Both the position numbers and the translations under genes were made by a program. Positions 1-64,000 of a stretch of 64,000 bases of DNA are shown one piece after another. Under the pieces are notes generated by a model. That model searched no databases, was not told where the DNA came from, and was given only the letters and a program-made list of their open reading frames with translations. The DNA comes from an uncultured Brachyspira sp. GTDB lineage: Bacteria > Spirochaetota > Brachyspiria > Brachyspirales > Brachyspiraceae. Every line of letters starts with the position of its first letter. Position 1 is the first letter of the stretch. Location: positions 186,001 to 250,000 of the forward strand of contig NZ_CALXKQ010000002.1 of the NCBI RefSeq assembly GCF_944388875.1, in the 5' to 3' direction.

Positions 1-1
1 A

Positions 2-412
2 GAGGCGGCACGTGCAGGAGATCAGGGTAAAGGTTTTGCTGTTGTTGCTTCTGAGGTAAGAAATCTGGCTCAAACTACTCAGGCTTCAGTTAAAGATATT
101 ACAGCATTGGTTGATAATACCTCTCAGAAAATAGATGTTGCAACTAAAACAGCAAAGCAATCTCAGGAAATATTTGTAGATTTGCAAAATAAAGTATCAG
201 AAACTTCAAAACTTATGGAAGATATTACTGCAAATGCTTTAGAACAGGAATCAGGCACCAATCAAATAAGCAATGAGGTTAATAGCATGGAAAGTGCTAC
301 CACTCAAAATGCCGCTTTAGCCGAAAACTCAAGCGAAATATCAAAAAGTTTGGTTGAAAAAGCTAAGTTTCTGGAAAGCAGCATTGAGTTCTTTAAGATT
401 TATAATGATTAG
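2..412 (+). CDS. Methyl-accepting chemotaxis protein, C-terminal part (cut by window start)
   Basis: The frame is open from base 2 and ends at a TAG at 410-412. The first residues read [20 protein letters not shown], which is the highly conserved hairpin tip of the MCP cytoplasmic signalling domain that contacts CheA and CheW. The remaining ~115 residues form the descending coiled-coil arm, rich in Ala, Ser, Asn and Glu with heptad spacing. No CheR-docking pentapeptide is seen at the C-terminus, which ends FFKIYND. The sensor, membrane and HAMP parts lie outside the window, so the ligand cannot be judged. The family assignment is firm. Confidence 0.95.
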
Positions 413-464
413 CTTTACGGCTTTAATTAAAGTTATGCATCTTTACTGATTTTATGAAACTGTT

Positions 465-1226
465 ATGAGAATATTAAAATACTTTTTATTTGTGAATGTT
501 TTGATTGCAGCAATTACATACAATGCATTTGCAAGTTTAGAGGTTAATTTTCAAGGGCATTATGGAATTGCTTTTCCTTTTAATTCTATAAAGGTAAATG
601 ACGGCTATAAAAATACTATTTATGACAGTCCTGATGGCACTTTAGGTTTTGAAGGAAATGTATTTTTTCAAATAGGAAATTATTTCAAATTATTTGAAAA
701 TGATTATACAAGCCTTATAAAAGGTGTGAGTTTATTCGGTGATATAGGCTTCAGCATTAATGCTTTGATGTCAGATTATAAAGAAAATGATAAAAAGTAT
801 ACAGAAATGATGGCATTTTATTCTATGAGTGTTGGAGCTACTGTAAAATTAAATTTCAGTAAAATGTCTATAGGATTAGGTACAGGAATAATAGCTCCTT
901 TATACACTCTTGTGGCATCAAGTAAATACGGCGGAGTTATGGCAGCACCTGATTTAGATAATTGGAATGTTAATGATATGAGAAATCTATTTAAAGCTCC
1001 TATAATGCCTTATATAAAACTTACTGTTGAAGGATTTTTATATTTATTTCCTAATTTTGCTGTTAATATAGGCGGATACATTATGTACAATTTTGGTATG
1101 CAGTATAAAACGGATGTTATTAATAATAATATAGGATATAATGTATATAATAAGTATAATTTCTCTGATCTTTCAATAGGCTTGGTTTTAGGAATATCTT
1201 TCGGAAGAAGTGACGGCTACAATTAA
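465..1226 (+). CDS. Secreted, probable outer-membrane beta-barrel protein
   Basis: 253 residues with a signal peptide (hydrophobic core about residues 5-20, likely cleavage after NAFA near residue 23). The mature part alternates aromatic/hydrophobic and polar residues, has many Gly and Tyr, and includes amphipathic stretches such as SIGLGTGIIAPLYT and FAVNIGGYIMYNF. This is typical of small outer-membrane beta-barrels. No family is recognised by name. The ATG at 465 has only a weak upstream ribosome site. It stands alone between the MCP and a convergent hydrolase. The periplasmic/outer-membrane location is inferred from composition; a soluble periplasmic protein is the alternative. Confidence 0.6.
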   Translation: MRILKYFLFVNVLIAAITYNAFASLEVNFQGHYGIAFPFNSIKVNDGYKNTIYDSPDGTLGFEGNVFFQIGNYFKLFENDYTSLIKGVSLFGDIGFSINALMSDYKENDKKYTEMMAFYSMSVGATVKLNFSKMSIGLGTGIIAPLYTLVASSKYGGVMAAPDLDNWNVNDMRNLFKAPIMPYIKLTVEGFLYLFPNFAVNIGGYIMYNFGMQYKTDVINNNIGYNVYNKYNFSDLSIGLVLGISFGRSDGYN

Positions 1227-1252
1227 TAAAAAGCATGCTATTTTTTTATTAA
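1223..1252. terminator. AT-rich inverted repeat after the outer-membrane protein gene
   Basis: TTAATAAAAA and its complement flank an 8-base centre containing GCATGC, with a run of seven T on the + strand. It overlaps the stop codon at 1224-1226. It could end transcription from the + strand. The stem is weak because it is nearly all A-T. Confidence 0.5.
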
Positions 1253-1261
1253 TCTAATTAG

Positions 1262-1277
1262 CCCGCCCACCCGCCCC
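1262..1277 (-). other. Putative G-quadruplex (four G-runs, single-base loops)
   Basis: On the minus strand this reads GGGGCGGGTGGGCGGG: four G-runs separated by one base each, a very stable quadruplex pattern. It stands out in an intergenic region otherwise made of A and T. It lies between the ends of two convergent genes, just past the U-tailed hairpin of the minus-strand hydrolase. Any role (polymerase block, insulation, protein binding) is inference. Confidence 0.7.
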
Positions 1278-1299
1278 TAAATTTCTTTATTGTGTTAAA

Positions 1300-1338
1300 T
1301 AAAAAAGAGAAGTACTGTTATATCTGCAGCACTTCTCT
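1300..1338 (-). terminator. Rho-independent terminator of the hydrolase gene
   Basis: AGAGAAGT at 1306-1313 pairs with ACTTCTCT at 1331-1338, and an inner CTG/CAG extends the stem past one mismatch. On the minus strand the hairpin is followed by TTTTTTATTT. It lies 20 bases downstream of the hydrolase stop. Confidence 0.9.
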
Positions 1339-1358
1339 ATTATATTTATAAGAATAGT

Positions 1359-2291
1359 TTATTTTATATGATTATTAAGCCAATCTATAATTTCTTTTGT
1401 AACATCCTCTCTTTGAACATCATTAAGTATTTCATGCCTTCCGTCTTTGTAAAGGCTGATATTAACATCTTTAAATCCTAATGATTGATACATTTCATGC
1501 ACCCATTTGACTCCTTTTCCCATATCTCCTACAGGGTCCTTATCTCCAGAGATTAAAAGTATAGGAAAATTTTTATTCATAGAAGAATAGTTATTTTTAT
1601 CAGAAATTTTATCTATAAGCTCAAATAATTGTATATATGTTTCTATACTTGCAGGCTTGTCAGCAAAATATTCATCTTCTAGTACTTTATTAATCTCTTT
1701 TTTATCTGAAGTAAGCCAAGCATGAGGGGAATTATCTTCAGGGAAATATTTTTTTCCGTATCCTCCTACCGATAATTTATCAAGAAGATATGCTCTTTTT
1801 CTTCCTCCGAATATAGATTTTTGAATATTAGCTATAGTTTTTCCTAGATTTTCAATTCCTTTAGGCTTTCCTCTAGTACCCATTATTACAGCACCATCCA
1901 AATCTTTATGGTATTTTATTAGAAATCCTCTTGTCAAAAATGATCCCATACTATGACCGAACATAAAATATGGTATATTAGGATAATCGGCTTTTGTATT
2001 CATCATTAAATATTTTAAATCTTCTATTATTAATTTATGACCATCTTTGTCAGAAATATGTCCTATTTGATCCTTGCTTACGGTACTTCTTCCAAAACCT
2101 CTATGATCATCAGCACAAACTAAAAATCCTGCATCAGTTAATTTTGAAGCGAATTCACTATATCTTCCAGCATGCTCTCCAAGACCATGAACTATTTGAA
2201 CTATTGCTTTAGGTTTTGAATCAGGAATAAAAAAATATGTGTACATTCTATGACCATCATCTAATATCAGTACCCTGTTCAGCATCTTCAT
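1359..2291 (-). CDS. Alpha/beta hydrolase, monoacylglycerol lipase/lysophospholipase type
   Basis: Serine hydrolase of the Hydrolase_4 (PldB/monoglyceride lipase) group. Visible motifs are VHGLGEHAGRY (oxyanion loop, with the typical HGxxEHxxRY signature), GHSMGS around the nucleophile Ser, GDKDPV (acid) and DGRHEILND (catalytic His). It probably cleaves acyl esters of glycerol or lysophospholipids in the cytoplasm. The frame is open up to 2351, but the ATG at 2291 (MKMLNRVLILDDGH) is preferred: GGAG lies 7 bases upstream of it, and the extra 20 residues do not look like the family. The protein is then 310 residues. It stands alone with its own terminator. Confidence 0.85.
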   Translation of the reverse strand: MKMLNRVLILDDGHRMYTYFFIPDSKPKAIVQIVHGLGEHAGRYSEFASKLTDAGFLVCADDHRGFGRSTVSKDQIGHISDKDGHKLIIEDLKYLMMNTKADYPNIPYFMFGHSMGSFLTRGFLIKYHKDLDGAVIMGTRGKPKGIENLGKTIANIQKSIFGGRKRAYLLDKLSVGGYGKKYFPEDNSPHAWLTSDKKEINKVLEDEYFADKPASIETYIQLFELIDKISDKNNYSSMNKNFPILLISGDKDPVGDMGKGVKWVHEMYQSLGFKDVNISLYKDGRHEILNDVQREDVTKEIIDWLNNHIK

Positions 2292-2494
2292 AAAATACTC
2301 CGAATATTCTAAGTAATTATTATAATTAGGAAAAATTATATAGCATTTCATCTTTAATGCAATAAATAATTTTATTAATGAATGCTGCTTACATAATTAA
2401 AATGTAAAAATATCAAAAAAATTTAAGTTTTAGGCTTAAAATAAAAAAAAATTTGTTTAACTATTAGTATACTACTTTTAAGGAGAAAATAATT

Positions 2495-2914
2495 ATGTCT
2501 GGAAATGCTAATATAATAGTAATAGAAGGAAGATTAACAAAAGACCCTACTTATATGAAAACAAAAAATGGTAAATCTTTATGCAAATTTTCTATAGCCA
2601 ATAATAGATATTATTATATGAATGGTTCTTTGCAAAAGGAAGTTTACTTTTTTGATTTTATAGCTTGGGGATATAATGCGGATAAGGCTGCTGTTACTTT
2701 GTTTAAAGGCAGACATGTTCTAATTAACGGAGAATTAAGACAGAATTCATATATTTCTAAAGAAGGAAATAAAAAGACTTCTATTTATATATTAGCACTA
2801 GAAATAAAAAATTTGGATAAAAAATCTGCAGAAAAAAATACTTATACTCGAAATACAGCAAATAATCAAATGGTATCCGATTTTATAGAGGAAAGTCTTG
2901 AGGAAGTATTTTAG
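2495..2914 (+). CDS. ssb: Single-stranded DNA-binding protein
   Basis: OB-fold SSB of 139 residues. The N-terminal pattern NIIVIEGRLTKDPTYMKTK, FSIANNRYY, VYFFDFIAWG and KGRHVLINGELRQNSY follows bacterial SSB. The protein coats single-stranded DNA in replication and repair. The C-terminus is acidic and ends in Phe (EESLEEVF), a divergent form of the DDDIPF tail that binds partner proteins. AAGGAG lies 9 bases before the ATG. The last 32 bases overlap the convergent tmk gene. An additional SSB elsewhere in the genome is possible, since this copy is short and its linker is reduced. Confidence 0.9.
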   Translation: MSGNANIIVIEGRLTKDPTYMKTKNGKSLCKFSIANNRYYYMNGSLQKEVYFFDFIAWGYNADKAAVTLFKGRHVLINGELRQNSYISKEGNKKTSIYILALEIKNLDKKSAEKNTYTRNTANNQMVSDFIEESLEEVF

Positions 2915-3494
2915 AATCCTTTATTATTTTTATAATGTCATTATTGATAGATTTTTCATCTCTGTCTGCATCTATATGGTGTATATAAGGAGCATTGAAA
3001 GAAGAGAAAATTTCATCTACTTTTTTTAAATAGTTTTCGTTCTCAAATCTGTCTACGAATCCTCTCTTTTGCATGATTCTATTGAGAGCATTTTCTATAG
3101 GTAAATGAAAAATGAATACTAAATCAGGTTCTATGATAAAGTCCTTGTGTAAATCCTGTATATACTCTTTATCAATACCTTTAGCACCCTGATATGCCAC
3201 AGAAGAGTATACATATCTATCCAATACGATTATATAACCGTCATCAATTGCAGGTTTTATCATGTGCTTTATATGTTCTTTTCTATCGGCTATAAAAAGA
3301 GATAATTCTTCTTCTGGTTTTAAATCTTTTGAAAACATGCTTTCTCTTAATTTAGTTCCAAAATATGCATGAGTAGGCTCAAAGGTATATATTGATTTTA
3401 TACCAGCATTATTTAATATATCGGTAAGCATGATTCCATTTGTAGATTTTCCAGAACCATCAATACCTTCTAATACGATTAATTTTCCAGCCAT
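2883..3494 (-). CDS. tmk: Thymidylate kinase
   Basis: dTMP kinase (dTMP + ATP to dTDP + ADP), essential for dTTP supply. The P-loop GIDGSGKST is at residues 9-17. The DRYVYSSVAYQGAKG segment carries the DR(Y/F) motif and thymidine contacts, and there is a lid region with KRGFVDRFEN. The length of 203 residues is normal. It lies 21 bases downstream of mraY on the same strand, so the two are probably co-transcribed. The 3' end overlaps ssb tail-to-tail. Confidence 0.95.
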   Translation of the reverse strand: MAGKLIVLEGIDGSGKSTNGIMLTDILNNAGIKSIYTFEPTHAYFGTKLRESMFSKDLKPEEELSLFIADRKEHIKHMIKPAIDDGYIIVLDRYVYSSVAYQGAKGIDKEYIQDLHKDFIIEPDLVFIFHLPIENALNRIMQKRGFVDRFENENYLKKVDEIFSSFNAPYIHHIDADRDEKSINNDIIKIIKDSKILPQDFPL

Positions 3495-3515
3495 ATATTA
3501 TACCCCTATAAAAAA

Positions 3516-4664
3516 TTATCTTATTTTTAAAGTTGCTATCCCTATAATTGCAGCTATTATACCTATAATATAGAATCTAAATACAACCTGCGTTTCCTTC
3601 CATCCAGATTTTTCAAAGTGATGATGTAATGGAGCCATTTTAAATACTCTCTTTTTAAACATCTTATATGAAAATACCTGCAAAACTACGCTAAATGCTT
3701 CAGATACATAAACCGCTCCTATTATAACAAGCAGAAGTTCATGCTTAATAAATAATGCTATAATTCCAAGTACTCCGCCAAGAGATAGGCTTCCTACATC
3801 TCCCATAAATACTTGTGCAGGGTGAGCATTAAACCATAAGAATCCTAAACCAGCACCTATCAAAGCACCAACAAATACTGTAACTTCCCCAGCATCCGCT
3901 ATAAATGGTATTTTTAAATAAGTTGCTATTAGTGAGTTTCCTGATACATAAGAGAGAACAGCTAAAGCCATAGACATTATTACTAATAATCCTATTGCAA
4001 GTCCGTCTAAACCATCTGTAAGATTTACAGCATTACTCATACTTACAACAACAAATGCTGCAAATGGTATATATAGCAATTTAAGGTCTATATATATTGT
4101 ACTTGCAAATGGAATGAATATAGTAGAAGAGGGTACTTGTGCCACTTTTACAGCCTCCAGTACTCCTATACCCTGATTAAGCTCAAATGTCATTAAAAAT
4201 GTAGATTTATCAAAATAGTATAGATAAATTCCTATAATTATTCCTACTAAAGTTTGAAATAATATCTTATATTTACCAGGAAGTCCCTTAGAATTTTTAT
4301 ATTTTATTTTTAGGAAGTCATCAAGAAATCCTGATATAGATAGTATTATTAAAGAAACACTAAGGAGTATAATCTTTAAATTATCCAGTTTTCCCCATAA
4401 TAATATACTAATTAAAATACTGCCAACTATAAATATCCCCCCCATAGTAGGAGTTCCAGTTTTTACCAAGTGAGTTTCAGGTCCGTCATCTCTTACTACC
4501 TGCCCAAAATGGAGTTTTTTTAATTTTTCTATAATATTTGGTGCAAATACCAAAACTAATATTAAAGCAGTACCCACAGCCCCAGCAGTTCTGAATGTAA
4601 TATATCTGAATATATTAAAACCAAAGAATGTTTCTCTTAATGGATAAAAAATTTCATATAACAT
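3516..4664 (-). CDS. mraY: Phospho-N-acetylmuramoyl-pentapeptide transferase
   Basis: Integral membrane enzyme that transfers phospho-MurNAc-pentapeptide from UDP to undecaprenyl phosphate, giving lipid I of peptidoglycan synthesis. Motifs seen are TPTMGGIFI, SGFLDDFLKI (Asp pair), NAVNLTDGLDGLA, NAHPAQVFMGDVGSLSLGG and APLHHHFEKSGW, with about ten membrane segments. The frame is open to 4745, but the family start MLYEIFYPL is the ATG at 4664, giving 382 residues. The upstream AAGG is somewhat far at 12 bases. It precedes tmk. The usual mur/dcw genes are not adjacent. Confidence 0.95.
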   Translation of the reverse strand: MLYEIFYPLRETFFGFNIFRYITFRTAGAVGTALILVLVFAPNIIEKLKKLHFGQVVRDDGPETHLVKTGTPTMGGIFIVGSILISILLWGKLDNLKIILLSVSLIILSISGFLDDFLKIKYKNSKGLPGKYKILFQTLVGIIIGIYLYYFDKSTFLMTFELNQGIGVLEAVKVAQVPSSTIFIPFASTIYIDLKLLYIPFAAFVVVSMSNAVNLTDGLDGLAIGLLVIMSMALAVLSYVSGNSLIATYLKIPFIADAGEVTVFVGALIGAGLGFLWFNAHPAQVFMGDVGSLSLGGVLGIIALFIKHELLLVIIGAVYVSEAFSVVLQVFSYKMFKKRVFKMAPLHHHFEKSGWKETQVVFRFYIIGIIAAIIGIATLKIR

Positions 4665-4839
4665 GTATATTAATAGCCTTAAACAAAAATAAAGTTCAAT
4701 TATAAACTGTTCTAATATAGTATTATATATAAATTGTTTTGTCAATAAAATAATTATGTTAATTTTGTTTTTTATAGATTTTAATAAATAAAAAGTAGTA
4801 TGATAGATAATATGATGATTATATAGTGCTTGTATAAAT

Positions 4840-4870
4840 AAGGGTGAAATTATTTTATAATTCCACCCTT
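4840..4870 (-). terminator. Hairpin terminator of the purine permease gene
   Basis: AAGGGTGAAATT at 4840-4851 pairs with AATTCCACCCTT at 4859-4870, a 12-base stem with one mismatch. It lies 24 bases past the stop of the minus-strand permease. The minus-strand tail is only ATTTAT, whereas the + strand tail is richer in T. It may work in both directions. Confidence 0.75.
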
Positions 4871-4894
4871 TTTATTTTTTTATTTTATTACTTA

Positions 4895-6205
4895 TTATCC
4901 TAAAGCACCTTGTATTAAAGGCATGAATATTTTTAACAGCAATAAAGCTGATAATATCCAAGTTAATACTGATATATCTTTTGTTTTACCTGACATTAAT
5001 TTTAATATAGTAAATGATAATACACCGAAAGTAATACCTTCAGCTATACTGTATGCAAAAGGCATGAATATTATACATATGAATGCTGGTATAGATTCTG
5101 TATAGTCAGCAAAATTTATCTCTAATATAGGAGTCATCATAAATAATCCTACTATTATTAATGCAGGAGCAGTAGCAGCACTAGGTATAGCTAAGAATAT
5201 ATGAGATAGGAATAATGATACAGCAAATAGTATAACAACAACTAAAGCAGTAAGTCCTGTTTTTCCTCCTTCAGCAACACCTGAAGCACTTTCAACATAA
5301 GTTGTAACTGTAGAAGTACCTAAGCAAGCCCCTACAACAGTACCAACAGCATCGGCAAATAAAGCCTGTTTGCATCTAGGAACTTCTCCGCCCCTAGTAA
5401 GCATATTAGCTTTAGTACATACTCCAACCAATGTTCCTACAGTATCAAACATATCTACAAAAAGGAAAGTAAATAGTACTATAAACATGTTTGGGCTTAA
5501 TATATTACTGAAATCAAGTTTAAAAGCTATAGGTTCCAAAGAAGGCGGTACAAAACTAGCATGAGGTGATAGTTTAGTCAGCCCCATAGGTATTCCTATT
5601 ACAGTTGTTATTAGAATGCCAAGCAAAATAGCTCCTCTTACATTATATGATAATAATACAGCTGTAATTATAAGCCCTATTATAGCAAGCAATGCACTTC
5701 CTGAAGTAATATTTCCTATTCCAAGCAATGTAGCATCATTATTGATTATGATTTTAGCATTCTGCAATCCAATAAATGCAATAAATAATCCTATACCAAC
5801 TGAAATAGCTCTTTTCATATTAACAGGTATGCTATTAACTATTGCTTCTCTTACATTAAATATAGTTAATATTAAAAATATAACACCTTCTATAAATACA
5901 GCAGTTAAAGCAGTCTGCCAGCTGTATCCCATTCCAAGCACGACTGAATAAGCAAAAAAAGCATTTAATCCCATTCCCGGTGCCAAAGCAAAAGGCAAAT
6001 TAGCAAATAATCCCATTATTAATGTAGCTATTATTGATGAAACAACTGTAGCAGTGAATATAGCCCCTTTATCCATTCCTGTACTTGAAAGCACATCAGG
6101 ATTTACAGCTAATATATAAGCCATAGTCATAAATGTTGTGAAGCCTGCTATGATTTCAGTCTTTACATTAGTGCCATGTTCTTTTAGCCTAAAAAACTTT
6201 TCCAT
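4895..6205 (-). CDS. NCS2-family purine permease (AzgA/PbuG-like, guanine/hypoxanthine)
   Basis: 436 residues with about 12-14 membrane segments. The N-terminus MEKFFRLKEHGTNVKTEIIAGFTTFMTMAYI and the motifs NPDVLSS, APGMGLNAFFAY and GTSTVTTYVESASGVAEGGKTGL are characteristic of the AzgA-like branch of NCS2 carriers. These take up adenine, guanine or hypoxanthine with protons; the exact base cannot be read from sequence. AAGG lies just before the ATG. No purine riboswitch core was seen in the 230 bases upstream. It forms a single-gene unit with its own hairpin downstream. Confidence 0.9.
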   Translation of the reverse strand: MEKFFRLKEHGTNVKTEIIAGFTTFMTMAYILAVNPDVLSSTGMDKGAIFTATVVSSIIATLIMGLFANLPFALAPGMGLNAFFAYSVVLGMGYSWQTALTAVFIEGVIFLILTIFNVREAIVNSIPVNMKRAISVGIGLFIAFIGLQNAKIIINNDATLLGIGNITSGSALLAIIGLIITAVLLSYNVRGAILLGILITTVIGIPMGLTKLSPHASFVPPSLEPIAFKLDFSNILSPNMFIVLFTFLFVDMFDTVGTLVGVCTKANMLTRGGEVPRCKQALFADAVGTVVGACLGTSTVTTYVESASGVAEGGKTGLTALVVVILFAVSLFLSHIFLAIPSAATAPALIIVGLFMMTPILEINFADYTESIPAFICIIFMPFAYSIAEGITFGVLSFTILKLMSGKTKDISVLTWILSALLLLKIFMPLIQGALG

Positions 6206-6441
6206 AAATATATCCTTTAATATTCTTTTTCATAATTTTAACATAGTTTTTTATGAAAGTTATACTATATATGAGATTATAAATTTTGCAATATTTTTTT
6301 ATTTTATATAAACATAATGTAATTATATAAATAATTTCTAATATTTTAATAAAATTTCAAAAAAAATTTTATGCGTCATTTTTTGTCATTATAATTACTT
6401 ATACTCTTATTATTAATTTTATAATAAGGAGTACTGCCTAT

Positions 6442-6699
6442 ATGCTTTTAATAATTCTTATATCTTCTATCATAACATTATTTTTATTTGAAGAGTTTAG
6501 AGAGTTATTTGTAGATTTTATTTTTATGTTAATAATATGTGTATTTGTATTTGCTTATTCTGTATGTGTTTTTATAGTTGATTATCTGTATGTATTTATT
6601 GCTGATTATGTTTTTTCTTTTATTAGTTTTATTTTTTATATTGCGGCATTAATTTTTAAATGTGTAGGAAGGTTATTTATTAGACTGCTTCAAAACTAA
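6442..6699 (+). CDS. Small hydrophobic membrane protein, unknown
   Basis: 85 residues, almost wholly hydrophobic, forming probably three membrane helices (about residues 1-15, 22-48 and 52-76). AAGGAG lies 11 bases upstream of the ATG, which favours translation. The last seven codons and the stop lie in a copy of the terminal inverted repeat of the adjacent MITE-like element (TTAGACTGCTTCAAAACTAA), so the present C-terminus LLQN was probably created by the repeat. No family is recognised. A toxin-like or lysis-like small membrane peptide is possible but unproven. Confidence 0.5.
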   Translation: MLLIILISSIITLFLFEEFRELFVDFIFMLIICVFVFAYSVCVFIVDYLYVFIADYVFSFISFIFYIAALIFKCVGRLFIRLLQN

Positions 6700-6705
6700 A
6701 TTTTA
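6680..6705 (+). repeat. Solo terminal repeat of the MITE-like family inside the small membrane ORF
   Basis: The sequence TTAGACTGCTTCAAAACTAA followed by ATTTTA matches the outer end of the elements at 6724 and 14801 (TTAGACTTGTTT[C/T]AAAACTA). It supplies the stop codon of the ORF at 6442. It sits 18 bases outside the full element, suggesting a nested or decayed second copy. Confidence 0.65.
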
Positions 6706-6723
6706 TAATATTAAAAACATATA

Positions 6724-6913
6724 TTAGACTTGTTTAAAAAGTACTTGATAATATTATGTATTAAATTTTTGTAATTTATCAATTATAAAATAACGTTTTA
6801 TATGTTGTATAATATGTATTTCGCTTGACAACACCAAAGTCAGACAGTGTCTGCAAAATAAATATGTGGTAGCAGGCAATCAATAAATAAAATTAGTTTT
6901 GAAACAAGTCTAA
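6724..6913. mobile_element. MITE-like element, copy A (about 190 bp)
   Basis: The left end TTAGACTTGTTTAAAAAGTA and the right end (read on the minus strand) TTAGACTTGTTTCAAAACTA form terminal inverted repeats of about 20 bases. The inside is non-coding and contains the core GTTTTATATGTTGTATAA at 6795-6812, shared with copies at 14872 and 20516. Both ends can be read as TA|GACTTGTTT, that is, a TA flank as in IS630/Tc1-type insertions; this is inference. The right half also holds a small hairpin around CAGACAGTGTCTG. No transposase is present. Confidence 0.75.
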
Positions 6914-6987
6914 TGATTAATAAATATATTATTATACTGCTTGCAAAAAAGTTGTTTATATAGTAGTATTTACCAAAGGAGTTGTTT

Positions 6988-7779
6988 ATGAGAATTATTA
7001 ATATTCATTCAAACAAATTGCATTCTATACTTTTTATATTACTTCCTGTAGTATTAGTTGTAGGGTTTCTGCTATTTTCAAGTGTAACTATTGTTTCTAC
7101 TGGAGAGGTAGGTATAAGAAGCAGACTTGGAAAAGCAATAGCTCAGGAAGAACCTGGACTTCATTTTAAGGTTCCTTTTATAGACACTATGAAAATTATG
7201 GAAGTGAGGGAACAGACTGTTGAAAAAACATATTCTGTATCATCAAAGGACATGCAGACAATATCTATGACTTTAAATGTTCAGTATTCTATAACAGGAG
7301 ATGCTTTGGATTTATTTAGAAAATTTGGAACAGATTATAAAAACAAATTAGTTAATCCTAGAATATCAGAGAGTTTGAATGCTGTTTCTGCAAGATACAC
7401 TATAGAAGAATTCATAACAAAAAGAAATGAAATGGCTGGAGAGCTTTTAAAAGAAGTTATGAGTGATTTTCAAGATTACGGCATCACAGTTGCTGCATGC
7501 TCTATTATAGAACATGATTTTTCTGATGAATTTGATCAAGCAATAGAAAGAAAATTGATAGCTTCACAAAATGCATTAACTGCTCAAAATGATTTGGAAA
7601 AAGTAAAATATGAAGCTGAAGCTGAAATAACAAAAGCTAAAGGTATAGCAGAAGCCAACAGAATAATGCAGGAATCTTTAACTCCTCTTTTAATACAGAG
7701 AATGTATATAGAGAAATGGGATGGTAAAATGCCGCAGGTTTCAGGCTCTGGTGTTACCCCTATGATACAAGTAAAATAA
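6988..7779 (+). CDS. SPFH/prohibitin (band 7) membrane protein
   Basis: 263 residues. One N-terminal membrane helix (about residues 10-32) is followed by a band-7 domain: STGEVGIRSRLGKAIAQEEPGLHFKVPFID is the typical opening. It continues with VEKTYSVSSKDMQTISMTLNVQYSI and then a charged Ala/Glu/Lys coiled coil ending near EAEAEITKAKGIAEANRIMQ. Such proteins form large membrane rings and, as HflK/HflC or prohibitins, restrain FtsH; ftsH is in this window at 60657, but not nearby. The ATG at 6988 is preferred over the in-frame TTG at 6982 because AAAGGAG ends at 6981. Confidence 0.9.
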   Translation: MRIINIHSNKLHSILFILLPVVLVVGFLLFSSVTIVSTGEVGIRSRLGKAIAQEEPGLHFKVPFIDTMKIMEVREQTVEKTYSVSSKDMQTISMTLNVQYSITGDALDLFRKFGTDYKNKLVNPRISESLNAVSARYTIEEFITKRNEMAGELLKEVMSDFQDYGITVAACSIIEHDFSDEFDQAIERKLIASQNALTAQNDLEKVKYEAEAEITKAKGIAEANRIMQESLTPLLIQRMYIEKWDGKMPQVSGSGVTPMIQVK

Positions 7780-7790
7780 TTAAATAATAA

Positions 7791-8522
7791 ATGAAACTTT
7801 ACAAGCATATTATAAATAATATATTTTCTTTAATATTTCCTAATCATTGTATAATATGCGGAGAGTTAATGCAAAGTAATAATATGAATTATGTTTGTAT
7901 TGACTGCATAAATAAAAATTTGGATTATATACATAAAGATGAATATATAAGGTGCCCTAAATGCGGTAAAGTTTTAGAAAGTGAAAAATCAATATGCATT
8001 TGCAAAGATGAAGAACTTTATTTTGATGAATGTAAATCTATGCTTTATTATAATAATCATACAATAAATTTGATTCACAAAATGAAGTTCTCTCATAGAT
8101 ATTTAATTTGTAAAGACTTTGCTGCTATGCTTAGTTATTATTATAAAGACTACATAAAAAATTATGATGCCGTTACTTTTGTGCCTCTTGGTAAAAATAG
8201 ATTTTTGGAAAGAGGATACAATCAAAGTGAAATAATAGCAGAAACAATATCTAAAATTCTAAATATAAAATTAATAGATGATATAATATTCAGGCAAAAA
8301 GAAACCAAAGCATTAAGTTCTTTAAACAGTAAAACAGAAAGACTAAATATGATAAAAAATGCTTTTGTGATAAATACCGACTACAGAGATCATAATAAAA
8401 TAGATCTTCTTATAATAGATGATGTACTTACCACAGGAAGCACTTTAAATGAAATTTCTAAAGAGATTAAGAAACTAGAATGCATTAAAAAAATAGGTTT
8501 GCTTACAGTAGCCCGTGCTTAA
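7791..8522 (+). CDS. comF: ComF-family phosphoribosyltransferase-like protein
   Basis: 243 residues. An N-terminal zinc-ribbon has cysteine pairs CIICG, CIDC, CPKCG and CIC (residues ~20-70). The C-terminal phosphoribosyltransferase domain has VTFVPLGKNRFLERGYNQSE and the PRPP loop LLIIDDVLTTGSTLNE. ComF homologues act in DNA uptake by naturally competent bacteria, probably helping import single strands, and are common in non-competent bacteria with unclear roles. It begins 11 bases after the SPFH gene, without a clear ribosome site. The stop overlaps the convergent hsdM stop by 4 bases. Confidence 0.9.
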   Translation: MKLYKHIINNIFSLIFPNHCIICGELMQSNNMNYVCIDCINKNLDYIHKDEYIRCPKCGKVLESEKSICICKDEELYFDECKSMLYYNNHTINLIHKMKFSHRYLICKDFAAMLSYYYKDYIKNYDAVTFVPLGKNRFLERGYNQSEIIAETISKILNIKLIDDIIFRQKETKALSSLNSKTERLNMIKNAFVINTDYRDHNKIDLLIIDDVLTTGSTLNEISKEIKKLECIKKIGLLTVARA

Positions 8523-9961
8523 ATATCAATACTATCAATTATATCCATAGTATCTTTAAAATTTTCCTTTATAGATTTTAATAGTTCATCTGGTTCAGGT
8601 AAATTATCCAAATCTTCTAAAGTTTCATCTTTTATCCAGAAAATATCCAAATTAACTTTATCTCTTTTTATTATTTCATCATAAGAAAATTTTTTGAATC
8701 TGTCAGTTTCTTTTCTTTTGCTAATATCATCAGCATTATAGCATTTTATAAAATCTTCTAAATCTTCAAAAGTTAAAGGATTAGTAACTAAAGTAAAATT
8801 AATATTTGTTCTAAAATCATAAATCCAAATATTTTTCGTCGCTACAGCACCTTCTACAGGTGTAACTTTATCAAAAAATAAAACATTAGCCTTAACACCT
8901 TGAGCATAAAAAATGCCTGTAGGAAGTCTCAATATAGTATGCAAATTACAGCTGTTTAATAACTTTCTTCTTACCTTCTCTCCAGCACCGCCCTCAAATA
9001 AAACATTATCAGGAAGCACAACTGCCGCTCTTCCGCCTATGGCTAAAATACTCATTATATGCTGTAAAAAATTTATCTGTTTATTTGATGTTGTTACAGT
9101 AAAATCATCTCTTATATAATCTTCTTTTTCTGTTGTAACTTCACCGTCATCACTAAAAACCTTAAAAGCACTTTTCTTACCGAAAGGCGGATTTGTAAGA
9201 ACCATTTTATATAATGTATCTGTTCTCTTAGCTAAAGAATCTCCCTGTTTTACTGTGGTATTTCCTTCAGAGCCTCCAAATCCATGCAAATACAAATTCA
9301 TAGCACATAAACTCACAACTATATGAGTAATATCTATACCAAATAATGTATTTTCTTTTAATTTTTTAATTTTATCTTTGTCTTTTCCTATATGTTTTTT
9401 TATATAATCATAAGCCTCAATCAAAAATCCGCCTGTACCGCAGGCAGGATCAATTATATTCATATCTATATCAGGCCTCATCACCTCAACAATAGCCTTA
9501 ATCAAAGCCCTAGGCGTAAAATACTGTCCAGCACCAGCCTTAGACTCTGTAGCATTTCTCTCCAAAAGTCCCTCATATATAGAACCTTTCACATCAATAC
9601 TTAATGATACCCAATCAATACCATCTATAAGATTTACCATTCTTTTAATATGAACGGGAGTATCAATCTTATTCTGAGCCTTTGAAAATATTACTCCAAG
9701 TATACCCTTTTGCCTTGAAAGATTTTCTAAAGTGCTTGCATAATGTTTTTCTAATTCCTCACCCTCTTTTTCTTTTAATTTATCCCATCTGTATTCATCT
9801 GGTATAATGGATTCTTCATAGCCCTCTTCAAATTTCTGATAATCCATTTTAAGAAAAATCATATAAGTAAGCTGCGAAACATAATCGGTATAAGCCATAC
9901 CGCTTTGTCTTAACACCTCAGCAAAATTCCACACTTTAGTAACTAAACTGCTTTCATTCAT
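8519..9961 (-). CDS. hsdM: Type I restriction-modification DNA methyltransferase subunit M
   Basis: N6-adenine methyltransferase, 480 residues. An N-terminal helical HsdM_N domain (about residues 1-130) precedes the catalytic domain with the SAM-binding motif NIIDPACGTGGFL and the catalytic NPPFG, the normal gamma-class order. Two M subunits with one S methylate the host target and, with R, form the nuclease. It lies at the end of the minus-strand hsdR-hsdS-hsdM series but is separated from hsdS by 269 bases holding a GC-rich island. It appears intact. The reading frame contains no stops or truncation. Confidence 0.95.
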   Translation of the reverse strand: MNESSLVTKVWNFAEVLRQSGMAYTDYVSQLTYMIFLKMDYQKFEEGYEESIIPDEYRWDKLKEKEGEELEKHYASTLENLSRQKGILGVIFSKAQNKIDTPVHIKRMVNLIDGIDWVSLSIDVKGSIYEGLLERNATESKAGAGQYFTPRALIKAIVEVMRPDIDMNIIDPACGTGGFLIEAYDYIKKHIGKDKDKIKKLKENTLFGIDITHIVVSLCAMNLYLHGFGGSEGNTTVKQGDSLAKRTDTLYKMVLTNPPFGKKSAFKVFSDDGEVTTEKEDYIRDDFTVTTSNKQINFLQHIMSILAIGGRAAVVLPDNVLFEGGAGEKVRRKLLNSCNLHTILRLPTGIFYAQGVKANVLFFDKVTPVEGAVATKNIWIYDFRTNINFTLVTNPLTFEDLEDFIKCYNADDISKRKETDRFKKFSYDEIIKRDKVNLDIFWIKDETLEDLDNLPEPDELLKSIKENFKDTMDIIDSIDI

Positions 9962-10022
9962 AATAAATCCTTATATACTAAAAATTTTTAAGTTTGTTAA
10001 AAACATTTTATATTTTATTATT

Positions 10023-10127
10023 TTCGGGGACTAGTCCCCGAACCCCCTACTTCTTTTGCCGAATAGGCACCTACTCGGTGGTGACCCAGGCACAGCCCGC
10101 CTGCGTCGAGAAGCAAAAGGACTGCAT
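10023..10127. repeat. GC-rich palindromic island between hsdS and hsdM
   Basis: About 105 bases that are clearly GC-rich in an AT-rich genome. It opens with a perfect 20-base palindrome at 10023-10042 centred on ACTAGT. It then has CTTTTGC (10053-10059) complementary to GCAAAAG (10113-10119) enclosing a second GGCACC/GGTG hairpin. Two minus-strand frames are open across it, but neither looks like protein coding with a start and ribosome site. It may be a dispersed repeat, a structured RNA or a recombination or attenuation site; only its structure is seen here. Its last 11 bases, read on the minus strand, also occur inside MITE copy B at 14912-14922. Confidence 0.6.
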
Positions 10128-10230
10128 TCTTACAATTTAAGACTTACTCTATAGTTATAATATTTTACAACAGTTTATAATTTTTTATATAAATCATAAA
10201 AAATTAACAAGTAATAATTGTTCAATAAAA

Positions 10231-11547
10231 TTAAATTAATTTTCCCTCAAAAGCCTTTTTCAAAACAGCCTGCTTTAAAACATTTAATTTATCAATATTT
10301 TCATTTATATTATTCTCTATATTATCAACTTTATCAAAAATATTCTGTATATTATCGGCTATAGTTTTTTGCAATTCTATATTAGGTAATTTTATTATAT
10401 GATTAATTAAATAACCTGCTTGAACTCTTTTTTGTCCAACGGCACCTGTCATCTTCTGTTTAGCATTCATTCTAAATTCTTCACTAGATAAAAAATAATA
10501 AATAAAATCTATAAAAACATTATCTTTATTTCTTATTACATGAAATTCTGTAGAACCAAATCCAATTTTTGATTTTAATTTATTTATAACACATATTTTT
10601 CCATTTTCCATACAAGGTGTAATTTTAGCAAATAAAATATCATTTTCTTGAAATTTTGTATAACCTTTTTTTACTTTTTGATATTTTTCAATATTTTCTG
10701 TATAATTATTCGTACAAGCTTCTACATTAGCCATAGGTAAAAAAGATACTTCTGTATCATCATTAAAATCTTCTGGAATTATTGTTGTTGGATTTATATA
10801 ACAAACATCATCTAAAATTTTTTCTTCCCACTCATAAGGTTCATAATTGCTGCCTTTAGCGAAGCTGTTATTCTCATCGAATGCGTATTTCAAAACTGAC
10901 TGCTTATACTGTTTGATTTGCTCTTTTATGATATTTAATTTATTCAAAGCATTGTCTATTTTTTGGAATTCGCTCTCTATTTTTTCTACTATGAGTTTTT
11001 GTTCTTCTAGCGGTGGTAGAGGTAAAATAGTATCTCTTAATTTGTTAACCCCTACTCCACCAATAATACCATTTATATTTTTTTTAAAAATAAAAAAGAA
11101 GGTTGGAGTTTGCAAATAATAGTATAAAAATATATGATCTATTCCATATGGAGAAAAACAACATAATTTATTTACAAAACAAACATCTTGATTTGTAATA
11201 GCTATTTTTCTTCCAGCACTTCCTCCCTCTATACAAAGCAGAGTACTATTTTTAGGTGCTATACGAAATTTAGTATTTGAATTAGGTATTCGAACTCCAT
11301 TGTCATAATTTATTTCATTATTAAAACTTATATCTTTTGTTGCAATATAATAATACCCTGAAGATAAACCTGTATATTTCTTCTTTTTTTCTTCTTCATT
11401 AATACTATTTCCTGTATATATATCAGCTAATGATGAAAGTCTTACCCATTTCCAATTATCTGGTATTTTGAAAGGGATTTCATCTGAATTTATCTCTGCT
11501 TCTGTTTTCATTTCAGATTGTTTTTTGACCGACTTCTTTGTGCTCAT
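10231..11547 (-). CDS. hsdS: Type I restriction-modification specificity subunit S
   Basis: 438 residues with the two-half layout of HsdS. Target-recognition domain 1 begins IPDNWKWVRLSSLADIYTG. The first conserved helix is PLPPLEEQKLIVEKIESEF...LKYAF. Target-recognition domain 2 begins YEWEEKILDDVCYINP, and the second conserved helix is LPNIELQKTIADNIQNIF...KKAFEGKLI. Each half reads one part of the bipartite target. Both halves are full length, so the subunit should be active; the recognised sequence cannot be inferred. It starts 17 bases after hsdR, so the two are co-transcribed. Confidence 0.93.
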   Translation of the reverse strand: MSTKKSVKKQSEMKTEAEINSDEIPFKIPDNWKWVRLSSLADIYTGNSINEEEKKKKYTGLSSGYYYIATKDISFNNEINYDNGVRIPNSNTKFRIAPKNSTLLCIEGGSAGRKIAITNQDVCFVNKLCCFSPYGIDHIFLYYYLQTPTFFFIFKKNINGIIGGVGVNKLRDTILPLPPLEEQKLIVEKIESEFQKIDNALNKLNIIKEQIKQYKQSVLKYAFDENNSFAKGSNYEPYEWEEKILDDVCYINPTTIIPEDFNDDTEVSFLPMANVEACTNNYTENIEKYQKVKKGYTKFQENDILFAKITPCMENGKICVINKLKSKIGFGSTEFHVIRNKDNVFIDFIYYFLSSEEFRMNAKQKMTGAVGQKRVQAGYLINHIIKLPNIELQKTIADNIQNIFDKVDNIENNINENIDKLNVLKQAVLKKAFEGKLI

Positions 11548-11564
11548 TATTTTTTCCTAATTAT

Positions 11565-14303
11565 TTAAGATAGTTTAGATGATATCAAATTAAGTGATAA
11601 ATCTGATACTATTTCTTCTAAAGTGATATGTTTAGAAGAGTAAAGTTTTTCAAATAAAAGTTTAGCTTCCTTATAGCTATGGTTCTCATCTGTCAATGCT
11701 TCATGTATTTCTTTTTTATCTGATATATATCCGTTGCTTATAATATAATTTTTTAATATATTTAGTAAAATATTCTCTTCTTCGCTGAACTCTATATTAT
11801 AATTTTTTTTCTGTCTGCCTTTCCATAATTCAAATCTTCTATTTGCAGTTATACTAAAATCTTCTAATTCATCATATTTACCTATCACAAAACGCACTAA
11901 CTGAATTAAATTGGTTATTATATCTTCAGGCTTTTTGCTTTTTACTCTTTTTTTATCAAGTAAATAATATGCTTCCCATATCATAGAAGTTTTTAAAGGA
12001 GGCATATTATTAAGAAGTTTTTCTCTCAAATCTTTTAATATTTCATAAGTTAAGGCTCTGTCATCGCTTGAATATATTATTTTTAATGCTTCTATACTGT
12101 CTTTATTGCTATCTATAAAATCTTTAAAACTCTTTACTGTTTTATTAGCATTCTCTACGGAAAAATCTGTAAATATTACTTCATCTGAATTTATATTATC
12201 AATTATAAGATAAGCATTTTTAAAGGCTTTTATCAATTCATTTCTAAAATCAGGTTTATAAAAAGGCTTTAATGCTTCATAACGCATATCAGAAATTTCT
12301 TCTTCTGTTTTATCCTTTATAATATCAGCATCAACAGTATTATAAATATCGCTGCATATTTCATGCAAGGTTTTTCCGCCTGCAAGTTCTTTTAATGTTT
12401 TATGCTCGCTTTCTTTTATTTTATTTTGAAGAGCTGTAATTCTTGATACTAATGTAGTTAAAACATCTTCTTCTACATCTCCGCCGTATTTAACCATCTC
12501 TATAATTTTTTCTGTGCTTAAGCTATTTTTTCTATCTAAAGGCTGAGAAAGTGTTTTTTCTGTTTCTGTTACTCCTATGGCATCTATTAAATAATAAAAA
12601 TCTTTGCTCTTAGCATTTGGTGTAGCTGTTTTTAAAGTTTCATTATCTATAGTTCTTACTCCGCGTCCTTTCATCTGCTCATAATATACGGAAGATGAAA
12701 CATTTCTCATAAATATCAATACTTCCAAAGGTTTTATATCCGTTCCTGTGGCTATCATATCCACACTTACTGCTATTCTGAAATTAGGCTCATTTTTAAA
12801 ATCTTTTATTAAACCCTGCGGATTATCTGAAGAGTAGGTTATTTTTTTACAGAACTCATTTCCTTTATTAAATACTTCCCTTGCAATTCTTACTATATTT
12901 TCTGCATGATTGTCATCTTTAGCAAATATTAAAGTTTTAGGTACAAAAGTCGGTTCTCTATCAGGATAAAGCTGAGTAAATAAAGATTTTTTATAAGCTT
13001 CAAGTACAGTTCTTATCTGATTAACTGATACTACTTTTCTATCTAAATCTTTTTTCTCATAAATAATATCTTCTTCAAGAGTTTCGTATATTTCACGTCT
13101 TGTTTTTTTCTCTACAATAGGAACATAAGTTTTTTCTTTAAGTGTTGCTCCATGCTCCCCTATTTGAGTTTTTATTCTAAATACTTTTTCACCTACATTG
13201 ATACCGTCAATTATAGAACGTTCAAGAGGATATTCATAAACTAAATTACCATTAAAATAAGCTATAGTATTTGCTGAAGGTGTTGCAGTAAGCCCTATAA
13301 CAAATGCATCAAAATAATTTAGAACCTTCTGCCATTCTCCGTATATGCTTCTATGACATTCATCAACTACTATAAAATCAAAAAGTTCTATAGGTAAATT
13401 TGAATTATAAGAAACATCATGCATTATATCACTGTCAGCATTTTCAAAAGATGATTTTTCTTCATTTGCAATATCATATTCCTCTTCATTACTTAAAATA
13501 GAATAAAGTCTTTGTATTGTTGTTATTACTATTTTGCTGTTCTTATAATCTATGACATTACTTTTTAAATGCTGTACTCCATATAATTCAGAGAATTTTC
13601 TGTTTTCAATATAAAAATCATCAAATGAATTTTTTGCCTGACTTCCTAAATTATTTCTATCAACTAAAAATAAAATTCTTTCAGCATTAGCATGTTTAAT
13701 AAGCCTATAAAATAAATTAATAGCCATTATAGTTTTACCTGCCCCAGTGGCCATTTGTATTAATGTTCTAGTATTATTCTCACTTAATGACTTTTCTATG
13801 CTGTTTATTGCATTAAATTGGCATTCTCTTAAATCCCCAATCTCTAATACAGGCATGTTATTTTTTAATTTGTTTCTTAAAGTAGAATCGTCTTTTATAT
13901 ATTTTAATAATGTTTCTGCTTTATGGAATGCAAATACTTTTCTTGAACGATAATCTATATCCCTTGTATCTCTAAAATATATTTCTTTGCCATTGCTTTC
14001 ATATATAAAATGAAGTTCTTCAGAATATGATTTTATATAACTAGGTAATTTATTAGAATATCTTTTAGACTGCTCTTCTACAATACTTAAAGAAGTTCCG
14101 TATTTTTTAGCTTCTATAACACCCAATGCCTTGCCTTTATATATAAGTATATAATCAGCTCTTCCATTATCTGACATTACAATCTCTCTTAATGCAATGC
14201 CTTTATTCGATGTTATATCAAATTCATCTTTATTAAGAACTTCCCAACCTGCATTGATTAGCAGTTTATCTATTTCTTCTCTTGCTTTCTCTTCAGGCTT
14301 CAT
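11565..14303 (-). CDS. hsdR: Type I restriction endonuclease subunit R
   Basis: 912 residues. The N-terminal PD-(D/E)XK nuclease has GRADYILIYKGKALGVIEAKK (Asp, Glu and Lys in the usual spacing). The helicase motor has Walker A MATGAGKT, the DECH box VDECHRSIYG, TATP, and helicase-C motifs VSVDMIATGTDI and MKGRGVRT. The C-terminal helical part (after ~residue 700) binds the MS core. The protein translocates DNA and cuts far from unmodified sites. Shorter than EcoKI-type R, it resembles the EcoEI type. It begins 38 bases downstream of the tmRNA 3' end with no clear terminator between, so transcription from ssrA could read in. Confidence 0.95.
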   Translation of the reverse strand: MKPEEKAREEIDKLLINAGWEVLNKDEFDITSNKGIALREIVMSDNGRADYILIYKGKALGVIEAKKYGTSLSIVEEQSKRYSNKLPSYIKSYSEELHFIYESNGKEIYFRDTRDIDYRSRKVFAFHKAETLLKYIKDDSTLRNKLKNNMPVLEIGDLRECQFNAINSIEKSLSENNTRTLIQMATGAGKTIMAINLFYRLIKHANAERILFLVDRNNLGSQAKNSFDDFYIENRKFSELYGVQHLKSNVIDYKNSKIVITTIQRLYSILSNEEEYDIANEEKSSFENADSDIMHDVSYNSNLPIELFDFIVVDECHRSIYGEWQKVLNYFDAFVIGLTATPSANTIAYFNGNLVYEYPLERSIIDGINVGEKVFRIKTQIGEHGATLKEKTYVPIVEKKTRREIYETLEEDIIYEKKDLDRKVVSVNQIRTVLEAYKKSLFTQLYPDREPTFVPKTLIFAKDDNHAENIVRIAREVFNKGNEFCKKITYSSDNPQGLIKDFKNEPNFRIAVSVDMIATGTDIKPLEVLIFMRNVSSSVYYEQMKGRGVRTIDNETLKTATPNAKSKDFYYLIDAIGVTETEKTLSQPLDRKNSLSTEKIIEMVKYGGDVEEDVLTTLVSRITALQNKIKESEHKTLKELAGGKTLHEICSDIYNTVDADIIKDKTEEEISDMRYEALKPFYKPDFRNELIKAFKNAYLIIDNINSDEVIFTDFSVENANKTVKSFKDFIDSNKDSIEALKIIYSSDDRALTYEILKDLREKLLNNMPPLKTSMIWEAYYLLDKKRVKSKKPEDIITNLIQLVRFVIGKYDELEDFSITANRRFELWKGRQKKNYNIEFSEEENILLNILKNYIISNGYISDKKEIHEALTDENHSYKEAKLLFEKLYSSKHITLEEIVSDLSLNLISSKLS

Positions 14304-14341
14304 ATTAATTGAATGATTATTTATTTTTATATTATAAATAT

Positions 14342-14691
14342 TGGAGATGGCGGGACTCGAACCCGCGTCCTACGAAGCGTACCGCATTCGTCTACATAGC
14401 ATAGCTTATCTTCGAAAGATTCGCCTTATAGGTAGAAGACAAGCAGAAAAACTATAAGACTAGCATGAGTATACGTAATATCAGGCTCATACGGCACCTA
14501 ATACAAGTTCTATGTGTTTCGACACCGAAAAGATAACCCATAGACAAATCATCTAATCAGCGGCAGCTTTAATTAAGCTGCAAGTGCGTATTCGTCTGCA
14601 CTTATTGTTTAGTATGATATTAACGTGCATACACCTAGCACGGCTATGCAAAATACGTTCCAACCATCGCAGTCGAAGCCGGAGCATCCCC
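14342..14691 (-). ncRNA. ssrA: tmRNA (transfer-messenger RNA)
   Basis: The minus strand begins GGGGATGCTCCGGCTTCGAC and ends with the T-arm and acceptor GGTTCGAGTCCCGCC ATCTCCA, CCA encoded. The 5' GGGGATG and 3' CATCTCC pair over seven bases with one G-U. The tag frame at 14573-14599 reads A-D-E-Y-A-L-A-A then TAA, the C-terminal ALAA signal for proteolysis. About 350 nt in total. It rescues stalled ribosomes with SmpB. It is a single-piece tmRNA. A TTGACA/TATTAT promoter lies just upstream. Confidence 0.97.
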
Positions 14692-14714
14692 TTTCAAAGA
14701 GCTAATATGATTGT

Positions 14715-14742
14715 ATAATATCATTTATGAAAAAAATGTCAA
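14715..14742 (-). promoter_or_regulatory. ssrA promoter
   Basis: Minus strand TTGACA at 14737-14742 and TATTAT at 14715-14720 with a 16-base spacer. The predicted start is about 15 bases before the mature tmRNA 5' end, leaving a short leader for RNase P removal. Confidence 0.8.
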
Positions 14743-14800
14743 TATATTTTTTAAATTTATTTGCTGTTTAGCATTATGAGTTTTAAGTTATAAAAAGTTA

Positions 14801-14976
14801 TTAGACTTGTTTTAAAACTACTTGACAGATTATATATGAAATTTTCGTAATTTGTAAATTATAAAAATAATGTTTTATATGTTGTATAACTTGTTGTTTT
14901 GGTATATAAATATGCAGTCCTTCACAGGGCTAGTCATAACAATTAATGAATAAAATTAGTTTTGAAACAAGTCTAA
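14801..14976. mobile_element. MITE-like element, copy B (about 176 bp)
   Basis: The ends TTAGACTTGTTTTAAAACTA (left) and TTAGACTTGTTTCAAAACTA (right, minus strand) are inverted repeats matching 19 of 20 bases. The interior is non-coding and carries the family core GTTTTATATGTTGTATAA at 14872-14889. Its right end stops 4 bases short of the stop codon of the LysM gene, so it sits in that gene's 3' region between it and ssrA. The TTAGAC...GTCTAA edges give TA flanks on both sides. It is the best preserved copy in the window. Confidence 0.8.
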
Positions 14977-14980
14977 TTTA

Positions 14981-16801
14981 CTATCCTCTAGGGAGCAGCT
15001 TAGCAGGGTCTATCGCCCTTCCTTGATATGATATTTTAAAGTATAATTCGCTTTTATTTATCATTCCAGTGTCCCCTATATTGCCTATATATTCACCCTT
15101 AGAAACTACATCTCCTAATTTAACATTTGCTTTTGATAGATGAGCATAAGAAGTATTATATCCGTTTTTATGCTTCAATATTATAACAGTGCCGAATCCT
15201 CTAATATCATCTGCATATTCAACTATTCCGTCATCAGCAGCTACAACCTTATCCCCAACATCTCCTAATATATTAACGCCTCTGTTTGCAAGTTTATCAG
15301 AAGTAACACCGTATCCTGATATTATTATACCTTTATACGGCCATATAAATGAACTTTCAGGAAGAATGCTGTCATCATTAAATGAATAAGGAATCATTTT
15401 TAAAACTTGTACCTTTAATGAATTGCCCGCAAATAATTTATATTCATTGGCGTTTTTTATATTATTAAGCCTCATTAAATCTCTTAAATCCATTTTATGA
15501 TTTCTAGCTATAGAATATAAAGTATCACCGCTTTTAATTTTATATGTTGATGTAACTAAAGTGCTTGTTTTTTTAGGGCTTGCATATACCTTTAAAGTAT
15601 CTCCTACTTTAAGTACGTAATTATTATTTAAATTATTTATAGAATAAAGCTCAACTAAATCCATTCCTCTTGCTACGGCAATTTCACTTAAAGTATCTCC
15701 GCTTTTTACTTTATAATTTTCTATAGTTGTGTATGCAGGTTTTGATGTATTTATATTAACATTGTCATATAGTTTTAAAGTATCTCCTACTTTAAGCACA
15801 TAATTATTATTTAGGTTGTTTAATTCAAGAAGTTCTTTCAATGACATTGAATTTTTTAATGCTATCTCTCCAAGTGTATCTCCGTTTTTTACTTTGTAAG
15901 TTTTTATAGTTTTGCTTGAAGAATTGGAGTTATTATTTTTAGCATATATTTTTAATTTTTCTCCTGATCTTAATTTGTATTTTAAAGGGTCTTCAATATT
16001 ATTAATTTTCAAAAAATCATTAACATTCATATCATTTTCAAAAGCTATGCCGTACAAAGTATCGCCTGTTTTTACTGTATAATATTCTATCTCTTTTGAA
16101 TCGCTGTATGTTCTATTTTCAGAAGAAGAAGTATTATCCTTTTTTGATCCTGCAACATACATTGTTTTTCCTACATATAATTTATAGGTATTAGGATCAT
16201 CAATATTATTAATTTTTAAGAATTCGCTTGCTGTCATGCCATGTGCAAAAGCTATGCCGTATAGAGTATCTCCGCTTTTTACTTTATATGTATCATAAGA
16301 TTTTTTTTCATTATCATTATTTATATTTGATATATTATTGTTATTTGCTGATGTTTTATCATTATTAGCTACTTTTAAAATCGCTCCTACTCTTAGATTA
16401 TATTCACTTGAGTTTTTTATATTGTTTATAGCCAAGAATTCATTTGCAGTCATACCATGTGCAAAAGCTATGCCGTATAGAGTATCTCCATTTTTTACTT
16501 TATAATCTTTATAGGATTTAGATTCTTCTCCTTTTAATCCGTACATTTTATTTTCAGAATCATATACTAATTTATATCCAGCTTCTTTTACTTTTAAAGT
16601 TTCTCCTATTTTTAGATTATATTTATCAGGATCATCAATATTATTTAGTTTTAGGAATTCGCTTGCACTCATATCATGTGAGAATGCTATGCCGTATAAA
16701 GTATCGCCGTTTTTTACTTTATAATCTATATAATTAGCCCCAAAATTAACAGAGGCAAATGTACATCCTATAATGGATGCATATTTAAGAATGTTTTTCA
16801 T
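14981..16801 (-). CDS. Seven-LysM protein with degenerate LytM/M23 domain (NlpD/EnvC-like amidase activator)
   Basis: 606 residues. A signal peptide (about residues 1-21) is followed by seven LysM repeats, each opening with a variant of YKVKNGDTLYGIA, that bind peptidoglycan glycan. The C-terminal M23/LytM domain starts near residue 495. Its zinc ligands are gone: the HxGxD-type site reads NRGVNI at 506-511, and the final HxH site reads ELYFKI near 585; only the YAHLS His (554) remains. Such ligand-less LytM proteins (NlpD, EnvC) activate cell-separation amidases rather than cut wall themselves, so an activator role in the periplasm is inferred. LysM copies 2 and 3 are nearly identical, suggesting recent duplication. 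Confidence 0.88.
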   Translation of the reverse strand: MKNILKYASIIGCTFASVNFGANYIDYKVKNGDTLYGIAFSHDMSASEFLKLNNIDDPDKYNLKIGETLKVKEAGYKLVYDSENKMYGLKGEESKSYKDYKVKNGDTLYGIAFAHGMTANEFLAINNIKNSSEYNLRVGAILKVANNDKTSANNNNISNINNDNEKKSYDTYKVKSGDTLYGIAFAHGMTASEFLKINNIDDPNTYKLYVGKTMYVAGSKKDNTSSSENRTYSDSKEIEYYTVKTGDTLYGIAFENDMNVNDFLKINNIEDPLKYKLRSGEKLKIYAKNNNSNSSSKTIKTYKVKNGDTLGEIALKNSMSLKELLELNNLNNNYVLKVGDTLKLYDNVNINTSKPAYTTIENYKVKSGDTLSEIAVARGMDLVELYSINNLNNNYVLKVGDTLKVYASPKKTSTLVTSTYKIKSGDTLYSIARNHKMDLRDLMRLNNIKNANEYKLFAGNSLKVQVLKMIPYSFNDDSILPESSFIWPYKGIIISGYGVTSDKLANRGVNILGDVGDKVVAADDGIVEYADDIRGFGTVIILKHKNGYNTSYAHLSKANVKLGDVVSKGEYIGNIGDTGMINKSELYFKISYQGRAIDPAKLLPRG

Positions 16802-16827
16802 AATTATTACAGTTCAAATAAAGGCAT

Positions 16828-17106
16828 CTAATTAGCTATTTCAAAAACTACATCTACAAGAGGATCAACAGGCGTAACAGTAACTACAGATTCTTTAACA
16901 CTAGCCATTTGAGGACCTTTCTGTATTTTTTCAATAAATTCCTCAATCTCGGTTTTTGTTTCTAGGTATCCTATAACCTCCACAGAACCGTCATAGTTAT
17001 TCCATACCTTTCCGCCTATTTTCATTTCATCGCCTACTTGTTTTGCATAGTATCTAAAGCCTACGCCCTGAACTCTTCCTTTTAATATTATATCTACTTT
17101 AAACAT
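16828..17106 (-). CDS. acyP: Acylphosphatase
   Basis: 92 residues, normal for the family. It has the substrate loop GRVQGVGFRYY with the catalytic Arg and GKVWNNYDGSVEVIGYL with the catalytic Asn. It hydrolyses acyl phosphates such as acetyl phosphate or 1,3-bisphosphoglycerate in the cytoplasm. It lies 26 bases upstream of the LysM gene on the same strand and may be co-transcribed with it. The start is an ATG at 17106, divergent from the methyltransferase gene. Confidence 0.93.
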   Translation of the reverse strand: MFKVDIILKGRVQGVGFRYYAKQVGDEMKIGGKVWNNYDGSVEVIGYLETKTEIEEFIEKIQKGPQMASVKESVVTVTPVDPLVDVVFEIAN

Positions 17107-17132
17107 GTATTAATTATCGGAAAGAGGTTTTA

Positions 17133-17807
17133 TTGAATTTATATGCCCATATCAAAAAATCAAAAATTGACAATTTGCAAAAACACTTATATCATATAAG
17201 CATGATTATAGATGTTTCAATTAATAATATTGATTTAAAATTAAATACTAATGATAAACTTTTTTCTCCTAGAAATGCAGATATGGGAACATTGTCTATG
17301 CTTGAAGAAATAGATTTTACTTCAGAAAGCAAGGTTTTAGATTTAGGATGCGGCTATGGAATTGTTGGTATATATGCCTCTAAAATTATAGGAGATAATA
17401 ATGTCGTTATGTGTGATATAGATGATAATGCTGTTAATACTGCAAGGAATAATGCTGTTTTAAATGATGAGGCAAATATAGAAGTTTTAAAAAGCGATGG
17501 TTTAAAAAATATATATTATAATGATTTTTCTATTATACTATCTAATCCTCCTTATCATGCAGATTTTTCTGTTCCTAAACATTTTATAGAAGCAGGATTT
17601 TATAAACTTATACTTAACGGCAGATTTGTAATGGTAACTAAGCGTCTGGATTGGTATAAAAATAAATTAACTTCGATTTTTGGAGGAGTTAAAATAATAA
17701 ATAAGAATGGATACTATGTATTTATATCTGAAAAACGTAATAGTATTCCTTCAAATAAGATTAAACATAGATTAAAAAAAGAAATTAAGATGAATAAGAA
17801 ATTATAA
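17133..17807 (+). CDS. Class I methyltransferase, RsmC-like small-domain (MTS) family
   Basis: 224 residues. The SAM motif VLDLGCGYGIVGIYAS is followed by CDIDDNAV and the catalytic NPPYH, the pattern of MTS-domain N2-guanine rRNA methyltransferases such as RsmC/RlmG C-terminal halves. The substrate is likely guanine in rRNA, but this is family inference; only the catalytic half is present. Translation probably starts at TTG 17133, with AAAGAGG ending 5 bases before it. The C-terminal tail is strongly basic (KIKHRLKKEIKMNKKL). The last 6 bases overlap the convergent PAP2 gene. Confidence 0.82.
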   Translation: MNLYAHIKKSKIDNLQKHLYHISMIIDVSINNIDLKLNTNDKLFSPRNADMGTLSMLEEIDFTSESKVLDLGCGYGIVGIYASKIIGDNNVVMCDIDDNAVNTARNNAVLNDEANIEVLKSDGLKNIYYNDFSIILSNPPYHADFSVPKHFIEAGFYKLILNGRFVMVTKRLDWYKNKLTSIFGGVKIINKNGYYVFISEKRNSIPSNKIKHRLKKEIKMNKKL

Positions 17808-18518
17808 ATGTCCGAATATAGGAAGTCCTGTTATATGAAAAAATGCTAAATTTGATAGAAATCCTATTATAGTTCCGAATATTATACCGCATATCACATC
17901 AAGCGGATAGTGAAGTCCTACGTACACCCTGCTGAAAGCTATTAAAGATGCTATAGGATAGAATAGCAGAGCAGATCCGACACTGTAGCTTCCCATACAA
18001 AAAGATACAGCAAATGCAACCATAGTATGCCCTGATGGGAAAGAATGTTTATCAGGAGGGTACATTATTGGTATTTTGTCATGCTTTTTGTACGGACGTG
18101 TTCTGCTGAAAAAACTTTTTATATATAAAAATAGAAAAATACATATAAATATAGCTGAAATTGCCCTTGAAAAATATAAAACTGCATAATCTATTCTAAA
18201 CATATAAAATATCAAATAAAGCATAGCCCATACATAGCCGTCTCCCATTCTGCTCATAAATTTCATAAAGCTTTTTACAGGTCCTCTTCTATTATCTTTA
18301 AATATTTTTAGAAATAGTTTGTCATCTATTTTTGACATGAACTTTATTAATGGAATGCTGTTTATATAGTTGATTCTTTTTTGCTTTCTTTTTCTTTTGA
18401 TGATTTTCTTTATTTTTTTTCTTCTTCTCTTCTTTATTTTTTTTCTATGTTTATTAGTTTTAATCTCTTCATATTCATCATTTTCATCATTATTAAGATT
18501 ATATTTTTCATTATCCAT
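17802..18518 (-). CDS. PAP2-family membrane phosphatase
   Basis: 238 residues with about six membrane helices. The three phosphatase motifs are KSFFSRTRPYKK (KxxxxxxRP), PSGHTM and SRVYVGLHYPLDV (SRxxxxxHxxxD), all intact. Family members dephosphorylate lipid phosphates such as undecaprenyl pyrophosphate or phosphatidylglycerol phosphate. The N-terminal ~50 residues are unusual: an acidic start, then a long run of Lys/Arg (around KKIKKRRRKKIKK) predicted to lie in the cytoplasm and perhaps bind nucleic acid or acidic lipid. The substrate is not determinable from sequence. Confidence 0.88.
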   Translation of the reverse strand: MDNEKYNLNNDENDEYEEIKTNKHRKKIKKRRRKKIKKIIKRKRKQKRINYINSIPLIKFMSKIDDKLFLKIFKDNRRGPVKSFMKFMSRMGDGYVWAMLYLIFYMFRIDYAVLYFSRAISAIFICIFLFLYIKSFFSRTRPYKKHDKIPIMYPPDKHSFPSGHTMVAFAVSFCMGSYSVGSALLFYPIASLIAFSRVYVGLHYPLDVICGIIFGTIIGFLSNLAFFHITGLPIFGHL

Positions 18519-18600
18519 ATAAGAAATCTCATCAATGTAATTTATAATAAAATATCATAAAATTTAAATAAATCAACTAGTAAAATTTTTAAAATATTTA

Positions 18601-19410
18601 GTGATTTTTCTTAATTTTCCGAAGATAATACAAAATATTATTTTAGGATATTATAAAGTGCTTTTTGGAAATGATGCTTATGAGCAATTTTTAATACATC
18701 TGCAGGAAAAAATAAATTTTGAGTTTTTATCTCATATTCCGGGTTTTGATGATGATGCAGAAAGTCAGAGGCAGTCTATAATAAGATTAATAAAAAGTCT
18801 TAATAAAAATGAGGCTTTTTTAGATTATATATCCTATACATATACCATATTAGAAAATGATATTATAAATCAGCTCATTTCTATATCATGGATTAAGCCT
18901 AATGGAATAGAAGAAAGAATAATCAGTGATGACAAATTCGGACTTTCAAATGATGAGTTAGTTAATTACATATCTGTACTATTGATACTTAGAGATATAA
19001 TGCATACAAGCTATATAGCATCTCTTCCAATATTCAATGAATACAAATATGACCAGAAAGAATTTTATGATAAAGCAAAAGATATGATAAATAATTCCGT
19101 AGAAAATATTTCTACATTGGAGCATATAAATCCAATATTCATAGCAATAGCTGCTAAGAGTGTACTGCCTTATTCTGTAACAAATGATGAGCTTTCAAGT
19201 TCATCTAAATTAATAGCAGTACTTTTTAATCTTTCTAGGATAATGGCATCATATCCGTATACAGATAAAATAATAGAAAATACTCAGCCTATATTTTTAA
19301 GTGCTGTGTATAATTTGGTTAATAATGCATCATTTTTAGGTTTGGATTATAAGATGATTAGGGTGATATATGATAAAGCGAAAACAGGAGAAATAAAGTG
19401 GAGAAACTAG
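18601..19410 (+). CDS. Conserved-looking cytoplasmic protein, unknown
   Basis: 269 residues, mostly helical, with no signal peptide and no recognised domain. The open frame starts at GTG 18601 (MIFLNFPKII), with no clear ribosome site there. A later start is possible, but the hydrophobic N-terminal residues look like part of a helical fold. The coding bias and length leave little doubt that it is a gene. Its end overlaps the next gene by 13 bases, so the two are translationally coupled and probably act together. Confidence 0.65.
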   Translation: MIFLNFPKIIQNIILGYYKVLFGNDAYEQFLIHLQEKINFEFLSHIPGFDDDAESQRQSIIRLIKSLNKNEAFLDYISYTYTILENDIINQLISISWIKPNGIEERIISDDKFGLSNDELVNYISVLLILRDIMHTSYIASLPIFNEYKYDQKEFYDKAKDMINNSVENISTLEHINPIFIAIAAKSVLPYSVTNDELSSSSKLIAVLFNLSRIMASYPYTDKIIENTQPIFLSAVYNLVNNASFLGLDYKMIRVIYDKAKTGEIKWRN

Positions 19411-20441
19411 CTAAATACAATATTACTTTCATAGTATCTGCGGTATCATCTTTAACTATAATATCAATGTGTGCTTATATGATAGTTAATGTAAATACTG
19501 CGGTTATGAGAATATTGATGTTTGTGGAATTTTTATGTTCTTTCTATTTTGTTTCTGTATTTTTTTATAAAATGAAAAAGTACTCAAGAACTGAGATGTT
19601 TTTTTATCTTACAGTTTATTTGATTCCTTTTATACTTTCAATATTAGGACTTTTTTATATAACTAACTTTTTTTCTTTAAATAGAGTATTTTTAAGAGAG
19701 AACTTAATATCTTCTTTTCTTACAAGAGGATATCATGTATTATTTATATTTTATATATCTCATATAATATATTTCTTTTATTTATTTTCTGTAGAGAATA
19801 AAAATACTTTTTATTCTTTGATAACATCTTATTATATTATAGTTGTATCTATTCTTATGGCTGTAATATTTGTTGTGCTTTATGCCATAATTAACTGGGT
19901 TTTTGACAATAAAATAGTTACATCTTATGCTGATAAGAAAAATGATATAATATATGAAGCTGAAATGGCTTTCTCAAAAGAGGGAAATATTGATGAATTA
20001 GAATATGAAGGATTTGCTAAGAGCTATAATATGGCTATACTTTATTATGATAATGAGCTTAAATACAGAAGCGATGATTGGGAAGATTTTGAGAGCAGAC
20101 ATTTACTATTTGAAACGGCTATTATGCAGGGAAACGGATTTTTCTTTATAGGAAGCGGAAAGGAATTTACTTATCCTTACTATATGTTTATAATTATATA
20201 TGTGATAGTTAATTCATTAATATTAACATGCTCTATACTTTTCTTTAGATTTTTCTTAAATAAGAAGTTCGATAATTATTTAAATATTATGATAAAAGGA
20301 TTTAAAGAAGACAGCTATATATATGCTATAGACACTGATAATATGGATGATACGGAAATAAAAAGATTGGCTGAATTATACAATAAAAAACTATTAGCTT
20401 ATAAATATAGAGAAAGATTTATCAAATTATTCACCAGATAA
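19398..20441 (+). CDS. Polytopic membrane protein, unknown
   Basis: 347 residues. Five membrane helices occur in the first ~165 residues, followed by a soluble segment of about 85 residues, a sixth helix near 252-280 and a charged cytoplasmic tail. The topology (membrane cluster, probable extracytoplasmic domain, helix, then short linker) resembles a receptor whose output domain is missing; no catalytic motif is seen. The GTG start at 19398 has AGGAG 6 bases upstream and overlaps the preceding gene by 13 bases. No family is recognised. Confidence 0.65.
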   Translation: MEKLAKYNITFIVSAVSSLTIISMCAYMIVNVNTAVMRILMFVEFLCSFYFVSVFFYKMKKYSRTEMFFYLTVYLIPFILSILGLFYITNFFSLNRVFLRENLISSFLTRGYHVLFIFYISHIIYFFYLFSVENKNTFYSLITSYYIIVVSILMAVIFVVLYAIINWVFDNKIVTSYADKKNDIIYEAEMAFSKEGNIDELEYEGFAKSYNMAILYYDNELKYRSDDWEDFESRHLLFETAIMQGNGFFFIGSGKEFTYPYYMFIIIYVIVNSLILTCSILFFRFFLNKKFDNYLNIMIKGFKEDSYIYAIDTDNMDDTEIKRLAELYNKKLLAYKYRERFIKLFTR

Positions 20442-20467
20442 AATAATAAAAAGCTCTGCATTATTTA

Positions 20468-20534
20468 TTAGACTTATCTTTACAAGATTACTTATAAACA
20501 TTATATAAATGTAATGTTTTATATGTTGTATAAC
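20468..20534 (+). mobile_element. MITE-like element, copy C (left part only)
   Basis: Starts TTAGACTTATCTTTA and carries the family core GTTTTATATGTTGTATAA at 20516-20533. No right-hand inverted repeat is found in the following 200 bases, so it is a truncated or decayed copy. The remaining bases to 20739 are AT-rich; a TATAAT at about 20679 may be the -10 of the RND gene. Confidence 0.65.
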
Positions 20535-20739
20535 TCTTTAAATTTTTATTTATTATTTATGCCTATATTTTATTATATTTCTTAATATTAAAGCAATTTA
20601 TTATAATAATTATATTTGCCTTTATGAAAATTTAAAACTTTTTTTACATATTATTCGTCTAACATGATATAATATATAATTAGCTTTCATTTTTAATATT
20701 ATATATTATAAAAATTAATAATTATAAGAAAATATATTT

Positions 20740-23700
20740 ATGAATAAAATAATAGAAACAGTAGTAAAAAGACCAGTAACTGTACTCATGGTGATAGTTT
20801 CAATATTGATATTGGGGCTTATAAGTTTATCAAGGCTTTCAATAGATTTCATGCCTAGTATGCAGGTTCCTTATATAAGCATAAATACAAGATACAAAAA
20901 TGCAGGACCTGAAGAGATAGAGAAGTCTGTTACAAAGATTATAGAAGGTGCTGTTGCTACGGTAAATAATATAAAAAATATTACATCAACATCTAGGGAA
21001 GATTCTTCAAATGTATTAATAGAATTTAATTGGGGTGTAGATTTAACAGAGGCAACAGAGGATATTAGGGAGGCTTTAGAGCAGGTTGCGGATTCTCTTC
21101 CTGATAATGCTGATAAGCCAGTTATAAGAAAATTTGATATGGATGATACTTCATTAATGGAAGTTGCCATTTATGGTATAGATGATCAAGCCACATTATA
21201 CAATATAGCCGACAATCAAATAGCTCCCCAGATAAAGCAGGCTAAAGGAGTAGCACAGGCTGAAGTTTTGGGCGGATTAAAAACTCAGATAAAAATAGAT
21301 GTTAATCTTAATAGATTAAAGGCATATAATATTGATATTAATGATATAGCTTCTGCTCTTTCACGTGATAATAATAATCTTGTAGGAGGGCAGGCAGATC
21401 AGGGTTTTTATAAATATACAATAAGAACTATGGGAGAGATAACAAGTATTGATGATATAAAAAATACTGCTATTACTTTAAAAACTGACGGGGATATAAG
21501 CACAATAGTAAAAGTTCAGGATTTAGCTGAAGTTTATGAGGGATATGATGATGATGTTAATATTATAAGAGTAAACGGAGAGAATTCTATATCAATAGCT
21601 GTAAGTAAAGAATCAGGGGCAAATACGGTTGAAGTATCAAGGAATGTTATAAACCAGTTAGAAGAATATAATTTTCCAAATGGTGTAAAATATCAGATAA
21701 TGTTTAATACAGCTGACAGTATAAATGAAGCTATAATCGGAGTACTTGATGCTGCTTGGCAGGGAGGGCTTTTTGCGGTAATAGTTCTTATGCTTTATAT
21801 GTGGAATATAAGAACGGTGTCAATAATAGCTATATCAATACCGCTTTCTATAATAGTAACTTTTACATTAATGTATTTTATGAAAATAACTTTGAATGTT
21901 ATATCTCTTTCTGGATTAGTTCTTGGAATAGGAATGATGGTTGATAATTCTATTGTAGTGCTTGAAAATATATTTTATTATAGAAATAACGGATACGGTA
22001 AATATTCATCTGCTATTAACGGAACTTCAAAAGTAGCCCTTGCAATTTCTGCTTCTACTTTTACAACTATAGCTGTATTTCTTCCTTTCCTTTATATTGA
22101 AGGAATGACAAGTCAAATGTTTAGGGATTTATGTATTACTGTTACAATATCAATGATTGCTTCTTTGCTTGTTGCTCTTTTAATAGTTCCTATGTTTGGT
22201 GCAAGACTTATTACAAATAAGAGATTAAAACTTTTAGGTAAGTTGGAAATTTTAACTAATAAATATATACATAATAATATAAATGCTGTATACTCAAAAC
22301 TTTTATCATTTTCAATTAAAAGGAAAAAAACTGTATTAATACCGTCTATGATATTGGTATTTTCTATTATATTAATAGGATTAAAGTTTATAGGTAAAGA
22401 GGGTTTTCCAAGAACTGATGAAGGGCAGTTTATGGTTCAGGTAACTATGCCTATAGGTACAAAATATGAACAAACTGAATCATTTGTAAGCCTAATGGAG
22501 AATGATATAAGAGAGATTATAAAAGATGATTTGCAAAAGATTCAGTCAAGAATAAGAAAAGGAAGCGAGGCTAATAGTGCTAATATAAGAATACAATTAA
22601 AAGGAAAAAATGCAGGCAGAGTTGGAGATATAGAAGATTATGTTGAAAGAGCTAGAGAAAAGCTGCAGTTATATCCTGCTAAAATTAATGTAAGGCTTTT
22701 AGGTTCTATGTCAAGTTCAAGCGGAGGGGAAGCTATAAGGATTGAGATTCTCGGAGATGATATTGTACAGGCGGAGGAGCTTGGAAATAGAATAGTTTCA
22801 GCCATATCCAATATAGAAGGTATAAGGGGGGCTATGGTTGATATAGATGAATCTAACAGAGAGCTGCAGGTTTATGTTAATAGAGATATTGCTTCAAAAA
22901 TGGGACTTAAAGTTAATGATGTTGCAAAAATAATAAATACTAGTTTTGCAGGAAAAACAGCTACTACAATTACACCTGAAAATTCTGATTATACTGATAT
23001 AGATGTTAATGTTCAATTAGAAAATATAGAAAGAGTTACCATAGAGGATGTAGAAAAGATAAGCATACCAGTAAAAGGAGTATTAATACCATTATCATCA
23101 ATAGCTGATATAGTAAAAAGTTACGGACCAAATAGAATAGAAAGAAAGGACAGAAAAAGGTTTACAGTTGTAATAGCAAGCACATACGGAAGAGCTTTAA
23201 ATGAAATAATAGCAGATGTGAAAGAGAGCATACAAAAAAATGTTTTTGTCCCAAACGGACTTATTATTAATTACAGCGGCGATTTTGAAGAGATGAATGA
23301 AGCTTTTATGCAGCTGATACAGGCATTGGTTTTGGCATTAGTTTTAGTTTATGCAATAATGGCTAGTCAGTTTGAATCATTGATTGCCCCTTTCGTTATA
23401 GCTTTTGCTATACCTTTTGGTTTTGCAGGATCTCTTATTGCATTATTAATTACTAACACTACATTGAGTGCCTATAGTGCTATAGGATGTATTGTTTTGA
23501 TAGGCATTGTAGTTAATAATGGAATAGTTTTAATTGATTATATGAATCAGCTTATGCATGAAAAACATATAAACGGAAATGAAGCTGCTGTTATTGCAGG
23601 AACAAGAAGATTAAGACCTGTTCTTATGACAACTCTTACAACTATATTAGGTATACTTCCTATGGCTCTTGGTATAGGAAGCGGAAATGAAATGTACAAG

Positions 23701-23868
23701 CCTCTTGCTACAGCACTTCTTGGAGGACTTTCTGTTTCAACTATGTTTACATTGATAATAGTACCTACTATTTACGCAGCAATAAGAAATAGAATACCTC
23801 TTAAGGATTATGATAAAAAAGATAAAGACAGCGAAAATGATTTTGCTTTAAATGCTAATAATATGTGA
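20740..23868 (+). CDS. RND efflux permease, HAE1 (AcrB/MexB-like) family
   Basis: 1042 residues, full length for a hydrophobe/amphiphile efflux pump. The N-terminus VKRPVTVLMVIVSILILGL leads into helix 1. The proton-relay helix reads GIGMMVDNSIVVLENI, and the second membrane half has GIVVNNGIVLIDYMN and TRRLRPVLMTTLTTILG. It exports drugs, bile acids or lipids using the proton gradient. No membrane-fusion (AcrA) or TolC partner is next to it, although these usually sit in the same operon, so it must share partners encoded elsewhere. Bile resistance would suit a gut spirochaete; this is inference. Confidence 0.95.
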   Translation: MNKIIETVVKRPVTVLMVIVSILILGLISLSRLSIDFMPSMQVPYISINTRYKNAGPEEIEKSVTKIIEGAVATVNNIKNITSTSREDSSNVLIEFNWGVDLTEATEDIREALEQVADSLPDNADKPVIRKFDMDDTSLMEVAIYGIDDQATLYNIADNQIAPQIKQAKGVAQAEVLGGLKTQIKIDVNLNRLKAYNIDINDIASALSRDNNNLVGGQADQGFYKYTIRTMGEITSIDDIKNTAITLKTDGDISTIVKVQDLAEVYEGYDDDVNIIRVNGENSISIAVSKESGANTVEVSRNVINQLEEYNFPNGVKYQIMFNTADSINEAIIGVLDAAWQGGLFAVIVLMLYMWNIRTVSIIAISIPLSIIVTFTLMYFMKITLNVISLSGLVLGIGMMVDNSIVVLENIFYYRNNGYGKYSSAINGTSKVALAISASTFTTIAVFLPFLYIEGMTSQMFRDLCITVTISMIASLLVALLIVPMFGARLITNKRLKLLGKLEILTNKYIHNNINAVYSKLLSFSIKRKKTVLIPSMILVFSIILIGLKFIGKEGFPRTDEGQFMVQVTMPIGTKYEQTESFVSLMENDIREIIKDDLQKIQSRIRKGSEANSANIRIQLKGKNAGRVGDIEDYVERAREKLQLYPAKINVRLLGSMSSSSGGEAIRIEILGDDIVQAEELGNRIVSAISNIEGIRGAMVDIDESNRELQVYVNRDIASKMGLKVNDVAKIINTSFAGKTATTITPENSDYTDIDVNVQLENIERVTIEDVEKISIPVKGVLIPLSSIADIVKSYGPNRIERKDRKRFTVVIASTYGRALNEIIADVKESIQKNVFVPNGLIINYSGDFEEMNEAFMQLIQALVLALVLVYAIMASQFESLIAPFVIAFAIPFGFAGSLIALLITNTTLSAYSAIGCIVLIGIVVNNGIVLIDYMNQLMHEKHINGNEAAVIAGTRRLRPVLMTTLTTILGILPMALGIGSGNEMYKPLATALLGGLSVSTMFTLIIVPTIYAAIRNRIPLKDYDKKDKDSENDFALNANNM

Positions 23869-23942
23869 AATGTTTTTTATTAAATAAAAAAGGTTTTAAT
23901 GAAGGTGTAGAAAAAGGAAAGTTTGAACAGCAAAAAGTTTAA
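23865..23942 (+). pseudogene. Fragment resembling the C-terminus of an Rpn/PD-(D/E)XK transposase-family protein
   Basis: A 25-codon frame reads FLLNKKGFNEGVEKGKFEQQ then Lys-Val-stop. The EGxEKGxxE pattern is like the repetitive C-terminus of Rpn-family nuclease/transposases, which are frequent in Brachyspira. There is no catalytic part upstream, where the RND gene ends at 23868. It is read as a gene remnant, but a chance frame cannot be excluded. Confidence 0.3.
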
Positions 23943-24024
23943 AAACATCTTGCATTATTTAGAGTTTATAAGCAAAAATATATAAATTATAAAAATTAAT
24001 TATATAACATTTAACTATTAATCA

Positions 24025-24053
24025 TTGACGAATATAACTAATTATAATATAAT
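24025..24053 (+). promoter_or_regulatory. Promoter of the rhodanese lipoprotein gene
   Basis: TTGACG at 24025-24030 and TATAAT at 24048-24053 with a 17-base spacer. The gene's ATG is at 24090, so the leader is about 30 bases. Confidence 0.75.
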
Positions 24054-24089
24054 ACTCCAATATACAAATATTTTTTGGGAGAAAACATA

Positions 24090-25067
24090 ATGAAAAAATT
24101 ATCTTTAATTTTTGTATTATCTTTAATTTTTATATTTTCATGCGGCAAAACAGAAACTTCATCCGCTCCGACTGAAACATCTTCTCAAACAGCAGCTCCA
24201 GTAGAAAAGAATAGAGTATATGTAAATGCTGATTGGGTAAAAAGTGTCATAGACGGAAATCAGGCTCAGTCATCAAATTATGTAATTTTAGAAGCATCTT
24301 GGGGAGAGGCAAGTGCTGATTATAAAAAAGCTCATATACCTGGTGCCTTGCATATAAATACTGATTTGATAGAAGAACCTAATTATTGGAATGTAAGAAC
24401 TCCAGCAGAGATAGAACAGGTTATGAAAGATTTTGGGATATCAAAAGATACTGCTGTTATAGTATACGGAGAGCCTTCTCCTGCAGCAAGAGTTGCTACT
24501 ACTCTTCTTTGGGCTGGTGTTGATGAGGTTCATGTATTAGATGGTAATTTAAAAGCATGGACGGATATGGGATATGCTACTTCAAGCAATACTGAAAAAG
24601 CTCAGCCTATAGATAATGTAGGAGTTACTGTTCCAGCACATCCTGAATATATTATATCATTGCCTGAAGAGATTATAGAAAAACAGAAAGACCCTAATTT
24701 TAAACTTGTAAGTATAAGAAGCTGGGATGAGTTTACTGGAAAAGTAAGCGGTTATAGTTATATTGAAAGAGTAGGAGAACCTAAAGGTGCTGTATGGGGA
24801 AAAGATGAATTTGATTATGTTGATGATAATGGAAAAATTATTAGTATAGAAGAAGCACAAAATATATGGAATGAATGGGGGGTAACAAAAGATAATGAAA
24901 TATCTTTCTATTGCGGAACAGGCTGGAGAGCTGCTATACCGTTTTTAATAGCTTATCAGGAAGGATGGACTAATGTAACTTTATTTGACGGCGGATGGTA
25001 TGTATGGCAGATGAATCCTGAACTTCCTATTCAATTAGGAGATCCTAGAGAAAATACAAATAATTAA
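24090..25067 (+). CDS. Lipoprotein with two rhodanese domains (SseA-type thiosulfate/3-mercaptopyruvate sulfurtransferase)
   Basis: 325 residues. A lipoprotein signal ends IFIFSC with the acylated Cys at residue 18. A Ser/Thr-rich linker precedes two tandem rhodanese domains (about 35-155 and 170-315). The second has the active loop YCGTGWRAA with the catalytic Cys; the first lacks one, as in SseA. It moves sulfur from thiosulfate or mercaptopyruvate to an acceptor such as cyanide, here on a membrane surface facing the periplasm. The ATG at 24090 is preferred over TTG 24075 because GGGAG lies between them. A consensus promoter and a hairpin bound this single-gene unit. Confidence 0.9.
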   Translation: MKKLSLIFVLSLIFIFSCGKTETSSAPTETSSQTAAPVEKNRVYVNADWVKSVIDGNQAQSSNYVILEASWGEASADYKKAHIPGALHINTDLIEEPNYWNVRTPAEIEQVMKDFGISKDTAVIVYGEPSPAARVATTLLWAGVDEVHVLDGNLKAWTDMGYATSSNTEKAQPIDNVGVTVPAHPEYIISLPEEIIEKQKDPNFKLVSIRSWDEFTGKVSGYSYIERVGEPKGAVWGKDEFDYVDDNGKIISIEEAQNIWNEWGVTKDNEISFYCGTGWRAAIPFLIAYQEGWTNVTLFDGGWYVWQMNPELPIQLGDPRENTNN

Positions 25068-25074
25068 TTTTTTT

Positions 25075-25105
25075 AAGCGGGCAGCATATTTTTTACTGTC
25101 CGCTT
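25075..25105 (+). terminator. Hairpin between convergent genes
   Basis: AAGCGGGCAG at 25075-25084 pairs fully (one G-U) with CTGTCCGCTT at 25096-25105. The flanking T-run is mostly upstream, and the downstream tail is TATTATTAT. It probably ends the rhodanese transcript and perhaps the convergent one. Confidence 0.8.
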
Positions 25106-25118
25106 ATTATTATAAAAT

Positions 25119-25583
25119 TTATGTATTTGAACTTATCTTTTTTATTAAAAAATAAATACATGTTTTTATAAACTCTATCATATAAACTATAAAAAATATT
25201 AAAGACATATAATAATATGATAATAATGTAGCTGCAGAGAATAATTTTATAAATATCATTAATAATATTCCAAGTAAAAATAATGAAATATTTAATATAT
25301 ATAAATATCTGCTTGTATAAATTTTACCATTATTAAATCTTCTGCTGCTGTATACCATTCTAAAAAACATCAGTATAGAGAATATCACTATTATTAGAAC
25401 TATAAATAAAGCTATATTCATAATATTTTCCATGTTATGCATACTGTTTAATTTATTATTAGTATATACAAAATGCCTCATTACCCCCATTTTTTTCTTT
25501 GATAATATATGCAAAGTAAATGCCAATATCATAAATAGAACTTGTATAACTGATGCTGATGAAAATAATATTTTTTTAACCAT
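25119..25583 (-). CDS. Four-helix membrane protein, unknown
   Basis: 154 residues with four predicted membrane helices (about 8-27, 53-77, 95-117 and 122-146) and short loops. No motif is recognised. The ATG start MVKKILFSS is plausible, although the ribosome site is weak. It is convergent with the rhodanese gene and divergent from the small gene at 25723. Confidence 0.55.
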   Translation of the reverse strand: MVKKILFSSASVIQVLFMILAFTLHILSKKKMGVMRHFVYTNNKLNSMHNMENIMNIALFIVLIIVIFSILMFFRMVYSSRRFNNGKIYTSRYLYILNISLFLLGILLMIFIKLFSAATLLSYYYMSLIFFIVYMIEFIKTCIYFLIKKISSNT

Positions 25584-25654
25584 TTTTACACTCTGCTAAT
25601 TATTTTTTATTAATTATCGCAAATTAATTTATATTTTTTATCAAAAGTAATCTA

Positions 25655-25682
25655 TTGACTTATTTGCTTTTTTTAATATACT
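25655..25682 (+). promoter_or_regulatory. Promoter of the 76-residue gene
   Basis: TTGACT at 25655-25660 and TATACT at 25677-25682 with a 16-base spacer. The ATG is 41 bases downstream, at 25723. This supports the small ORF being a real gene. Confidence 0.65.
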
Positions 25683-25722
25683 AAAAATTATATAGAAAAA
25701 ACTAAAAAAGAGATTATTTTTT

Positions 25723-25953
25723 ATGAAAAAATACTTATTAATACTGCCTTTTATACTTTTAGTTTTATTTTCTGAGCAGGAGTGCAAAGGACCTGATGGG
25801 GATAGCAAACCAACTCCTTTTAGAAAAGAGAATACTGTTATAAATATTGGATATACTTACGAAATAGATGCAGAAGGTATATTTTATAGTTTCATACTAT
25901 TTTCTAGTATTGTTTTGCCATGTTTGTATATCATAAATAAAAAAATAGATTAA
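25723..25953 (+). CDS. Small membrane-anchored protein, unknown
   Basis: 76 residues. A signal-like helix (residues 4-17) is followed by a polar segment containing ECKGPDGDSKPTPF and a second helix near the C-terminus (about 52-71). The Cys at residue 22 is not in a clear lipobox. AAGAG precedes the ATG, and a promoter-like pair lies upstream. The next gene begins 24 bases later and may be co-transcribed. No family is recognised. Confidence 0.5.
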   Translation: MKKYLLILPFILLVLFSEQECKGPDGDSKPTPFRKENTVINIGYTYEIDAEGIFYSFILFSSIVLPCLYIINKKID

Positions 25954-25976
25954 GATAATTTTATGGAGATTAATTT

Positions 25977-26390
25977 ATGATAGATAAAGAAGATTTATTC
26001 GATGTTGAAGAGGCAAATATATCGGAGGATGATTGGAAACTGTATAAGGTATTTAAGCCTATGAATGTTTTTGGACAAAAATTAGAATCATTATTTGATA
26101 TAGGTGTGCATAAAGTTTTGAAACTTGATGATATAATTGATAATTTAAAAGAACATGTTGCAACATTGTCTGATTCAAAGGAATCTTTAAAAAATGCATA
26201 CGGCGATTTCATGTTTAAAGATGTAGATGATGATTGGTATAATTCTATAGATATATATAAAGTTTTAATAAAAGTTAATGAAGATTCTAGTATAGAGTCT
26301 GTTATAGAATGCGGGGATGAGGATACCGCATTTAATGTATATTTTAGAAATAATGATATAGTTAATATTATGGAATCTGATATAAGATAA
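25977..26390 (+). CDS. Acidic cytoplasmic protein, unknown
   Basis: 137 residues, strongly acidic (many Asp and Glu), with no signal or membrane segment. Features include a hydrophobic FGQKLESLFDIGVHKVLKLDDII stretch and an alternating C-terminal region that could form a beta-sheet. TGGAG lies upstream of the ATG. It converges on lrgB with 3 bases between the stops. No domain is recognised. Confidence 0.55.
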   Translation: MIDKEDLFDVEEANISEDDWKLYKVFKPMNVFGQKLESLFDIGVHKVLKLDDIIDNLKEHVATLSDSKESLKNAYGDFMFKDVDDDWYNSIDIYKVLIKVNEDSSIESVIECGDEDTAFNVYFRNNDIVNIMESDIR

Positions 26391-26393
26391 TAT

Positions 26394-27104
26394 TTAAGCC
26401 CATATCATTAAAAGCAGTTTATAAAGAATAGGAAGAAGTACAACTGTTAATGCTCCTGCCACTCCTATGGCAAGTCCAGACATAGCTCCTTCTGTTTCAC
26501 CAAGTTCTATAGCCTTGCTTGTACCTACAGCATGGGAAGAAGTTCCTATAGCAAGTCCTATAGCAAGAGGAGATTTTATTCTAAATATCCTGCATACAAA
26601 TGGGGCAATTATAGCTCCAACAACCCCTGATATTATAACCGATAAAACAGTTATTGATTTCATTCCTCCTATGTTTGCAGTTATATCCACAGCTATTGCC
26701 GTAGTAACAGATTTTGTTAGCAGCGAAGGAAATAATGCTTCAGATATTCCCATAAGTTTAGCGGATATGAATATTCCAGTTATTCCTATTGAGCTTCCTA
26801 TTGCTATGCTTATTAATATAACAGCGAGATTAGCTTTGAGTATAGGAAGGTTTCTATATATAGGAAGAGCCAAGACAACTGTTGCTGGTCCTACCATAGC
26901 ATTTATGAATTTTCCTCCGCTTTCATTATAAACGCTATAAGGAACCTGCATAAAGTACAGAGAAAATCCAACCAATATTACACTGGTTACTAATGGAGTT
27001 AAAACTGGGAATTTTGTTTTTATATAAATAATATACGATATAATATAGGCTATTAAAGTTATTACTATTGGTATTATAGGGTTTTGAATAAATAATTCTT
27101 TCAT
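26394..27104 (-). CDS. lrgB: LrgB/CidB-family membrane protein
   Basis: 236 residues with about six to seven helices. The family core is clear: MVGPATVVLALPIYRN, LLTKSVTTAIAVDI and GTSSHAVGTSKAIELGETEGAMSGLAIGVAG. LrgB works with the holin-like LrgA in murein hydrolase control, and LrgAB homologues also export pyruvate or glycolate. The start overlaps the lrgA stop by 4 bases (ATGA type), so the pair is translationally coupled. Confidence 0.93.
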   Translation of the reverse strand: MKELFIQNPIIPIVITLIAYIISYIIYIKTKFPVLTPLVTSVILVGFSLYFMQVPYSVYNESGGKFINAMVGPATVVLALPIYRNLPILKANLAVILISIAIGSSIGITGIFISAKLMGISEALFPSLLTKSVTTAIAVDITANIGGMKSITVLSVIISGVVGAIIAPFVCRIFRIKSPLAIGLAIGTSSHAVGTSKAIELGETEGAMSGLAIGVAGALTVVLLPILYKLLLMIWA

Positions 27105-27478
27105 TTTGATTTCCTTAATTTTGAAAATACTTTTTCAAAAAATTGTGCTGATAAGCCAGTAGAAGCCATTATTACTACTACCATAAATACGCATATAATT
27201 ACAAAAGGTATAATTTCATCTTTAACATATTTATATTCATCCATTATAGCTAATGTACCAGGTATGAAAAGTAATGACATATTATTTATTAATATATCGC
27301 TTGCCTCATCTATATGATGCTCTTTTATTATTCCAGTTAAAAGAAGTATAAACAGAAGTATCATTCCTATAACATTTCCCGGTATAGGCAGTTTTAATGA
27401 TTTGCTTAATATATCAGCTATTGAGTACACAGAAAATATAACTGTAAACTGTTTTATTAGCTTCATTTTAGTATCCAT
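27101..27478 (-). CDS. lrgA: LrgA/CidA-family holin-like protein
   Basis: 125 residues with four helices. The typical family segment is ADILSKSLKLPIPGNVIGMILLFILL, followed by ASDILINNMSLLFIPGTLAIMDEY. It is the partner of LrgB and first in the two-gene operon. A LytSR-type regulator is not adjacent. It is divergent from the OppA gene at 27619. Confidence 0.92.
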   Translation of the reverse strand: MDTKMKLIKQFTVIFSVYSIADILSKSLKLPIPGNVIGMILLFILLLTGIIKEHHIDEASDILINNMSLLFIPGTLAIMDEYKYVKDEIIPFVIICVFMVVVIMASTGLSAQFFEKVFSKLRKSK

Positions 27479-27618
27479 CCATAATTTTTTTGCTATAGAT
27501 TATATATATTTATTATACGTTTTTCAATAGCATAATTATGATAAAAATATTATTTTATTGCATTATATTTACTATTGTAGTATTATGATAACTAATAATA
27601 TTTAAGAGGTTTTTTACT

Positions 27619-29226
27619 ATGATTAGAAAAATTTTATTAATTGTAAGTGCTTTAATTTATATTTTTTTGATTTCATGCTCTTCAAATAATAAAGAACGTA
27701 CTTCAAAAGAATTATTTATTAATGCAGGCGAAGAGCCTAAAACTATAGACCCTACTATTTCAGGAAATGATTTTGTATATCCTAGGCATGTATTTGAAAC
27801 TTTAATCATTAAAGGCAAAGACGGAAGCCTTCAGGGAGGAGCTGCAGAAAGCTGGGATATATCTGCAGACGGACTTACATATACATTTCATTTAAGAGCA
27901 AATGCAAAATGGTCTGACGGTCAAAATGTAACAGCAAATGATTTTGTTTATGCTCTTCAAAGGGCTTCAAATCCTGAAAGCGGTGCTGAATATACTTCAT
28001 TTTTAGAATATGTAAAAAATGCATCAAAAATAATGTCTGGAGAACTTCCTTTAGAACAGCTTGGGGTTAAGGCTATTGATGATGCTTCATTAGAGATTAC
28101 TTTGGAGGCACCTACTGGATATTTTTTAGATATTTTAACTTACCCTATATTTGCTCCTGTAAGAAAAGATATAATAGAAAAATATGGGGATGAATGGTCT
28201 TTAAATCCTGAAAGCTATATAGGAAACGGAGCTTTTATTATGACAGAGAGAAATCCTGATGAAAAAATAGTTATGATAAAAAATACTAACTATTGGAATA
28301 AAGACAGTATAATTCCAGAAAAGATTACATTTGTTATGATGAAGGATCCTACTTTAGCACTTGCAGGCATTAAGGATGGTTCTTTAGATTTTTCTGTATA
28401 TATTGTAGAGCAGGATTTGAATAAATTGAAAGCTGAAGGAATAGTTTATATTGCTCCTTATTTTTCTACAGCTGCTTTTGGAATTAATGCTGCTGATGAA
28501 GTTCTAAAAGATGTTAGAATAAGAAAGGCATTATCTTTAGCAATAGACAGAAACTATATAGTAGAAAATGTTGTTCCTACTGCTAAATCTCCTACAAGTG
28601 CTTGGGTTTCAGTTGGGGCTTATGATGTAGAAGGAGATTTCAGAGAGAATGGAGGAGAGTATATAGATTTATCAAAAGAGGCTTATTCAAATAATGTTGA
28701 GATGGCAAAGCAATTGATGGCAGAGGCTGGATACACAAATGGAGAGGGTTTTCCTGTATTAGAATATAAAACTACTGCTGATTTAGTTTATATACAAGTG
28801 GCAGAGGCTATTCAGCAGATGTGGAAATCAAATTTAGGAGTGGATTTGAAAATATCATCTATGGAATGGGCAGCATACCAACAGATGAGAAGCGAAAAAA
28901 ATTATCAGCTTATAAGAACATTATGGATTGGAGATTACAGCGATCCTATGACTTTTTTAGAAAATTATTTAAGCTACAGATCTCAAAACTCTTCAGGCTA
29001 CAGCAATGCTATGTTTGATAAATATATTGAAACAGCTAGAAATACATCTGATCAGAATGTTAGAATGAAAGCAATGCATGAAGCAGAAAAATTATTAATA
29101 GCTGAGGATAATCTGCTTATACCTATATATAATCCTTCAAATCCTATATTAGTAAGTAAAAGATTAAAAGATTATGTATTAACTCCGTTGCTTGAATATC
29201 AATTTCATTATGCTTATTTAGAGTAA
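27619..29226 (+). CDS. OppA-like oligopeptide-binding lipoprotein (paralogue 1)
   Basis: 535 residues. The lipobox is FLISC with Cys 20. It is an SBP_bac_5 solute-binding protein: it starts NAGEEPKTIDPTISG, then SWDISADGLTYTFHLR and AKWSDGQNVTANDFVYALQRA, the family signature. The C-terminal lobe has VRKALSLAIDRNYIVENV-like residues (here RIRKALS). It catches oligopeptides in the periplasm for an ABC importer, but no permease or ATPase genes are nearby. AAGAGG lies before the ATG, and a strong terminator follows. Confidence 0.93.
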   Translation: MIRKILLIVSALIYIFLISCSSNNKERTSKELFINAGEEPKTIDPTISGNDFVYPRHVFETLIIKGKDGSLQGGAAESWDISADGLTYTFHLRANAKWSDGQNVTANDFVYALQRASNPESGAEYTSFLEYVKNASKIMSGELPLEQLGVKAIDDASLEITLEAPTGYFLDILTYPIFAPVRKDIIEKYGDEWSLNPESYIGNGAFIMTERNPDEKIVMIKNTNYWNKDSIIPEKITFVMMKDPTLALAGIKDGSLDFSVYIVEQDLNKLKAEGIVYIAPYFSTAAFGINAADEVLKDVRIRKALSLAIDRNYIVENVVPTAKSPTSAWVSVGAYDVEGDFRENGGEYIDLSKEAYSNNVEMAKQLMAEAGYTNGEGFPVLEYKTTADLVYIQVAEAIQQMWKSNLGVDLKISSMEWAAYQQMRSEKNYQLIRTLWIGDYSDPMTFLENYLSYRSQNSSGYSNAMFDKYIETARNTSDQNVRMKAMHEAEKLLIAEDNLLIPIYNPSNPILVSKRLKDYVLTPLLEYQFHYAYLE

Positions 29227-29235
29227 TAAATAATA

Positions 29236-29268
29236 AAGCCTCGCCTATAAACAGACGGGGCTTTTTTA
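29236..29268 (+). terminator. Rho-independent terminator of OppA paralogue 1
   Basis: AAGCCTCGCCT at 29236-29246 pairs with AGACGGGGCTT at 29253-29263 (one mismatch, one G-U), followed by TTTTTAT on the + strand. Confidence 0.9.
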
Positions 29269-29293
29269 TCTTATTAAAGTTATTAAAGATTAA

Positions 29294-30124
29294 TTATTTT
29301 TCATCTTCATTATTATTTTTACTATTTTCTTCTTTATTTTTGTCTTTTTTTAATTTTTCTATTCTTATTTTTGTTACTATATTTCCGCTTTTTCCAACAA
29401 CAGTGAATGAATAATCTTTATATTCTATAGCCTCATTTCTTTTTGGAAGTCTTCCTAAATAAGAGAATAAAAATCCCCCTACAGTGTCTGCCTCATCATC
29501 AGGTATTGGAGGAAGTATCTCATATTTATTAAAATCTTCTATTCTTGCTCTTGCATCTACAAGATAGCTGCCGTCATCATTGCTTTTTACCTCTTCATCT
29601 TCCTCATCGTATTCATCTCTTATATCTCCTATAATCTGCTCTAAAACATCTTCCATAGATACTATTCCAGAAAAACCGCCGTATTCATCTACTACCATAG
29701 CTATATGTATTTGTTTCTCTCTGAAATTTTTTAATAATTCCATTAATGATATTGATATTGGAACAAACAATGGTTTATGAAGCATCTTTTTTAAGCTAAA
29801 AGTTTTCTCATCAGTTTCTACCAAATCTTTAACATATAATACCCCAACTATATCATCTATGCCGTCTTTATACACAGGTATTCTTGAGTTTCTCTCCTTA
29901 TTAAAAGCCTTTATAACTTTATCATAAGAAGATTCTATAGATATCATGCATACATCCACTCTAGGAACCATAATCTCTCTTACATTCTTTGATTTTAATG
30001 CTATTGTGTTAGTTATAATTTCTCTTTCTGCTTCGCTTAATGTTGATAGATTTATATAGCTGCTTTCTTCTTCTTCATCCTCTTTTTTCTTCATTATTTT
30101 AGATATTAATTTTTTTATAGGCAT
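29294..30124 (-). CDS. corC: CBS-domain protein of the CorC/HlyC family
   Basis: 276 residues with no membrane segment. A CBS pair spans residues ~35-165: NVREIMVPRVDVCMI, RIPVYKDGIDDIVGVLYVKDL and MVVDEYGGFSGIVSMEDVLEQIIGDI. A CorC_HlyC domain follows (~185-260: DEADTVGGFLFSYLGRLPKRNE), then a Lys/Glu/Asn-rich tail. Soluble CorC proteins are linked to Mg/Co efflux and bind adenine nucleotides. It is the last gene of the phoH-pgpH-ybeY-corC operon, and AAGGATG precedes its start. The CorC symbol rests on family and context. Confidence 0.87.
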   Translation of the reverse strand: MPIKKLISKIMKKKEDEEEESSYINLSTLSEAEREIITNTIALKSKNVREIMVPRVDVCMISIESSYDKVIKAFNKERNSRIPVYKDGIDDIVGVLYVKDLVETDEKTFSLKKMLHKPLFVPISISLMELLKNFREKQIHIAMVVDEYGGFSGIVSMEDVLEQIIGDIRDEYDEEDEEVKSNDDGSYLVDARARIEDFNKYEILPPIPDDEADTVGGFLFSYLGRLPKRNEAIEYKDYSFTVVGKSGNIVTKIRIEKLKKDKNKEENSKNNNEDEK

Positions 30125-30148
30125 TTTTTACATCCTTGTTTAATTACT

Positions 30149-30583
30149 TTATTGATTCTTTTTTTTCTCTAACTTTATATATTTTATGACTTCATAATAT
30201 AATTCTTTCATTTTTTGATTGTTTTCCATTAATGATTTTTTACTATAATTATGATGTATGCCCTTTAAGTGCAGTATAGAATGAATAATAAGTTTTAATA
30301 TAGTTTTTTTTATTTTTTCTTCTTTGTACCTTTCTTTTACCCATTCATAAGAAATAACTATATCACCGCCTTCATTAATATCTCCCATAGGAAATGTTAA
30401 TACATCAGTAGCTTTATTTTTATTCCTAAATTTATTATTAAGCATTTTTATGTATTCATTATCGCAAAAGAGCAGATTTATATCTCCGTCAATTCCTGCA
30501 GTCTTTGATGAACAGTACAGAAAATATTTATAATATTTTAAATTTATATCATAATCAGTTTCATTAAAAATATTAACTTTCAT
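30149..30583 (-). CDS. ybeY: Endoribonuclease YbeY (16S rRNA maturation)
   Basis: 144 residues. The zinc motif HSILHLKGIHH matches HGxLHLxGxDH (with Asp replaced by His before the last ligand), and KATDVLTFPMGD is the second family signature. YbeY is a metal-dependent RNase in 16S rRNA 3' processing and ribosome quality control. It is in its usual operon place between the PgpH-like and CorC-like genes, 8 bases after the former. The Gly-to-Ser and Asp-to-His changes are mild. Confidence 0.93.
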   Translation of the reverse strand: MKVNIFNETDYDINLKYYKYFLYCSSKTAGIDGDINLLFCDNEYIKMLNNKFRNKNKATDVLTFPMGDINEGGDIVISYEWVKERYKEEKIKKTILKLIIHSILHLKGIHHNYSKKSLMENNQKMKELYYEVIKYIKLEKKKNQ

Positions 30584-30591
30584 AAATATAA

Positions 30592-33072
30592 TTATTTTTT
30601 TACAGTATCCTTAGTATTATTATATTTTAATTCTTCTTTTTCATTTTTATGTTTTATTGGTATTTTTTTAGCAATTTTCTCTTTTATTTTTTCTTCTTCT
30701 TTTTTACTTTCTTTTGCTGTTTGTTTTTTCTCCTCTTTTTTATCTTCCTTATTGTCTTTATTATCCTTTGTATCTTTCTTTTCTTCTTTGCTTTCTTTTA
30801 CTTCCTTAATCTCTTTGTTTTCTTTATTATCCTTAATCTCTTTGGCTTCTTTTTCCTCTCGTTCATTTTTTTCATCAGGAAGTTCAGGATATTTTATTCT
30901 TTCATGCAAAGAAACTATTATTTTTTGGAATGATATTCTTTTTATAATTTCTATATCTTTTAATGTTAATCCGCTGTCATTTAATTCGCCATGGGACATT
31001 TTATCATCTACAATATGCTCTATTAACATCTCTAAATCTTCTCTTTTTGGAGAATCTAAACTTCTGCTTGCAGCTTCTATGGAGTCTAATATCATTAAAA
31101 TAGCTGTAATTTTAGACTGAGGACGAGGACCAGGGTATGTGAACAAATTAATATCAACTTCAGGATTTTCTTTGAGTGCTTCTACATAAAAATATTTTAT
31201 TAAACTTGTACCATGATGTTCTTTAATAGCAGCAATAACCTCTTTAGGCAGTCTGTATTTTTTTGCTATTTCGACACCTAATCTTATATGTGCTTTTACT
31301 ATTGAAGCAGATAATGTAGGTTTTAATTTTTTATGCCTGTTATCGTTTATATTAGAGTTTTCAATATAATAGAGAGGGTTTTCCATCTTTCCTATATCAT
31401 GGTAATATGCAGATACGCATGCAAGTCTTGCATCTTCTCCTATTTCTTCTGCTATTGTTTCAACTAAATTAGCCATAGTTATAGAATGGTGATAAGTTCC
31501 CGGAGCATTCATCTGCAGCTGTCTAAGAAGAGGATTATTTAAGTCAGCAAGTTCCTGAAGCCTGAATATAGTTGCTGTTTCGAGCATATATTCACATATA
31601 GGTAAAAATATCATAACTAATATTGCCTGAATAAATCCGCTTGCAAATGCTAATACAAAAGTTAAATAATTTATATTCATGTTATTATCTAAAAGCATTC
31701 CTATCAATGACATTATGCTTAAATATATTCCTATATAAAATCCTATCCATAAAACTGCATTTCTGCTGTTTATTTTTTTAGATAATATTGATACGCATAT
31801 AGATATTATAAATAATGAAGATGTTTCAAACAAATTAGCTTGGGCAACGTTTGCAGCTAATATGGTTATACATAATGTAATTATTGAAGATATGCCTTTT
31901 CTTGCACCAAGAAGCGAATTAATCATAGCAAACATTGGTATAAAAGTGTATATATAAAATGGTATATAATGAGGCAGCATGTATGATATATGATTATGGA
32001 AAATGTATGTAATAGATAATATTAATACATATTCTATAGAAAACAATATATAATTCTTTAAATGTATATAAAAAGGAATTTTATATTTAAAAATAATATA
32101 TCCAAGCGATATAAATATGAGAAGTATAAATAATGCCTGACCTAATAATATATATACATTATAGCTTTCAAAATTGTTTCCGAATAATGATCTTATTAAT
32201 TCATATTTATCCTCTGTAACTCTTTCTCCAACTTTTAGTATTTGGAATCCTTTTTTAATTGTGTTATATACAGGCTGTATGGAAGAAGATACATCATCCA
32301 TTTTTTCTTTTGTTTTTGCAGAGTTGTATATTAAGTTATCTCGTAAAAAAGCATTAACTATAGAAGATATAGTATTTATATGATTAATGTTTAAGTTTCT
32401 ATATTTTGCTCCTACTATAGAAGGCAGCTCCATTCTTAAATCTTCTAAAAAGAATACTCTATTTTTTGGAAGCACTCTCTCTTCTACGATATAATTATCA
32501 AATCTGTATAAAAATATTCCATTATCTAATATCAAACTTAATGTATCTGAGTTTAAATTTTCTCTTGATATTATACCTATATCGAATAATTCTTTTACTA
32601 TTTCTATAACTTTATTTTCATAACCTATATTAAGATCATTAATCACTGCATTTGAAAATACAGATTTATTTATAGGCTCATTATATTTTGTTAAAAACTC
32701 ATTGTACATATCTTCTATTGGAACGTTATTGTCATAAGATATTCTAATAAAAGAAAACATATTGCTTATTTTAGATATAGTTTCATATTCTATATTTTTA
32801 GGCATATCAAATATAGGTGCTACAGCGGATTTAGCATAATATATTATTTTATCTGTTTCTGCTTTATTTTCATATCTCACATTACGCTTTATTATTAAAG
32901 GTTCTGTAACTATATTTCCAACAGGAGGTATATCTGCTTTTTGCATATAATTAGGAAAAACTAAAAATAATGTAAAAGCATACATTATTAGAGCTATTAC
33001 AGCCTGAAAAATTCTTTCTATATTCGGAGTTTTATTTATAACTGATTTCATTATTTTTTTATTCGTGTTCAT
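30592..33072 (-). CDS. pgpH: 7TMR-HD membrane phosphohydrolase (PgpH/YqfF-like, probable c-di-AMP phosphodiesterase)
   Basis: 826 residues. An N-terminal helix is followed by a large extracytoplasmic 7TMR-HDED domain (~60-290), seven membrane helices (~295-490) and a cytoplasmic HD domain: NAPGTYHHSITMANLVETIA, YYHDIGKMENP and KEHHGTSL. Homologues hydrolyse cyclic di-AMP. After the HD domain comes an unusual ~100-residue tail of Lys, Glu and Asp (repeats like KENKEIKEVKESKEE), low in complexity. The gene is flanked by phoH and ybeY as in many bacteria. The substrate is inferred from the family. Confidence 0.92.
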   Translation of the reverse strand: MNTNKKIMKSVINKTPNIERIFQAVIALIMYAFTLFLVFPNYMQKADIPPVGNIVTEPLIIKRNVRYENKAETDKIIYYAKSAVAPIFDMPKNIEYETISKISNMFSFIRISYDNNVPIEDMYNEFLTKYNEPINKSVFSNAVINDLNIGYENKVIEIVKELFDIGIISRENLNSDTLSLILDNGIFLYRFDNYIVEERVLPKNRVFFLEDLRMELPSIVGAKYRNLNINHINTISSIVNAFLRDNLIYNSAKTKEKMDDVSSSIQPVYNTIKKGFQILKVGERVTEDKYELIRSLFGNNFESYNVYILLGQALFILLIFISLGYIIFKYKIPFYIHLKNYILFSIEYVLILSITYIFHNHISYMLPHYIPFYIYTFIPMFAMINSLLGARKGISSIITLCITILAANVAQANLFETSSLFIISICVSILSKKINSRNAVLWIGFYIGIYLSIMSLIGMLLDNNMNINYLTFVLAFASGFIQAILVMIFLPICEYMLETATIFRLQELADLNNPLLRQLQMNAPGTYHHSITMANLVETIAEEIGEDARLACVSAYYHDIGKMENPLYYIENSNINDNRHKKLKPTLSASIVKAHIRLGVEIAKKYRLPKEVIAAIKEHHGTSLIKYFYVEALKENPEVDINLFTYPGPRPQSKITAILMILDSIEAASRSLDSPKREDLEMLIEHIVDDKMSHGELNDSGLTLKDIEIIKRISFQKIIVSLHERIKYPELPDEKNEREEKEAKEIKDNKENKEIKEVKESKEEKKDTKDNKDNKEDKKEEKKQTAKESKKEEEKIKEKIAKKIPIKHKNEKEELKYNNTKDTVKK

Positions 33073-33084
33073 AATAAAATACCC

Positions 33085-34035
33085 TTAATTATTATTTTCA
33101 TAAGCCTCTAATATTTTAGAAACTAAATAATGTCTTATAACATCTTTCTTTTCAAAATGATGAAAACCAATACCTTTTATATTAGTTAATATTTTTAAAG
33201 CATGCTTAAGTCCTGATTCTATATCCTTAGGCAAATCGCTTTGAGAAATATCTCCTGTAATAATAGCCTTTGACTTTTCTCCTATTCTGCTTAAAAACAT
33301 TTTCATCTGTGATATAGTTGTGTTTTGTGCTTCATCAAGAATTATGAAAGCCTTGCTTAAAGTTCTTCCTCTCATATATGCAAGAGGAGCAACTTCAATT
33401 TTACCTTCTTCTGTATATCTTGATATTATATCATTTGATAGAAGACTATATAAGGAATCATAAATAGGACGCATATACGGAGAAATTTTTTCTTTAAAAT
33501 CCCCCGGCAAATAGCCTAAACTCTCCCCAGCTTCTACAACAGGTCTTGTTATGATTATTCTCTCTATTTTGCCTTCCGCTAATAAATTTATAGCATAAGC
33601 AACTGAGAGAAAAGTTTTTCCAGTACCAGCAGCCCCAGTAGAGAATACTATATCATTTATTTGCATTTTATATAGATATTCCCCTTGCGATATTGTTTTC
33701 ATTTCTATATTTCTGCCTAGATAAGGCAGTTTTATACGCATTGATATTAATTGGCTTTCTTTATCTTTATGTATATTATCTGCTATGCTTGCTACTTTTT
33801 GCTCTGTTATTTCAGCAGAAGAATTATACAAATCTTTTAATGTATATAAAGCTTTTAAAGTATCCTCTATTTTATTTGAATCACCTTCTATGGTTAATTC
33901 ATTTCCTTTGGGGTATATTGAAACATTAAATTTATCCTCTAATATTTCAAGATTTTTATCATTTATACCGCATATTGAAATAAAAGATTCATTATCTTTA
34001 AATTTAACTTTATTATCTAATATTTTTTTATTAAT
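33085..34035 (-). CDS. phoH: PhoH-family ATPase with probable ATT start
   Basis: The P-loop FSTGAAGTGKT and the Walker B region IILDEAQNTT identify PhoH, a nucleotide-binding protein linked to RNA metabolism with YbeY. A frame starting at TTG 33831 would be 248 residues and lack the N-terminal KH-like domain. That domain is encoded in the same frame upstream: FISICGINDKNLEILEDKF and LTIEGDSNKIEDTLKALYTL. There is no ATG, GTG or TTG ahead of it before the in-frame TAA at 34048-34050. ATT at 34035 has AAAGG 9 bases upstream and gives 317 residues, the normal family length. An ATG at 34058 is out of frame; one extra A in the A7 run at 34023-34029 would join it. The start is therefore ATT or a frameshift. 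Confidence 0.85.
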   Translation of the reverse strand: MNKKILDNKVKFKDNESFISICGINDKNLEILEDKFNVSIYPKGNELTIEGDSNKIEDTLKALYTLKDLYNSSAEITEQKVASIADNIHKDKESQLISMRIKLPYLGRNIEMKTISQGEYLYKMQINDIVFSTGAAGTGKTFLSVAYAINLLAEGKIERIIITRPVVEAGESLGYLPGDFKEKISPYMRPIYDSLYSLLSNDIISRYTEEGKIEVAPLAYMRGRTLSKAFIILDEAQNTTISQMKMFLSRIGEKSKAIITGDISQSDLPKDIESGLKHALKILTNIKGIGFHHFEKKDVIRHYLVSKILEAYENNN

Positions 34036-34080
34036 TGTATTTTTCCTTTATATCTCATTAAATTATAAATTATATCTATA

Positions 34081-34109
34081 ATAGTATACAAAATTATATG
34101 TATTGTCAA
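34081..34109 (-). promoter_or_regulatory. Promoter of the phoH-pgpH-ybeY-corC operon
   Basis: Minus strand TTGACA at 34104-34109 and TACTAT at 34081-34086, spacer 17. The expected start near 34074 leaves a leader of about 40 bases to the ATT at 34035. Confidence 0.8.
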
Positions 34110-34169
34110 TATATATAAAAAAAAATCTAATACTTTTAATTAATTAAATTTACTAATAAAAAAATATTA

Positions 34170-34197
34170 TTGACAGTAATTATCGGTATTATATAAT
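34170..34197 (+). promoter_or_regulatory. Consensus promoter of OppA paralogue 2
   Basis: TTGACA at 34170-34175 and TATAAT at 34192-34197, spacer 16; both boxes are perfect consensus. This suggests strong constitutive expression of the downstream gene. Confidence 0.88.
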
Positions 34198-34228
34198 AAT
34201 CAAAACTATAATAATCGGAGTACATAAA

Positions 34229-35836
34229 ATGAGTAAGCGTATATTTATATTGTTTTTTGCAGCAATGTCATTTATTATGATATCCTGCGGAGGAAGTGGC
34301 AGCAAAGATAATAAAAATGTTATCACTATAAATGCAGGACCGCAGCCGAAAACAATAGACCCTAGTCTTAATACAGCATTGGATGCATGTTATTATGTAA
34401 TGCATGCTTTTGAAGGACTTACTACAAAATCTAAAGAAGGCAAAATAGTAGGCGGTGCAGCTGAGAGCTGGGAAGAGTTTGATAATGGAACTAGATATAT
34501 ATTTCATTTAAGAACAAATGCCAAATGGTCTGACGGAAAGCCTGTAACAGCAGGAGATTTTGTTTACAGCTGGCAAAGAGTAGTAGACCCTGCAGTTGGA
34601 AGCCAATATAGTTTCCAGCATGAGCCAGTAAAGAATGCAAAAGCAATAACTGCTGGGGAAATGCCTGTTGATTCTCTAGGCGTTAAAGCTATAGATGATT
34701 ATACATTAGAGGTAACTTTAGAAGCACCTACAGCTTATTTCTTAGACTTAGTTGCTTTTCCTACATTCTACCCAGTTAGAAAGGACATAGTTGATCAGTA
34801 CGGAGATAGCTGGAGTTTGAAGGCTGAAACATATATAGGAAATGGTCCTTTTGTTGCTGCTGAAATTAATCAGGATGAAAGTATTATAATGGTAAAAAAT
34901 ACTAATTATTGGAATGCAGGAGAAGTTGTACCTGAGCAGTTAAAATTTATACTTATGCAAAATGAAACAGCTTCTGTTGCAGGAATAAAAGAAGGCTCTA
35001 TAGATTTTTCTAAAGTATTACCTACACAGGATATACCAGCTTTAAAAGAAGAGGGATTATTACAGATTAAACCAATGCTTGCTTCATATTTTTATTGTTT
35101 AAATATTACTAATGAAGTGTTAAGCGATGTAAGAGTACGTAAGGCTTTAGCTTTAGCAATAGACAGAAACTATATAGTAGAACAGGTTACTAAAGGCGTC
35201 GAAACACCTGCCAATGCTTTTGTTCCTTATGGTGTAAATGATGCTGAGGGCAGTTTTAGAGAAAACGGCGGTGGATATTTTGATATAAATCCTGATAATT
35301 ATCAAAAAAATGTAGAAGAGGCTAAAAAATTAATGGCAGAAGCAGGATACCCTGACGGAAAAGGTTTTCCAGTATTTGAGTTTAAAGCAGATCCTGGATT
35401 TCATATCGCTATATTTGAAGCAGTACAGCAGATGTGGAAAGAACATTTAGGAATAGATACTAAAATAGTACAGGAAGAATGGGCTGTATTTTTACAAACA
35501 AGATATGATAAAAATTTAACAATGTGCCGCGGAGGATGGTTTGGAGATTTTAATGATCCTGTAAACTTCTTGGCATTATATACAAGCTATTCGCCTAACA
35601 ATTACAGTTCTTACAGTAATGCCCAGTATGATGCTTATATTCAAACAGCTTTAACTACAGGAGATCAAAAAGTAAGAATGGATGCTATGCATAAAGCGGA
35701 AGAATTGCTTGTAAATAGTTTTGCTATAATACCTATGTATTTTTATACAGAACCATTATTAGTTTCTCCTAAATTAAAAGATGTTTATTATGATGCCTTA
35801 TCTATGCATAAATTCACTTATGCTTATAAAGAGTAA
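34229..35836 (+). CDS. OppA-like oligopeptide-binding lipoprotein (paralogue 2)
   Basis: 535 residues with lipobox IMISC (Cys 20). It follows paralogue 1 throughout: NAGPQPKTIDPSLN, AKWSDGKPVTAGDFVYSWQRV and VRKALALAIDRNYIVEQVTKG. Here the ligand-lobe residues differ (for example SYFYCLNITNEVL), so a different peptide range is likely. Of the four copies it has the best promoter (both boxes perfect) and CGGAG before the ATG. No permease genes are adjacent. A U-tailed hairpin ends the unit. Confidence 0.93.
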   Translation: MSKRIFILFFAAMSFIMISCGGSGSKDNKNVITINAGPQPKTIDPSLNTALDACYYVMHAFEGLTTKSKEGKIVGGAAESWEEFDNGTRYIFHLRTNAKWSDGKPVTAGDFVYSWQRVVDPAVGSQYSFQHEPVKNAKAITAGEMPVDSLGVKAIDDYTLEVTLEAPTAYFLDLVAFPTFYPVRKDIVDQYGDSWSLKAETYIGNGPFVAAEINQDESIIMVKNTNYWNAGEVVPEQLKFILMQNETASVAGIKEGSIDFSKVLPTQDIPALKEEGLLQIKPMLASYFYCLNITNEVLSDVRVRKALALAIDRNYIVEQVTKGVETPANAFVPYGVNDAEGSFRENGGGYFDINPDNYQKNVEEAKKLMAEAGYPDGKGFPVFEFKADPGFHIAIFEAVQQMWKEHLGIDTKIVQEEWAVFLQTRYDKNLTMCRGGWFGDFNDPVNFLALYTSYSPNNYSSYSNAQYDAYIQTALTTGDQKVRMDAMHKAEELLVNSFAIIPMYFYTEPLLVSPKLKDVYYDALSMHKFTYAYKE

Positions 35837-35865
35837 TTAATATATAAAAATTATTATTATACTAT

Positions 35866-35900
35866 AAAGAGCATTGATTAATAATCTTTGCTCTTTTTTT
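35866..35900 (+). terminator. Rho-independent terminator of OppA paralogue 2
   Basis: AAAGAGCA at 35866-35873 pairs with TGCTCTTT at 35889-35896, followed by a run of T on the + strand. The stem may extend inward through GATTA/TAATC. Confidence 0.88.
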
Positions 35901-36069
35901 TATTTAAAATTAAATGATTTTATATTATATATATAATTATTATGTAAAAATAATAATAAAAAAATTATAAAAATATATAGACTATTTTTTTTATTTATAG
36001 TACTATATAATTTATATAGTTGTTTAACTACAAAGTTTAATTAAGGATAATATTTTAAAGTATATTGTT

Positions 36070-37260
36070 ATGAGAATTTTGCTTGCAATAACTAGTTCTA
36101 TATCTGCATATAAAACTCCCATGTTAGTTAGTATGTTAAAAAAACAAGGTCATAATGTAATTTGTGCCGTTACAAAAAATGCTGAAAATATGGTTGGAGT
36201 AAAGGCTTTAGAAACTATGAGCGGCAATCATGTTATAACAGATATATGGAAAGATGATGATCCTCTTATTCATATAAATATTAACAAAGAAACAGATATT
36301 CTCCTTATAGCACCTGCAGATGCTAATATTATAGGTAAAATAGCCAATGGTATATGTGATGACAGCATAAGCACAATAGCTTTAGCATATACAAACAAAA
36401 AATATTTTGCACCTGCCATGAATCCTTATATGTGGCTTAATAAAGCAATGCAGAAGAATGTTAAATATATGATAGAGGATTTAGGATATGAATTAATAGA
36501 GCCAGAAAAAGGTTCTATGGCTTGTAAGGATGACGGAGTAGGAAGACTTGCCAATATAGAAACTATAATAGGGCAGATAACAAGCATTTCGAATGAATAT
36601 GATAATATAAGATTTACAATAACTTCAGGAGCTACTAAAGAGTGGATAGATCCTATAAGATATATAACAAATAATTCCAGCGGTAAAATGGGTGCTTCTT
36701 TATATGAGGAAATATATGCTCATGGGGGAATATCTGCATATATAGAGGGAGAAGTTAATAGTCCTTTATCTGTATCATCTAAAGATAAAAAAATAAAAGT
36801 AGATACTACAAAAGATTTGCAGGATAATGTATTAAATGAACTTCCTAATACAGATATACTTCTTATGGCTGCAGCTCCATTAGATTTCAGACCATCTTTA
36901 GTTTATGACAAAAAAGTAAAAAAACAAAATATTAATAGTGTAGAATTAATTGCAAATGATGATATACTAGCTTCTACTAAAGATAAAAAAAATAAGAATA
37001 CATTGATAGTATCTTTTGCTGCTGAAACTGCGGAAACTGATGATGAGCTTAAAAATTATGCTATTGATAAGATGAATAGGAAGGGTGCTGATATGATAGT
37101 GGCTAATAATATAAAAGATGCTATAGGAAAAGACACTAATAAAATAACTATTTTTTTTAGTGATGGGAGATATAAAAAATTTCCTGTTTTGAGTAAAAAG
37201 GAATGTGCTAAAGAAATAGTAAGTATTGCTGTTGAAGAATGGAAGAAAAAACAGTTGTAA
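36070..37260 (+). CDS. coaBC: Bifunctional phosphopantothenoylcysteine decarboxylase / phosphopantothenate-cysteine ligase
   Basis: 396 residues, two enzymes of coenzyme A synthesis. The N-terminal flavin decarboxylase (CoaC) spans ~1-180: ITSSISAYK, LIAPADANIIGKIANGICDD, FAPAMNPYMW and the lid GSMACKDDGVGRL with its Cys. The C-terminal synthetase (CoaB) spans ~185-395: TSGATKEWIDPIRYITNNSSGKMG and later VANN. It adds cysteine to 4'-phosphopantothenate and decarboxylates it. Motifs are intact. It precedes the ABC pair by 40 bases, but a functional link is not apparent. Confidence 0.94.
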   Translation: MRILLAITSSISAYKTPMLVSMLKKQGHNVICAVTKNAENMVGVKALETMSGNHVITDIWKDDDPLIHININKETDILLIAPADANIIGKIANGICDDSISTIALAYTNKKYFAPAMNPYMWLNKAMQKNVKYMIEDLGYELIEPEKGSMACKDDGVGRLANIETIIGQITSISNEYDNIRFTITSGATKEWIDPIRYITNNSSGKMGASLYEEIYAHGGISAYIEGEVNSPLSVSSKDKKIKVDTTKDLQDNVLNELPNTDILLMAAAPLDFRPSLVYDKKVKKQNINSVELIANDDILASTKDKKNKNTLIVSFAAETAETDDELKNYAIDKMNRKGADMIVANNIKDAIGKDTNKITIFFSDGRYKKFPVLSKKECAKEIVSIAVEEWKKKQL

Positions 37261-37300
37261 TATATAGACAAAAAGAAATTATAATGACGGGATTTAATTG

Positions 37301-38008
37301 ATGAGTTATCTTTATGAAATAAAAGAGATTAGTAAGGTTTACGGACATGGGGGCGGTGCTACTCAGGCATTAAAATCAGTTAACCTTACAATAGAAGAGG
37401 GAAAACTTACAGCTATACTTGGACCTAGCGGTTCTGGTAAGAGTACATTGCTCAATATATTAGGGGCTTTAGATAAACCGAGCAGCGGACAGGTATTATT
37501 TTTGGGAGAGGATATTTCTCATTATAATAATAAAATGCTTGCTAAATTTAGAAGAGAAAATATTGGTTTCGTTTTTCAAAGCTATAATTTGCTTCCTAAT
37601 TTAACAGCTATAGAAAATGTAGAGTTTTCAACTGAGATAACAGGTCTTTCACGAGATAATGCTGCTGAGGCTTTAAAATTATTAGGACTTGAAAATAGGG
37701 TAAAACATTATCCTACAGAATTGTCAGGAGGAGAGCAGCAGCGTGTGAGTATTGCACGTGCTATAGCTAAGAAGCCGAAAGTTGTTTTATGTGATGAGCC
37801 TACTGGGGCATTGGATAATAAAACTGGCGTTATGGCATTAAAAATACTTAGAGATTTGAATATAAATTTAGGAACTAGTATTGTATTAATAACTCATAGT
37901 AAGGAAATAGCTAAAATGGCTGATACTGTTGTAAAGATACTAAGCGGTGAAGTTATTGATAAATATGATGTAGAAAATCCTCTAAATCCAGAGAATATAG
38001 AGTGGTAA
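37301..38008 (+). CDS. ABC transporter ATP-binding protein (MacB/LolD type)
   Basis: 235 residues. Walker A GPSGSGKST, the Q-loop region VFQSYNLLPNLTAIENV, the signature LSGGEQQR, Walker B VVLCDEPTGALD and the H-loop ITHS are all present. The LLPNLTAIENVEF form is typical of the MacB/LolD/FtsE group, which drives mechanotransmission with FtsX-type permeases rather than import. The ATG at 37301 is chosen over the TTG just before it. It is followed after 29 bases by its membrane partner. Confidence 0.94.
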   Translation: MSYLYEIKEISKVYGHGGGATQALKSVNLTIEEGKLTAILGPSGSGKSTLLNILGALDKPSSGQVLFLGEDISHYNNKMLAKFRRENIGFVFQSYNLLPNLTAIENVEFSTEITGLSRDNAAEALKLLGLENRVKHYPTELSGGEQQRVSIARAIAKKPKVVLCDEPTGALDNKTGVMALKILRDLNINLGTSIVLITHSKEIAKMADTVVKILSGEVIDKYDVENPLNPENIEW

Positions 38009-38037
38009 TAAATAATAATGGATAAGATGATAAAATA

Positions 38038-40359
38038 ATGGTAAATATAAAAACTAAACTTTTATTCAGAAAAATTAATAAGCAATTAGCTATATTTATG
38101 TCGGCCGTTTTTATAGTAACACTTGCTGTTCTTTTCTTTGTTGCTGTAAAAACTGTATATAGAGATTTTAAATTGTCTGCAGAGAATTATTTTGAAGATA
38201 ATATGCTGGATGATTTAGTTTTATTTGGAATGTTTAATACCAATGATATAGATACATTAGAAGAAATAAATGGTATTGATAAAGTAGAGGCTAAGCATAG
38301 ATTTCAGGGTAAAATAAATAATATAGATGCTATTATTTATGGAACAGATAACAGCAATAATAGAATTAATAAGCCTTTTATATATGAAGGAAGCACTAAT
38401 TTAAAAACAAATGAAATAGCTATAAATAAAAATTTTGCTATTGCAAACTCTTTAAATATTGGCGATACTGTGGAATTGGTATTTAATGATAAGACTAATT
38501 CTTTTGTAATAGCTGCTTTAGTATCTTATCCTAATTATGTATTTCTTTTTAAAGATGGGGCGAGTACTGCTTCTGAAGCTAAGGATTTTGCTGTTATAGA
38601 AGTTAACGAAGATCATTTTAATTATATACCTTATAATTCAATTTATATAAAGTATGAAGAGGGTGCTGATAAAAGAAATGTAGAAAACTTAATTAGAACT
38701 AAGTTAAAACAGAAAATATTTTTCTTCACTGACAGAGAGCAGTCTGTTAATTATGTGAATTATGAGCAGACTTTACTTCAGATAGATTCTTTTTCTTATA
38801 TATGTCCTTCAATACTTTTATTTATGGCTATACTTTTACTTTATATAATACAGAGAAGAAATGTTGCTGTTGAAAGAAAGCAGATAGGTATAATGAAGGC
38901 TATAGGGCTTACAGATTTTTCTATAATGTTTATGTATATAAAATATTCTTTTTTGGTATCTTTTTTCGGTATACTTTTAGCTTTTATAGCAAGTAAATTC
39001 CTTTTGCCTCCTATATTTAAGGCACTTGGAAATATATTTGATATGCCTAATTTTAAATATAATGTTTATATAGATTTATGGATTATATCTACTGTGATAA
39101 TATTGCTTGTATGTATATTCTCTAATCTTTTGGCAGCTTTATCAATATTGAAACTTAATCCTGCACAGTCTATGAGAGGAGAACCTCCTAAAGGCGGCGG
39201 AAAAACATTTATAGAGAAATTAAAAATATGGAATAAATTTTCTTTTAATACTAGATATGCAATAAAAAATGCATCTAGGAGTAAGACTAGATATTTAGCT
39301 TCTCTTTGGGGGATGTTTGCTGCTATTAGTATGACTGTATTTGCTCAGGGGTTTAATAATTCTTTTGATTATTTCTTGTATACTTTATATGAAAAATTTG
39401 CTTTGTATGATGCCACTGCTACTATTAATCCTATGAAATGGGAAAGCAATTCTGATATAGTAACAAATAGATGCATACAGTATTTTGATAAAGCAGCCAT
39501 TTATCAATCAAGAATTTACCCAGCATTTAGAGATGATGCTGAAAGTTTATATATACCTACACTTATATGTAAAGACAGTTTTTCTTCACTTGATATACCT
39601 AGTAATGATGATATTGAAGATTCTGTTATGATACCTAAATATTTGGCGGATAAACTTAAAGTTAAAGAAAATGATTATATAGGCATAGAGTTGTATACTC
39701 TTGGAAACAGTATATCAAGAAGAGTTAAAGTAAGCAAATTTGTTGATCAGCAGGGTATGTTCTATGTTTATATGGATAAGGATTTTGCTGAAAAAACATT
39801 TGATATTCAGGATGTTTACAATACTTTATTTCTTACAACAACAAATAATACTCCAATTTCAGATGTTAAAAATATATTAGATGACAGCAAAGAGGTTTCT
39901 TATTACAGTTTTAGAAATGATGAGTATGAGGCATATAAAAATCAAATAGCAACAATATATCTTCTAGTTCAAATACTTATATTTATAGCATTTTTACTTG
40001 GTGCTACATCTCTTTACGGTGTCGGAGTAATTACTCTTGCTACAAGAAGGTATGAGTTTACGCTGCTTAAAGTTATGGGATATACCACAAAAGAAATAAT
40101 GATAGCTTCATTAAAAGAAACTATAACTCAGGTTATAGCTGCAATACCGCTTGGAATAGCTGCAGGATACGGCATATTGTATTTAGTAAAAGGACCATTC
40201 TCAAGCAAATTATTCTCATTTGTTCCGCATGTATACGGCTCCAGCTATGGACTTGCTATAATTTTACTTGTTACTGTAATATTATTGGTGTCTATTATGA
40301 GTGCCCATTATATAAATAAATTGGATATGGTTGAAGGGTTAAAAGACAGAGAAGAATAA
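38038..40359 (+). CDS. ABC transporter permease with two FtsX domains
   Basis: 773 residues. One N-terminal helix, a periplasmic domain, and three helices (about 255-375) form the first FtsX unit ending KLNPAQSMRGEPPKGG. A second periplasmic domain and three more helices (about 650-765) include RRYEFTLLKVMGYTTKEIM. It is the partner of the upstream ATPase, acting in lipoprotein, peptide or antibiotic export, or in stress response. The double FtsX layout in one chain means the complex probably works as one permease with two ATPases. The cargo is unknown. Confidence 0.9.
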   Translation: MVNIKTKLLFRKINKQLAIFMSAVFIVTLAVLFFVAVKTVYRDFKLSAENYFEDNMLDDLVLFGMFNTNDIDTLEEINGIDKVEAKHRFQGKINNIDAIIYGTDNSNNRINKPFIYEGSTNLKTNEIAINKNFAIANSLNIGDTVELVFNDKTNSFVIAALVSYPNYVFLFKDGASTASEAKDFAVIEVNEDHFNYIPYNSIYIKYEEGADKRNVENLIRTKLKQKIFFFTDREQSVNYVNYEQTLLQIDSFSYICPSILLFMAILLLYIIQRRNVAVERKQIGIMKAIGLTDFSIMFMYIKYSFLVSFFGILLAFIASKFLLPPIFKALGNIFDMPNFKYNVYIDLWIISTVIILLVCIFSNLLAALSILKLNPAQSMRGEPPKGGGKTFIEKLKIWNKFSFNTRYAIKNASRSKTRYLASLWGMFAAISMTVFAQGFNNSFDYFLYTLYEKFALYDATATINPMKWESNSDIVTNRCIQYFDKAAIYQSRIYPAFRDDAESLYIPTLICKDSFSSLDIPSNDDIEDSVMIPKYLADKLKVKENDYIGIELYTLGNSISRRVKVSKFVDQQGMFYVYMDKDFAEKTFDIQDVYNTLFLTTTNNTPISDVKNILDDSKEVSYYSFRNDEYEAYKNQIATIYLLVQILIFIAFLLGATSLYGVGVITLATRRYEFTLLKVMGYTTKEIMIASLKETITQVIAAIPLGIAAGYGILYLVKGPFSSKLFSFVPHVYGSSYGLAIILLVTVILLVSIMSAHYINKLDMVEGLKDREE

Positions 40360-40462
40360 TTTATATGCAGTTTTTTATGATGTTATTATATAATAATTTT
40401 TATAGCGGCAGCTGACAGCATATAAAAACATTATATCTATAATTTTACAGTTGATCTTGTCT

Positions 40463-40484
40463 AGTACTTTTGAAACAAGTATAA
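40463..40484. repeat. Relic of MITE-like family (right end only)
   Basis: AGTACTTTTGAAACAAGTAT resembles the right terminal repeat TAGTTTTGAAACAAGTCTAA of copies A and B. The upstream ~100 bases have only faint likeness to the interior. It lies between the FtsX permease and the NUDIX-kinase stop. Confidence 0.5.
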
Positions 40485-40518
40485 TATTTGATATATAAAA
40501 ACACAAATTTAAACAGAG

Positions 40519-42078
40519 TTAATTTTTTGTTGGTATTCCAAAGGGCATTCTTAATTTTACTATTGTACCTGCACCTTCAGAGCTGTCTATGCTGATAGTA
40601 CCCTGCATAGTATCAAGCAAATCTTTTACAACTGATAAGCCTATACCTATGCCGCCATACTCTCTTTCAAATCTCGAATCTCCTTGATAAAATGGTATAA
40701 ATATCTTTTTTAATTGGCTTTGTTTTATTCCCTTTCCAGTATCTTTCACCATTATTTCTATTTCATTTGGTATTATATTCTGCATTGTATGATAGTTAAA
40801 TAAATCTGGGGAGAAATCCAGTGCTTTTTTTTCTATTGTATCAAGAGTTCTTATGTTAATGGATATTGTTCCAGATTTTGTGAATTTGAATGCATTTGAT
40901 ATAATTCCTTCCATGATGAGCCTAAATCTTTCATGGTATCCTATAAGAACTGAACAATTTTTTTCTATATTAATTTCAACATTTATATTTTTGGGATAAA
41001 TAAATTTGTATCCTTCAACTATTATATTTATTTCTTCTTCCGTATTAAATTCTGATATATATTTTGAATTTTCATCATCTTTAAGTGCTATTTGTATTAA
41101 GTTATTATTTGTATCATACAGTTTTTTTACGCTTCTTGAAACTATATTAAAAGCCTCTTCTCTTCTTTCTTCTGTTATATTATTCCTTTTTAATAAATTT
41201 ATATACCCCATAATTTCAGTAAAAGGATGCCTAAGTTCATGCGAAACAGTAGCCTTAAACTCTCTTATAAGTTTATTATAATGTTCAGCACTCTTTTTAA
41301 GCGAGTTAATTTCGTTTAAAAGAGTATGAAGTCTTTTCTGAAGTATTAGATTATGATTTTTTTGATGCTCATATAGTATAGAGAAATAAAGTCTGTTAAG
41401 TCCTATTTCTGTACCAGCATTTTTTATAACCCCATCTTTGCACCATTCTATAGCCTTATTAAAAGGAACAAAAAAAGATTCTATTGTTTCTTCCATAACA
41501 GAGCCGTCAGTTTTTATATCTTTTTTCGGAGTTATTCCTGTTATATCGCATGTTGCAATGTTTATTCTCTCTGTGATAATTCCAGAAGAGCTGTAATACC
41601 TATGTCCTAATACATTTATATTTTTTAACGGCACAGAATATCCAGTTTCTTCTTCAAGTTCTCTCTGAGCACATTTCTTAACGCCCTGATTTGGATTTTT
41701 ATCATTCATTTCATCTTCTTCAAGCATTCCAGCAGGAAACTCTAAGAATCTCATTATATGTTCATCTATATCTTCAGGCTTTTTTTCTGTCATAACTTTT
41801 TCTCTATAGTAAACAACAGGTCTGAATGTGCTAATCATAAGAACATGTATTTGGTTATCTATATATGTATACGGCACTATTATAACAGCATCCCGTCCTT
41901 TTCTGTTGATTATATCGCAATTATATTCTCTTGAAAAAGATCCGTCATCATATTCATTTATAGCTACAAATCTTTCCAAATTAACAAAACCCGTATCCAA
42001 TTTAATAGGTGGAGATTTATGAAAAAATTTTGTATCTTTTACACTTTTTGATTTTTTTTTATTATCATTATTATCCAT
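40519..42078 (-). CDS. NUDIX-histidine kinase fusion protein
   Basis: 519 residues, no membrane segment. Residues ~60-215 form a NUDIX hydrolase fold of the ADP-ribose pyrophosphatase type. Its box starts G117-E123 and ends with R139 to G146 (RELEEETG), so the Gx5E and REUxEExGU halves are intact but 15 residues separate E123 from R139 instead of 7. A coiled coil (~230-275) leads to a histidine-kinase core: H-box ATVSHELRHP (His 280), N-box SNAFKFTKSG, G1 VKDTGKGI and G2 GGIGIGLS. A soluble kinase with a NUDIX input suggests sensing a nucleoside-diphosphate compound such as ADP-ribose; that is inference. No response regulator is adjacent. It lies 11 bases after an RsbW-like gene. Confidence 0.88.
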   Translation of the reverse strand: MDNNDNKKKSKSVKDTKFFHKSPPIKLDTGFVNLERFVAINEYDDGSFSREYNCDIINRKGRDAVIIVPYTYIDNQIHVLMISTFRPVVYYREKVMTEKKPEDIDEHIMRFLEFPAGMLEEDEMNDKNPNQGVKKCAQRELEEETGYSVPLKNINVLGHRYYSSSGIITERINIATCDITGITPKKDIKTDGSVMEETIESFFVPFNKAIEWCKDGVIKNAGTEIGLNRLYFSILYEHQKNHNLILQKRLHTLLNEINSLKKSAEHYNKLIREFKATVSHELRHPFTEIMGYINLLKRNNITEERREEAFNIVSRSVKKLYDTNNNLIQIALKDDENSKYISEFNTEEEINIIVEGYKFIYPKNINVEINIEKNCSVLIGYHERFRLIMEGIISNAFKFTKSGTISINIRTLDTIEKKALDFSPDLFNYHTMQNIIPNEIEIMVKDTGKGIKQSQLKKIFIPFYQGDSRFEREYGGIGIGLSVVKDLLDTMQGTISIDSSEGAGTIVKLRMPFGIPTKN

Positions 42079-42089
42079 ATCAGAAACTC

Positions 42090-42569
42090 TTATTGATTTT
42101 TTAAATATTTTATCAGCGTTACAGAATTGCCTTTTTTATTATATTTAACTTCATCAAAATATGATTTAATCATCATCATTCCTCTTCCGTTTTCTCTGGC
42201 AAATCCTTCATTGCTTATTTTTTTCATTTCCTGTTTAGGTTTAAAACCCAAACCTTGATCTTTAACATTTATAGTTATTAGATTTTCTTCTACATTGAGT
42301 GCAATTTCTACATGCGTTTTTTTTGCTTTATCAGTTTTTAGAAGCTCATTTAATTTTTTATGATATATATTTTTTTTTAACCACTCTTTTTTCATTTCAT
42401 ATAATATATTTAAATTACCATGCTCTATTGCATTCATTATAACTTCATACAATGCAGCAGCAAATAAATCTATTTCATCACTTTTAATATATTTCTTTAC
42501 TTCATAGCATATATTTTCTATAACAGGAGTTATATCTTCTAATTTGTTTTCAAGAATATATTCTTTCAC
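42090..42569 (-). CDS. RsbW-like anti-sigma/serine kinase ATPase (HATPase_c_2)
   Basis: 159 residues when started at GTG 42569 (MKEYILENKLED), with AGG 7 bases upstream. The frame is open to a TTG at 42623, but the promoter boxes overlap that part, so the shorter start is better. GHKL ATPase motifs are ALYEVIMNAIEHGN (N-box), VKDQGLGF (G1) and ENGRGMMMIKSYFDEVKY (G2), the form seen in RsbW/SpoIIAB. Such proteins phosphorylate an anti-sigma antagonist or hold a sigma factor. Neither partner is in the neighbourhood. It is first in an operon with the NUDIX-kinase. Confidence 0.85.
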   Translation of the reverse strand: MKEYILENKLEDITPVIENICYEVKKYIKSDEIDLFAAALYEVIMNAIEHGNLNILYEMKKEWLKKNIYHKKLNELLKTDKAKKTHVEIALNVEENLITINVKDQGLGFKPKQEMKKISNEGFARENGRGMMMIKSYFDEVKYNKKGNSVTLIKYLKNQ

Positions 42570-42594
42570 AATTATACCTAAAAATTTTTCTAAT

Positions 42595-42623
42595 ATTATA
42601 GCACTATAATGATATAATATCAA
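42595..42623 (-). promoter_or_regulatory. Promoter of the RsbW-like/NUDIX-kinase operon
   Basis: Minus strand TTGATA at 42618-42623 and TATAAT at 42595-42600, spacer 17. Transcription would start near 42588, 20 bases before the GTG at 42569, and cannot include the TTG at 42623. Confidence 0.75.
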
Positions 42624-42673
42624 ATTTATAGTTTATGCCTATTTTCTATGATATTATAGATTTTATTATGTAC

Positions 42674-42702
42674 TTGACAAAAGAATTATTATAAAGTAAA
42701 AT
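42674..42702 (+). promoter_or_regulatory. Promoter of the rpmH operon
   Basis: TTGACA at 42674-42679 and TAAAAT at 42697-42702, spacer 17. It is divergent from the kinase operon promoter, with about 50 bases between the two -35 boxes. Confidence 0.82.
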
Positions 42703-42782
42703 GAACATAATATATTTGCATTTAAAATTTTTTGATAAAGATAAATAATTAAAAAATAAATACAAATCTTTAAGGAGACAAA

Positions 42783-42926
42783 ATGAAACGAACTTATCAG
42801 CCAAGTAAGTTGCGTCGTGCAAGAAAATTCGGCTTTTTTAAACGTATGGCAACAAAACATGGACGTGATGTCTTGAAACGCAGAAGAAGAAAAGGCAGAT
42901 ACCGCTTAACAGCTGCCGATGAGTAA
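42783..42926 (+). CDS. rpmH: 50S ribosomal protein L34
   Basis: 47 residues, short and highly basic: [19 protein letters not shown], then [20 protein letters not shown], then YRLTAADE. This is the classic L34 pattern. AAGGAG ends 7 bases before the ATG. It heads the conserved rpmH-rnpA-yidD-yidC-khpB order. Its usual neighbour dnaA is not upstream; a signalling operon lies there instead. Confidence 0.97.
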
Positions 42927-42955
42927 GAATATTAAGCAATGACAAAACAGTACTT

Positions 42956-43327
42956 ATGGGAAACTGTGATAGGGAATACTCATTAAAATTATATAGTAAA
43001 GAACGATTGAAACTTAGAAATGATATATCAGTATTCTTTAATAAAAAAAATAGTATTAAGAGATTAAGTAATTTCTATTATACTATTTTTATATTAAAGA
43101 ATAATCGTTCATATTCTAGATTTGCTGCAGCTATTAAAAGGAATAAAGCTAATGCTGTATGCAGAAACAGAGCTAAAAGAATCGTTAGAGAAGTATATAG
43201 ACTGGAAAAGAGTAAAATTCCAATGGGGTATGATTACTTTATTATTATTAATAAATTTGATGATAGTCATTCCTATTCATTTAATAATTGTAAAAAGAAT
43301 TTGCTTAAACTATTTCAGAAGGTTTAA
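42956..43327 (+). CDS. rnpA: Ribonuclease P protein component
   Basis: 123 residues, basic. The RNR motif NAVCRNRAKRIVREVYR binds the catalytic RNA, and LKLRNDISVFF is the typical opening of the fold. It assists 5' maturation of tRNAs and of the tmRNA precursor in this window. It lies 29 bases after rpmH. The ATG at 42956 has no clear ribosome site, and the extra ~10 residues before YSLKLYSKE may mean a slightly later start. Confidence 0.95.
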   Translation: MGNCDREYSLKLYSKERLKLRNDISVFFNKKNSIKRLSNFYYTIFILKNNRSYSRFAAAIKRNKANAVCRNRAKRIVREVYRLEKSKIPMGYDYFIIINKFDDSHSYSFNNCKKNLLKLFQKV

Positions 43328-43330
43328 ATT

Positions 43331-43540
43331 ATGAAAAGTGTTCTTTTATTCTTAATTTTTGTCTATCAAAAGGCTATTTCCCCTTATTTGAAGCCTTCAT
43401 GCAGATTTATACCATCATGTTCTGAATATGCTAAACAAGCGGTGATAAAACATGGGGCTGTGAAAGGCAGTTTTCTTGCAATTGCCAGAGTACTTAGATG
43501 TAATCCTCTAGCAAAAAAAATTTATGACCCAGTGCCATAA
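43331..43540 (+). CDS. yidD: Membrane protein insertion efficiency factor YidD
   Basis: 69 residues. The family signature YQKAISPYLKPSCRFIPSCSEYAKQAV, with its Cys pair, is intact, followed by RVLRCNPLAKKIYDPVP. It helps YidC-dependent insertion at the inner face of the membrane. It starts 3 bases after the rnpA stop, the usual tight spacing. Confidence 0.96.
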   Translation: MKSVLLFLIFVYQKAISPYLKPSCRFIPSCSEYAKQAVIKHGAVKGSFLAIARVLRCNPLAKKIYDPVP

Positions 43541-43630
43541 TTTTTTATATGCTAGCCATATTCATTTTTTAATTGCTTATTTGTAGTTATATTGTATTTT
43601 TTATAATTGATTAAGGAGCTTAAATAGTTT

Positions 43631-45475
43631 ATGAGCAATAATAAAAGGATGGTTATAGCAATTGGGCTTTCAGCTATAATACTTTTTCTATATATGTTCT
43701 ATCAGGCTAAAACAGTTAAGCCTGTATATAGTTCAAATTCGACTGCTGTTAATAATACAAATACGGCTAGTAATAATATAAATCCATTGTTAGATACTTC
43801 ACAAATGCAGAAAGTCGTAAAAATTGAAAATACTAATACTATTTCAGATACTAAAAAAGTTTTAGAAAATGAATATGTTATAGCAGCTTTTCAAAATGGT
43901 TCTCTTTACTCTTATAAATTAAAAAATTATTATCCTCAGGATATGGGAAGAGATTATACCAATGAAATTATAGATATGGTTGAACAGGTATATGAAAATA
44001 TATATCCTTTTACAGTAACTTTTCAAAATCTTTCCAATTCTATTGCTGTTCCTGAAAATTTAAATTATGAATTAGTTTCTGCAAATGATAATTCTGTAAG
44101 CTATGCTGCTGATACTATTATAAATGATGCAGCTGTAAGAATAACAAAAACTTTTAGTTTTGGAGAGGACCCTTATCAATTAAAAAATTCTGTAACAATA
44201 GAAAATATTGGTGAAAAAGATTTGGATATGTTTTATTCATACTTTTTAGGTACAGGCATAGGTCCTTATAGAACTGATAAAAATTCTATAAGAGAAGATG
44301 CAACCAGAGCCCAATATTTGACAAAAGGGAATGGAAAAGCTAAGATACTGCTTACAGGAGATATAGTAAAAGATAATATAATAACAAGATTATTTGGTTC
44401 TTCAAGCAGAGGAATTAAAACTAATCAAATGAGATATCGTATATATGAGGGAGAAGATAAATGGGCAGCATTAAATAATAGATATTTTGCTATTATTTCA
44501 TCTCCTGTAAATTCAAATGACACAGTTTTTGAAACTATGACATTTTCTGAACCTTCAAGTAATGAATATAGAAATGATTTTCATATAGCTAATTTAGTTT
44601 CTAAACATAATATTAAAAAGGGTTCATCTATAACTGATAATTATTCTGTTTATATGGGACCTAAGGTTAGGAGTATTTTTTCAAATTATTATGCTGAAGA
44701 GTCTTATGAGTCAATATTTGGAGAATATATTTTAAGACCTTTTATATATGTATTAAATATAATTTTGAATGCTTTATACAATGTAACTAAAAACTATGCT
44801 TGGGCAATAATATTGTTTACATTGATATTTAAAATAGTAACTTTCCCATTAAACAATGCTTCCTATAAATCTATGAAAAAAATGCAGTTGGTTAATCCTA
44901 AAATAGAGCATATAAGAGAACAGTATAAGGATAATCCAGAAAAATTAAATGCTGAAATAATGGCTATATACAAAAAAGAAAAAATTAATCCATTAGGCGG
45001 ATGTCTTCCTATGCTTTTACCATTTCCTTTGCTTATAGCATTCTTCTATCTTATGCAGTCTATGGTAGAATTGAGAAATACTCCGTTTTTATGGATAACA
45101 GACCTTTCTTCTCCAGATAAATTATTTGTATTTCCAGCAAGTATACCTATATTAGGCGGATTTAATTTTAACTTATTTCCTATAGTTATGGCTATAACAA
45201 GTTATTTGAGCATGAAACTTCAGCCTTCATCATCATCAGGAACATCAGGAGCAGCAGCTGCACAGATGAAAATGATGACTACTATTTTTCCTCTTATGAT
45301 GCTTTTTATGTTTTATAATTTTGCAAGCGGACTTGCATTATATTGGACGGCACAAAACGTATTCGGGGTTATTCAGCAGTTTATAACTTCAAAATTGGAT
45401 AATACTAAAGAAAATAATACAGCAGAAGAGGAAGTAAAAGTAAGTGTAAAAAAGAAAAAAAGAAAAAAGAAATGA
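43631..45475 (+). CDS. yidC: Membrane protein insertase YidC
   Basis: 614 residues. There is an N-terminal helix (~5-23), a large periplasmic domain of the Gram-negative type (~60-365) and then a five-helix insertase core. That core includes YNVTKNYAWAIILFTLIFKIVTFPL, PLGGCLPMLLPFPLLIAFFYLM and ASGLALYWTAQNVFGVIQQ. The C-terminal tail is Lys-rich (KVSVKKKKRKKK), favouring ribosome contact. It inserts membrane proteins with or without SecYEG. It sits in the expected operon place after yidD. Confidence 0.97.
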   Translation: MSNNKRMVIAIGLSAIILFLYMFYQAKTVKPVYSSNSTAVNNTNTASNNINPLLDTSQMQKVVKIENTNTISDTKKVLENEYVIAAFQNGSLYSYKLKNYYPQDMGRDYTNEIIDMVEQVYENIYPFTVTFQNLSNSIAVPENLNYELVSANDNSVSYAADTIINDAAVRITKTFSFGEDPYQLKNSVTIENIGEKDLDMFYSYFLGTGIGPYRTDKNSIREDATRAQYLTKGNGKAKILLTGDIVKDNIITRLFGSSSRGIKTNQMRYRIYEGEDKWAALNNRYFAIISSPVNSNDTVFETMTFSEPSSNEYRNDFHIANLVSKHNIKKGSSITDNYSVYMGPKVRSIFSNYYAEESYESIFGEYILRPFIYVLNIILNALYNVTKNYAWAIILFTLIFKIVTFPLNNASYKSMKKMQLVNPKIEHIREQYKDNPEKLNAEIMAIYKKEKINPLGGCLPMLLPFPLLIAFFYLMQSMVELRNTPFLWITDLSSPDKLFVFPASIPILGGFNFNLFPIVMAITSYLSMKLQPSSSSGTSGAAAAQMKMMTTIFPLMMLFMFYNFASGLALYWTAQNVFGVIQQFITSKLDNTKENNTAEEEVKVSVKKKKRKKK

Positions 45476-45536
45476 TTTTTAACAAATTAAAGAATAATAA
45501 AAAATATTATTCTATCATATAGAAAGGAGTTATACT

Positions 45537-46244
45537 ATGTTAGTAAAAGAGTTTAGCGGTAAATCAGAAAAAGAAGCCATTAGTAAGGCACTTGAAGAAC
45601 TTAATCTTACAGAGGATCAGGTTAGAATTGAGGTAATAGATAAGGGCAAGCGTAATTTATTTGGATTTGGGGAGGAATCACCTACTGTTATACGTGTTTA
45701 TTATGAAGAAATTTCTACAAACTTGGGTGAGTTTCAGTCTATAGTATCTAATATATTAAAATATATTGGAGTTGATGCGGAGGTTACAGCTAAAGAGGAA
45801 AGTGAGAAAAGAATATATATTAATATTTCTACAGAAGATTCTGGTGTGCTTATAGGTAAAAAAGGTGCTACTTTGGAGGCTTTGCAGTTTATTATATCAT
45901 TAATCGCTTCTAAGAAATTTAGTGATGAAAATGAAAGACATATCATATTGGATGTTGATGGATATAGAGAAAGAAGAGAAGAAACTCTAAAACATATAGC
46001 ACGTCAGGCTGCTCAGCAGGCTAAAAAAACTAGAAGAGTAGTTGCTTTAGACCCTATGTCCCCTTATGAGAGAAGAATTATACATTTGGAACTTCAAAAT
46101 GATCAGGATGTTGAAACTAAAAGTGACGGAGAGCCGCCATACAGAAGCGTTAAAGTTTATTCAAAAAGAAAAGGCGGATATAATAATAAAAGATACAATG
46201 ACAGGGGCGGATATCATAAATCATCATACTATAAAAATAGATAA
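45537..46244 (+). CDS. khpB: RNA-binding protein KhpB (Jag/SpoIIIJ-associated)
   Basis: 235 residues. The N-terminal Jag_N domain has VKEFSGKSEKEAISKALEELN and RNLFGFGEE (~1-50). A KH domain with VLIGKKGATLEALQFIISL (~75-150) and an R3H domain with MSPYERRIIHLELQND (~150-205) follow. The C-terminal tail is rich in Arg, Gly and Tyr (GGYNNKRYNDRGGYHK), like RGG-type RNA-binding tails. It follows yidC with AAAGGAG before the ATG. It probably regulates RNAs linked to cell wall and division. Confidence 0.95.
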   Translation: MLVKEFSGKSEKEAISKALEELNLTEDQVRIEVIDKGKRNLFGFGEESPTVIRVYYEEISTNLGEFQSIVSNILKYIGVDAEVTAKEESEKRIYINISTEDSGVLIGKKGATLEALQFIISLIASKKFSDENERHIILDVDGYRERREETLKHIARQAAQQAKKTRRVVALDPMSPYERRIIHLELQNDQDVETKSDGEPPYRSVKVYSKRKGGYNNKRYNDRGGYHKSSYYKNR

Positions 46245-46264
46245 TATTTAAAAATACTATATTT

Positions 46265-46297
46265 AAGGAGGTGCTTCTGCAGTGCCTCCTTTTTTTA
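46265..46297 (+). terminator. Rho-independent terminator of the rpmH-khpB operon
   Basis: AAGGAGGTGC at 46265-46274 pairs with GTGCCTCCTT at 46282-46291 and is followed by seven T on the + strand. Confidence 0.93.
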
Positions 46298-46373
46298 TAA
46301 TAAATAAATTCTAATAGCATTCTTTTTTTTATCGATAATAGAAACAGTACATAATTCTTTGGAGTGTGATAAA

Positions 46374-48056
46374 GTGCCAAGATACGAGCAGCTTAAAGCT
46401 AAATCTAAAGGTATAACATATACAAGACAAATCAGAAATGAAAGTAAAGAGATAAATTTAAAAAAACCGCTAATTATATCCATTGCTTTTATCGCTGCAG
46501 TTGCTGTTATATTTTCTGTTGTTAAAAAATATTCTCCTATGGTTGATATAGCGGTGAAAGATTTTTTCAGCATCAATCACAGAGAGGCTTTGGCTTTAGA
46601 AAGCGACGGTATATCAGAAGATGCTGACAAAATGAGTTTTTTGAGCAATATACCCTTATTTAACTTTTTTATAAAGACGGATACTAATGAAACTTTATCC
46701 ATTATGACTTATGAAACTAATTCAAAAATAGAAGCCGCATTGGATAATAATAGTTTTACAAATTCAAATATAATAAGCAGAGAATCCCTCCTTCCTTTCT
46801 TTAATAATACAGGAAGCAATAACTCTATTTTATATGACAGCGATTATGTAGATTACGGCAATAATCATGCTTCTGTTTTGTTTTCAAATAATAATACCGC
46901 AGAAGATACGAATAGAAATGTGGGAGAGAGTACAAATAGCAAAGTATCAGAAAACAATTATGATAAACCCCAGAACTATTTAGAACAGATAATATTAGAA
47001 AATAGAAATAAACAAACTGATAATAATAGTTATACAGAAAATACAAAAACAAATAGTACAAAGAAAGATAATACTGTTATAGCATCGAAAGAATCTAGCA
47101 TATTCAATGATATTTTGAAGCCTAAGCAAAATACTAGAAGAGAAACCACAACAATGAAGCCTTCAGCAACTACAACTTTTAGCACTAAAGCTCCAAGTTA
47201 TATGAATACTGATAAGCAAAATGATAATACTCAAAAAGAATATGATTTTGATATAAATGATTATTTGAAAAAAAATAACGGTGAAAGAATAATAAATAAT
47301 AGAGATGAAAATAGAAAAGATATTCAAAATAATAATTCAGTTAGTGATAGAAAGCAGGTAATTCAAGATTCTGTTTATTCTATTACCAATTCTTTGGATA
47401 GGGCTAATGTTGATTATAATAGAGTTATAAATGATATGGTGAACCCTTCAAAAACTGATAATAATAATATATATCAAAAGCCTAATAATAATTTTGTAAA
47501 AGAAGATACTAGCAAAGTAATAAATAACAGCATAAGTAAAAAAGATATTATGCAGAAAGCACAGAATGATATTAATAATTATAATATAAGAAAAGCAAAT
47601 AACAGCATCACTAGAGATTTGCATGAGAGAGAATTAAAATCAAGCGATGAAGGAATATATTTAGTTGAATATAATGAGAATACTGGTTCTATAACATTAA
47701 TATTTAGAGAGAGAAAATTTAATAATAGTTCATCTATTGAGGAGGCTATAAGAGAACTTCTTAATGGTGCTACTGATGCTGAAAACAAAAGAAATATAAT
47801 AAGCTGCATACCTAAGGGTACTGAGCTATTAGATATATTTGTGGAAGGCAATACAGTATATTTAAACTTTAATGAAGATTTTGAATTTAATCCTTTGGGT
47901 AATGACGGAACTATGGTTCAGATTTATCAATTTGTATATACTGCTACTCAGTTTAAAGATATAGATAATGTTATATTTTTAATAAATGGTCAGTTAAATG
48001 AAACTATAGGCTCTGAAGGTGCTATAGAGAATATGCCGTTTAGAAGATTTGAATAA
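46374..48056 (+). CDS. GerMN-domain membrane protein
   Basis: 560 residues from GTG 46374 (GGAG 9 bases upstream); the frame is open to TTG 46359. A short basic N-terminus and a single helix (~28-46) are followed by ~360 residues very rich in Asn, Ser, Thr and Lys with little predicted structure. A C-terminal GerMN domain has LIFRERKFNNSSSIEEAIRELLNGA, CIPKGTELLDIFVEGNTVYLNFNEDFEF and FKDIDNVIFLINGQ. GerMN domains occur in Bacillus sporulation GerM and in LpqB; in non-spore formers they are probably wall-associated. It is probably held in the inner membrane and reaches into the periplasm. Confidence 0.82.
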   Translation: MPRYEQLKAKSKGITYTRQIRNESKEINLKKPLIISIAFIAAVAVIFSVVKKYSPMVDIAVKDFFSINHREALALESDGISEDADKMSFLSNIPLFNFFIKTDTNETLSIMTYETNSKIEAALDNNSFTNSNIISRESLLPFFNNTGSNNSILYDSDYVDYGNNHASVLFSNNNTAEDTNRNVGESTNSKVSENNYDKPQNYLEQIILENRNKQTDNNSYTENTKTNSTKKDNTVIASKESSIFNDILKPKQNTRRETTTMKPSATTTFSTKAPSYMNTDKQNDNTQKEYDFDINDYLKKNNGERIINNRDENRKDIQNNNSVSDRKQVIQDSVYSITNSLDRANVDYNRVINDMVNPSKTDNNNIYQKPNNNFVKEDTSKVINNSISKKDIMQKAQNDINNYNIRKANNSITRDLHERELKSSDEGIYLVEYNENTGSITLIFRERKFNNSSSIEEAIRELLNGATDAENKRNIISCIPKGTELLDIFVEGNTVYLNFNEDFEFNPLGNDGTMVQIYQFVYTATQFKDIDNVIFLINGQLNETIGSEGAIENMPFRRFE

Positions 48057-48122
48057 ATTTGATATTTATTTATATTGTGGTATAATCCTTGTCCATATAT
48101 TATAAATTAAGGATAAAAACGT

Positions 48123-48455
48123 ATGATAAAATCAGTGAATATTGAAGAGGCGGCAGAATTGATAAAAGCTAATGATGATATTCAATTATTAGATACTAGA
48201 AGCGATATGGAAGTTGAGGTTACAGGTATTATAGAAGGAAGTATTTTAGTTGATATAGTGAATAATCATAATTTCGATAAAATAATATCAAATTTGGATA
48301 AAGAAAAAAAGTATCTAATTTACTGTGCAAGCGGGGAGAGGTCTGGTCTTCTTTCTATGTATATGGATAAAAATGGATTTTTAAAAATTTACAACTTGAA
48401 AAATGCAGGATATAGTCAATTAGCTATGGCTTTAAAAGATATTAAAAAAGGATAA
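48123..48455 (+). CDS. Single-domain rhodanese-like protein
   Basis: 110 residues. It has a rhodanese fold with LLDTRSDMEVEVTGIIEGSILVDI and the active loop YCASGERSG (Cys). It is cytoplasmic (no signal) and resembles small sulfurtransferases such as PspE/GlpE or YgaP domains, which carry persulfide sulfur. It lies 66 bases after the GerMN gene; co-transcription is possible but unproven. It ends before a bidirectional hairpin. Confidence 0.88.
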   Translation: MIKSVNIEEAAELIKANDDIQLLDTRSDMEVEVTGIIEGSILVDIVNNHNFDKIISNLDKEKKYLIYCASGERSGLLSMYMDKNGFLKIYNLKNAGYSQLAMALKDIKKG

Positions 48456-48462
48456 TATTTTA

Positions 48463-48501
48463 AATTAGCTGACAACTAAATGCATCGATTATCAGCTAAT
48501 T
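48463..48501. terminator. Hairpin between convergent genes
   Basis: AATTAGCTGA at 48463-48472 and TCAGCTAATT at 48492-48501 are perfect complements around a 19-base loop. There is no strong T-run on either side. The position between convergent stops suggests a shared terminator. Confidence 0.65.
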
Positions 48502-48523
48502 ATAAATTATATCTTGCTATTAT

Positions 48524-50110
48524 TTATTTTATATATGAATAGAAAAATCTTCTTATTTCTAAAGTGTCAACAGAAACATCTTTAAGCTTAGAGTTTTGCA
48601 TAGAAGGTGAAGTATAATGATAAATAGGTATAAAAGCCATATCATCTCCTATAAGCATGTCTTCAGCCTTATGCATGTTTCTCATTCTTATATTATTATC
48701 AATAGTGTTTTTTGCCTCTAATATAAGTTTATCATATTCTGGATTATTGTATCCTACTCTATTTCCTGCACTGCTGCTTACAAAGAGATCAGCAAAAGTC
48801 ATAGGATCAAGATAATCTCCTATCCAATCTGCTCTGCATATTACATACTGTCTTGTTTGTCTATTTTTTTGAAACACAGACCATTCTTCTTGAGTTATAG
48901 TCATATCTATATTTAGATTTTCTTTCCACATTTGCTGCACAGCCTCCGCTATTGTTATTCCAGTTCCTGGATTGGTTTTAAACTCTAATACTGGAAAATT
49001 AACACCATTGCTGTATCCTGCTTCAGATAAAAGTTTTTTAGCTTCTTCTATATTCGATGCATAATCTTCTTTTTTTACGCTATAATATCCTCCGCCGTTT
49101 TCTCTAAAATCTCCGTTAGTATCCTTTAATCCGTAAGGTATGAATGCAGCGGCGGGTATTTCCCCTCCTTTTGTAATGTTTTCTACTATGTAGTTTCTGT
49201 CTATTGCCAATGCTAAAGCTCTTCTTACTCTTTTATCTTTTAAAACTTCATTAGTATTATTTAAAGCATAATAAGCTGTTCCAAGCGAAGGAGTTATAAC
49301 TAAATATCCTTCTTCTTTCAAAATATCCATATCTGCAGTAGGTATTTTATATGAATATAGTATTGAACCTTCCTTTATGGCAGCATAAGCAGTAGCTACA
49401 TCAGAAAACATTATAAAGTCTATCTTTTTTGCCACTATTGCATCTTTATTCCAATAGTTAGTATTTATTTCTAATGATATTATTTCATCAGGTTTTCTTT
49501 CTGTCATTCTGTAAGGTCCGTTTCCTATATATGTATCAGGAGAAAAAGTCCAATCATCACTTATAAAGTCTTCACGAAGAGGAGAAAATATAGGTATGGC
49601 AGCTAATTCAAGAAAATAGGCAGTAGGTGTTTCAAAATTAACAATTAATGTTTTTTCATCAATAGCCTCAACCCCCAATTCTTCTATAGGGAGTTCTCCT
49701 TTCATTATTTTAGAAGCGTTTTTTATAGGAGTTATCAAAAAACTATATGAAGATGCTGTTTTAGGATCGGCAAGCCTTCTAAATGAATATACGAATTCAC
49801 TTGCTTCTACATTCTTACCGTCAGACCATTTAGCATTATCTCTAAGATGAAAAGTCATAGTTAGTCCGTCTTCTGATATATCCCAGCTTTCTGCTGCTCC
49901 TCCTACAATATTATTATCTTTATCCTTTGTAGTAAGTCCTTCAAATACATGTACGGCATATATCATACTGTCAATAGCTGATAAAAATGACGGATCTATG
50001 CTTTGAGGCTCAGCTCCAATACTCACTCTTATACTCTCATTATTTGATTGTTTATTTGAGCATGCTATTATTAATATAGTAATTAGAAGTAAATAGATTA
50101 TTTTTTTCAT
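48524..50110 (-). CDS. OppA-like oligopeptide-binding lipoprotein (paralogue 3)
   Basis: 528 residues from ATG 50110; the frame is open to TTG 50122, but GGAT lies between and fits the ATG. The lipobox is LIIAC (Cys 17). The SBP_bac_5 signatures are IGAEPQSIDPSFLSA, SWDISEDGLTMTFHLR, AKWSDGKNVEASEFVYSFRRL and VRRALALAIDRNYIVENITKGG. No ABC permease or ATPase genes adjoin it, as for the other three copies. A -35 TTGACA at about 50170-50175 precedes it. Confidence 0.93.
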   Translation of the reverse strand: MKKIIYLLLITILIIACSNKQSNNESIRVSIGAEPQSIDPSFLSAIDSMIYAVHVFEGLTTKDKDNNIVGGAAESWDISEDGLTMTFHLRDNAKWSDGKNVEASEFVYSFRRLADPKTASSYSFLITPIKNASKIMKGELPIEELGVEAIDEKTLIVNFETPTAYFLELAAIPIFSPLREDFISDDWTFSPDTYIGNGPYRMTERKPDEIISLEINTNYWNKDAIVAKKIDFIMFSDVATAYAAIKEGSILYSYKIPTADMDILKEEGYLVITPSLGTAYYALNNTNEVLKDKRVRRALALAIDRNYIVENITKGGEIPAAAFIPYGLKDTNGDFRENGGGYYSVKKEDYASNIEEAKKLLSEAGYSNGVNFPVLEFKTNPGTGITIAEAVQQMWKENLNIDMTITQEEWSVFQKNRQTRQYVICRADWIGDYLDPMTFADLFVSSSAGNRVGYNNPEYDKLILEAKNTIDNNIRMRNMHKAEDMLIGDDMAFIPIYHYTSPSMQNSKLKDVSVDTLEIRRFFYSYIK

Positions 50111-50270
50111 ATACTTATCCAATGTAAAATTATTATGTTAACAATATAATACAAAATATTAATATTTGTCAATAACTAAATATTTTTTTTATAAACTTAA
50201 TATATAATATTGATTTTTTTTTATTATTATATATATTAATAATGAAAGCATATTTATAGGGGGTAAAACT

Positions 50271-50927
50271 GTGGAAGATATTATAAATAATATAGAAGAC
50301 AGTATAGTATACCAAGAAAGAGAAAAAGAATTAATAGATAGTTGGAAGAAAATAAATGATCCTCTATATAATAAAATAATAGATGATTTAGAATCAATAC
50401 CTTTTCTGCAAAGCCAAATAAAAGATTTAAATACTTTATTAGGTGAGTTAAATAAATCTAATGAAAATTTAGAACATTCCAATAAAGAATTAAAATTAGA
50501 AATCGAAAAATTAAATAAAGAAAATTTAAAATTAAAATTATTAAATAATTTAGGTACATGCCAATATCCTCCATATATGGTTTCTGATATGATAAAAGAA
50601 GTGTATAATATATATATATCTAGCCATAGAATAACATTTATAGCAGAAGAAAATAAATTTTTTAGTAATAAAAATATTGTGCTTAGAATACCAAGAAAAA
50701 AAAATAGTAAGCAAAAATATTCATCTACTGTTATTTTTTCATTACTTGGTGTTATAAAGATAATATCAATAGTGAAAAAAACTTTATCAGATAATATTGA
50801 TAAAATGATAGAAAAAAATATAAATAATGAAAAAGAACCAATTAATATAGAAACACATATCGAAAATATGAGAAATGGAATATTAGAAGATGAAGATTTG
50901 TTACACAAAATATGCACTTCAAAATAA
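50271..50927 (+). CDS. Coiled-coil protein, first gene of a coupled pair, unknown
   Basis: 218 residues from GTG 50271, with AGGGGG 7 bases upstream. Residues ~40-95 are a Leu/Glu/Lys coiled coil (around LNTLLGELNKSNENLEHSN). A hydrophobic segment near 150-165 could be a weak membrane helix or buried strand. The C-terminus is charged and ends IENMRNGILEDEDLLHKICT. The pair is very AT-rich, even for this genome. Its last 38 bases overlap the following gene in another frame, which points to coupled translation. No family is recognised; the size and order would suit an antitoxin- or sensor-like partner. Confidence 0.6.
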   Translation: MEDIINNIEDSIVYQEREKELIDSWKKINDPLYNKIIDDLESIPFLQSQIKDLNTLLGELNKSNENLEHSNKELKLEIEKLNKENLKLKLLNNLGTCQYPPYMVSDMIKEVYNIYISSHRITFIAEENKFFSNKNIVLRIPRKKNSKQKYSSTVIFSLLGVIKIISIVKKTLSDNIDKMIEKNINNEKEPINIETHIENMRNGILEDEDLLHKICTSK

Positions 50928-51204
50928 AAAAGAATTTGAAACAGATCCTTATTTATGTTTAGTTCTAAATAGATTAGAAAAAGCTATAAGAGAAGATCCT
51001 ACTATAAAAAAATCTAGAAAATCGCCTATAAAAATAAATGATGAAATTAGTATAGACTTATATTATAGATCTTGTCCATCAAATTCACCTAATTTTATGT
51101 ATGTTTATTTTATAGTTATTAATGATGAAATACATATTGTTAGTATAATTAATTCTATAGAAAATCCTGATAATAATGAACAATTAAATTTATTTGATAA
51201 ATAA
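50890..51204 (+). CDS. Small basic protein, second gene of the coupled pair (possible RelE-like fold)
   Basis: 104 residues. The ATG at 50890 lies inside the end of the upstream gene. The chain has an N-terminal strand-helix pattern (ICYTKYALQNKKEF, LNRLEKAIREDP) and a C-terminal beta series (SPIKINDEISIDLYYRS, FMYVYFIVINDEIHIVSIIN). This order of helices then antiparallel strands recalls RelE/ParE toxins, but the sequence match is too weak to name it. The overlap and order (larger first gene, small second gene) resemble a toxin-antitoxin unit. The protein ends NEQLNLFDK just before a hairpin. Function unknown. Confidence 0.55.
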   Translation: MKICYTKYALQNKKEFETDPYLCLVLNRLEKAIREDPTIKKSRKSPIKINDEISIDLYYRSCPSNSPNFMYVYFIVINDEIHIVSIINSIENPDNNEQLNLFDK

Positions 51205-51207
51205 AAA

Positions 51208-51234
51208 AATAGAGCCTGATTATCAGACTCTATT
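51208..51234 (-). terminator. Rho-independent terminator of OppA paralogue 4
   Basis: AATAGAG and CTGA on one arm (51208-51219) pair with TCAG and CTCTATT on the other (51223-51234), one mismatch. On the minus strand a TTTTTTATTT run follows. It also ends the facing gene pair. Confidence 0.88.
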
Positions 51235-51254
51235 CTATTAGTTTTTATATTTAA

Positions 51255-52859
51255 TTATTCCATATAAGCATAATTAAATCTATGTCTTCCCAATGGATTT
51301 AATACCACCCCTTTTAATTTAGGGTCTTTAATGAAAGAGTCTGTTCTATAATAAAGAGGTATTATAGGCATTTCATCCAAAAGTATAGCTTCAGCCTCTT
51401 TCATATAGTTCATTCTAAGACTATTATCTTTATTTTGTTTTGCAGATAATATTAGATTATCATATTGAGCATTACTGAATCCAGTATGATTTACCCCGCC
51501 GTAGCTTATCATTATATCAAGCATTGTCATAGGATCATTATAGTCCCCAGTCCATCCCATTCTAGCCATTTGATAATCTTTTTCTAATAAAGATTGAAGC
51601 GTAATAGGAAACTCCTCTTGCACTAATGAAACATTAACATTTAAATTTTCTTTCCACATCTGCTGTATAGCTTCTCCAACTAATACATAAATACCAGGTG
51701 AAACTTTTAATTCTATAACAGGATAATTCTGACCATTAGGATATCCAGCCTCAGCCATTAATGACTTAGCTTTCTCTATATTAGCAGCATAATTATCAGT
51801 ATCTATATAGTTTGTAGTTTCTTCTCTAAACTTTATTTCTTCGCCTTTAACTGCAGGAGGAACAAAAGCACCAGCAGGTATCTGTCCGCCCTTTGTTACA
51901 TTTTCTACTATGTATTTTCTGTCTATTGCAAGAGCTAATGCCTGTCTTACTCTCTTATCTTTGAAAGCTGCATTTGTTATATTCATTTCTATATAAAAGG
52001 TACCTATAGCATCATTATTGGTAATATATCCGCTATCTTTTAAAGATTCTATTTCAGCAGAAGGAGGTTCTAATGCAGAGAAATGAATATTTCCTGATCT
52101 TATTCCTGCAATAGCAGTATTAGGATCGCTCATAAGTATAAAATCTATTTCAGGAGGAATTTGTTCATTTTGAGCATAGTAATTAGTATTAATATCAAAA
52201 ACTATTTTTTCATCGGCTAATCTTTCTATCATTTTATAAGGTCCGTTTCCAATATATGTTTCTGGTTTTAATGTCCATTCATCTCCGTACTTTTCTATAA
52301 TATCTTGTCTTACAGGGAAAAATACTCCAGTAGAAGCTATAAAGTCCAAAAAGTAGCTTGCAGGATTAGCTAATGTTACTTCAAATGTATGATCATCAAT
52401 AGCTTTTACAGCTAAACTGTCATAATCCATAGTTCCTTCATTTATTTCTCTTGCATTTTTTACTATTTCTATCATATATGAATATTCAGCAGCTGTATTA
52501 GGATTAACCGCTCTTTTCCAAGAATATTCAAAATCTTTAGCTGTTACAGGTTTTCCGTCAGACCATTTTGCATTTTTTCTTATATTAAATGTGTATGTAA
52601 GTCCGTCATCGGATACACTCCAGCTTTCTGCCATACCTGCTTTTACGTTGTTATTAGAGTCTATTTTGGTTAATCCTTCAAAAGCATGATGTATATAGCA
52701 TGACGCCATATTCAAAGAATTTAATGTTGGGTCTATTGTTTTAGGCTCAGGTCCCAAATTTATATATATTGGTGAAGTTTCTGCGGTATCGGTTTTTGTT
52801 TTTCCGCATGATACTATCATCAATACTATAACAGATAAAATGATTAATAGTTTTTTCAT
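51255..52859 (-). CDS. OppA-like oligopeptide-binding lipoprotein (paralogue 4)
   Basis: 534 residues. Lipobox LMIVSC (Cys 18). The core is LGPEPKTIDPTLNSLNM, SWSVSDDGLTYTFNIR, AKWSDGKPVTAKDFEYSWKRA and VRQALALAIDRKYIVENVTKGG. The C-terminal lobe has ETTNYIDTDNYAANIEKAK and LMAEAGYPNG. AAGGAA precedes the ATG; a TTGACA/TATAAT promoter lies 31-57 bases upstream. It is the fourth orphan solute-binding gene in this window. Confidence 0.93.
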   Translation of the reverse strand: MKKLLIILSVIVLMIVSCGKTKTDTAETSPIYINLGPEPKTIDPTLNSLNMASCYIHHAFEGLTKIDSNNNVKAGMAESWSVSDDGLTYTFNIRKNAKWSDGKPVTAKDFEYSWKRAVNPNTAAEYSYMIEIVKNAREINEGTMDYDSLAVKAIDDHTFEVTLANPASYFLDFIASTGVFFPVRQDIIEKYGDEWTLKPETYIGNGPYKMIERLADEKIVFDINTNYYAQNEQIPPEIDFILMSDPNTAIAGIRSGNIHFSALEPPSAEIESLKDSGYITNNDAIGTFYIEMNITNAAFKDKRVRQALALAIDRKYIVENVTKGGQIPAGAFVPPAVKGEEIKFREETTNYIDTDNYAANIEKAKSLMAEAGYPNGQNYPVIELKVSPGIYVLVGEAIQQMWKENLNVNVSLVQEEFPITLQSLLEKDYQMARMGWTGDYNDPMTMLDIMISYGGVNHTGFSNAQYDNLILSAKQNKDNSLRMNYMKEAEAILLDEMPIIPLYYRTDSFIKDPKLKGVVLNPLGRHRFNYAYME

Positions 52860-52889
52860 GGTTTTTCCTTAAAATAAATTTATTCTCAT

Positions 52890-52916
52890 ATTATATCATA
52901 ATTTTTTTTGTGTCAA
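52890..52916 (-). promoter_or_regulatory. Promoter of OppA paralogue 4
   Basis: Minus strand TTGACA at 52911-52916 and TATAAT at 52890-52895 with a short 15-base spacer that contains an A8 run. Confidence 0.7.
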
Positions 52917-52948
52917 TAAATAATTCTTTATATAGTAATACAGTAGCG

Positions 52949-52977
52949 TTGACAAAAAAAAAAGATTAATATATTAT
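52949..52977 (+). promoter_or_regulatory. Promoter of the RsiV-like lipoprotein gene
   Basis: TTGACA at 52949-52954 and TATTAT at 52972-52977, spacer 17 with an A10 run. It is divergent from the OppA promoter 33 bases away. Confidence 0.78.
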
Positions 52978-53013
52978 GTTTACTTATATGTTTAAGTTTT
53001 AAGGAAATAATTT

Positions 53014-54246
53014 ATGATTAGAAAGAATATTATTGCATTAACTTTTATACTTTTAATAATATCATGTTCAAATAATAATAACATTGATAATACTCAGACT
53101 AATACTAATTTAATAGAAACAAATGAATTAAAACAAGGTGAAGAATTAAACAATGATAATACAAAAAATGATAGTTCCTATACACAAAAAAATATAGAAT
53201 GGATATCTCATCACTATTACATGAAAAATGATGAAGGAGATTTCTTTTCTGTATATTTAAATGACAGATGGCCTGACAATAATTCTGAATTAATGCCTAA
53301 TTATGAAAAAATAAAGGCGGCTTTTAATTATAAAAATTTAAATGATGTAAATCAATTCTATGATAAAAACAGCACTCTTGATATAACAAACAATAGAATA
53401 TATGCAGAAGCTGAAAACGGCGACAGTATAGAAAGTACATATTCAAATATTACATCATTTAAAATGACTTCCAAATCATTAAATAGTTCATCAAAAGAAA
53501 TAAATACAACTTCATCATTAAAAGCAGCAGTATATAACTATGCATATTCAGATGTTTCTGAAACTAATGAGTATGGAAGTGCATCAACATTCTCATATAA
53601 AGATTCTATATTTCTGCTTATACCTGATGACACCAACAAATTAGAAGCGTATGATAAAATTTCTTTTGATATAAATGAAGGTTTCAATCTAGATAATATA
53701 GAAAGAAATGAAAATTTAGAATTTGAGGATAAAAAGGGAAGCATATCAAAATTATTTGAAAATAATATGAGTGATTTTTATAATGAATGGCTAACAAATT
53801 CAGCTGACAGCTATGAATCAAGTAAATCTATCAACATAACTTATTTTAATGATAAAACTATATCTATAAAAAGAACTTCAACACTATATTTAGGCGGAGC
53901 ACATGGAGTGTACAATAATTATAATTTAGTATATTCATTAGAAACAGGCGAAAAAATAGAAGTTACTAATTTGATAAAAGATTTCGATGATGGTGAATTA
54001 AAAAGTATTGTAGGAGGCTGGCTTTTATCAATAGATAATAGAACAGAAGAAGATTATTTAGTTCCATTAGATGAAATAACTTTAGCTGATACATCTTTTT
54101 ACATCTATGCTGACGGAATACATTTTGTATGGCCTATATATACTATAACTCCTTATGTTTTAGGTGAAACAGAAATAGTTTTAAGCTTTAATGAAATTAG
54201 ACCGTTCATAAAAGATGAATATTTATATATATTAGATACATTTTAA
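53014..54246 (+). CDS. Lipoprotein with DUF4163/DUF3298 (RsiV-like) domain
   Basis: 410 residues. Lipobox LIISC (Cys 18), then an Asn/Thr-rich linker. The C-terminal half (~240-405) holds the family core STLYLGGAHGVYNNYNLVYSLETGEKIEVTNLIKD and ADGIHFVWPIYTITPYVLGE. The GGAHG pattern marks DUF3298, found in RsiV (an anti-sigma factor whose domain binds lysozyme) and in many outer-membrane lipoproteins. No sigma factor gene is adjacent and there is no cytoplasmic part, so it is not an anti-sigma factor; ligand binding at the surface is possible. AAGGAA precedes the ATG. The end overlaps the convergent TPR gene by 15 bases. Confidence 0.82.
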   Translation: MIRKNIIALTFILLIISCSNNNNIDNTQTNTNLIETNELKQGEELNNDNTKNDSSYTQKNIEWISHHYYMKNDEGDFFSVYLNDRWPDNNSELMPNYEKIKAAFNYKNLNDVNQFYDKNSTLDITNNRIYAEAENGDSIESTYSNITSFKMTSKSLNSSSKEINTTSSLKAAVYNYAYSDVSETNEYGSASTFSYKDSIFLLIPDDTNKLEAYDKISFDINEGFNLDNIERNENLEFEDKKGSISKLFENNMSDFYNEWLTNSADSYESSKSINITYFNDKTISIKRTSTLYLGGAHGVYNNYNLVYSLETGEKIEVTNLIKDFDDGELKSIVGGWLLSIDNRTEEDYLVPLDEITLADTSFYIYADGIHFVWPIYTITPYVLGETEIVLSFNEIRPFIKDEYLYILDTF

Positions 54247-55098
54247 TGAATTATCAGATGTTTTTAATTTCTGCATTTTTCTTATTTGCTTTATTGTATA
54301 ATAATAATTATTATAATCTTTTAATTTATAATAACAAATAGATAAGCTGCATAAAGTGTTTATAGAATATTCTTTTGATATATTTATATGTGTATTAAAA
54401 TTTTCTAAAGCATTGAAATAGTCTTTTACACCCATATATGAAAGCCCAAGATAATAGTATACATCGGAATCTTTTATACCTGCTTCTTTTGCCTCTATTA
54501 AACTTTTCAAAGCATATTTATATTTATCTATTCTGTAATATGATATTCCAAGCCATAGCTTTGAATTATAGTCATTATTATTTAATTCTATTGATTTTTC
54601 TAAATATTTAATTGCATCTTCATAATTTCCTAATTTACTGCAGCATACACCAGCTAATTTGAAATTTTCTGAGTCTTCATTATTAATATTTAAAGTATTT
54701 ATAAAGTATTTTAATGCATTTTTATATTCAAACATATTATAATAAGAAGATGCAATCCATCTATGTATATTATAATTGTACGGAGATAATTCCAAAGCCA
54801 TTTTTAGGTATTTTATTGCATTATTATACTGTCCTAAGTTATTATAAGAAGCTCCCAAATAGAAAAAATAGTAATAATGTATATCTGTTTTATTTTTTAT
54901 GGCTATATCAAATGCCTCTTCAAAGTATTTAATAGCTTCTTCATATTTTTCAAGCATATATAGAGATAATCCTGCTCTGAAATAGTATTTGGAATTTTCT
55001 TCTATTTCTATTAATTTTATATACACTTCAAAAAGGCTTTGATAGTCTTTATTTTTGTAAAATTCTTCAGCTTTATTTATATAATATTCTTTATTCAT
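54232..55098 (-). CDS. TPR-repeat protein
   Basis: 288 residues with about seven tetratricopeptide repeats; the consensus is visible in YEEAIKYFEEAFDIA, YNNAIKYLKMALELSPYN, YKNALKYFINTLNIN and YEDAIKYLEKSIELN. No signal peptide, so probably cytoplasmic. It provides a protein-binding scaffold; the partner is unknown. It may resemble the small TPR proteins frequent in spirochaetes. Its 3' end overlaps the RsiV-like gene by 15 bases. Confidence 0.88.
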   Translation of the reverse strand: MNKEYYINKAEEFYKNKDYQSLFEVYIKLIEIEENSKYYFRAGLSLYMLEKYEEAIKYFEEAFDIAIKNKTDIHYYYFFYLGASYNNLGQYNNAIKYLKMALELSPYNYNIHRWIASSYYNMFEYKNALKYFINTLNINNEDSENFKLAGVCCSKLGNYEDAIKYLEKSIELNNNDYNSKLWLGISYYRIDKYKYALKSLIEAKEAGIKDSDVYYYLGLSYMGVKDYFNALENFNTHINISKEYSINTLCSLSICYYKLKDYNNYYYTIKQIRKMQKLKTSDNSLKCI

Positions 55099-55227
55099 AA
55101 TAATTTATATTTTATTATACAAAACTGTACTAAATTGTCAAAATATTTTTACCATAGTAATTAAAAATTAACACTTGATATTCCGAATATATAAATACAT
55201 ACAAAAATTTATTATTAGAAGAATAAT

Positions 55228-56379
55228 ATGGCTATAATAGAATTTAACATACCAACAAAAATAACATTCGGAGTTGATTCTCTTGATTGTTTGGCTGACA
55301 CAATAAAAAAATACGGAGGAAGAACCGTATTAGTTACTGACGGAGGTTCATTCAATCAAACAGGATTAATAGATCAAATAGTTAAAAAATTAAATGATAA
55401 TTTTATTAACGTAATGGTTTATTCTGATATAAATTCAACAAGCACAAGTGATGCTGCTGATATTATTGCCAACTTGGTAAGATACAGCAGAGCAGAATCA
55501 ATAGTTGCAGTCGGAGGATTTAAAATACAGAATACTGCCAAAGGTGCTGCTGTAGTTGTAACTAACAGCGGAGAGGCTTCAGATTATATTAATGGACAGC
55601 CCGTATATCATAAACCTTTGCCTATTATAGCGATACCTACAATTTTAGGTTCTTTATCAGAAATATCTACTGGTATGTGTTTGTATGATAAATATGATGA
55701 AGTAAATAAAGAAAATAATGAAGCTAATGTGTATACTACAAACTGTATAATAGATCCTACTCTTTATGCTACTGTACCTGTAAAATATACTATAAGCAGT
55801 GCATTATCTGTATTTGCTTTATCTTTTGATATATATATGAGTAATACTCTTACTGGTATAACAGAACCTCTAATAATACATTCTATGAAAACAAGTATGC
55901 AGGGTTTAAATAAACTTATAACAGACAGCAGTAATATAGATAATATAAGTATTTTGGCTAATGCCAATATGTTATGTGCAGTATCAGCATGCCATAGTAA
56001 TTTGGGTGCTATAAGAGCTTTATCTATAGCTGTTAATAGTGTTTATGCTGTTAATAAATCAATGATATGTTCCATACTGCTTCCTCATATAATGGAATAT
56101 TATATTACAGTTGCTGCTGATAAATATGCTGTATTAGCCAATTTTATAGAAGGTATAGACCCTGAAATGACTCCTTTTGAAATAGCTAGTCAAAGTGCTC
56201 AGTATATAAAGAAGTTTTTGCATAATATTAATTTGCCTACTAGATTAAATGAAATAAATGTTGATAGAAGTAAATTTGATAAAGTAGCAGATTTAGCATT
56301 ACAGTATAAAGGCATGGATAAACTTCCTAGAGCAATGAATCATGATTCTATAATGACTATATTAGAGCAGGCTTATTAA
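55228..56379 (+). CDS. Iron-containing alcohol dehydrogenase homologue lacking metal ligands and NAD motif
   Basis: 383 residues, full length for the Fe-ADH family. The N-terminus PTKITFGVDSLDCLADTIKKYGGRTVLVTDGG, and then the DPTL and LLPHIMEYY regions, place it in the family. However, the metal ligands (Asp, His, His, His) align with S194, L198, R263 and K277 (or N276). The GGGSxxDxAK cofactor motif reads GGFKIQNTAK, and PTTAGTGSE reads PTILGSLSE. Redox catalysis with iron is therefore unlikely. The frame is intact, so it is a probable pseudoenzyme with a structural or ligand-binding role, not a pseudogene. It stands alone before the convergent YprB-like gene. Confidence 0.85.
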   Translation: MAIIEFNIPTKITFGVDSLDCLADTIKKYGGRTVLVTDGGSFNQTGLIDQIVKKLNDNFINVMVYSDINSTSTSDAADIIANLVRYSRAESIVAVGGFKIQNTAKGAAVVVTNSGEASDYINGQPVYHKPLPIIAIPTILGSLSEISTGMCLYDKYDEVNKENNEANVYTTNCIIDPTLYATVPVKYTISSALSVFALSFDIYMSNTLTGITEPLIIHSMKTSMQGLNKLITDSSNIDNISILANANMLCAVSACHSNLGAIRALSIAVNSVYAVNKSMICSILLPHIMEYYITVAADKYAVLANFIEGIDPEMTPFEIASQSAQYIKKFLHNINLPTRLNEINVDRSKFDKVADLALQYKGMDKLPRAMNHDSIMTILEQAY

Positions 56380-56380
56380 A

Positions 56381-57244
56381 TTAATTTTCACTTTTAGGTG
56401 CATATTTATAAGGGTTCTTATGTAATGCATCTATAAGTTTTTTATTCGGCTTATAGCCTGTTATCGCAGGAGGCATTTTATAAGGTAGAAGGGCAGAGTT
56501 GTAGCTTTCTGCATATTTATTATATGCTAAACATAATAAATGTTCTAAATTGATAGTATCAAGCAGATTATAATGTATGAGGGAATCTATTGCCGTTTCA
56601 TCTTTAGTATCTTCATAATAATTCCATAATAAAACAGCAGTATATCCAGTAACTCCTTCCATATCATCGCCGCGTGAAAGTCCTACATCATGTTCTATTT
56701 TTTTTAATCCGCCAGTATATCCTAAATCTTTAAGCACAAAGCGTAAATCTATCTGAGCACATTTTATTGTTGTGTCAAAATATCTTTCTAAAAACGGTAT
56801 ATCAAAGCATGAACCATTAAAAGTTACAACTATAGAATAGTTTTTTATATAATCTAAAAAGTCATTTTCATTTCTGCCATGTACAAATACTTTTATATCC
56901 TTTCCATCATAGCATCCTATAACAGTTATGCTTGCTTTGGATGGTTTTATTCCTGTTGTTTCTATATCTAAAAACACAGTTTTATCCATAAAGAAAGGAT
57001 ATAATCTATATAAGATAGAAACTGGAAATCTTTTTAAAAAATAATTGTAGTTTTTATTTTTATAATTATAAATACTTCTAGGCAATTCGTCTTTTAAAGC
57101 ATTTCTAATACTTTGAGGCATTGCATAATAATCTATTTTTTTTAATGTATCTTCCCAATCTACAGCACCTTCTTCCCATAATAAACTCTCTTTTTTGGGA
57201 CCAATTCCTTCTATATGCTGATATGTCCTTTTTAATAAATCCAC
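56381..57244 (-). CDS. YprB-like RNase H-fold exonuclease
   Basis: 287 residues from GTG 57244 (AAGGG 7 bases upstream). An N-terminal helix-hairpin-type segment (QHIEGIGPKKESLLWEEG) is followed by a DEDD-type nuclease fold: FLDIETTGI (motif I, Asp/Glu), FNGSCFDIPFLE (motif II) and YNLLDTINLEHLL (motif III with Asp). This is the YprB ribonuclease-H-like family, probably a 3'-5' exonuclease on DNA or RNA. It lies 21 bases after cysS and is likely in its transcript. The start could be 1-2 codons different. Confidence 0.85.
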   Translation of the reverse strand: MDLLKRTYQHIEGIGPKKESLLWEEGAVDWEDTLKKIDYYAMPQSIRNALKDELPRSIYNYKNKNYNYFLKRFPVSILYRLYPFFMDKTVFLDIETTGIKPSKASITVIGCYDGKDIKVFVHGRNENDFLDYIKNYSIVVTFNGSCFDIPFLERYFDTTIKCAQIDLRFVLKDLGYTGGLKKIEHDVGLSRGDDMEGVTGYTAVLLWNYYEDTKDETAIDSLIHYNLLDTINLEHLLCLAYNKYAESYNSALLPYKMPPAITGYKPNKKLIDALHKNPYKYAPKSEN

Positions 57245-57265
57245 ATAATAACCCTTAATTTTTAT

Positions 57266-58684
57266 TTATTTTCTTTTCCATTTAACACCCTGAGGAGTAT
57301 CCATTATCTCTATACCCATAGCCAATAATTCATTACGTATTTCATCGGCCTTTTGATAATTTTTATCCTTTTTAGCGAGTGTACGCTCTTCTATTAATTT
57401 ATTTATTTTCTCTTCGTCTTTGTCTATGCTTTCATTATCTCCAATTTTAAAACAATTTATAACATTATTTACTCTCTCTATGAATTTTAATATTTTATCT
57501 CTAGTATCATTATTAATAGAATTAAAAGATGTATTTATAGTTTTTACAAGTGTAAATAATACTCCCAATGCTTCTGATATATTTAAATCATTATAAATAG
57601 AATCCGAAAACTTATCATTGGCATTCTCTAATTCTTTTAACACATTTTCATTAATTTCATTTGATTCATTTTTATTTATATCTTTTAATCTGAATATTAA
57701 GTCATTAACTCTGTCAATAGCACTTTGAGATTGCTTAATTCCTTCTATAGTGAAGTTTAATTGTTTTCTATAATGTGAGTTTATAAGAGAGTATCTTATA
57801 GCTTCGGGGGAAAGTCCTTTATCAAGCAAATCTCTCAAAGTGTAGAAATTTCCTTTAGATTTAGACATCTTTTCACCATCAACTATTAAATGCTCGCAGT
57901 GAAGCCAATAATTAACAAATTTTTCATTAAAAGCAGCTTCATTTTGTGCAATCTCATTTTCATGGTGAGGAAATTTATTATCCACTCCTCCAGTATGTAT
58001 ATCAAAATGCTTGCCTAAATATTTGCAGCTCATAGCAGAACATTCTATATGCCACCCAGGTCTTCCTTTTCCAAATGGTGAATCCCAATATACATTTCCA
58101 TCCTCTTCTGTATACGCTTTCCAAAGTACAAAATCGCTTGCATTTTCTTTATCATATTCATCATTAAGTACGCGTCCTGAAGCTCCTTCCTTTAATTCCT
58201 GCTTATCCAAATTAGCAAGCTCTCCGTATTCTGGAAATGTGCTTATTTTAAAATAAACAGAACCATCAGCTTCATAAGTATGTCCGTTTTTTTTAAGAAG
58301 TTCTATAATTTCAATCATTTCTTTTATATGATCTGTTGCTGCTGGATTTACGGATGCTTTTTTGATACCTAATGTTTTTATATCTTCAAAGAATGCCTCT
58401 TTATATTTTTTAGTATAATCATTTAATGAAATATGATTTTCTTTAGAATTTTTTATAGTTTTATCATCAACGTCCGTTAAATTCATTATTAATTTTACAT
58501 TATATCCATAATCTTCTAATACCCTTCTAAGCAAATCGCTGAATATATATGCTCTGAAATTTCCTATATGTGCATAATTATATACTGTAGGTCCGCATGA
58601 ATACATACCAACTTCATTAGGGTTAATCGGCTTGAATACTTCTTTTTCTCTAGTTAATGAATTGTAAAATATTATCTCTTTCAT
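57266..58684 (-). CDS. cysS: Cysteinyl-tRNA synthetase
   Basis: 472 residues. Class I synthetase with the HIGH motif in YNYAHIGNFRAY, zinc-binding residues MYSCGPTVYN (Cys 29) and GWHIECSAM plus HHENEIAQ, and the KMSKS motif GEKMSKSKGNFYTL. It charges tRNA-Cys. The length and end (PQGVKWKRK) are normal. Its own strong promoter lies upstream; a riboswitch or T-box was not seen in the ~100-base leader region. Confidence 0.97.
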   Translation of the reverse strand: MKEIIFYNSLTREKEVFKPINPNEVGMYSCGPTVYNYAHIGNFRAYIFSDLLRRVLEDYGYNVKLIMNLTDVDDKTIKNSKENHISLNDYTKKYKEAFFEDIKTLGIKKASVNPAATDHIKEMIEIIELLKKNGHTYEADGSVYFKISTFPEYGELANLDKQELKEGASGRVLNDEYDKENASDFVLWKAYTEEDGNVYWDSPFGKGRPGWHIECSAMSCKYLGKHFDIHTGGVDNKFPHHENEIAQNEAAFNEKFVNYWLHCEHLIVDGEKMSKSKGNFYTLRDLLDKGLSPEAIRYSLINSHYRKQLNFTIEGIKQSQSAIDRVNDLIFRLKDINKNESNEINENVLKELENANDKFSDSIYNDLNISEALGVLFTLVKTINTSFNSINNDTRDKILKFIERVNNVINCFKIGDNESIDKDEEKINKLIEERTLAKKDKNYQKADEIRNELLAMGIEIMDTPQGVKWKRK

Positions 58685-58717
58685 ATATATAAAATTATTC
58701 CTTAAAATATTATTTAC

Positions 58718-58745
58718 ATTTTACTTAAAAGACTTTATTTGTCAA
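58718..58745 (-). promoter_or_regulatory. Promoter of cysS
   Basis: Minus strand TTGACA at 58740-58745 and TAAAAT at 58718-58723, spacer 16. Transcription would start about 28 bases before the ATG. Confidence 0.82.
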
Positions 58746-58783
58746 GATTTAATATGTATTTTTTGCATATAATAAAAATAAAA

Positions 58784-58809
58784 AATCCCTCTTAGTACTA
58801 AGAGGGATT
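58784..58809 (-). terminator. Rho-independent terminator after the 33-residue gene
   Basis: A perfect 26-base palindrome, AATCCCTCTTAGT and its complement. On the minus strand it is followed by TTTTATTTTTATT, and it lies 39 bases after the stop at 58849. Confidence 0.92.
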
Positions 58810-58848
58810 AGATTGTTTTCTAAATATAATACTTAATAATAAAAAAAC

Positions 58849-58950
58849 TTATATATTTTTATTTTTTCTTATTACAACAGTAGCCTGACTTTTATATTTA
58901 GATATTAAACTTTTCAGGTCTTTTTTCTCCTTTTCTTCTGTTTTTGCCAT
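58849..58950 (-). CDS. 33-residue basic peptide, unknown
   Basis: A short frame with an unusually good ribosome site: AAGGAGG at 58960-58966, 9 bases before the ATG at 58950. The product begins MAKTEEKEKKDLKSLISKYK and ends SQATVVIRKNKNI, highly charged and probably partly helical. It starts 31 bases after the stop of the secreted-protein gene on the same strand and is followed by a strong terminator, so it is the last gene of a two-gene operon. No family is recognised. The placement makes it a real small protein gene rather than a chance frame. Confidence 0.72.
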   Translation of the reverse strand: MAKTEEKEKKDLKSLISKYKSQATVVIRKNKNI

Positions 58951-58981
58951 TATTTAATTCCTCCTTGAATAATGAATAATG

Positions 58982-59554
58982 TTAGAAGTCGCCATCTCTC
59001 CATACTTTGAAGTCTGGATAGTCTAGCTTTTTGGATTTATCTTCATACCATTTGCAAACTGCAGCTGACATGTTAATAACATAGAAATTAAACTCCGTTT
59101 TCCATCCGTCATTTTTAAATTGTGCAAAAGATGGTATAAATTTATTGTTAATAGATTCATATATGTTTTTTTGTTCTTTTTCTGTAGGTATATTATTGTC
59201 TTTGATTGCTATTCTTAATATTAAATGAATTGACATGCATGATAGGGTAGAGGTTACTTTACTGTATTCATTAAATATTTCATCTGTAGTAAAATTTGCA
59301 GATAAAGTATCCATCCACATTTTTATTATATTTCCTAGTGCTTCAAGCTGTTCTGGAGTAGCATTTTTATCTGTAACTATTTTTTCATAATTTTCTGCTA
59401 ACTGCATAAAAGTCATAGTGGAATTATCATCAGATATAGATATATCAGCCACATCATCTATCTGCATAGATTGTATCATTGTCTGAGCATTGGCTTTATT
59501 TACATTGATTAAAATAAATATAATTGATAATAAAATACAAAAGCACTTTTTCAT
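58982..59554 (-). CDS. Secreted helical protein, unknown
   Basis: 190 residues with a signal peptide (hydrophobic ~5-18, likely cleavage after NANKANA-like residues near 23). The mature part is mainly helical, with three Cys including one after KNAV-type hydrophobic stretch VINMSAAVCKWY. No domain is recognised. It forms an operon with the 33-residue gene downstream. Confidence 0.6.
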   Translation of the reverse strand: MKKCFCILLSIIFILINVNKANAQTMIQSMQIDDVADISISDDNSTMTFMQLAENYEKIVTDKNATPEQLEALGNIIKMWMDTLSANFTTDEIFNEYSKVTSTLSCMSIHLILRIAIKDNNIPTEKEQKNIYESINNKFIPSFAQFKNDGWKTEFNFYVINMSAAVCKWYEDKSKKLDYPDFKVWRDGDF

Positions 59555-59654
59555 AATAAATATCCATATTCATTTTGTTTATTTATTATCGTCATTAATG
59601 ATTTTATCAATACACTTATTTTTTATATATGAAATTGTAAAAATTAATATAGTA

Positions 59655-60518
59655 TTAATTATCTAATGTTTTAATCCATTTGAACACTTGTCCGAATATA
59701 TTTTCGCTGTCCATAGCCTCAAAAAATATTCCATTGACTAAATCATTATGATATATTTTTTTATTATGGAAAATAATGCACTGTGCTAAATTATTATTGA
59801 AGCTGTTGATTTTATTAGAAAAATTAATGGCATTTTCCACTTCGCATACAGGATCAATTTCAGAATGAACGCATAACACCTTAGTTTTTTCTGTTCCGTC
59901 AATATGACAATAAGGATTTGCTAAATCTCTGTTATAGTCTTTTTCAAATAATTTATCAAGCATAGGAGATATTCTTTTATTGGTGCATACATTCAAATCT
60001 ATAGGTCCTCCTAAAGATACATATCCTTTGAATATATTCGAGTTTATATTATATTTTTTGTGCATTTCTTTATTGTATACTAATAAAGCCCCTAAATGAG
60101 CCCCAGCAGATGAACCCATAACTACTATATTTGAATAATCAATATTTTTCTCTTTTAATACATTTAATGCCTTATTAAAACCTTCAAATATATCTTCTAT
60201 TTGACTTGGATATCTATATTTAGGAGCAAGTCTGTAACCCAAAGATATGCAGTAAAAACCTTCTTTTGCTATACGTCTTCCTACGAATCTGTATAAATCA
60301 GCATTCCCTTCTTTCCAGCCTCCTCCATGTATATAAAATATTAAATATTTTGATTGTTCTGATTTTGGTGCAAAATATAATATATACTCTTCTTTTACTT
60401 TTCCGTATTTAATTTTTTCAGGCTTTATCTTTTTATCTGCTTTAATGAAATTTATAGCCATGCTGGGATAGGTTAAGTATTCGCCTATCATATTTTTAGA
60501 TCTTTTTTTCTCATCCAT
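59655..60518 (-). CDS. Alpha/beta hydrolase, esterase/lipase of the HSL (BD-FAE) group
   Basis: 287 residues. The oxyanion motif YIHGGGWKEG, the nucleophile MGSSAGAHLG (Ser), an acid near HSEIDPVC and the His near KKIYHNDL fit carboxylesterases and bacterial hormone-sensitive lipase types. It hydrolyses short acyl esters; the substrate is unknown. No signal peptide. A consensus promoter lies upstream, and the gene is separated from ftsH by the ftsH terminator. Confidence 0.87.
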   Translation of the reverse strand: MDEKKRSKNMIGEYLTYPSMAINFIKADKKIKPEKIKYGKVKEEYILYFAPKSEQSKYLIFYIHGGGWKEGNADLYRFVGRRIAKEGFYCISLGYRLAPKYRYPSQIEDIFEGFNKALNVLKEKNIDYSNIVVMGSSAGAHLGALLVYNKEMHKKYNINSNIFKGYVSLGGPIDLNVCTNKRISPMLDKLFEKDYNRDLANPYCHIDGTEKTKVLCVHSEIDPVCEVENAINFSNKINSFNNNLAQCIIFHNKKIYHNDLVNGIFFEAMDSENIFGQVFKWIKTLDN

Positions 60519-60548
60519 AATAGATTCCTTGTAAAGGATATATCATAA

Positions 60549-60577
60549 ATTATAGTAAAATAATATAGGTTTGTCAA
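60549..60577 (-). promoter_or_regulatory. Promoter of the esterase gene
   Basis: Minus strand TTGACA at 60572-60577 and TATAAT at 60549-60554, spacer 17; both boxes match the consensus. Confidence 0.85.
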
Positions 60578-60602
60578 AATTATTTATTTATTTTTAAAAT
60601 AA

Positions 60603-60638
60603 AAATGCTGCAGTATAATTTCTATATCTGCAGCATTT
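60603..60638 (-). terminator. Rho-independent terminator of ftsH
   Basis: AAATGCTGCAG at 60603-60613 pairs perfectly with CTGCAGCATTT at 60628-60638. On the minus strand the tail is TTTTTATTTT. It starts 19 bases past the ftsH stop. Confidence 0.93.
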
Positions 60639-60656
60639 ATTATAAAATATTATTTT

Positions 60657-62780
60657 TTATTCTTCTGTATTCTTTCTTTTTCTAGGCGAAGGAACTTTTT
60701 TTGCAGTTGTTCTTTTGCTTGTTTTTTCTTCTGCCTCATTCTCTTCTTTTATATGCAATTCTTTTTTAAGGGGCTTAATAGGTGTACTAAATACCTCATC
60801 TTTAACACTTTTAACCTCTCCTTCCTGATAAGCTGAAGGGTCCTCAAGCTCGTCAGTTCCCCTTTTAGGGTCTTTACCAGCATAAACCAATTTATCTTTA
60901 ACTTTATCAAGTTTTACTTCGCATATTCTCTCTATATCTTCTAAATCAAGAGATTCCTTCTCAAATAATTCTCTTGATAAAGCCTCAAATTTATCAGCAT
61001 TCTCAGCTATTAATCTTTTAGTTCTTTCATAAGCCTTCATTACAAACTTATGAACTTCTTCATCTATTTTCTGTGCTGTTTCTTCACTGTAGTCCTTATG
61101 TCTTGCTATCTCTTTACCTAAGAATATAGGCTGTTCTTTTTGTCCGAATGATATAGGACCAAGTCTGCTCATACCCCATTCGCATACCATTCTCCTTGCA
61201 AGCTCAGTAACTCTTTCTATATCATTAGAAGCTCCAGTAGTAACAGAATCCTCACCGAATTTAAACTCTTCAGCGACACGTCCTCCAAGAAGCAATGACA
61301 TCTCATCAATAGCTTTTTTTCTCTGAAGCGTATATCTTCCATCAGGAGGCAGAGTCCAAGTAGCACCTAAACTTCTTCCTCTAGGAACTATAGTAACTTT
61401 ATGCAAAGCATCAGTATTTTGAAGAAGTACTGCCATCAAAGTATGTCCTGCTTCATGATATGCAGTATTTAATTTTTCTTTTTCGCTTATTAAAATACTT
61501 CTTCTTTCAGGACCCATCATAACCTTATCGCGTGCTTCTTCAAAGTCAGAAAGCTCTACTCTTGATTTATCATTTCTAGCAGCAATTAAAGCAGCTTCAT
61601 TCACCATATTAGCTATATCAGCACCAGAAAAACCCGGTGTAGCTCTTGCTAAATGATACAAGTCTATAGAAGGATCATGCTGTATTTTTGAAACATGTAC
61701 TTTAAATATTCCTTCTCTTCCTTTAACATCTGGCAAATCAACAACAACCTGTCTATCAAATCTTCCAGGACGCAGTAGGGCAGGGTCTAATACATCAGGT
61801 CTGTTAGTAGCCGCAAATATTATAATTCTAGTGTCAGTATTAAAACCGTCCATTTCTACAAGCATTTGGTTTAATGTCTGCTCTCTTTCATCATGTCCGC
61901 CACCGTATCCAGCACCTCTGGTTCTTCCTACAGCATCCAATTCATCTATAAATATGATACAAGGAGCAGATCTTTTTCCTTGCTCAAATAAATCTCTTAC
62001 TCTTGAAGCTCCGACACCTACAAACATCTCAACAAACTCAGAACCAGACATGCTGAAAAAAGGTACATTTGCCTCTCCTGCAACAGCTTTTGCAAGTAAA
62101 GTTTTACCAGTACCCGGAGGACCTACCAAAAGTACTCCTTTAGGTATTTTAGCACCTAGTTTTGTGAACTTGCTTGCATCTTTTAAGAATTGTACAACTT
62201 CCTGAAGTTCTTCTTTAGCTTCTTTACAGCCCTCAACATCTTTGAAAGTTACTTTTACATCCTCTTTTGTTAAAAGTCTTGCTCTGCTTTTACCAAAACT
62301 CATTGCTCTGTTATTTGAACCTTGAACTTGTCTAAACATAAAAAACCAAAGCAGAAACCCTATTAAAATTATAGGGAGTAAATTTACTAGTATTATACTA
62401 AAATAACTAGGTTTTTCAGCTTCACCTCTTACAGTAACATTATTATCTATAAGGAAATTTACAAATCCGCTTGCTGTATATGGTATAAAAGAGTAGAAGT
62501 TTATTATAGTTTCTTTACCATTGACAACCTCTCTAGCTATACCGTCTTTTATATTCTGATCTACTATAGTTACTTCTTTTACTATTCCTTCTTTAACTTT
62601 TTGTACTACAGTAGAATAATCCCATTCTTGTGCTTTTACCTGCGGAGATTTTTGGAAATACATTATAGCCATAAATATAACCATAACTAAAAGCAGTATT
62701 ATTATTATCTGATTTCCAACCCCGCCGCCGCCTGACTGAGGCATTGGTGATTTTCTATTATTTTTACCTTTTTTACTCAT
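60657..62780 (-). CDS. ftsH: ATP-dependent zinc metalloprotease FtsH
   Basis: 707 residues. A Gly-rich N-terminus, helix (~23-42), periplasmic domain, second helix (~125-147), an AAA+ module (Walker A GPPGTGKT, Walker [11 protein letters not shown], sensor and [23 protein letters not shown]) and a zinc protease with HEAGH follow in normal order. It degrades membrane and regulatory proteins. The C-terminus carries an added ~60-residue Lys/Glu/Thr-rich tail after DKLVYAGKD. Its partner-type SPFH protein is encoded elsewhere at 6988. Confidence 0.97.
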
Positions 62781-62832
62781 ATAATGCTATTCTCCAAATT
62801 TAAAATTGTCTTTATTTATAAAATATCTTTAA

Positions 62833-63516
62833 CTAATTTTCAGGTATATCTAAAATAGTTCCGTAACTATTAAAACATTGAGAAGCAAGCGATTTAATTC
62901 CTCCTCCTCTTCTCAAATAACTATTTATTATTTTACCATCTTTTTTGGCCATATCAGGATATTTTAAATTCATATAACCTAATATAAGTCCTTTGCTTGT
63001 AGAAGAATGAATATATGTTATAGTATCATCTTCTTTATTAACATCTATTACTATACCAGCATGCGTAAGTTTTTTAGTGTCTGATGTGGTTCTATCAAAC
63101 ATCACTATGTCGCCTGCATTAGGCAGTGCTTCATTATACACCTTTTTATATTTAGATAAAGTGGCATATATAATTTTTACGCCGCCTGAATCCATAACAG
63201 CTTGTTTTTCAAATACTGCTATATTAGAAGTCCAATAAACAGCAGCTATAAATCCTGAACAATCAAACTTAAAAGTTTTTTTCTCTTTTGTAACAGGATG
63301 TGTTAATGTAACTTGTTCATTATATTTATATTGTTTTTCTAAATAAAATTTAGCCCACTTTATTATATCTCTTCTAACCTGCCTTTTTTGTATATCCGTT
63401 ATTTCAACACCGCTTTCTCTAAGCTCTGACTGGTACTCTTTATCATATCCGTAAGTTTGAGCAAATATAAATGAAGATGTAAATATTGTTAATAATATAG
63501 TAATACAAAAACGCAT
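62833..63516 (-). CDS. Secreted NlpC/P60-family peptidoglycan endopeptidase
   Basis: 227 residues. A signal peptide (~1-19) precedes a catalytic NlpC/P60 domain: FDCSGFIAAVYWTS (catalytic Cys), AGDIVMFDRTTSDTKKLTHAGIVIDV (His) and YIHSSTSKG (third polar residue). It would cut peptide cross-links in peptidoglycan. The C-terminus NSYGTILDIPEN matches its neighbour at 63596 closely, so the two are tandem duplicates. It lies 52 bases upstream of ftsH. Confidence 0.9.
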   Translation of the reverse strand: MRFCITILLTIFTSSFIFAQTYGYDKEYQSELRESGVEITDIQKRQVRRDIIKWAKFYLEKQYKYNEQVTLTHPVTKEKKTFKFDCSGFIAAVYWTSNIAVFEKQAVMDSGGVKIIYATLSKYKKVYNEALPNAGDIVMFDRTTSDTKKLTHAGIVIDVNKEDDTITYIHSSTSKGLILGYMNLKYPDMAKKDGKIINSYLRRGGGIKSLASQCFNSYGTILDIPEN

Positions 63517-63595
63517 AAAACACTCTTACAATAGAAAATTATTTTATAAGATATCAGCAAAAAGTCAAGACGATTTACAATATTCTTATTTTTAT

Positions 63596-64000
63596 TTAAT
63601 TCGGCTTTTCAAAAATAGTACCATAACTATTAAAGCAATATGAAGCAAGAGAATCTGTTCCGTTTGCTCTGCTTCCTCTTCTAAGATAGCTATTAATTAC
63701 TTTTCCGTCTTTTCTAGCTAGTTCTGGGTACTTTAAATTCATATATCCTAGTATAGTACCCTTACTGGTTGTAGCATGTATATATGTAATCGTTTCATCT
63801 TCATCAATATCTATCACTATTCCTGAATGCGTAAGTTTTTTATTCGGTGATGTAGTTTTATCAAAAAATATTATATCACCTATATTCGGAAGAACATTTT
63901 TATATGTTTTATTTTCTTTTGACAATATATAATATATATTTTCAGTTGAGCCTGAAAGTTTTATACTAGGATTTTCAATAGCTGTCCAATAAACGGCTGA
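63596..64000 (-). CDS. NlpC/P60-family endopeptidase, tandem paralogue (cut by window end)
   Basis: The frame is open to base 64000, so the start lies beyond the window. It reads SAVYWTAIENPSIKLSGSTE, then VLPNIGDIIFFDKTTSPNKKLTHSGIVIDI and YIHATTSKGTILGYMNLKYPELARKDGKVINSYLRRG, near-identical in parts to the gene at 62833. The catalytic Cys would fall just outside, before SAVYWTA. The His of LTHSG is present. Both genes are on the same strand with 79 bases between them. Confidence 0.9.
   Translation of the reverse strand, partial: SAVYWTAIENPSIKLSGSTENIYYILSKENKTYKNVLPNIGDIIFFDKTTSPNKKLTHSGIVIDIDEDETITYIHATTSKGTILGYMNLKYPELARKDGKVINSYLRRGSRANGTDSLASYCFNSYGTIFEKPN

Follow-up and report, generated by a model that had tools for sequence, protein, structure and literature searches.

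A NUDIX-histidine kinase fusion kept throughout the order of Brachyspira, usually encoded beside an LvrC-related ATPase: a putative soluble two-component sensor

Introduction

NrtR regulators carry NUDIX-like effector domains, and a NUDIX-type domain thereby serves as sensory input to gene control; their output is a DNA-binding domain, whereas in the Brachyspira fusion described here that place is taken by a histidine kinase. NUDIX enzymes of the ADP-ribose pyrophosphatase/NudK class, to which the GDP-mannose hydrolase NudK of E. coli belongs, stand alone and are dimers, as histidine kinases are. In the spirochaete Leptospira, the soluble histidine kinase LvrB phosphorylates LvrC, which the authors of that work read as an anti-sigma factor and of which one crystal structure shows a Rec domain preceding a Bergerat fold (PMC13269768). 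There is thus a precedent in spirochaetes for a kinase-to-anti-sigma circuit.

Here, we analyze a two-gene locus in a window of 64,000 nucleotides from a Brachyspira genome of 3.11 Mb in 48 contigs, for which Brachyspira catarrhinii was the one close hit bearing a species name. Judging from the sequences, what this locus may add is a histidine kinase with a NUDIX input, conserved across an entire order and combined with an LvrC-type output that is devoid of Rec. We found no description of a NUDIX-histidine kinase fusion in the papers searched.

Results and discussion

The fusion protein and its distribution

The two genes are located on the minus strand, flanked by an ABC-transporter permease gene and the rpmH-rnpA-yidC cluster. 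The first one (positions 42090–42569) starts with a GTG codon and encodes a HATPase_c_2 protein of 159 aa with an LvrC/RsbW-like Bergerat domain. Located 11 nt downstream, the second one (positions 40519–42078) encodes a histidine kinase of 519 aa in which Pfam recognizes a NUDIX domain (aa residues 113–165; 27.6 bits, cut-off 21.1), a HisKA domain (272–333; 34.2 bits, cut-off 26.9), and a HATPase_c domain (383–513; 72.4 bits, cut-off 26.4). The preliminary description of this DNA proved accurate regarding the coordinates and reading frame of the kinase gene, the NUDIX residues G117-E123 and R139-G146, and His280. It had also presented the kinase as soluble, and a membrane segment is indeed absent, the best 19-residue stretch having a mean hydrophobicity of 1.26, which is too low. 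By this measure, the NUDIX-kinase is a soluble protein.

The fusion is present, full-length, in frame, and free of internal stops, in each of the 31 genomes examined from the order to which Brachyspira belongs, representing five genera and two families. These comprise 26 of 26 Brachyspira genomes examined, whose proteins share 70–95% identity with the window's copy; outside the genus, identity ranges from 43 to 58% in the NUDIX domain and from 48 to 69% in the catalytic domain. Full-length fusions in 31 genomes rule out a misassembly or a chance reading frame, and NUDIX and kinase domains encoded by separate genes, looked for in the close homologues across the same genomes, were not found. Our searches of all genomes, of Spirochaetota, and of plasmids were samples, and fusions may therefore exist in other phyla. 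When all genomes were scanned with the NUDIX part, the Brachyspira locus was the only fused one among the 80 loci listed; among 393 Spirochaetota, a match over both domains was restricted to the order's own members; and none of the plasmid records covered 80% of the query.

The ATPase and its likeness to LvrC

The ATPase matches the Pfam family HATPase_c_2 with 58.5 bits (cut-off 27.4), and the catalytic Glu and Asn of its N-box, E42 and N46, are invariant. It shares this domain, with the N-box, G1, and G2 boxes, with RsbW and SpoIIAB, after which it had originally been described. The assignment to the GHKL/HATPase_c_2 proteins and the position of the gene hold, whereas the RsbW/SpoIIAB label is too specific: the scores of 33.0 bits for RsbW (equivalog cut-off 145) and 26.8 bits for SpoIIAB (135) lie far below both thresholds, about 30 extra residues separate the N-box from G1, and no STAS or sigma factor gene is local. 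By sequence, the solved structure closest to it is PDB 9QIH, which was deposited under the name 'SenB' (E 4e-13), and a profile of eight ATPase orthologues matches 9QIH over 156 residues with an E value of 6e-20, versus 5e-5 for SpoIIAB. Since 9QIH is one of six structures of PMC13269768, and since its chain of 304 residues with the ATPase part at 140–295 fits a Rec-Bergerat protein, it is evidently Leptospira LvrC.

The Brachyspira pair thus resembles LvrB and LvrC in consisting of a soluble histidine kinase with a signalling coiled coil and a partner of the same Bergerat family, in a spirochaete. The input of LvrB, however, is a Rec domain instead of a NUDIX domain, and LvrC possesses its own N-terminal Rec, whereas the Brachyspira ATPase contains the ATPase domain only, so that phosphate must reach the output by a different route. 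The Brachyspira ATPase is not a member of the Lvr system but may function similarly. Moreover, since LvrB phosphorylates LvrC, there is a spirochaete precedent for a kinase and an RsbW-type domain in one circuit, contrary to the preliminary view that such proteins usually operate in separate ones.

The two-gene order, with the ATPase gene upstream of and co-directional with the kinase gene, was found in 28 of the 31 genomes, belonging to three genera, and the pair is kept while its flanking genes vary between species. The ATPase is absent in one genome of 2.0 Mb (G019), and in the second family (two genomes) its gene is not beside that of the kinase, indicating that the kinase can work without it. 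In this sister family the ATPase domain forms part of larger proteins, at the C-terminus of chains of 750–770 aa (L199:3166-5415; L198:4199-6508). The L199 protein, in which it follows 7TMR-DISM and PAS matches, may be a one-protein receptor; in L200 and L201 it follows a receiver-like region with no Pfam match, and L200 adds a cNMP-binding domain. The loss in G019 and the separation in the second family, as well as the several orphan receivers of the window's genome, would suit an ATPase that does not act downstream of the kinase: both genes would share a promoter, but the kinase would feed an orphan receiver and the ATPase would belong to a different partner-switching module. We regard this as unlikely, given that the pair is retained in three genera despite its changing surroundings and that LvrB-LvrC sets a precedent. 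The ATPase probably belongs to the circuit of the kinase.

The kinase core and the coiled coil

The kinase core is intact, as initially claimed. The HisKA domain (positions 41080–41265, minus strand, with the phospho-acceptor His280 at 41239–41241) and the HATPase_c catalytic domain (40540–40932, minus strand), with intact N, G1, and G2 boxes, contain nine residues identical in the 31 sequences, i.e., His280, N395, D446, G448, G450, F463, G476, G478, and G480. The H-box motif reads HEL[RKN]HP in place of the usual HELRTP. In many HisKA kinases, a Thr or Asn at the altered position is required for phosphatase activity, and the 31 sequences all have His there, which suggests that the NUDIX-kinase may act mainly as a kinase.

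A long helix followed by a heptad coiled coil (aa residues 221–278; positions 41245–41418, minus strand) joins the NUDIX domain to the kinase. The last NUDIX helix was modelled as a single long helix, spanning residues 221 to 264, that leaves the NUDIX fold toward the kinase. The a/d positions from L246 to V278 are hydrophobic in 87–100% of the 31 sequences, the stretch shows no gaps, and the heptad run ends at V278, two residues ahead of His280. Such a pattern is the build expected of a signalling coiled coil, in agreement with the proposal of a true fusion joined in this way.

The NUDIX domain

The NUDIX domain (aa residues 13–240; positions 41359–42042, minus strand) was modelled with AlphaFold from an alignment in which the window's copy was joined by nine further fusions and, from other organisms, 44 ADPRase-like homologues, with a pLDDT of 93.8 and a pTM of 0.85; the model of the full-length protein had a pLDDT of 55, too low for use. 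The closest fold matches were E. coli NudK (Z 19.2 over 188 residues, rmsd 2.4), a nucleoside diphosphate sugar hydrolase of Bdellovibrio in its ADP-ribose-bound form (Z 19.0), and, with Z about 18.4, ADP-ribose pyrophosphatases, scores so near that they are tied and define the class without distinguishing the substrate. According to the model, the NUDIX part is clearly of the ADP-ribose pyrophosphatase/NudK class (ADP-ribose/NDP-sugar), which falls within the nucleoside-diphosphate compounds that had been anticipated.

The catalytic residues of the NUDIX box (G, R-E-x-x-E-E-x-G; aa residues 117–147, positions 41638–41730, minus strand) are invariant in the 31 sequences, where R86, E113, G117, R139, E140, E143, E144, G146, E170, and E197 are identical; E123 is replaced by Asp in two outer orthologues. 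With NudK and the ADP-ribose pyrophosphatases the domain shares the fold (Z about 18–19), the box residues, E170, and the E196-E197 region. It differs from these enzymes in its fusion to a kinase and in two family-specific insertions, one of 8 residues between E123 and R139, giving E-x15-REL instead of the E-x7-REL of the strict 23-residue GX5EX7REUXEEXGU box, and another of about 18 residues ahead of E113, as revealed by the alignment. Of the complete NUDIX initially reported, the catalytic residues and the modelled fold are therefore maintained but the box spacing is non-canonical, and we file the domain as a NUDIX fold rather than as a confirmed ADP-ribose pyrophosphatase.

The NUDIX domain is very probably the input of the kinase. 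The invariant carboxylates E140, E143, E144, E170, and E197 and a fold typical of active hydrolases are also compatible with a domain that works chiefly as an enzyme removing ADP-ribose or some other NDP compound, whose turnover, and not mere binding, would set the kinase so that it reports metabolic flux; this appears improbable, since two family-specific inserts lie near the active site and clearance needs no fused kinase. More doubtful is a pure binding domain that has lost hydrolysis, as in NrtR with its NUDIX-like effector, and possibly recognizes an unrelated ligand, a reading to which both insertions and the Asp substitution of E123 would point but against which the metal-binding and catalytic carboxylates are otherwise all kept.

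A proposed signalling scheme

We propose, with a probability of roughly 0.45 for the scheme as a whole, that the ADP-ribose pyrophosphatase/NudK-class NUDIX domain acts as the input of a soluble two-component sensor with transcriptional output through the LvrC-type ATPase. An NDP-linked metabolite, most likely ADP-ribose or an NDP-sugar, would be bound and perhaps hydrolysed by the NUDIX domain, shifting its C-terminal helix; this movement would be transmitted through the heptad coiled coil to the DHp helices and set the autophosphorylation of His280, in one direction or the other. The phosphoryl group would then pass to a receiver domain encoded elsewhere, and the operon partner, a Bergerat protein of LvrC type, would keep a sigma factor bound or set it free. 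That the ligand is NDP-linked seems somewhat likely, and a connection through a receiver in trans has a similar chance.

No receiver domain lies beside the gene pair, and the response partners had already been reported as not local. In the window's genome, 14 receiver domains and five STAS matches score above cut-off, and one of its three SpoIIE phosphatases carries a fused receiver. The gene of this Rec-SpoIIE phosphatase, located after rodA- and PBP2-like genes (L146:6332-7480; G000:C8:50331-51479), is present in 31 of 31 genomes, even in G019, where the ATPase is missing. Gene loss, considered as a pointer to a Rec-SpoIIE link, is consequently uninformative, and universal co-occurrence does not single this protein out. 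The Rec-SpoIIE phosphatase is a candidate and may be the missing link to the output by acting on a STAS protein, in which case the complete chain would run from the kinase to Rec-SpoIIE, STAS, the ATPase, and sigma.

The scheme is supported by the fusion in every genome with invariant catalytic residues in both the NUDIX and kinase parts, by the fold matches to NudK, the ADP-ribose-bound Bdellovibrio hydrolase, and ADP-ribose pyrophosphatases, and by a helix that exits the NUDIX fold and continues as heptads up to V278 in a protein without a membrane segment. Further support comes from an ATPase gene that stays co-directional despite changing flanks, from its nearest solved relative being evidently LvrC, the target of a histidine kinase, and from the order-wide Rec-SpoIIE gene together with STAS proteins. 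Conversely, it is weakened by the lack of a receiver beside the pair, the ATPase missing in G019 and from the kinase locus in both second-family genomes, the 8-residue insertion in the NUDIX box, the Asp in place of E123 in two outer orthologues, and the universality of Rec-SpoIIE.

A bolder and rather doubtful version is that, order-wide, the NUDIX domain both binds and destroys ADP-ribose or a related NDP metabolite and uses histidine phosphorylation to signal to an ATPase of anti-sigma type; by destroying its own ligand, it would make the signal time itself. With the NUDIX-kinase in every genome, and usually an LvrC-related ATPase as well, the order may read a nucleotide-linked metabolite and signal to transcription. 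If the proposed scheme is true, a two-component sensor would directly read the cell's NAD or nucleotide-sugar state, and the LvrC-type anti-sigma output would be more widespread among spirochaetes and not a peculiarity of Leptospira. Being soluble and conserved order-wide, the proteins lend themselves directly to ligand screening and phosphotransfer profiling.

Promoter region and neighbouring genes

The promoter previously noted ahead of the ATPase gene is present as TTTGATA-N17-TATAAT (positions 42595–42624, minus strand), with the -35 sequence TTGATA at 42623–42618 and the -10 sequence TATAAT at 42600–42595. The 30-bp pattern has a single genomic site with 3 mismatches allowed, and no regulon sharing the motif was found in this genome scan. 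Most Brachyspira have a related TTGATA-16/17-TATAAT form ahead of the ATPase gene, and in many of them the -10 box is only about 6 nt ahead of the ATG, which suggests a possibly leaderless message. Within this upstream region (42570–42624 in the window), the spacer and -10 box form a near-palindrome in many Brachyspira, ATTATATCATT-T-AATGATATAAT, which is perfect in L014 and could be an operator.

In 11 Brachyspira genomes, a second and shorter gene for an RsbW-like ATPase is found immediately downstream of the NUDIX-kinase gene, in convergent orientation (L143:10721-11158); the window's genome carries it on a different contig (G000:C9:39924-40151). In eight Brachyspira genomes and one of another genus, genes for an ECF sigma factor, a zf-HC2 protein, and a small exported protein with a weak Metal_resist match are convergent to the NUDIX-kinase gene (L145:9578-11055; L144:6825-8298; L191:9150-10649).
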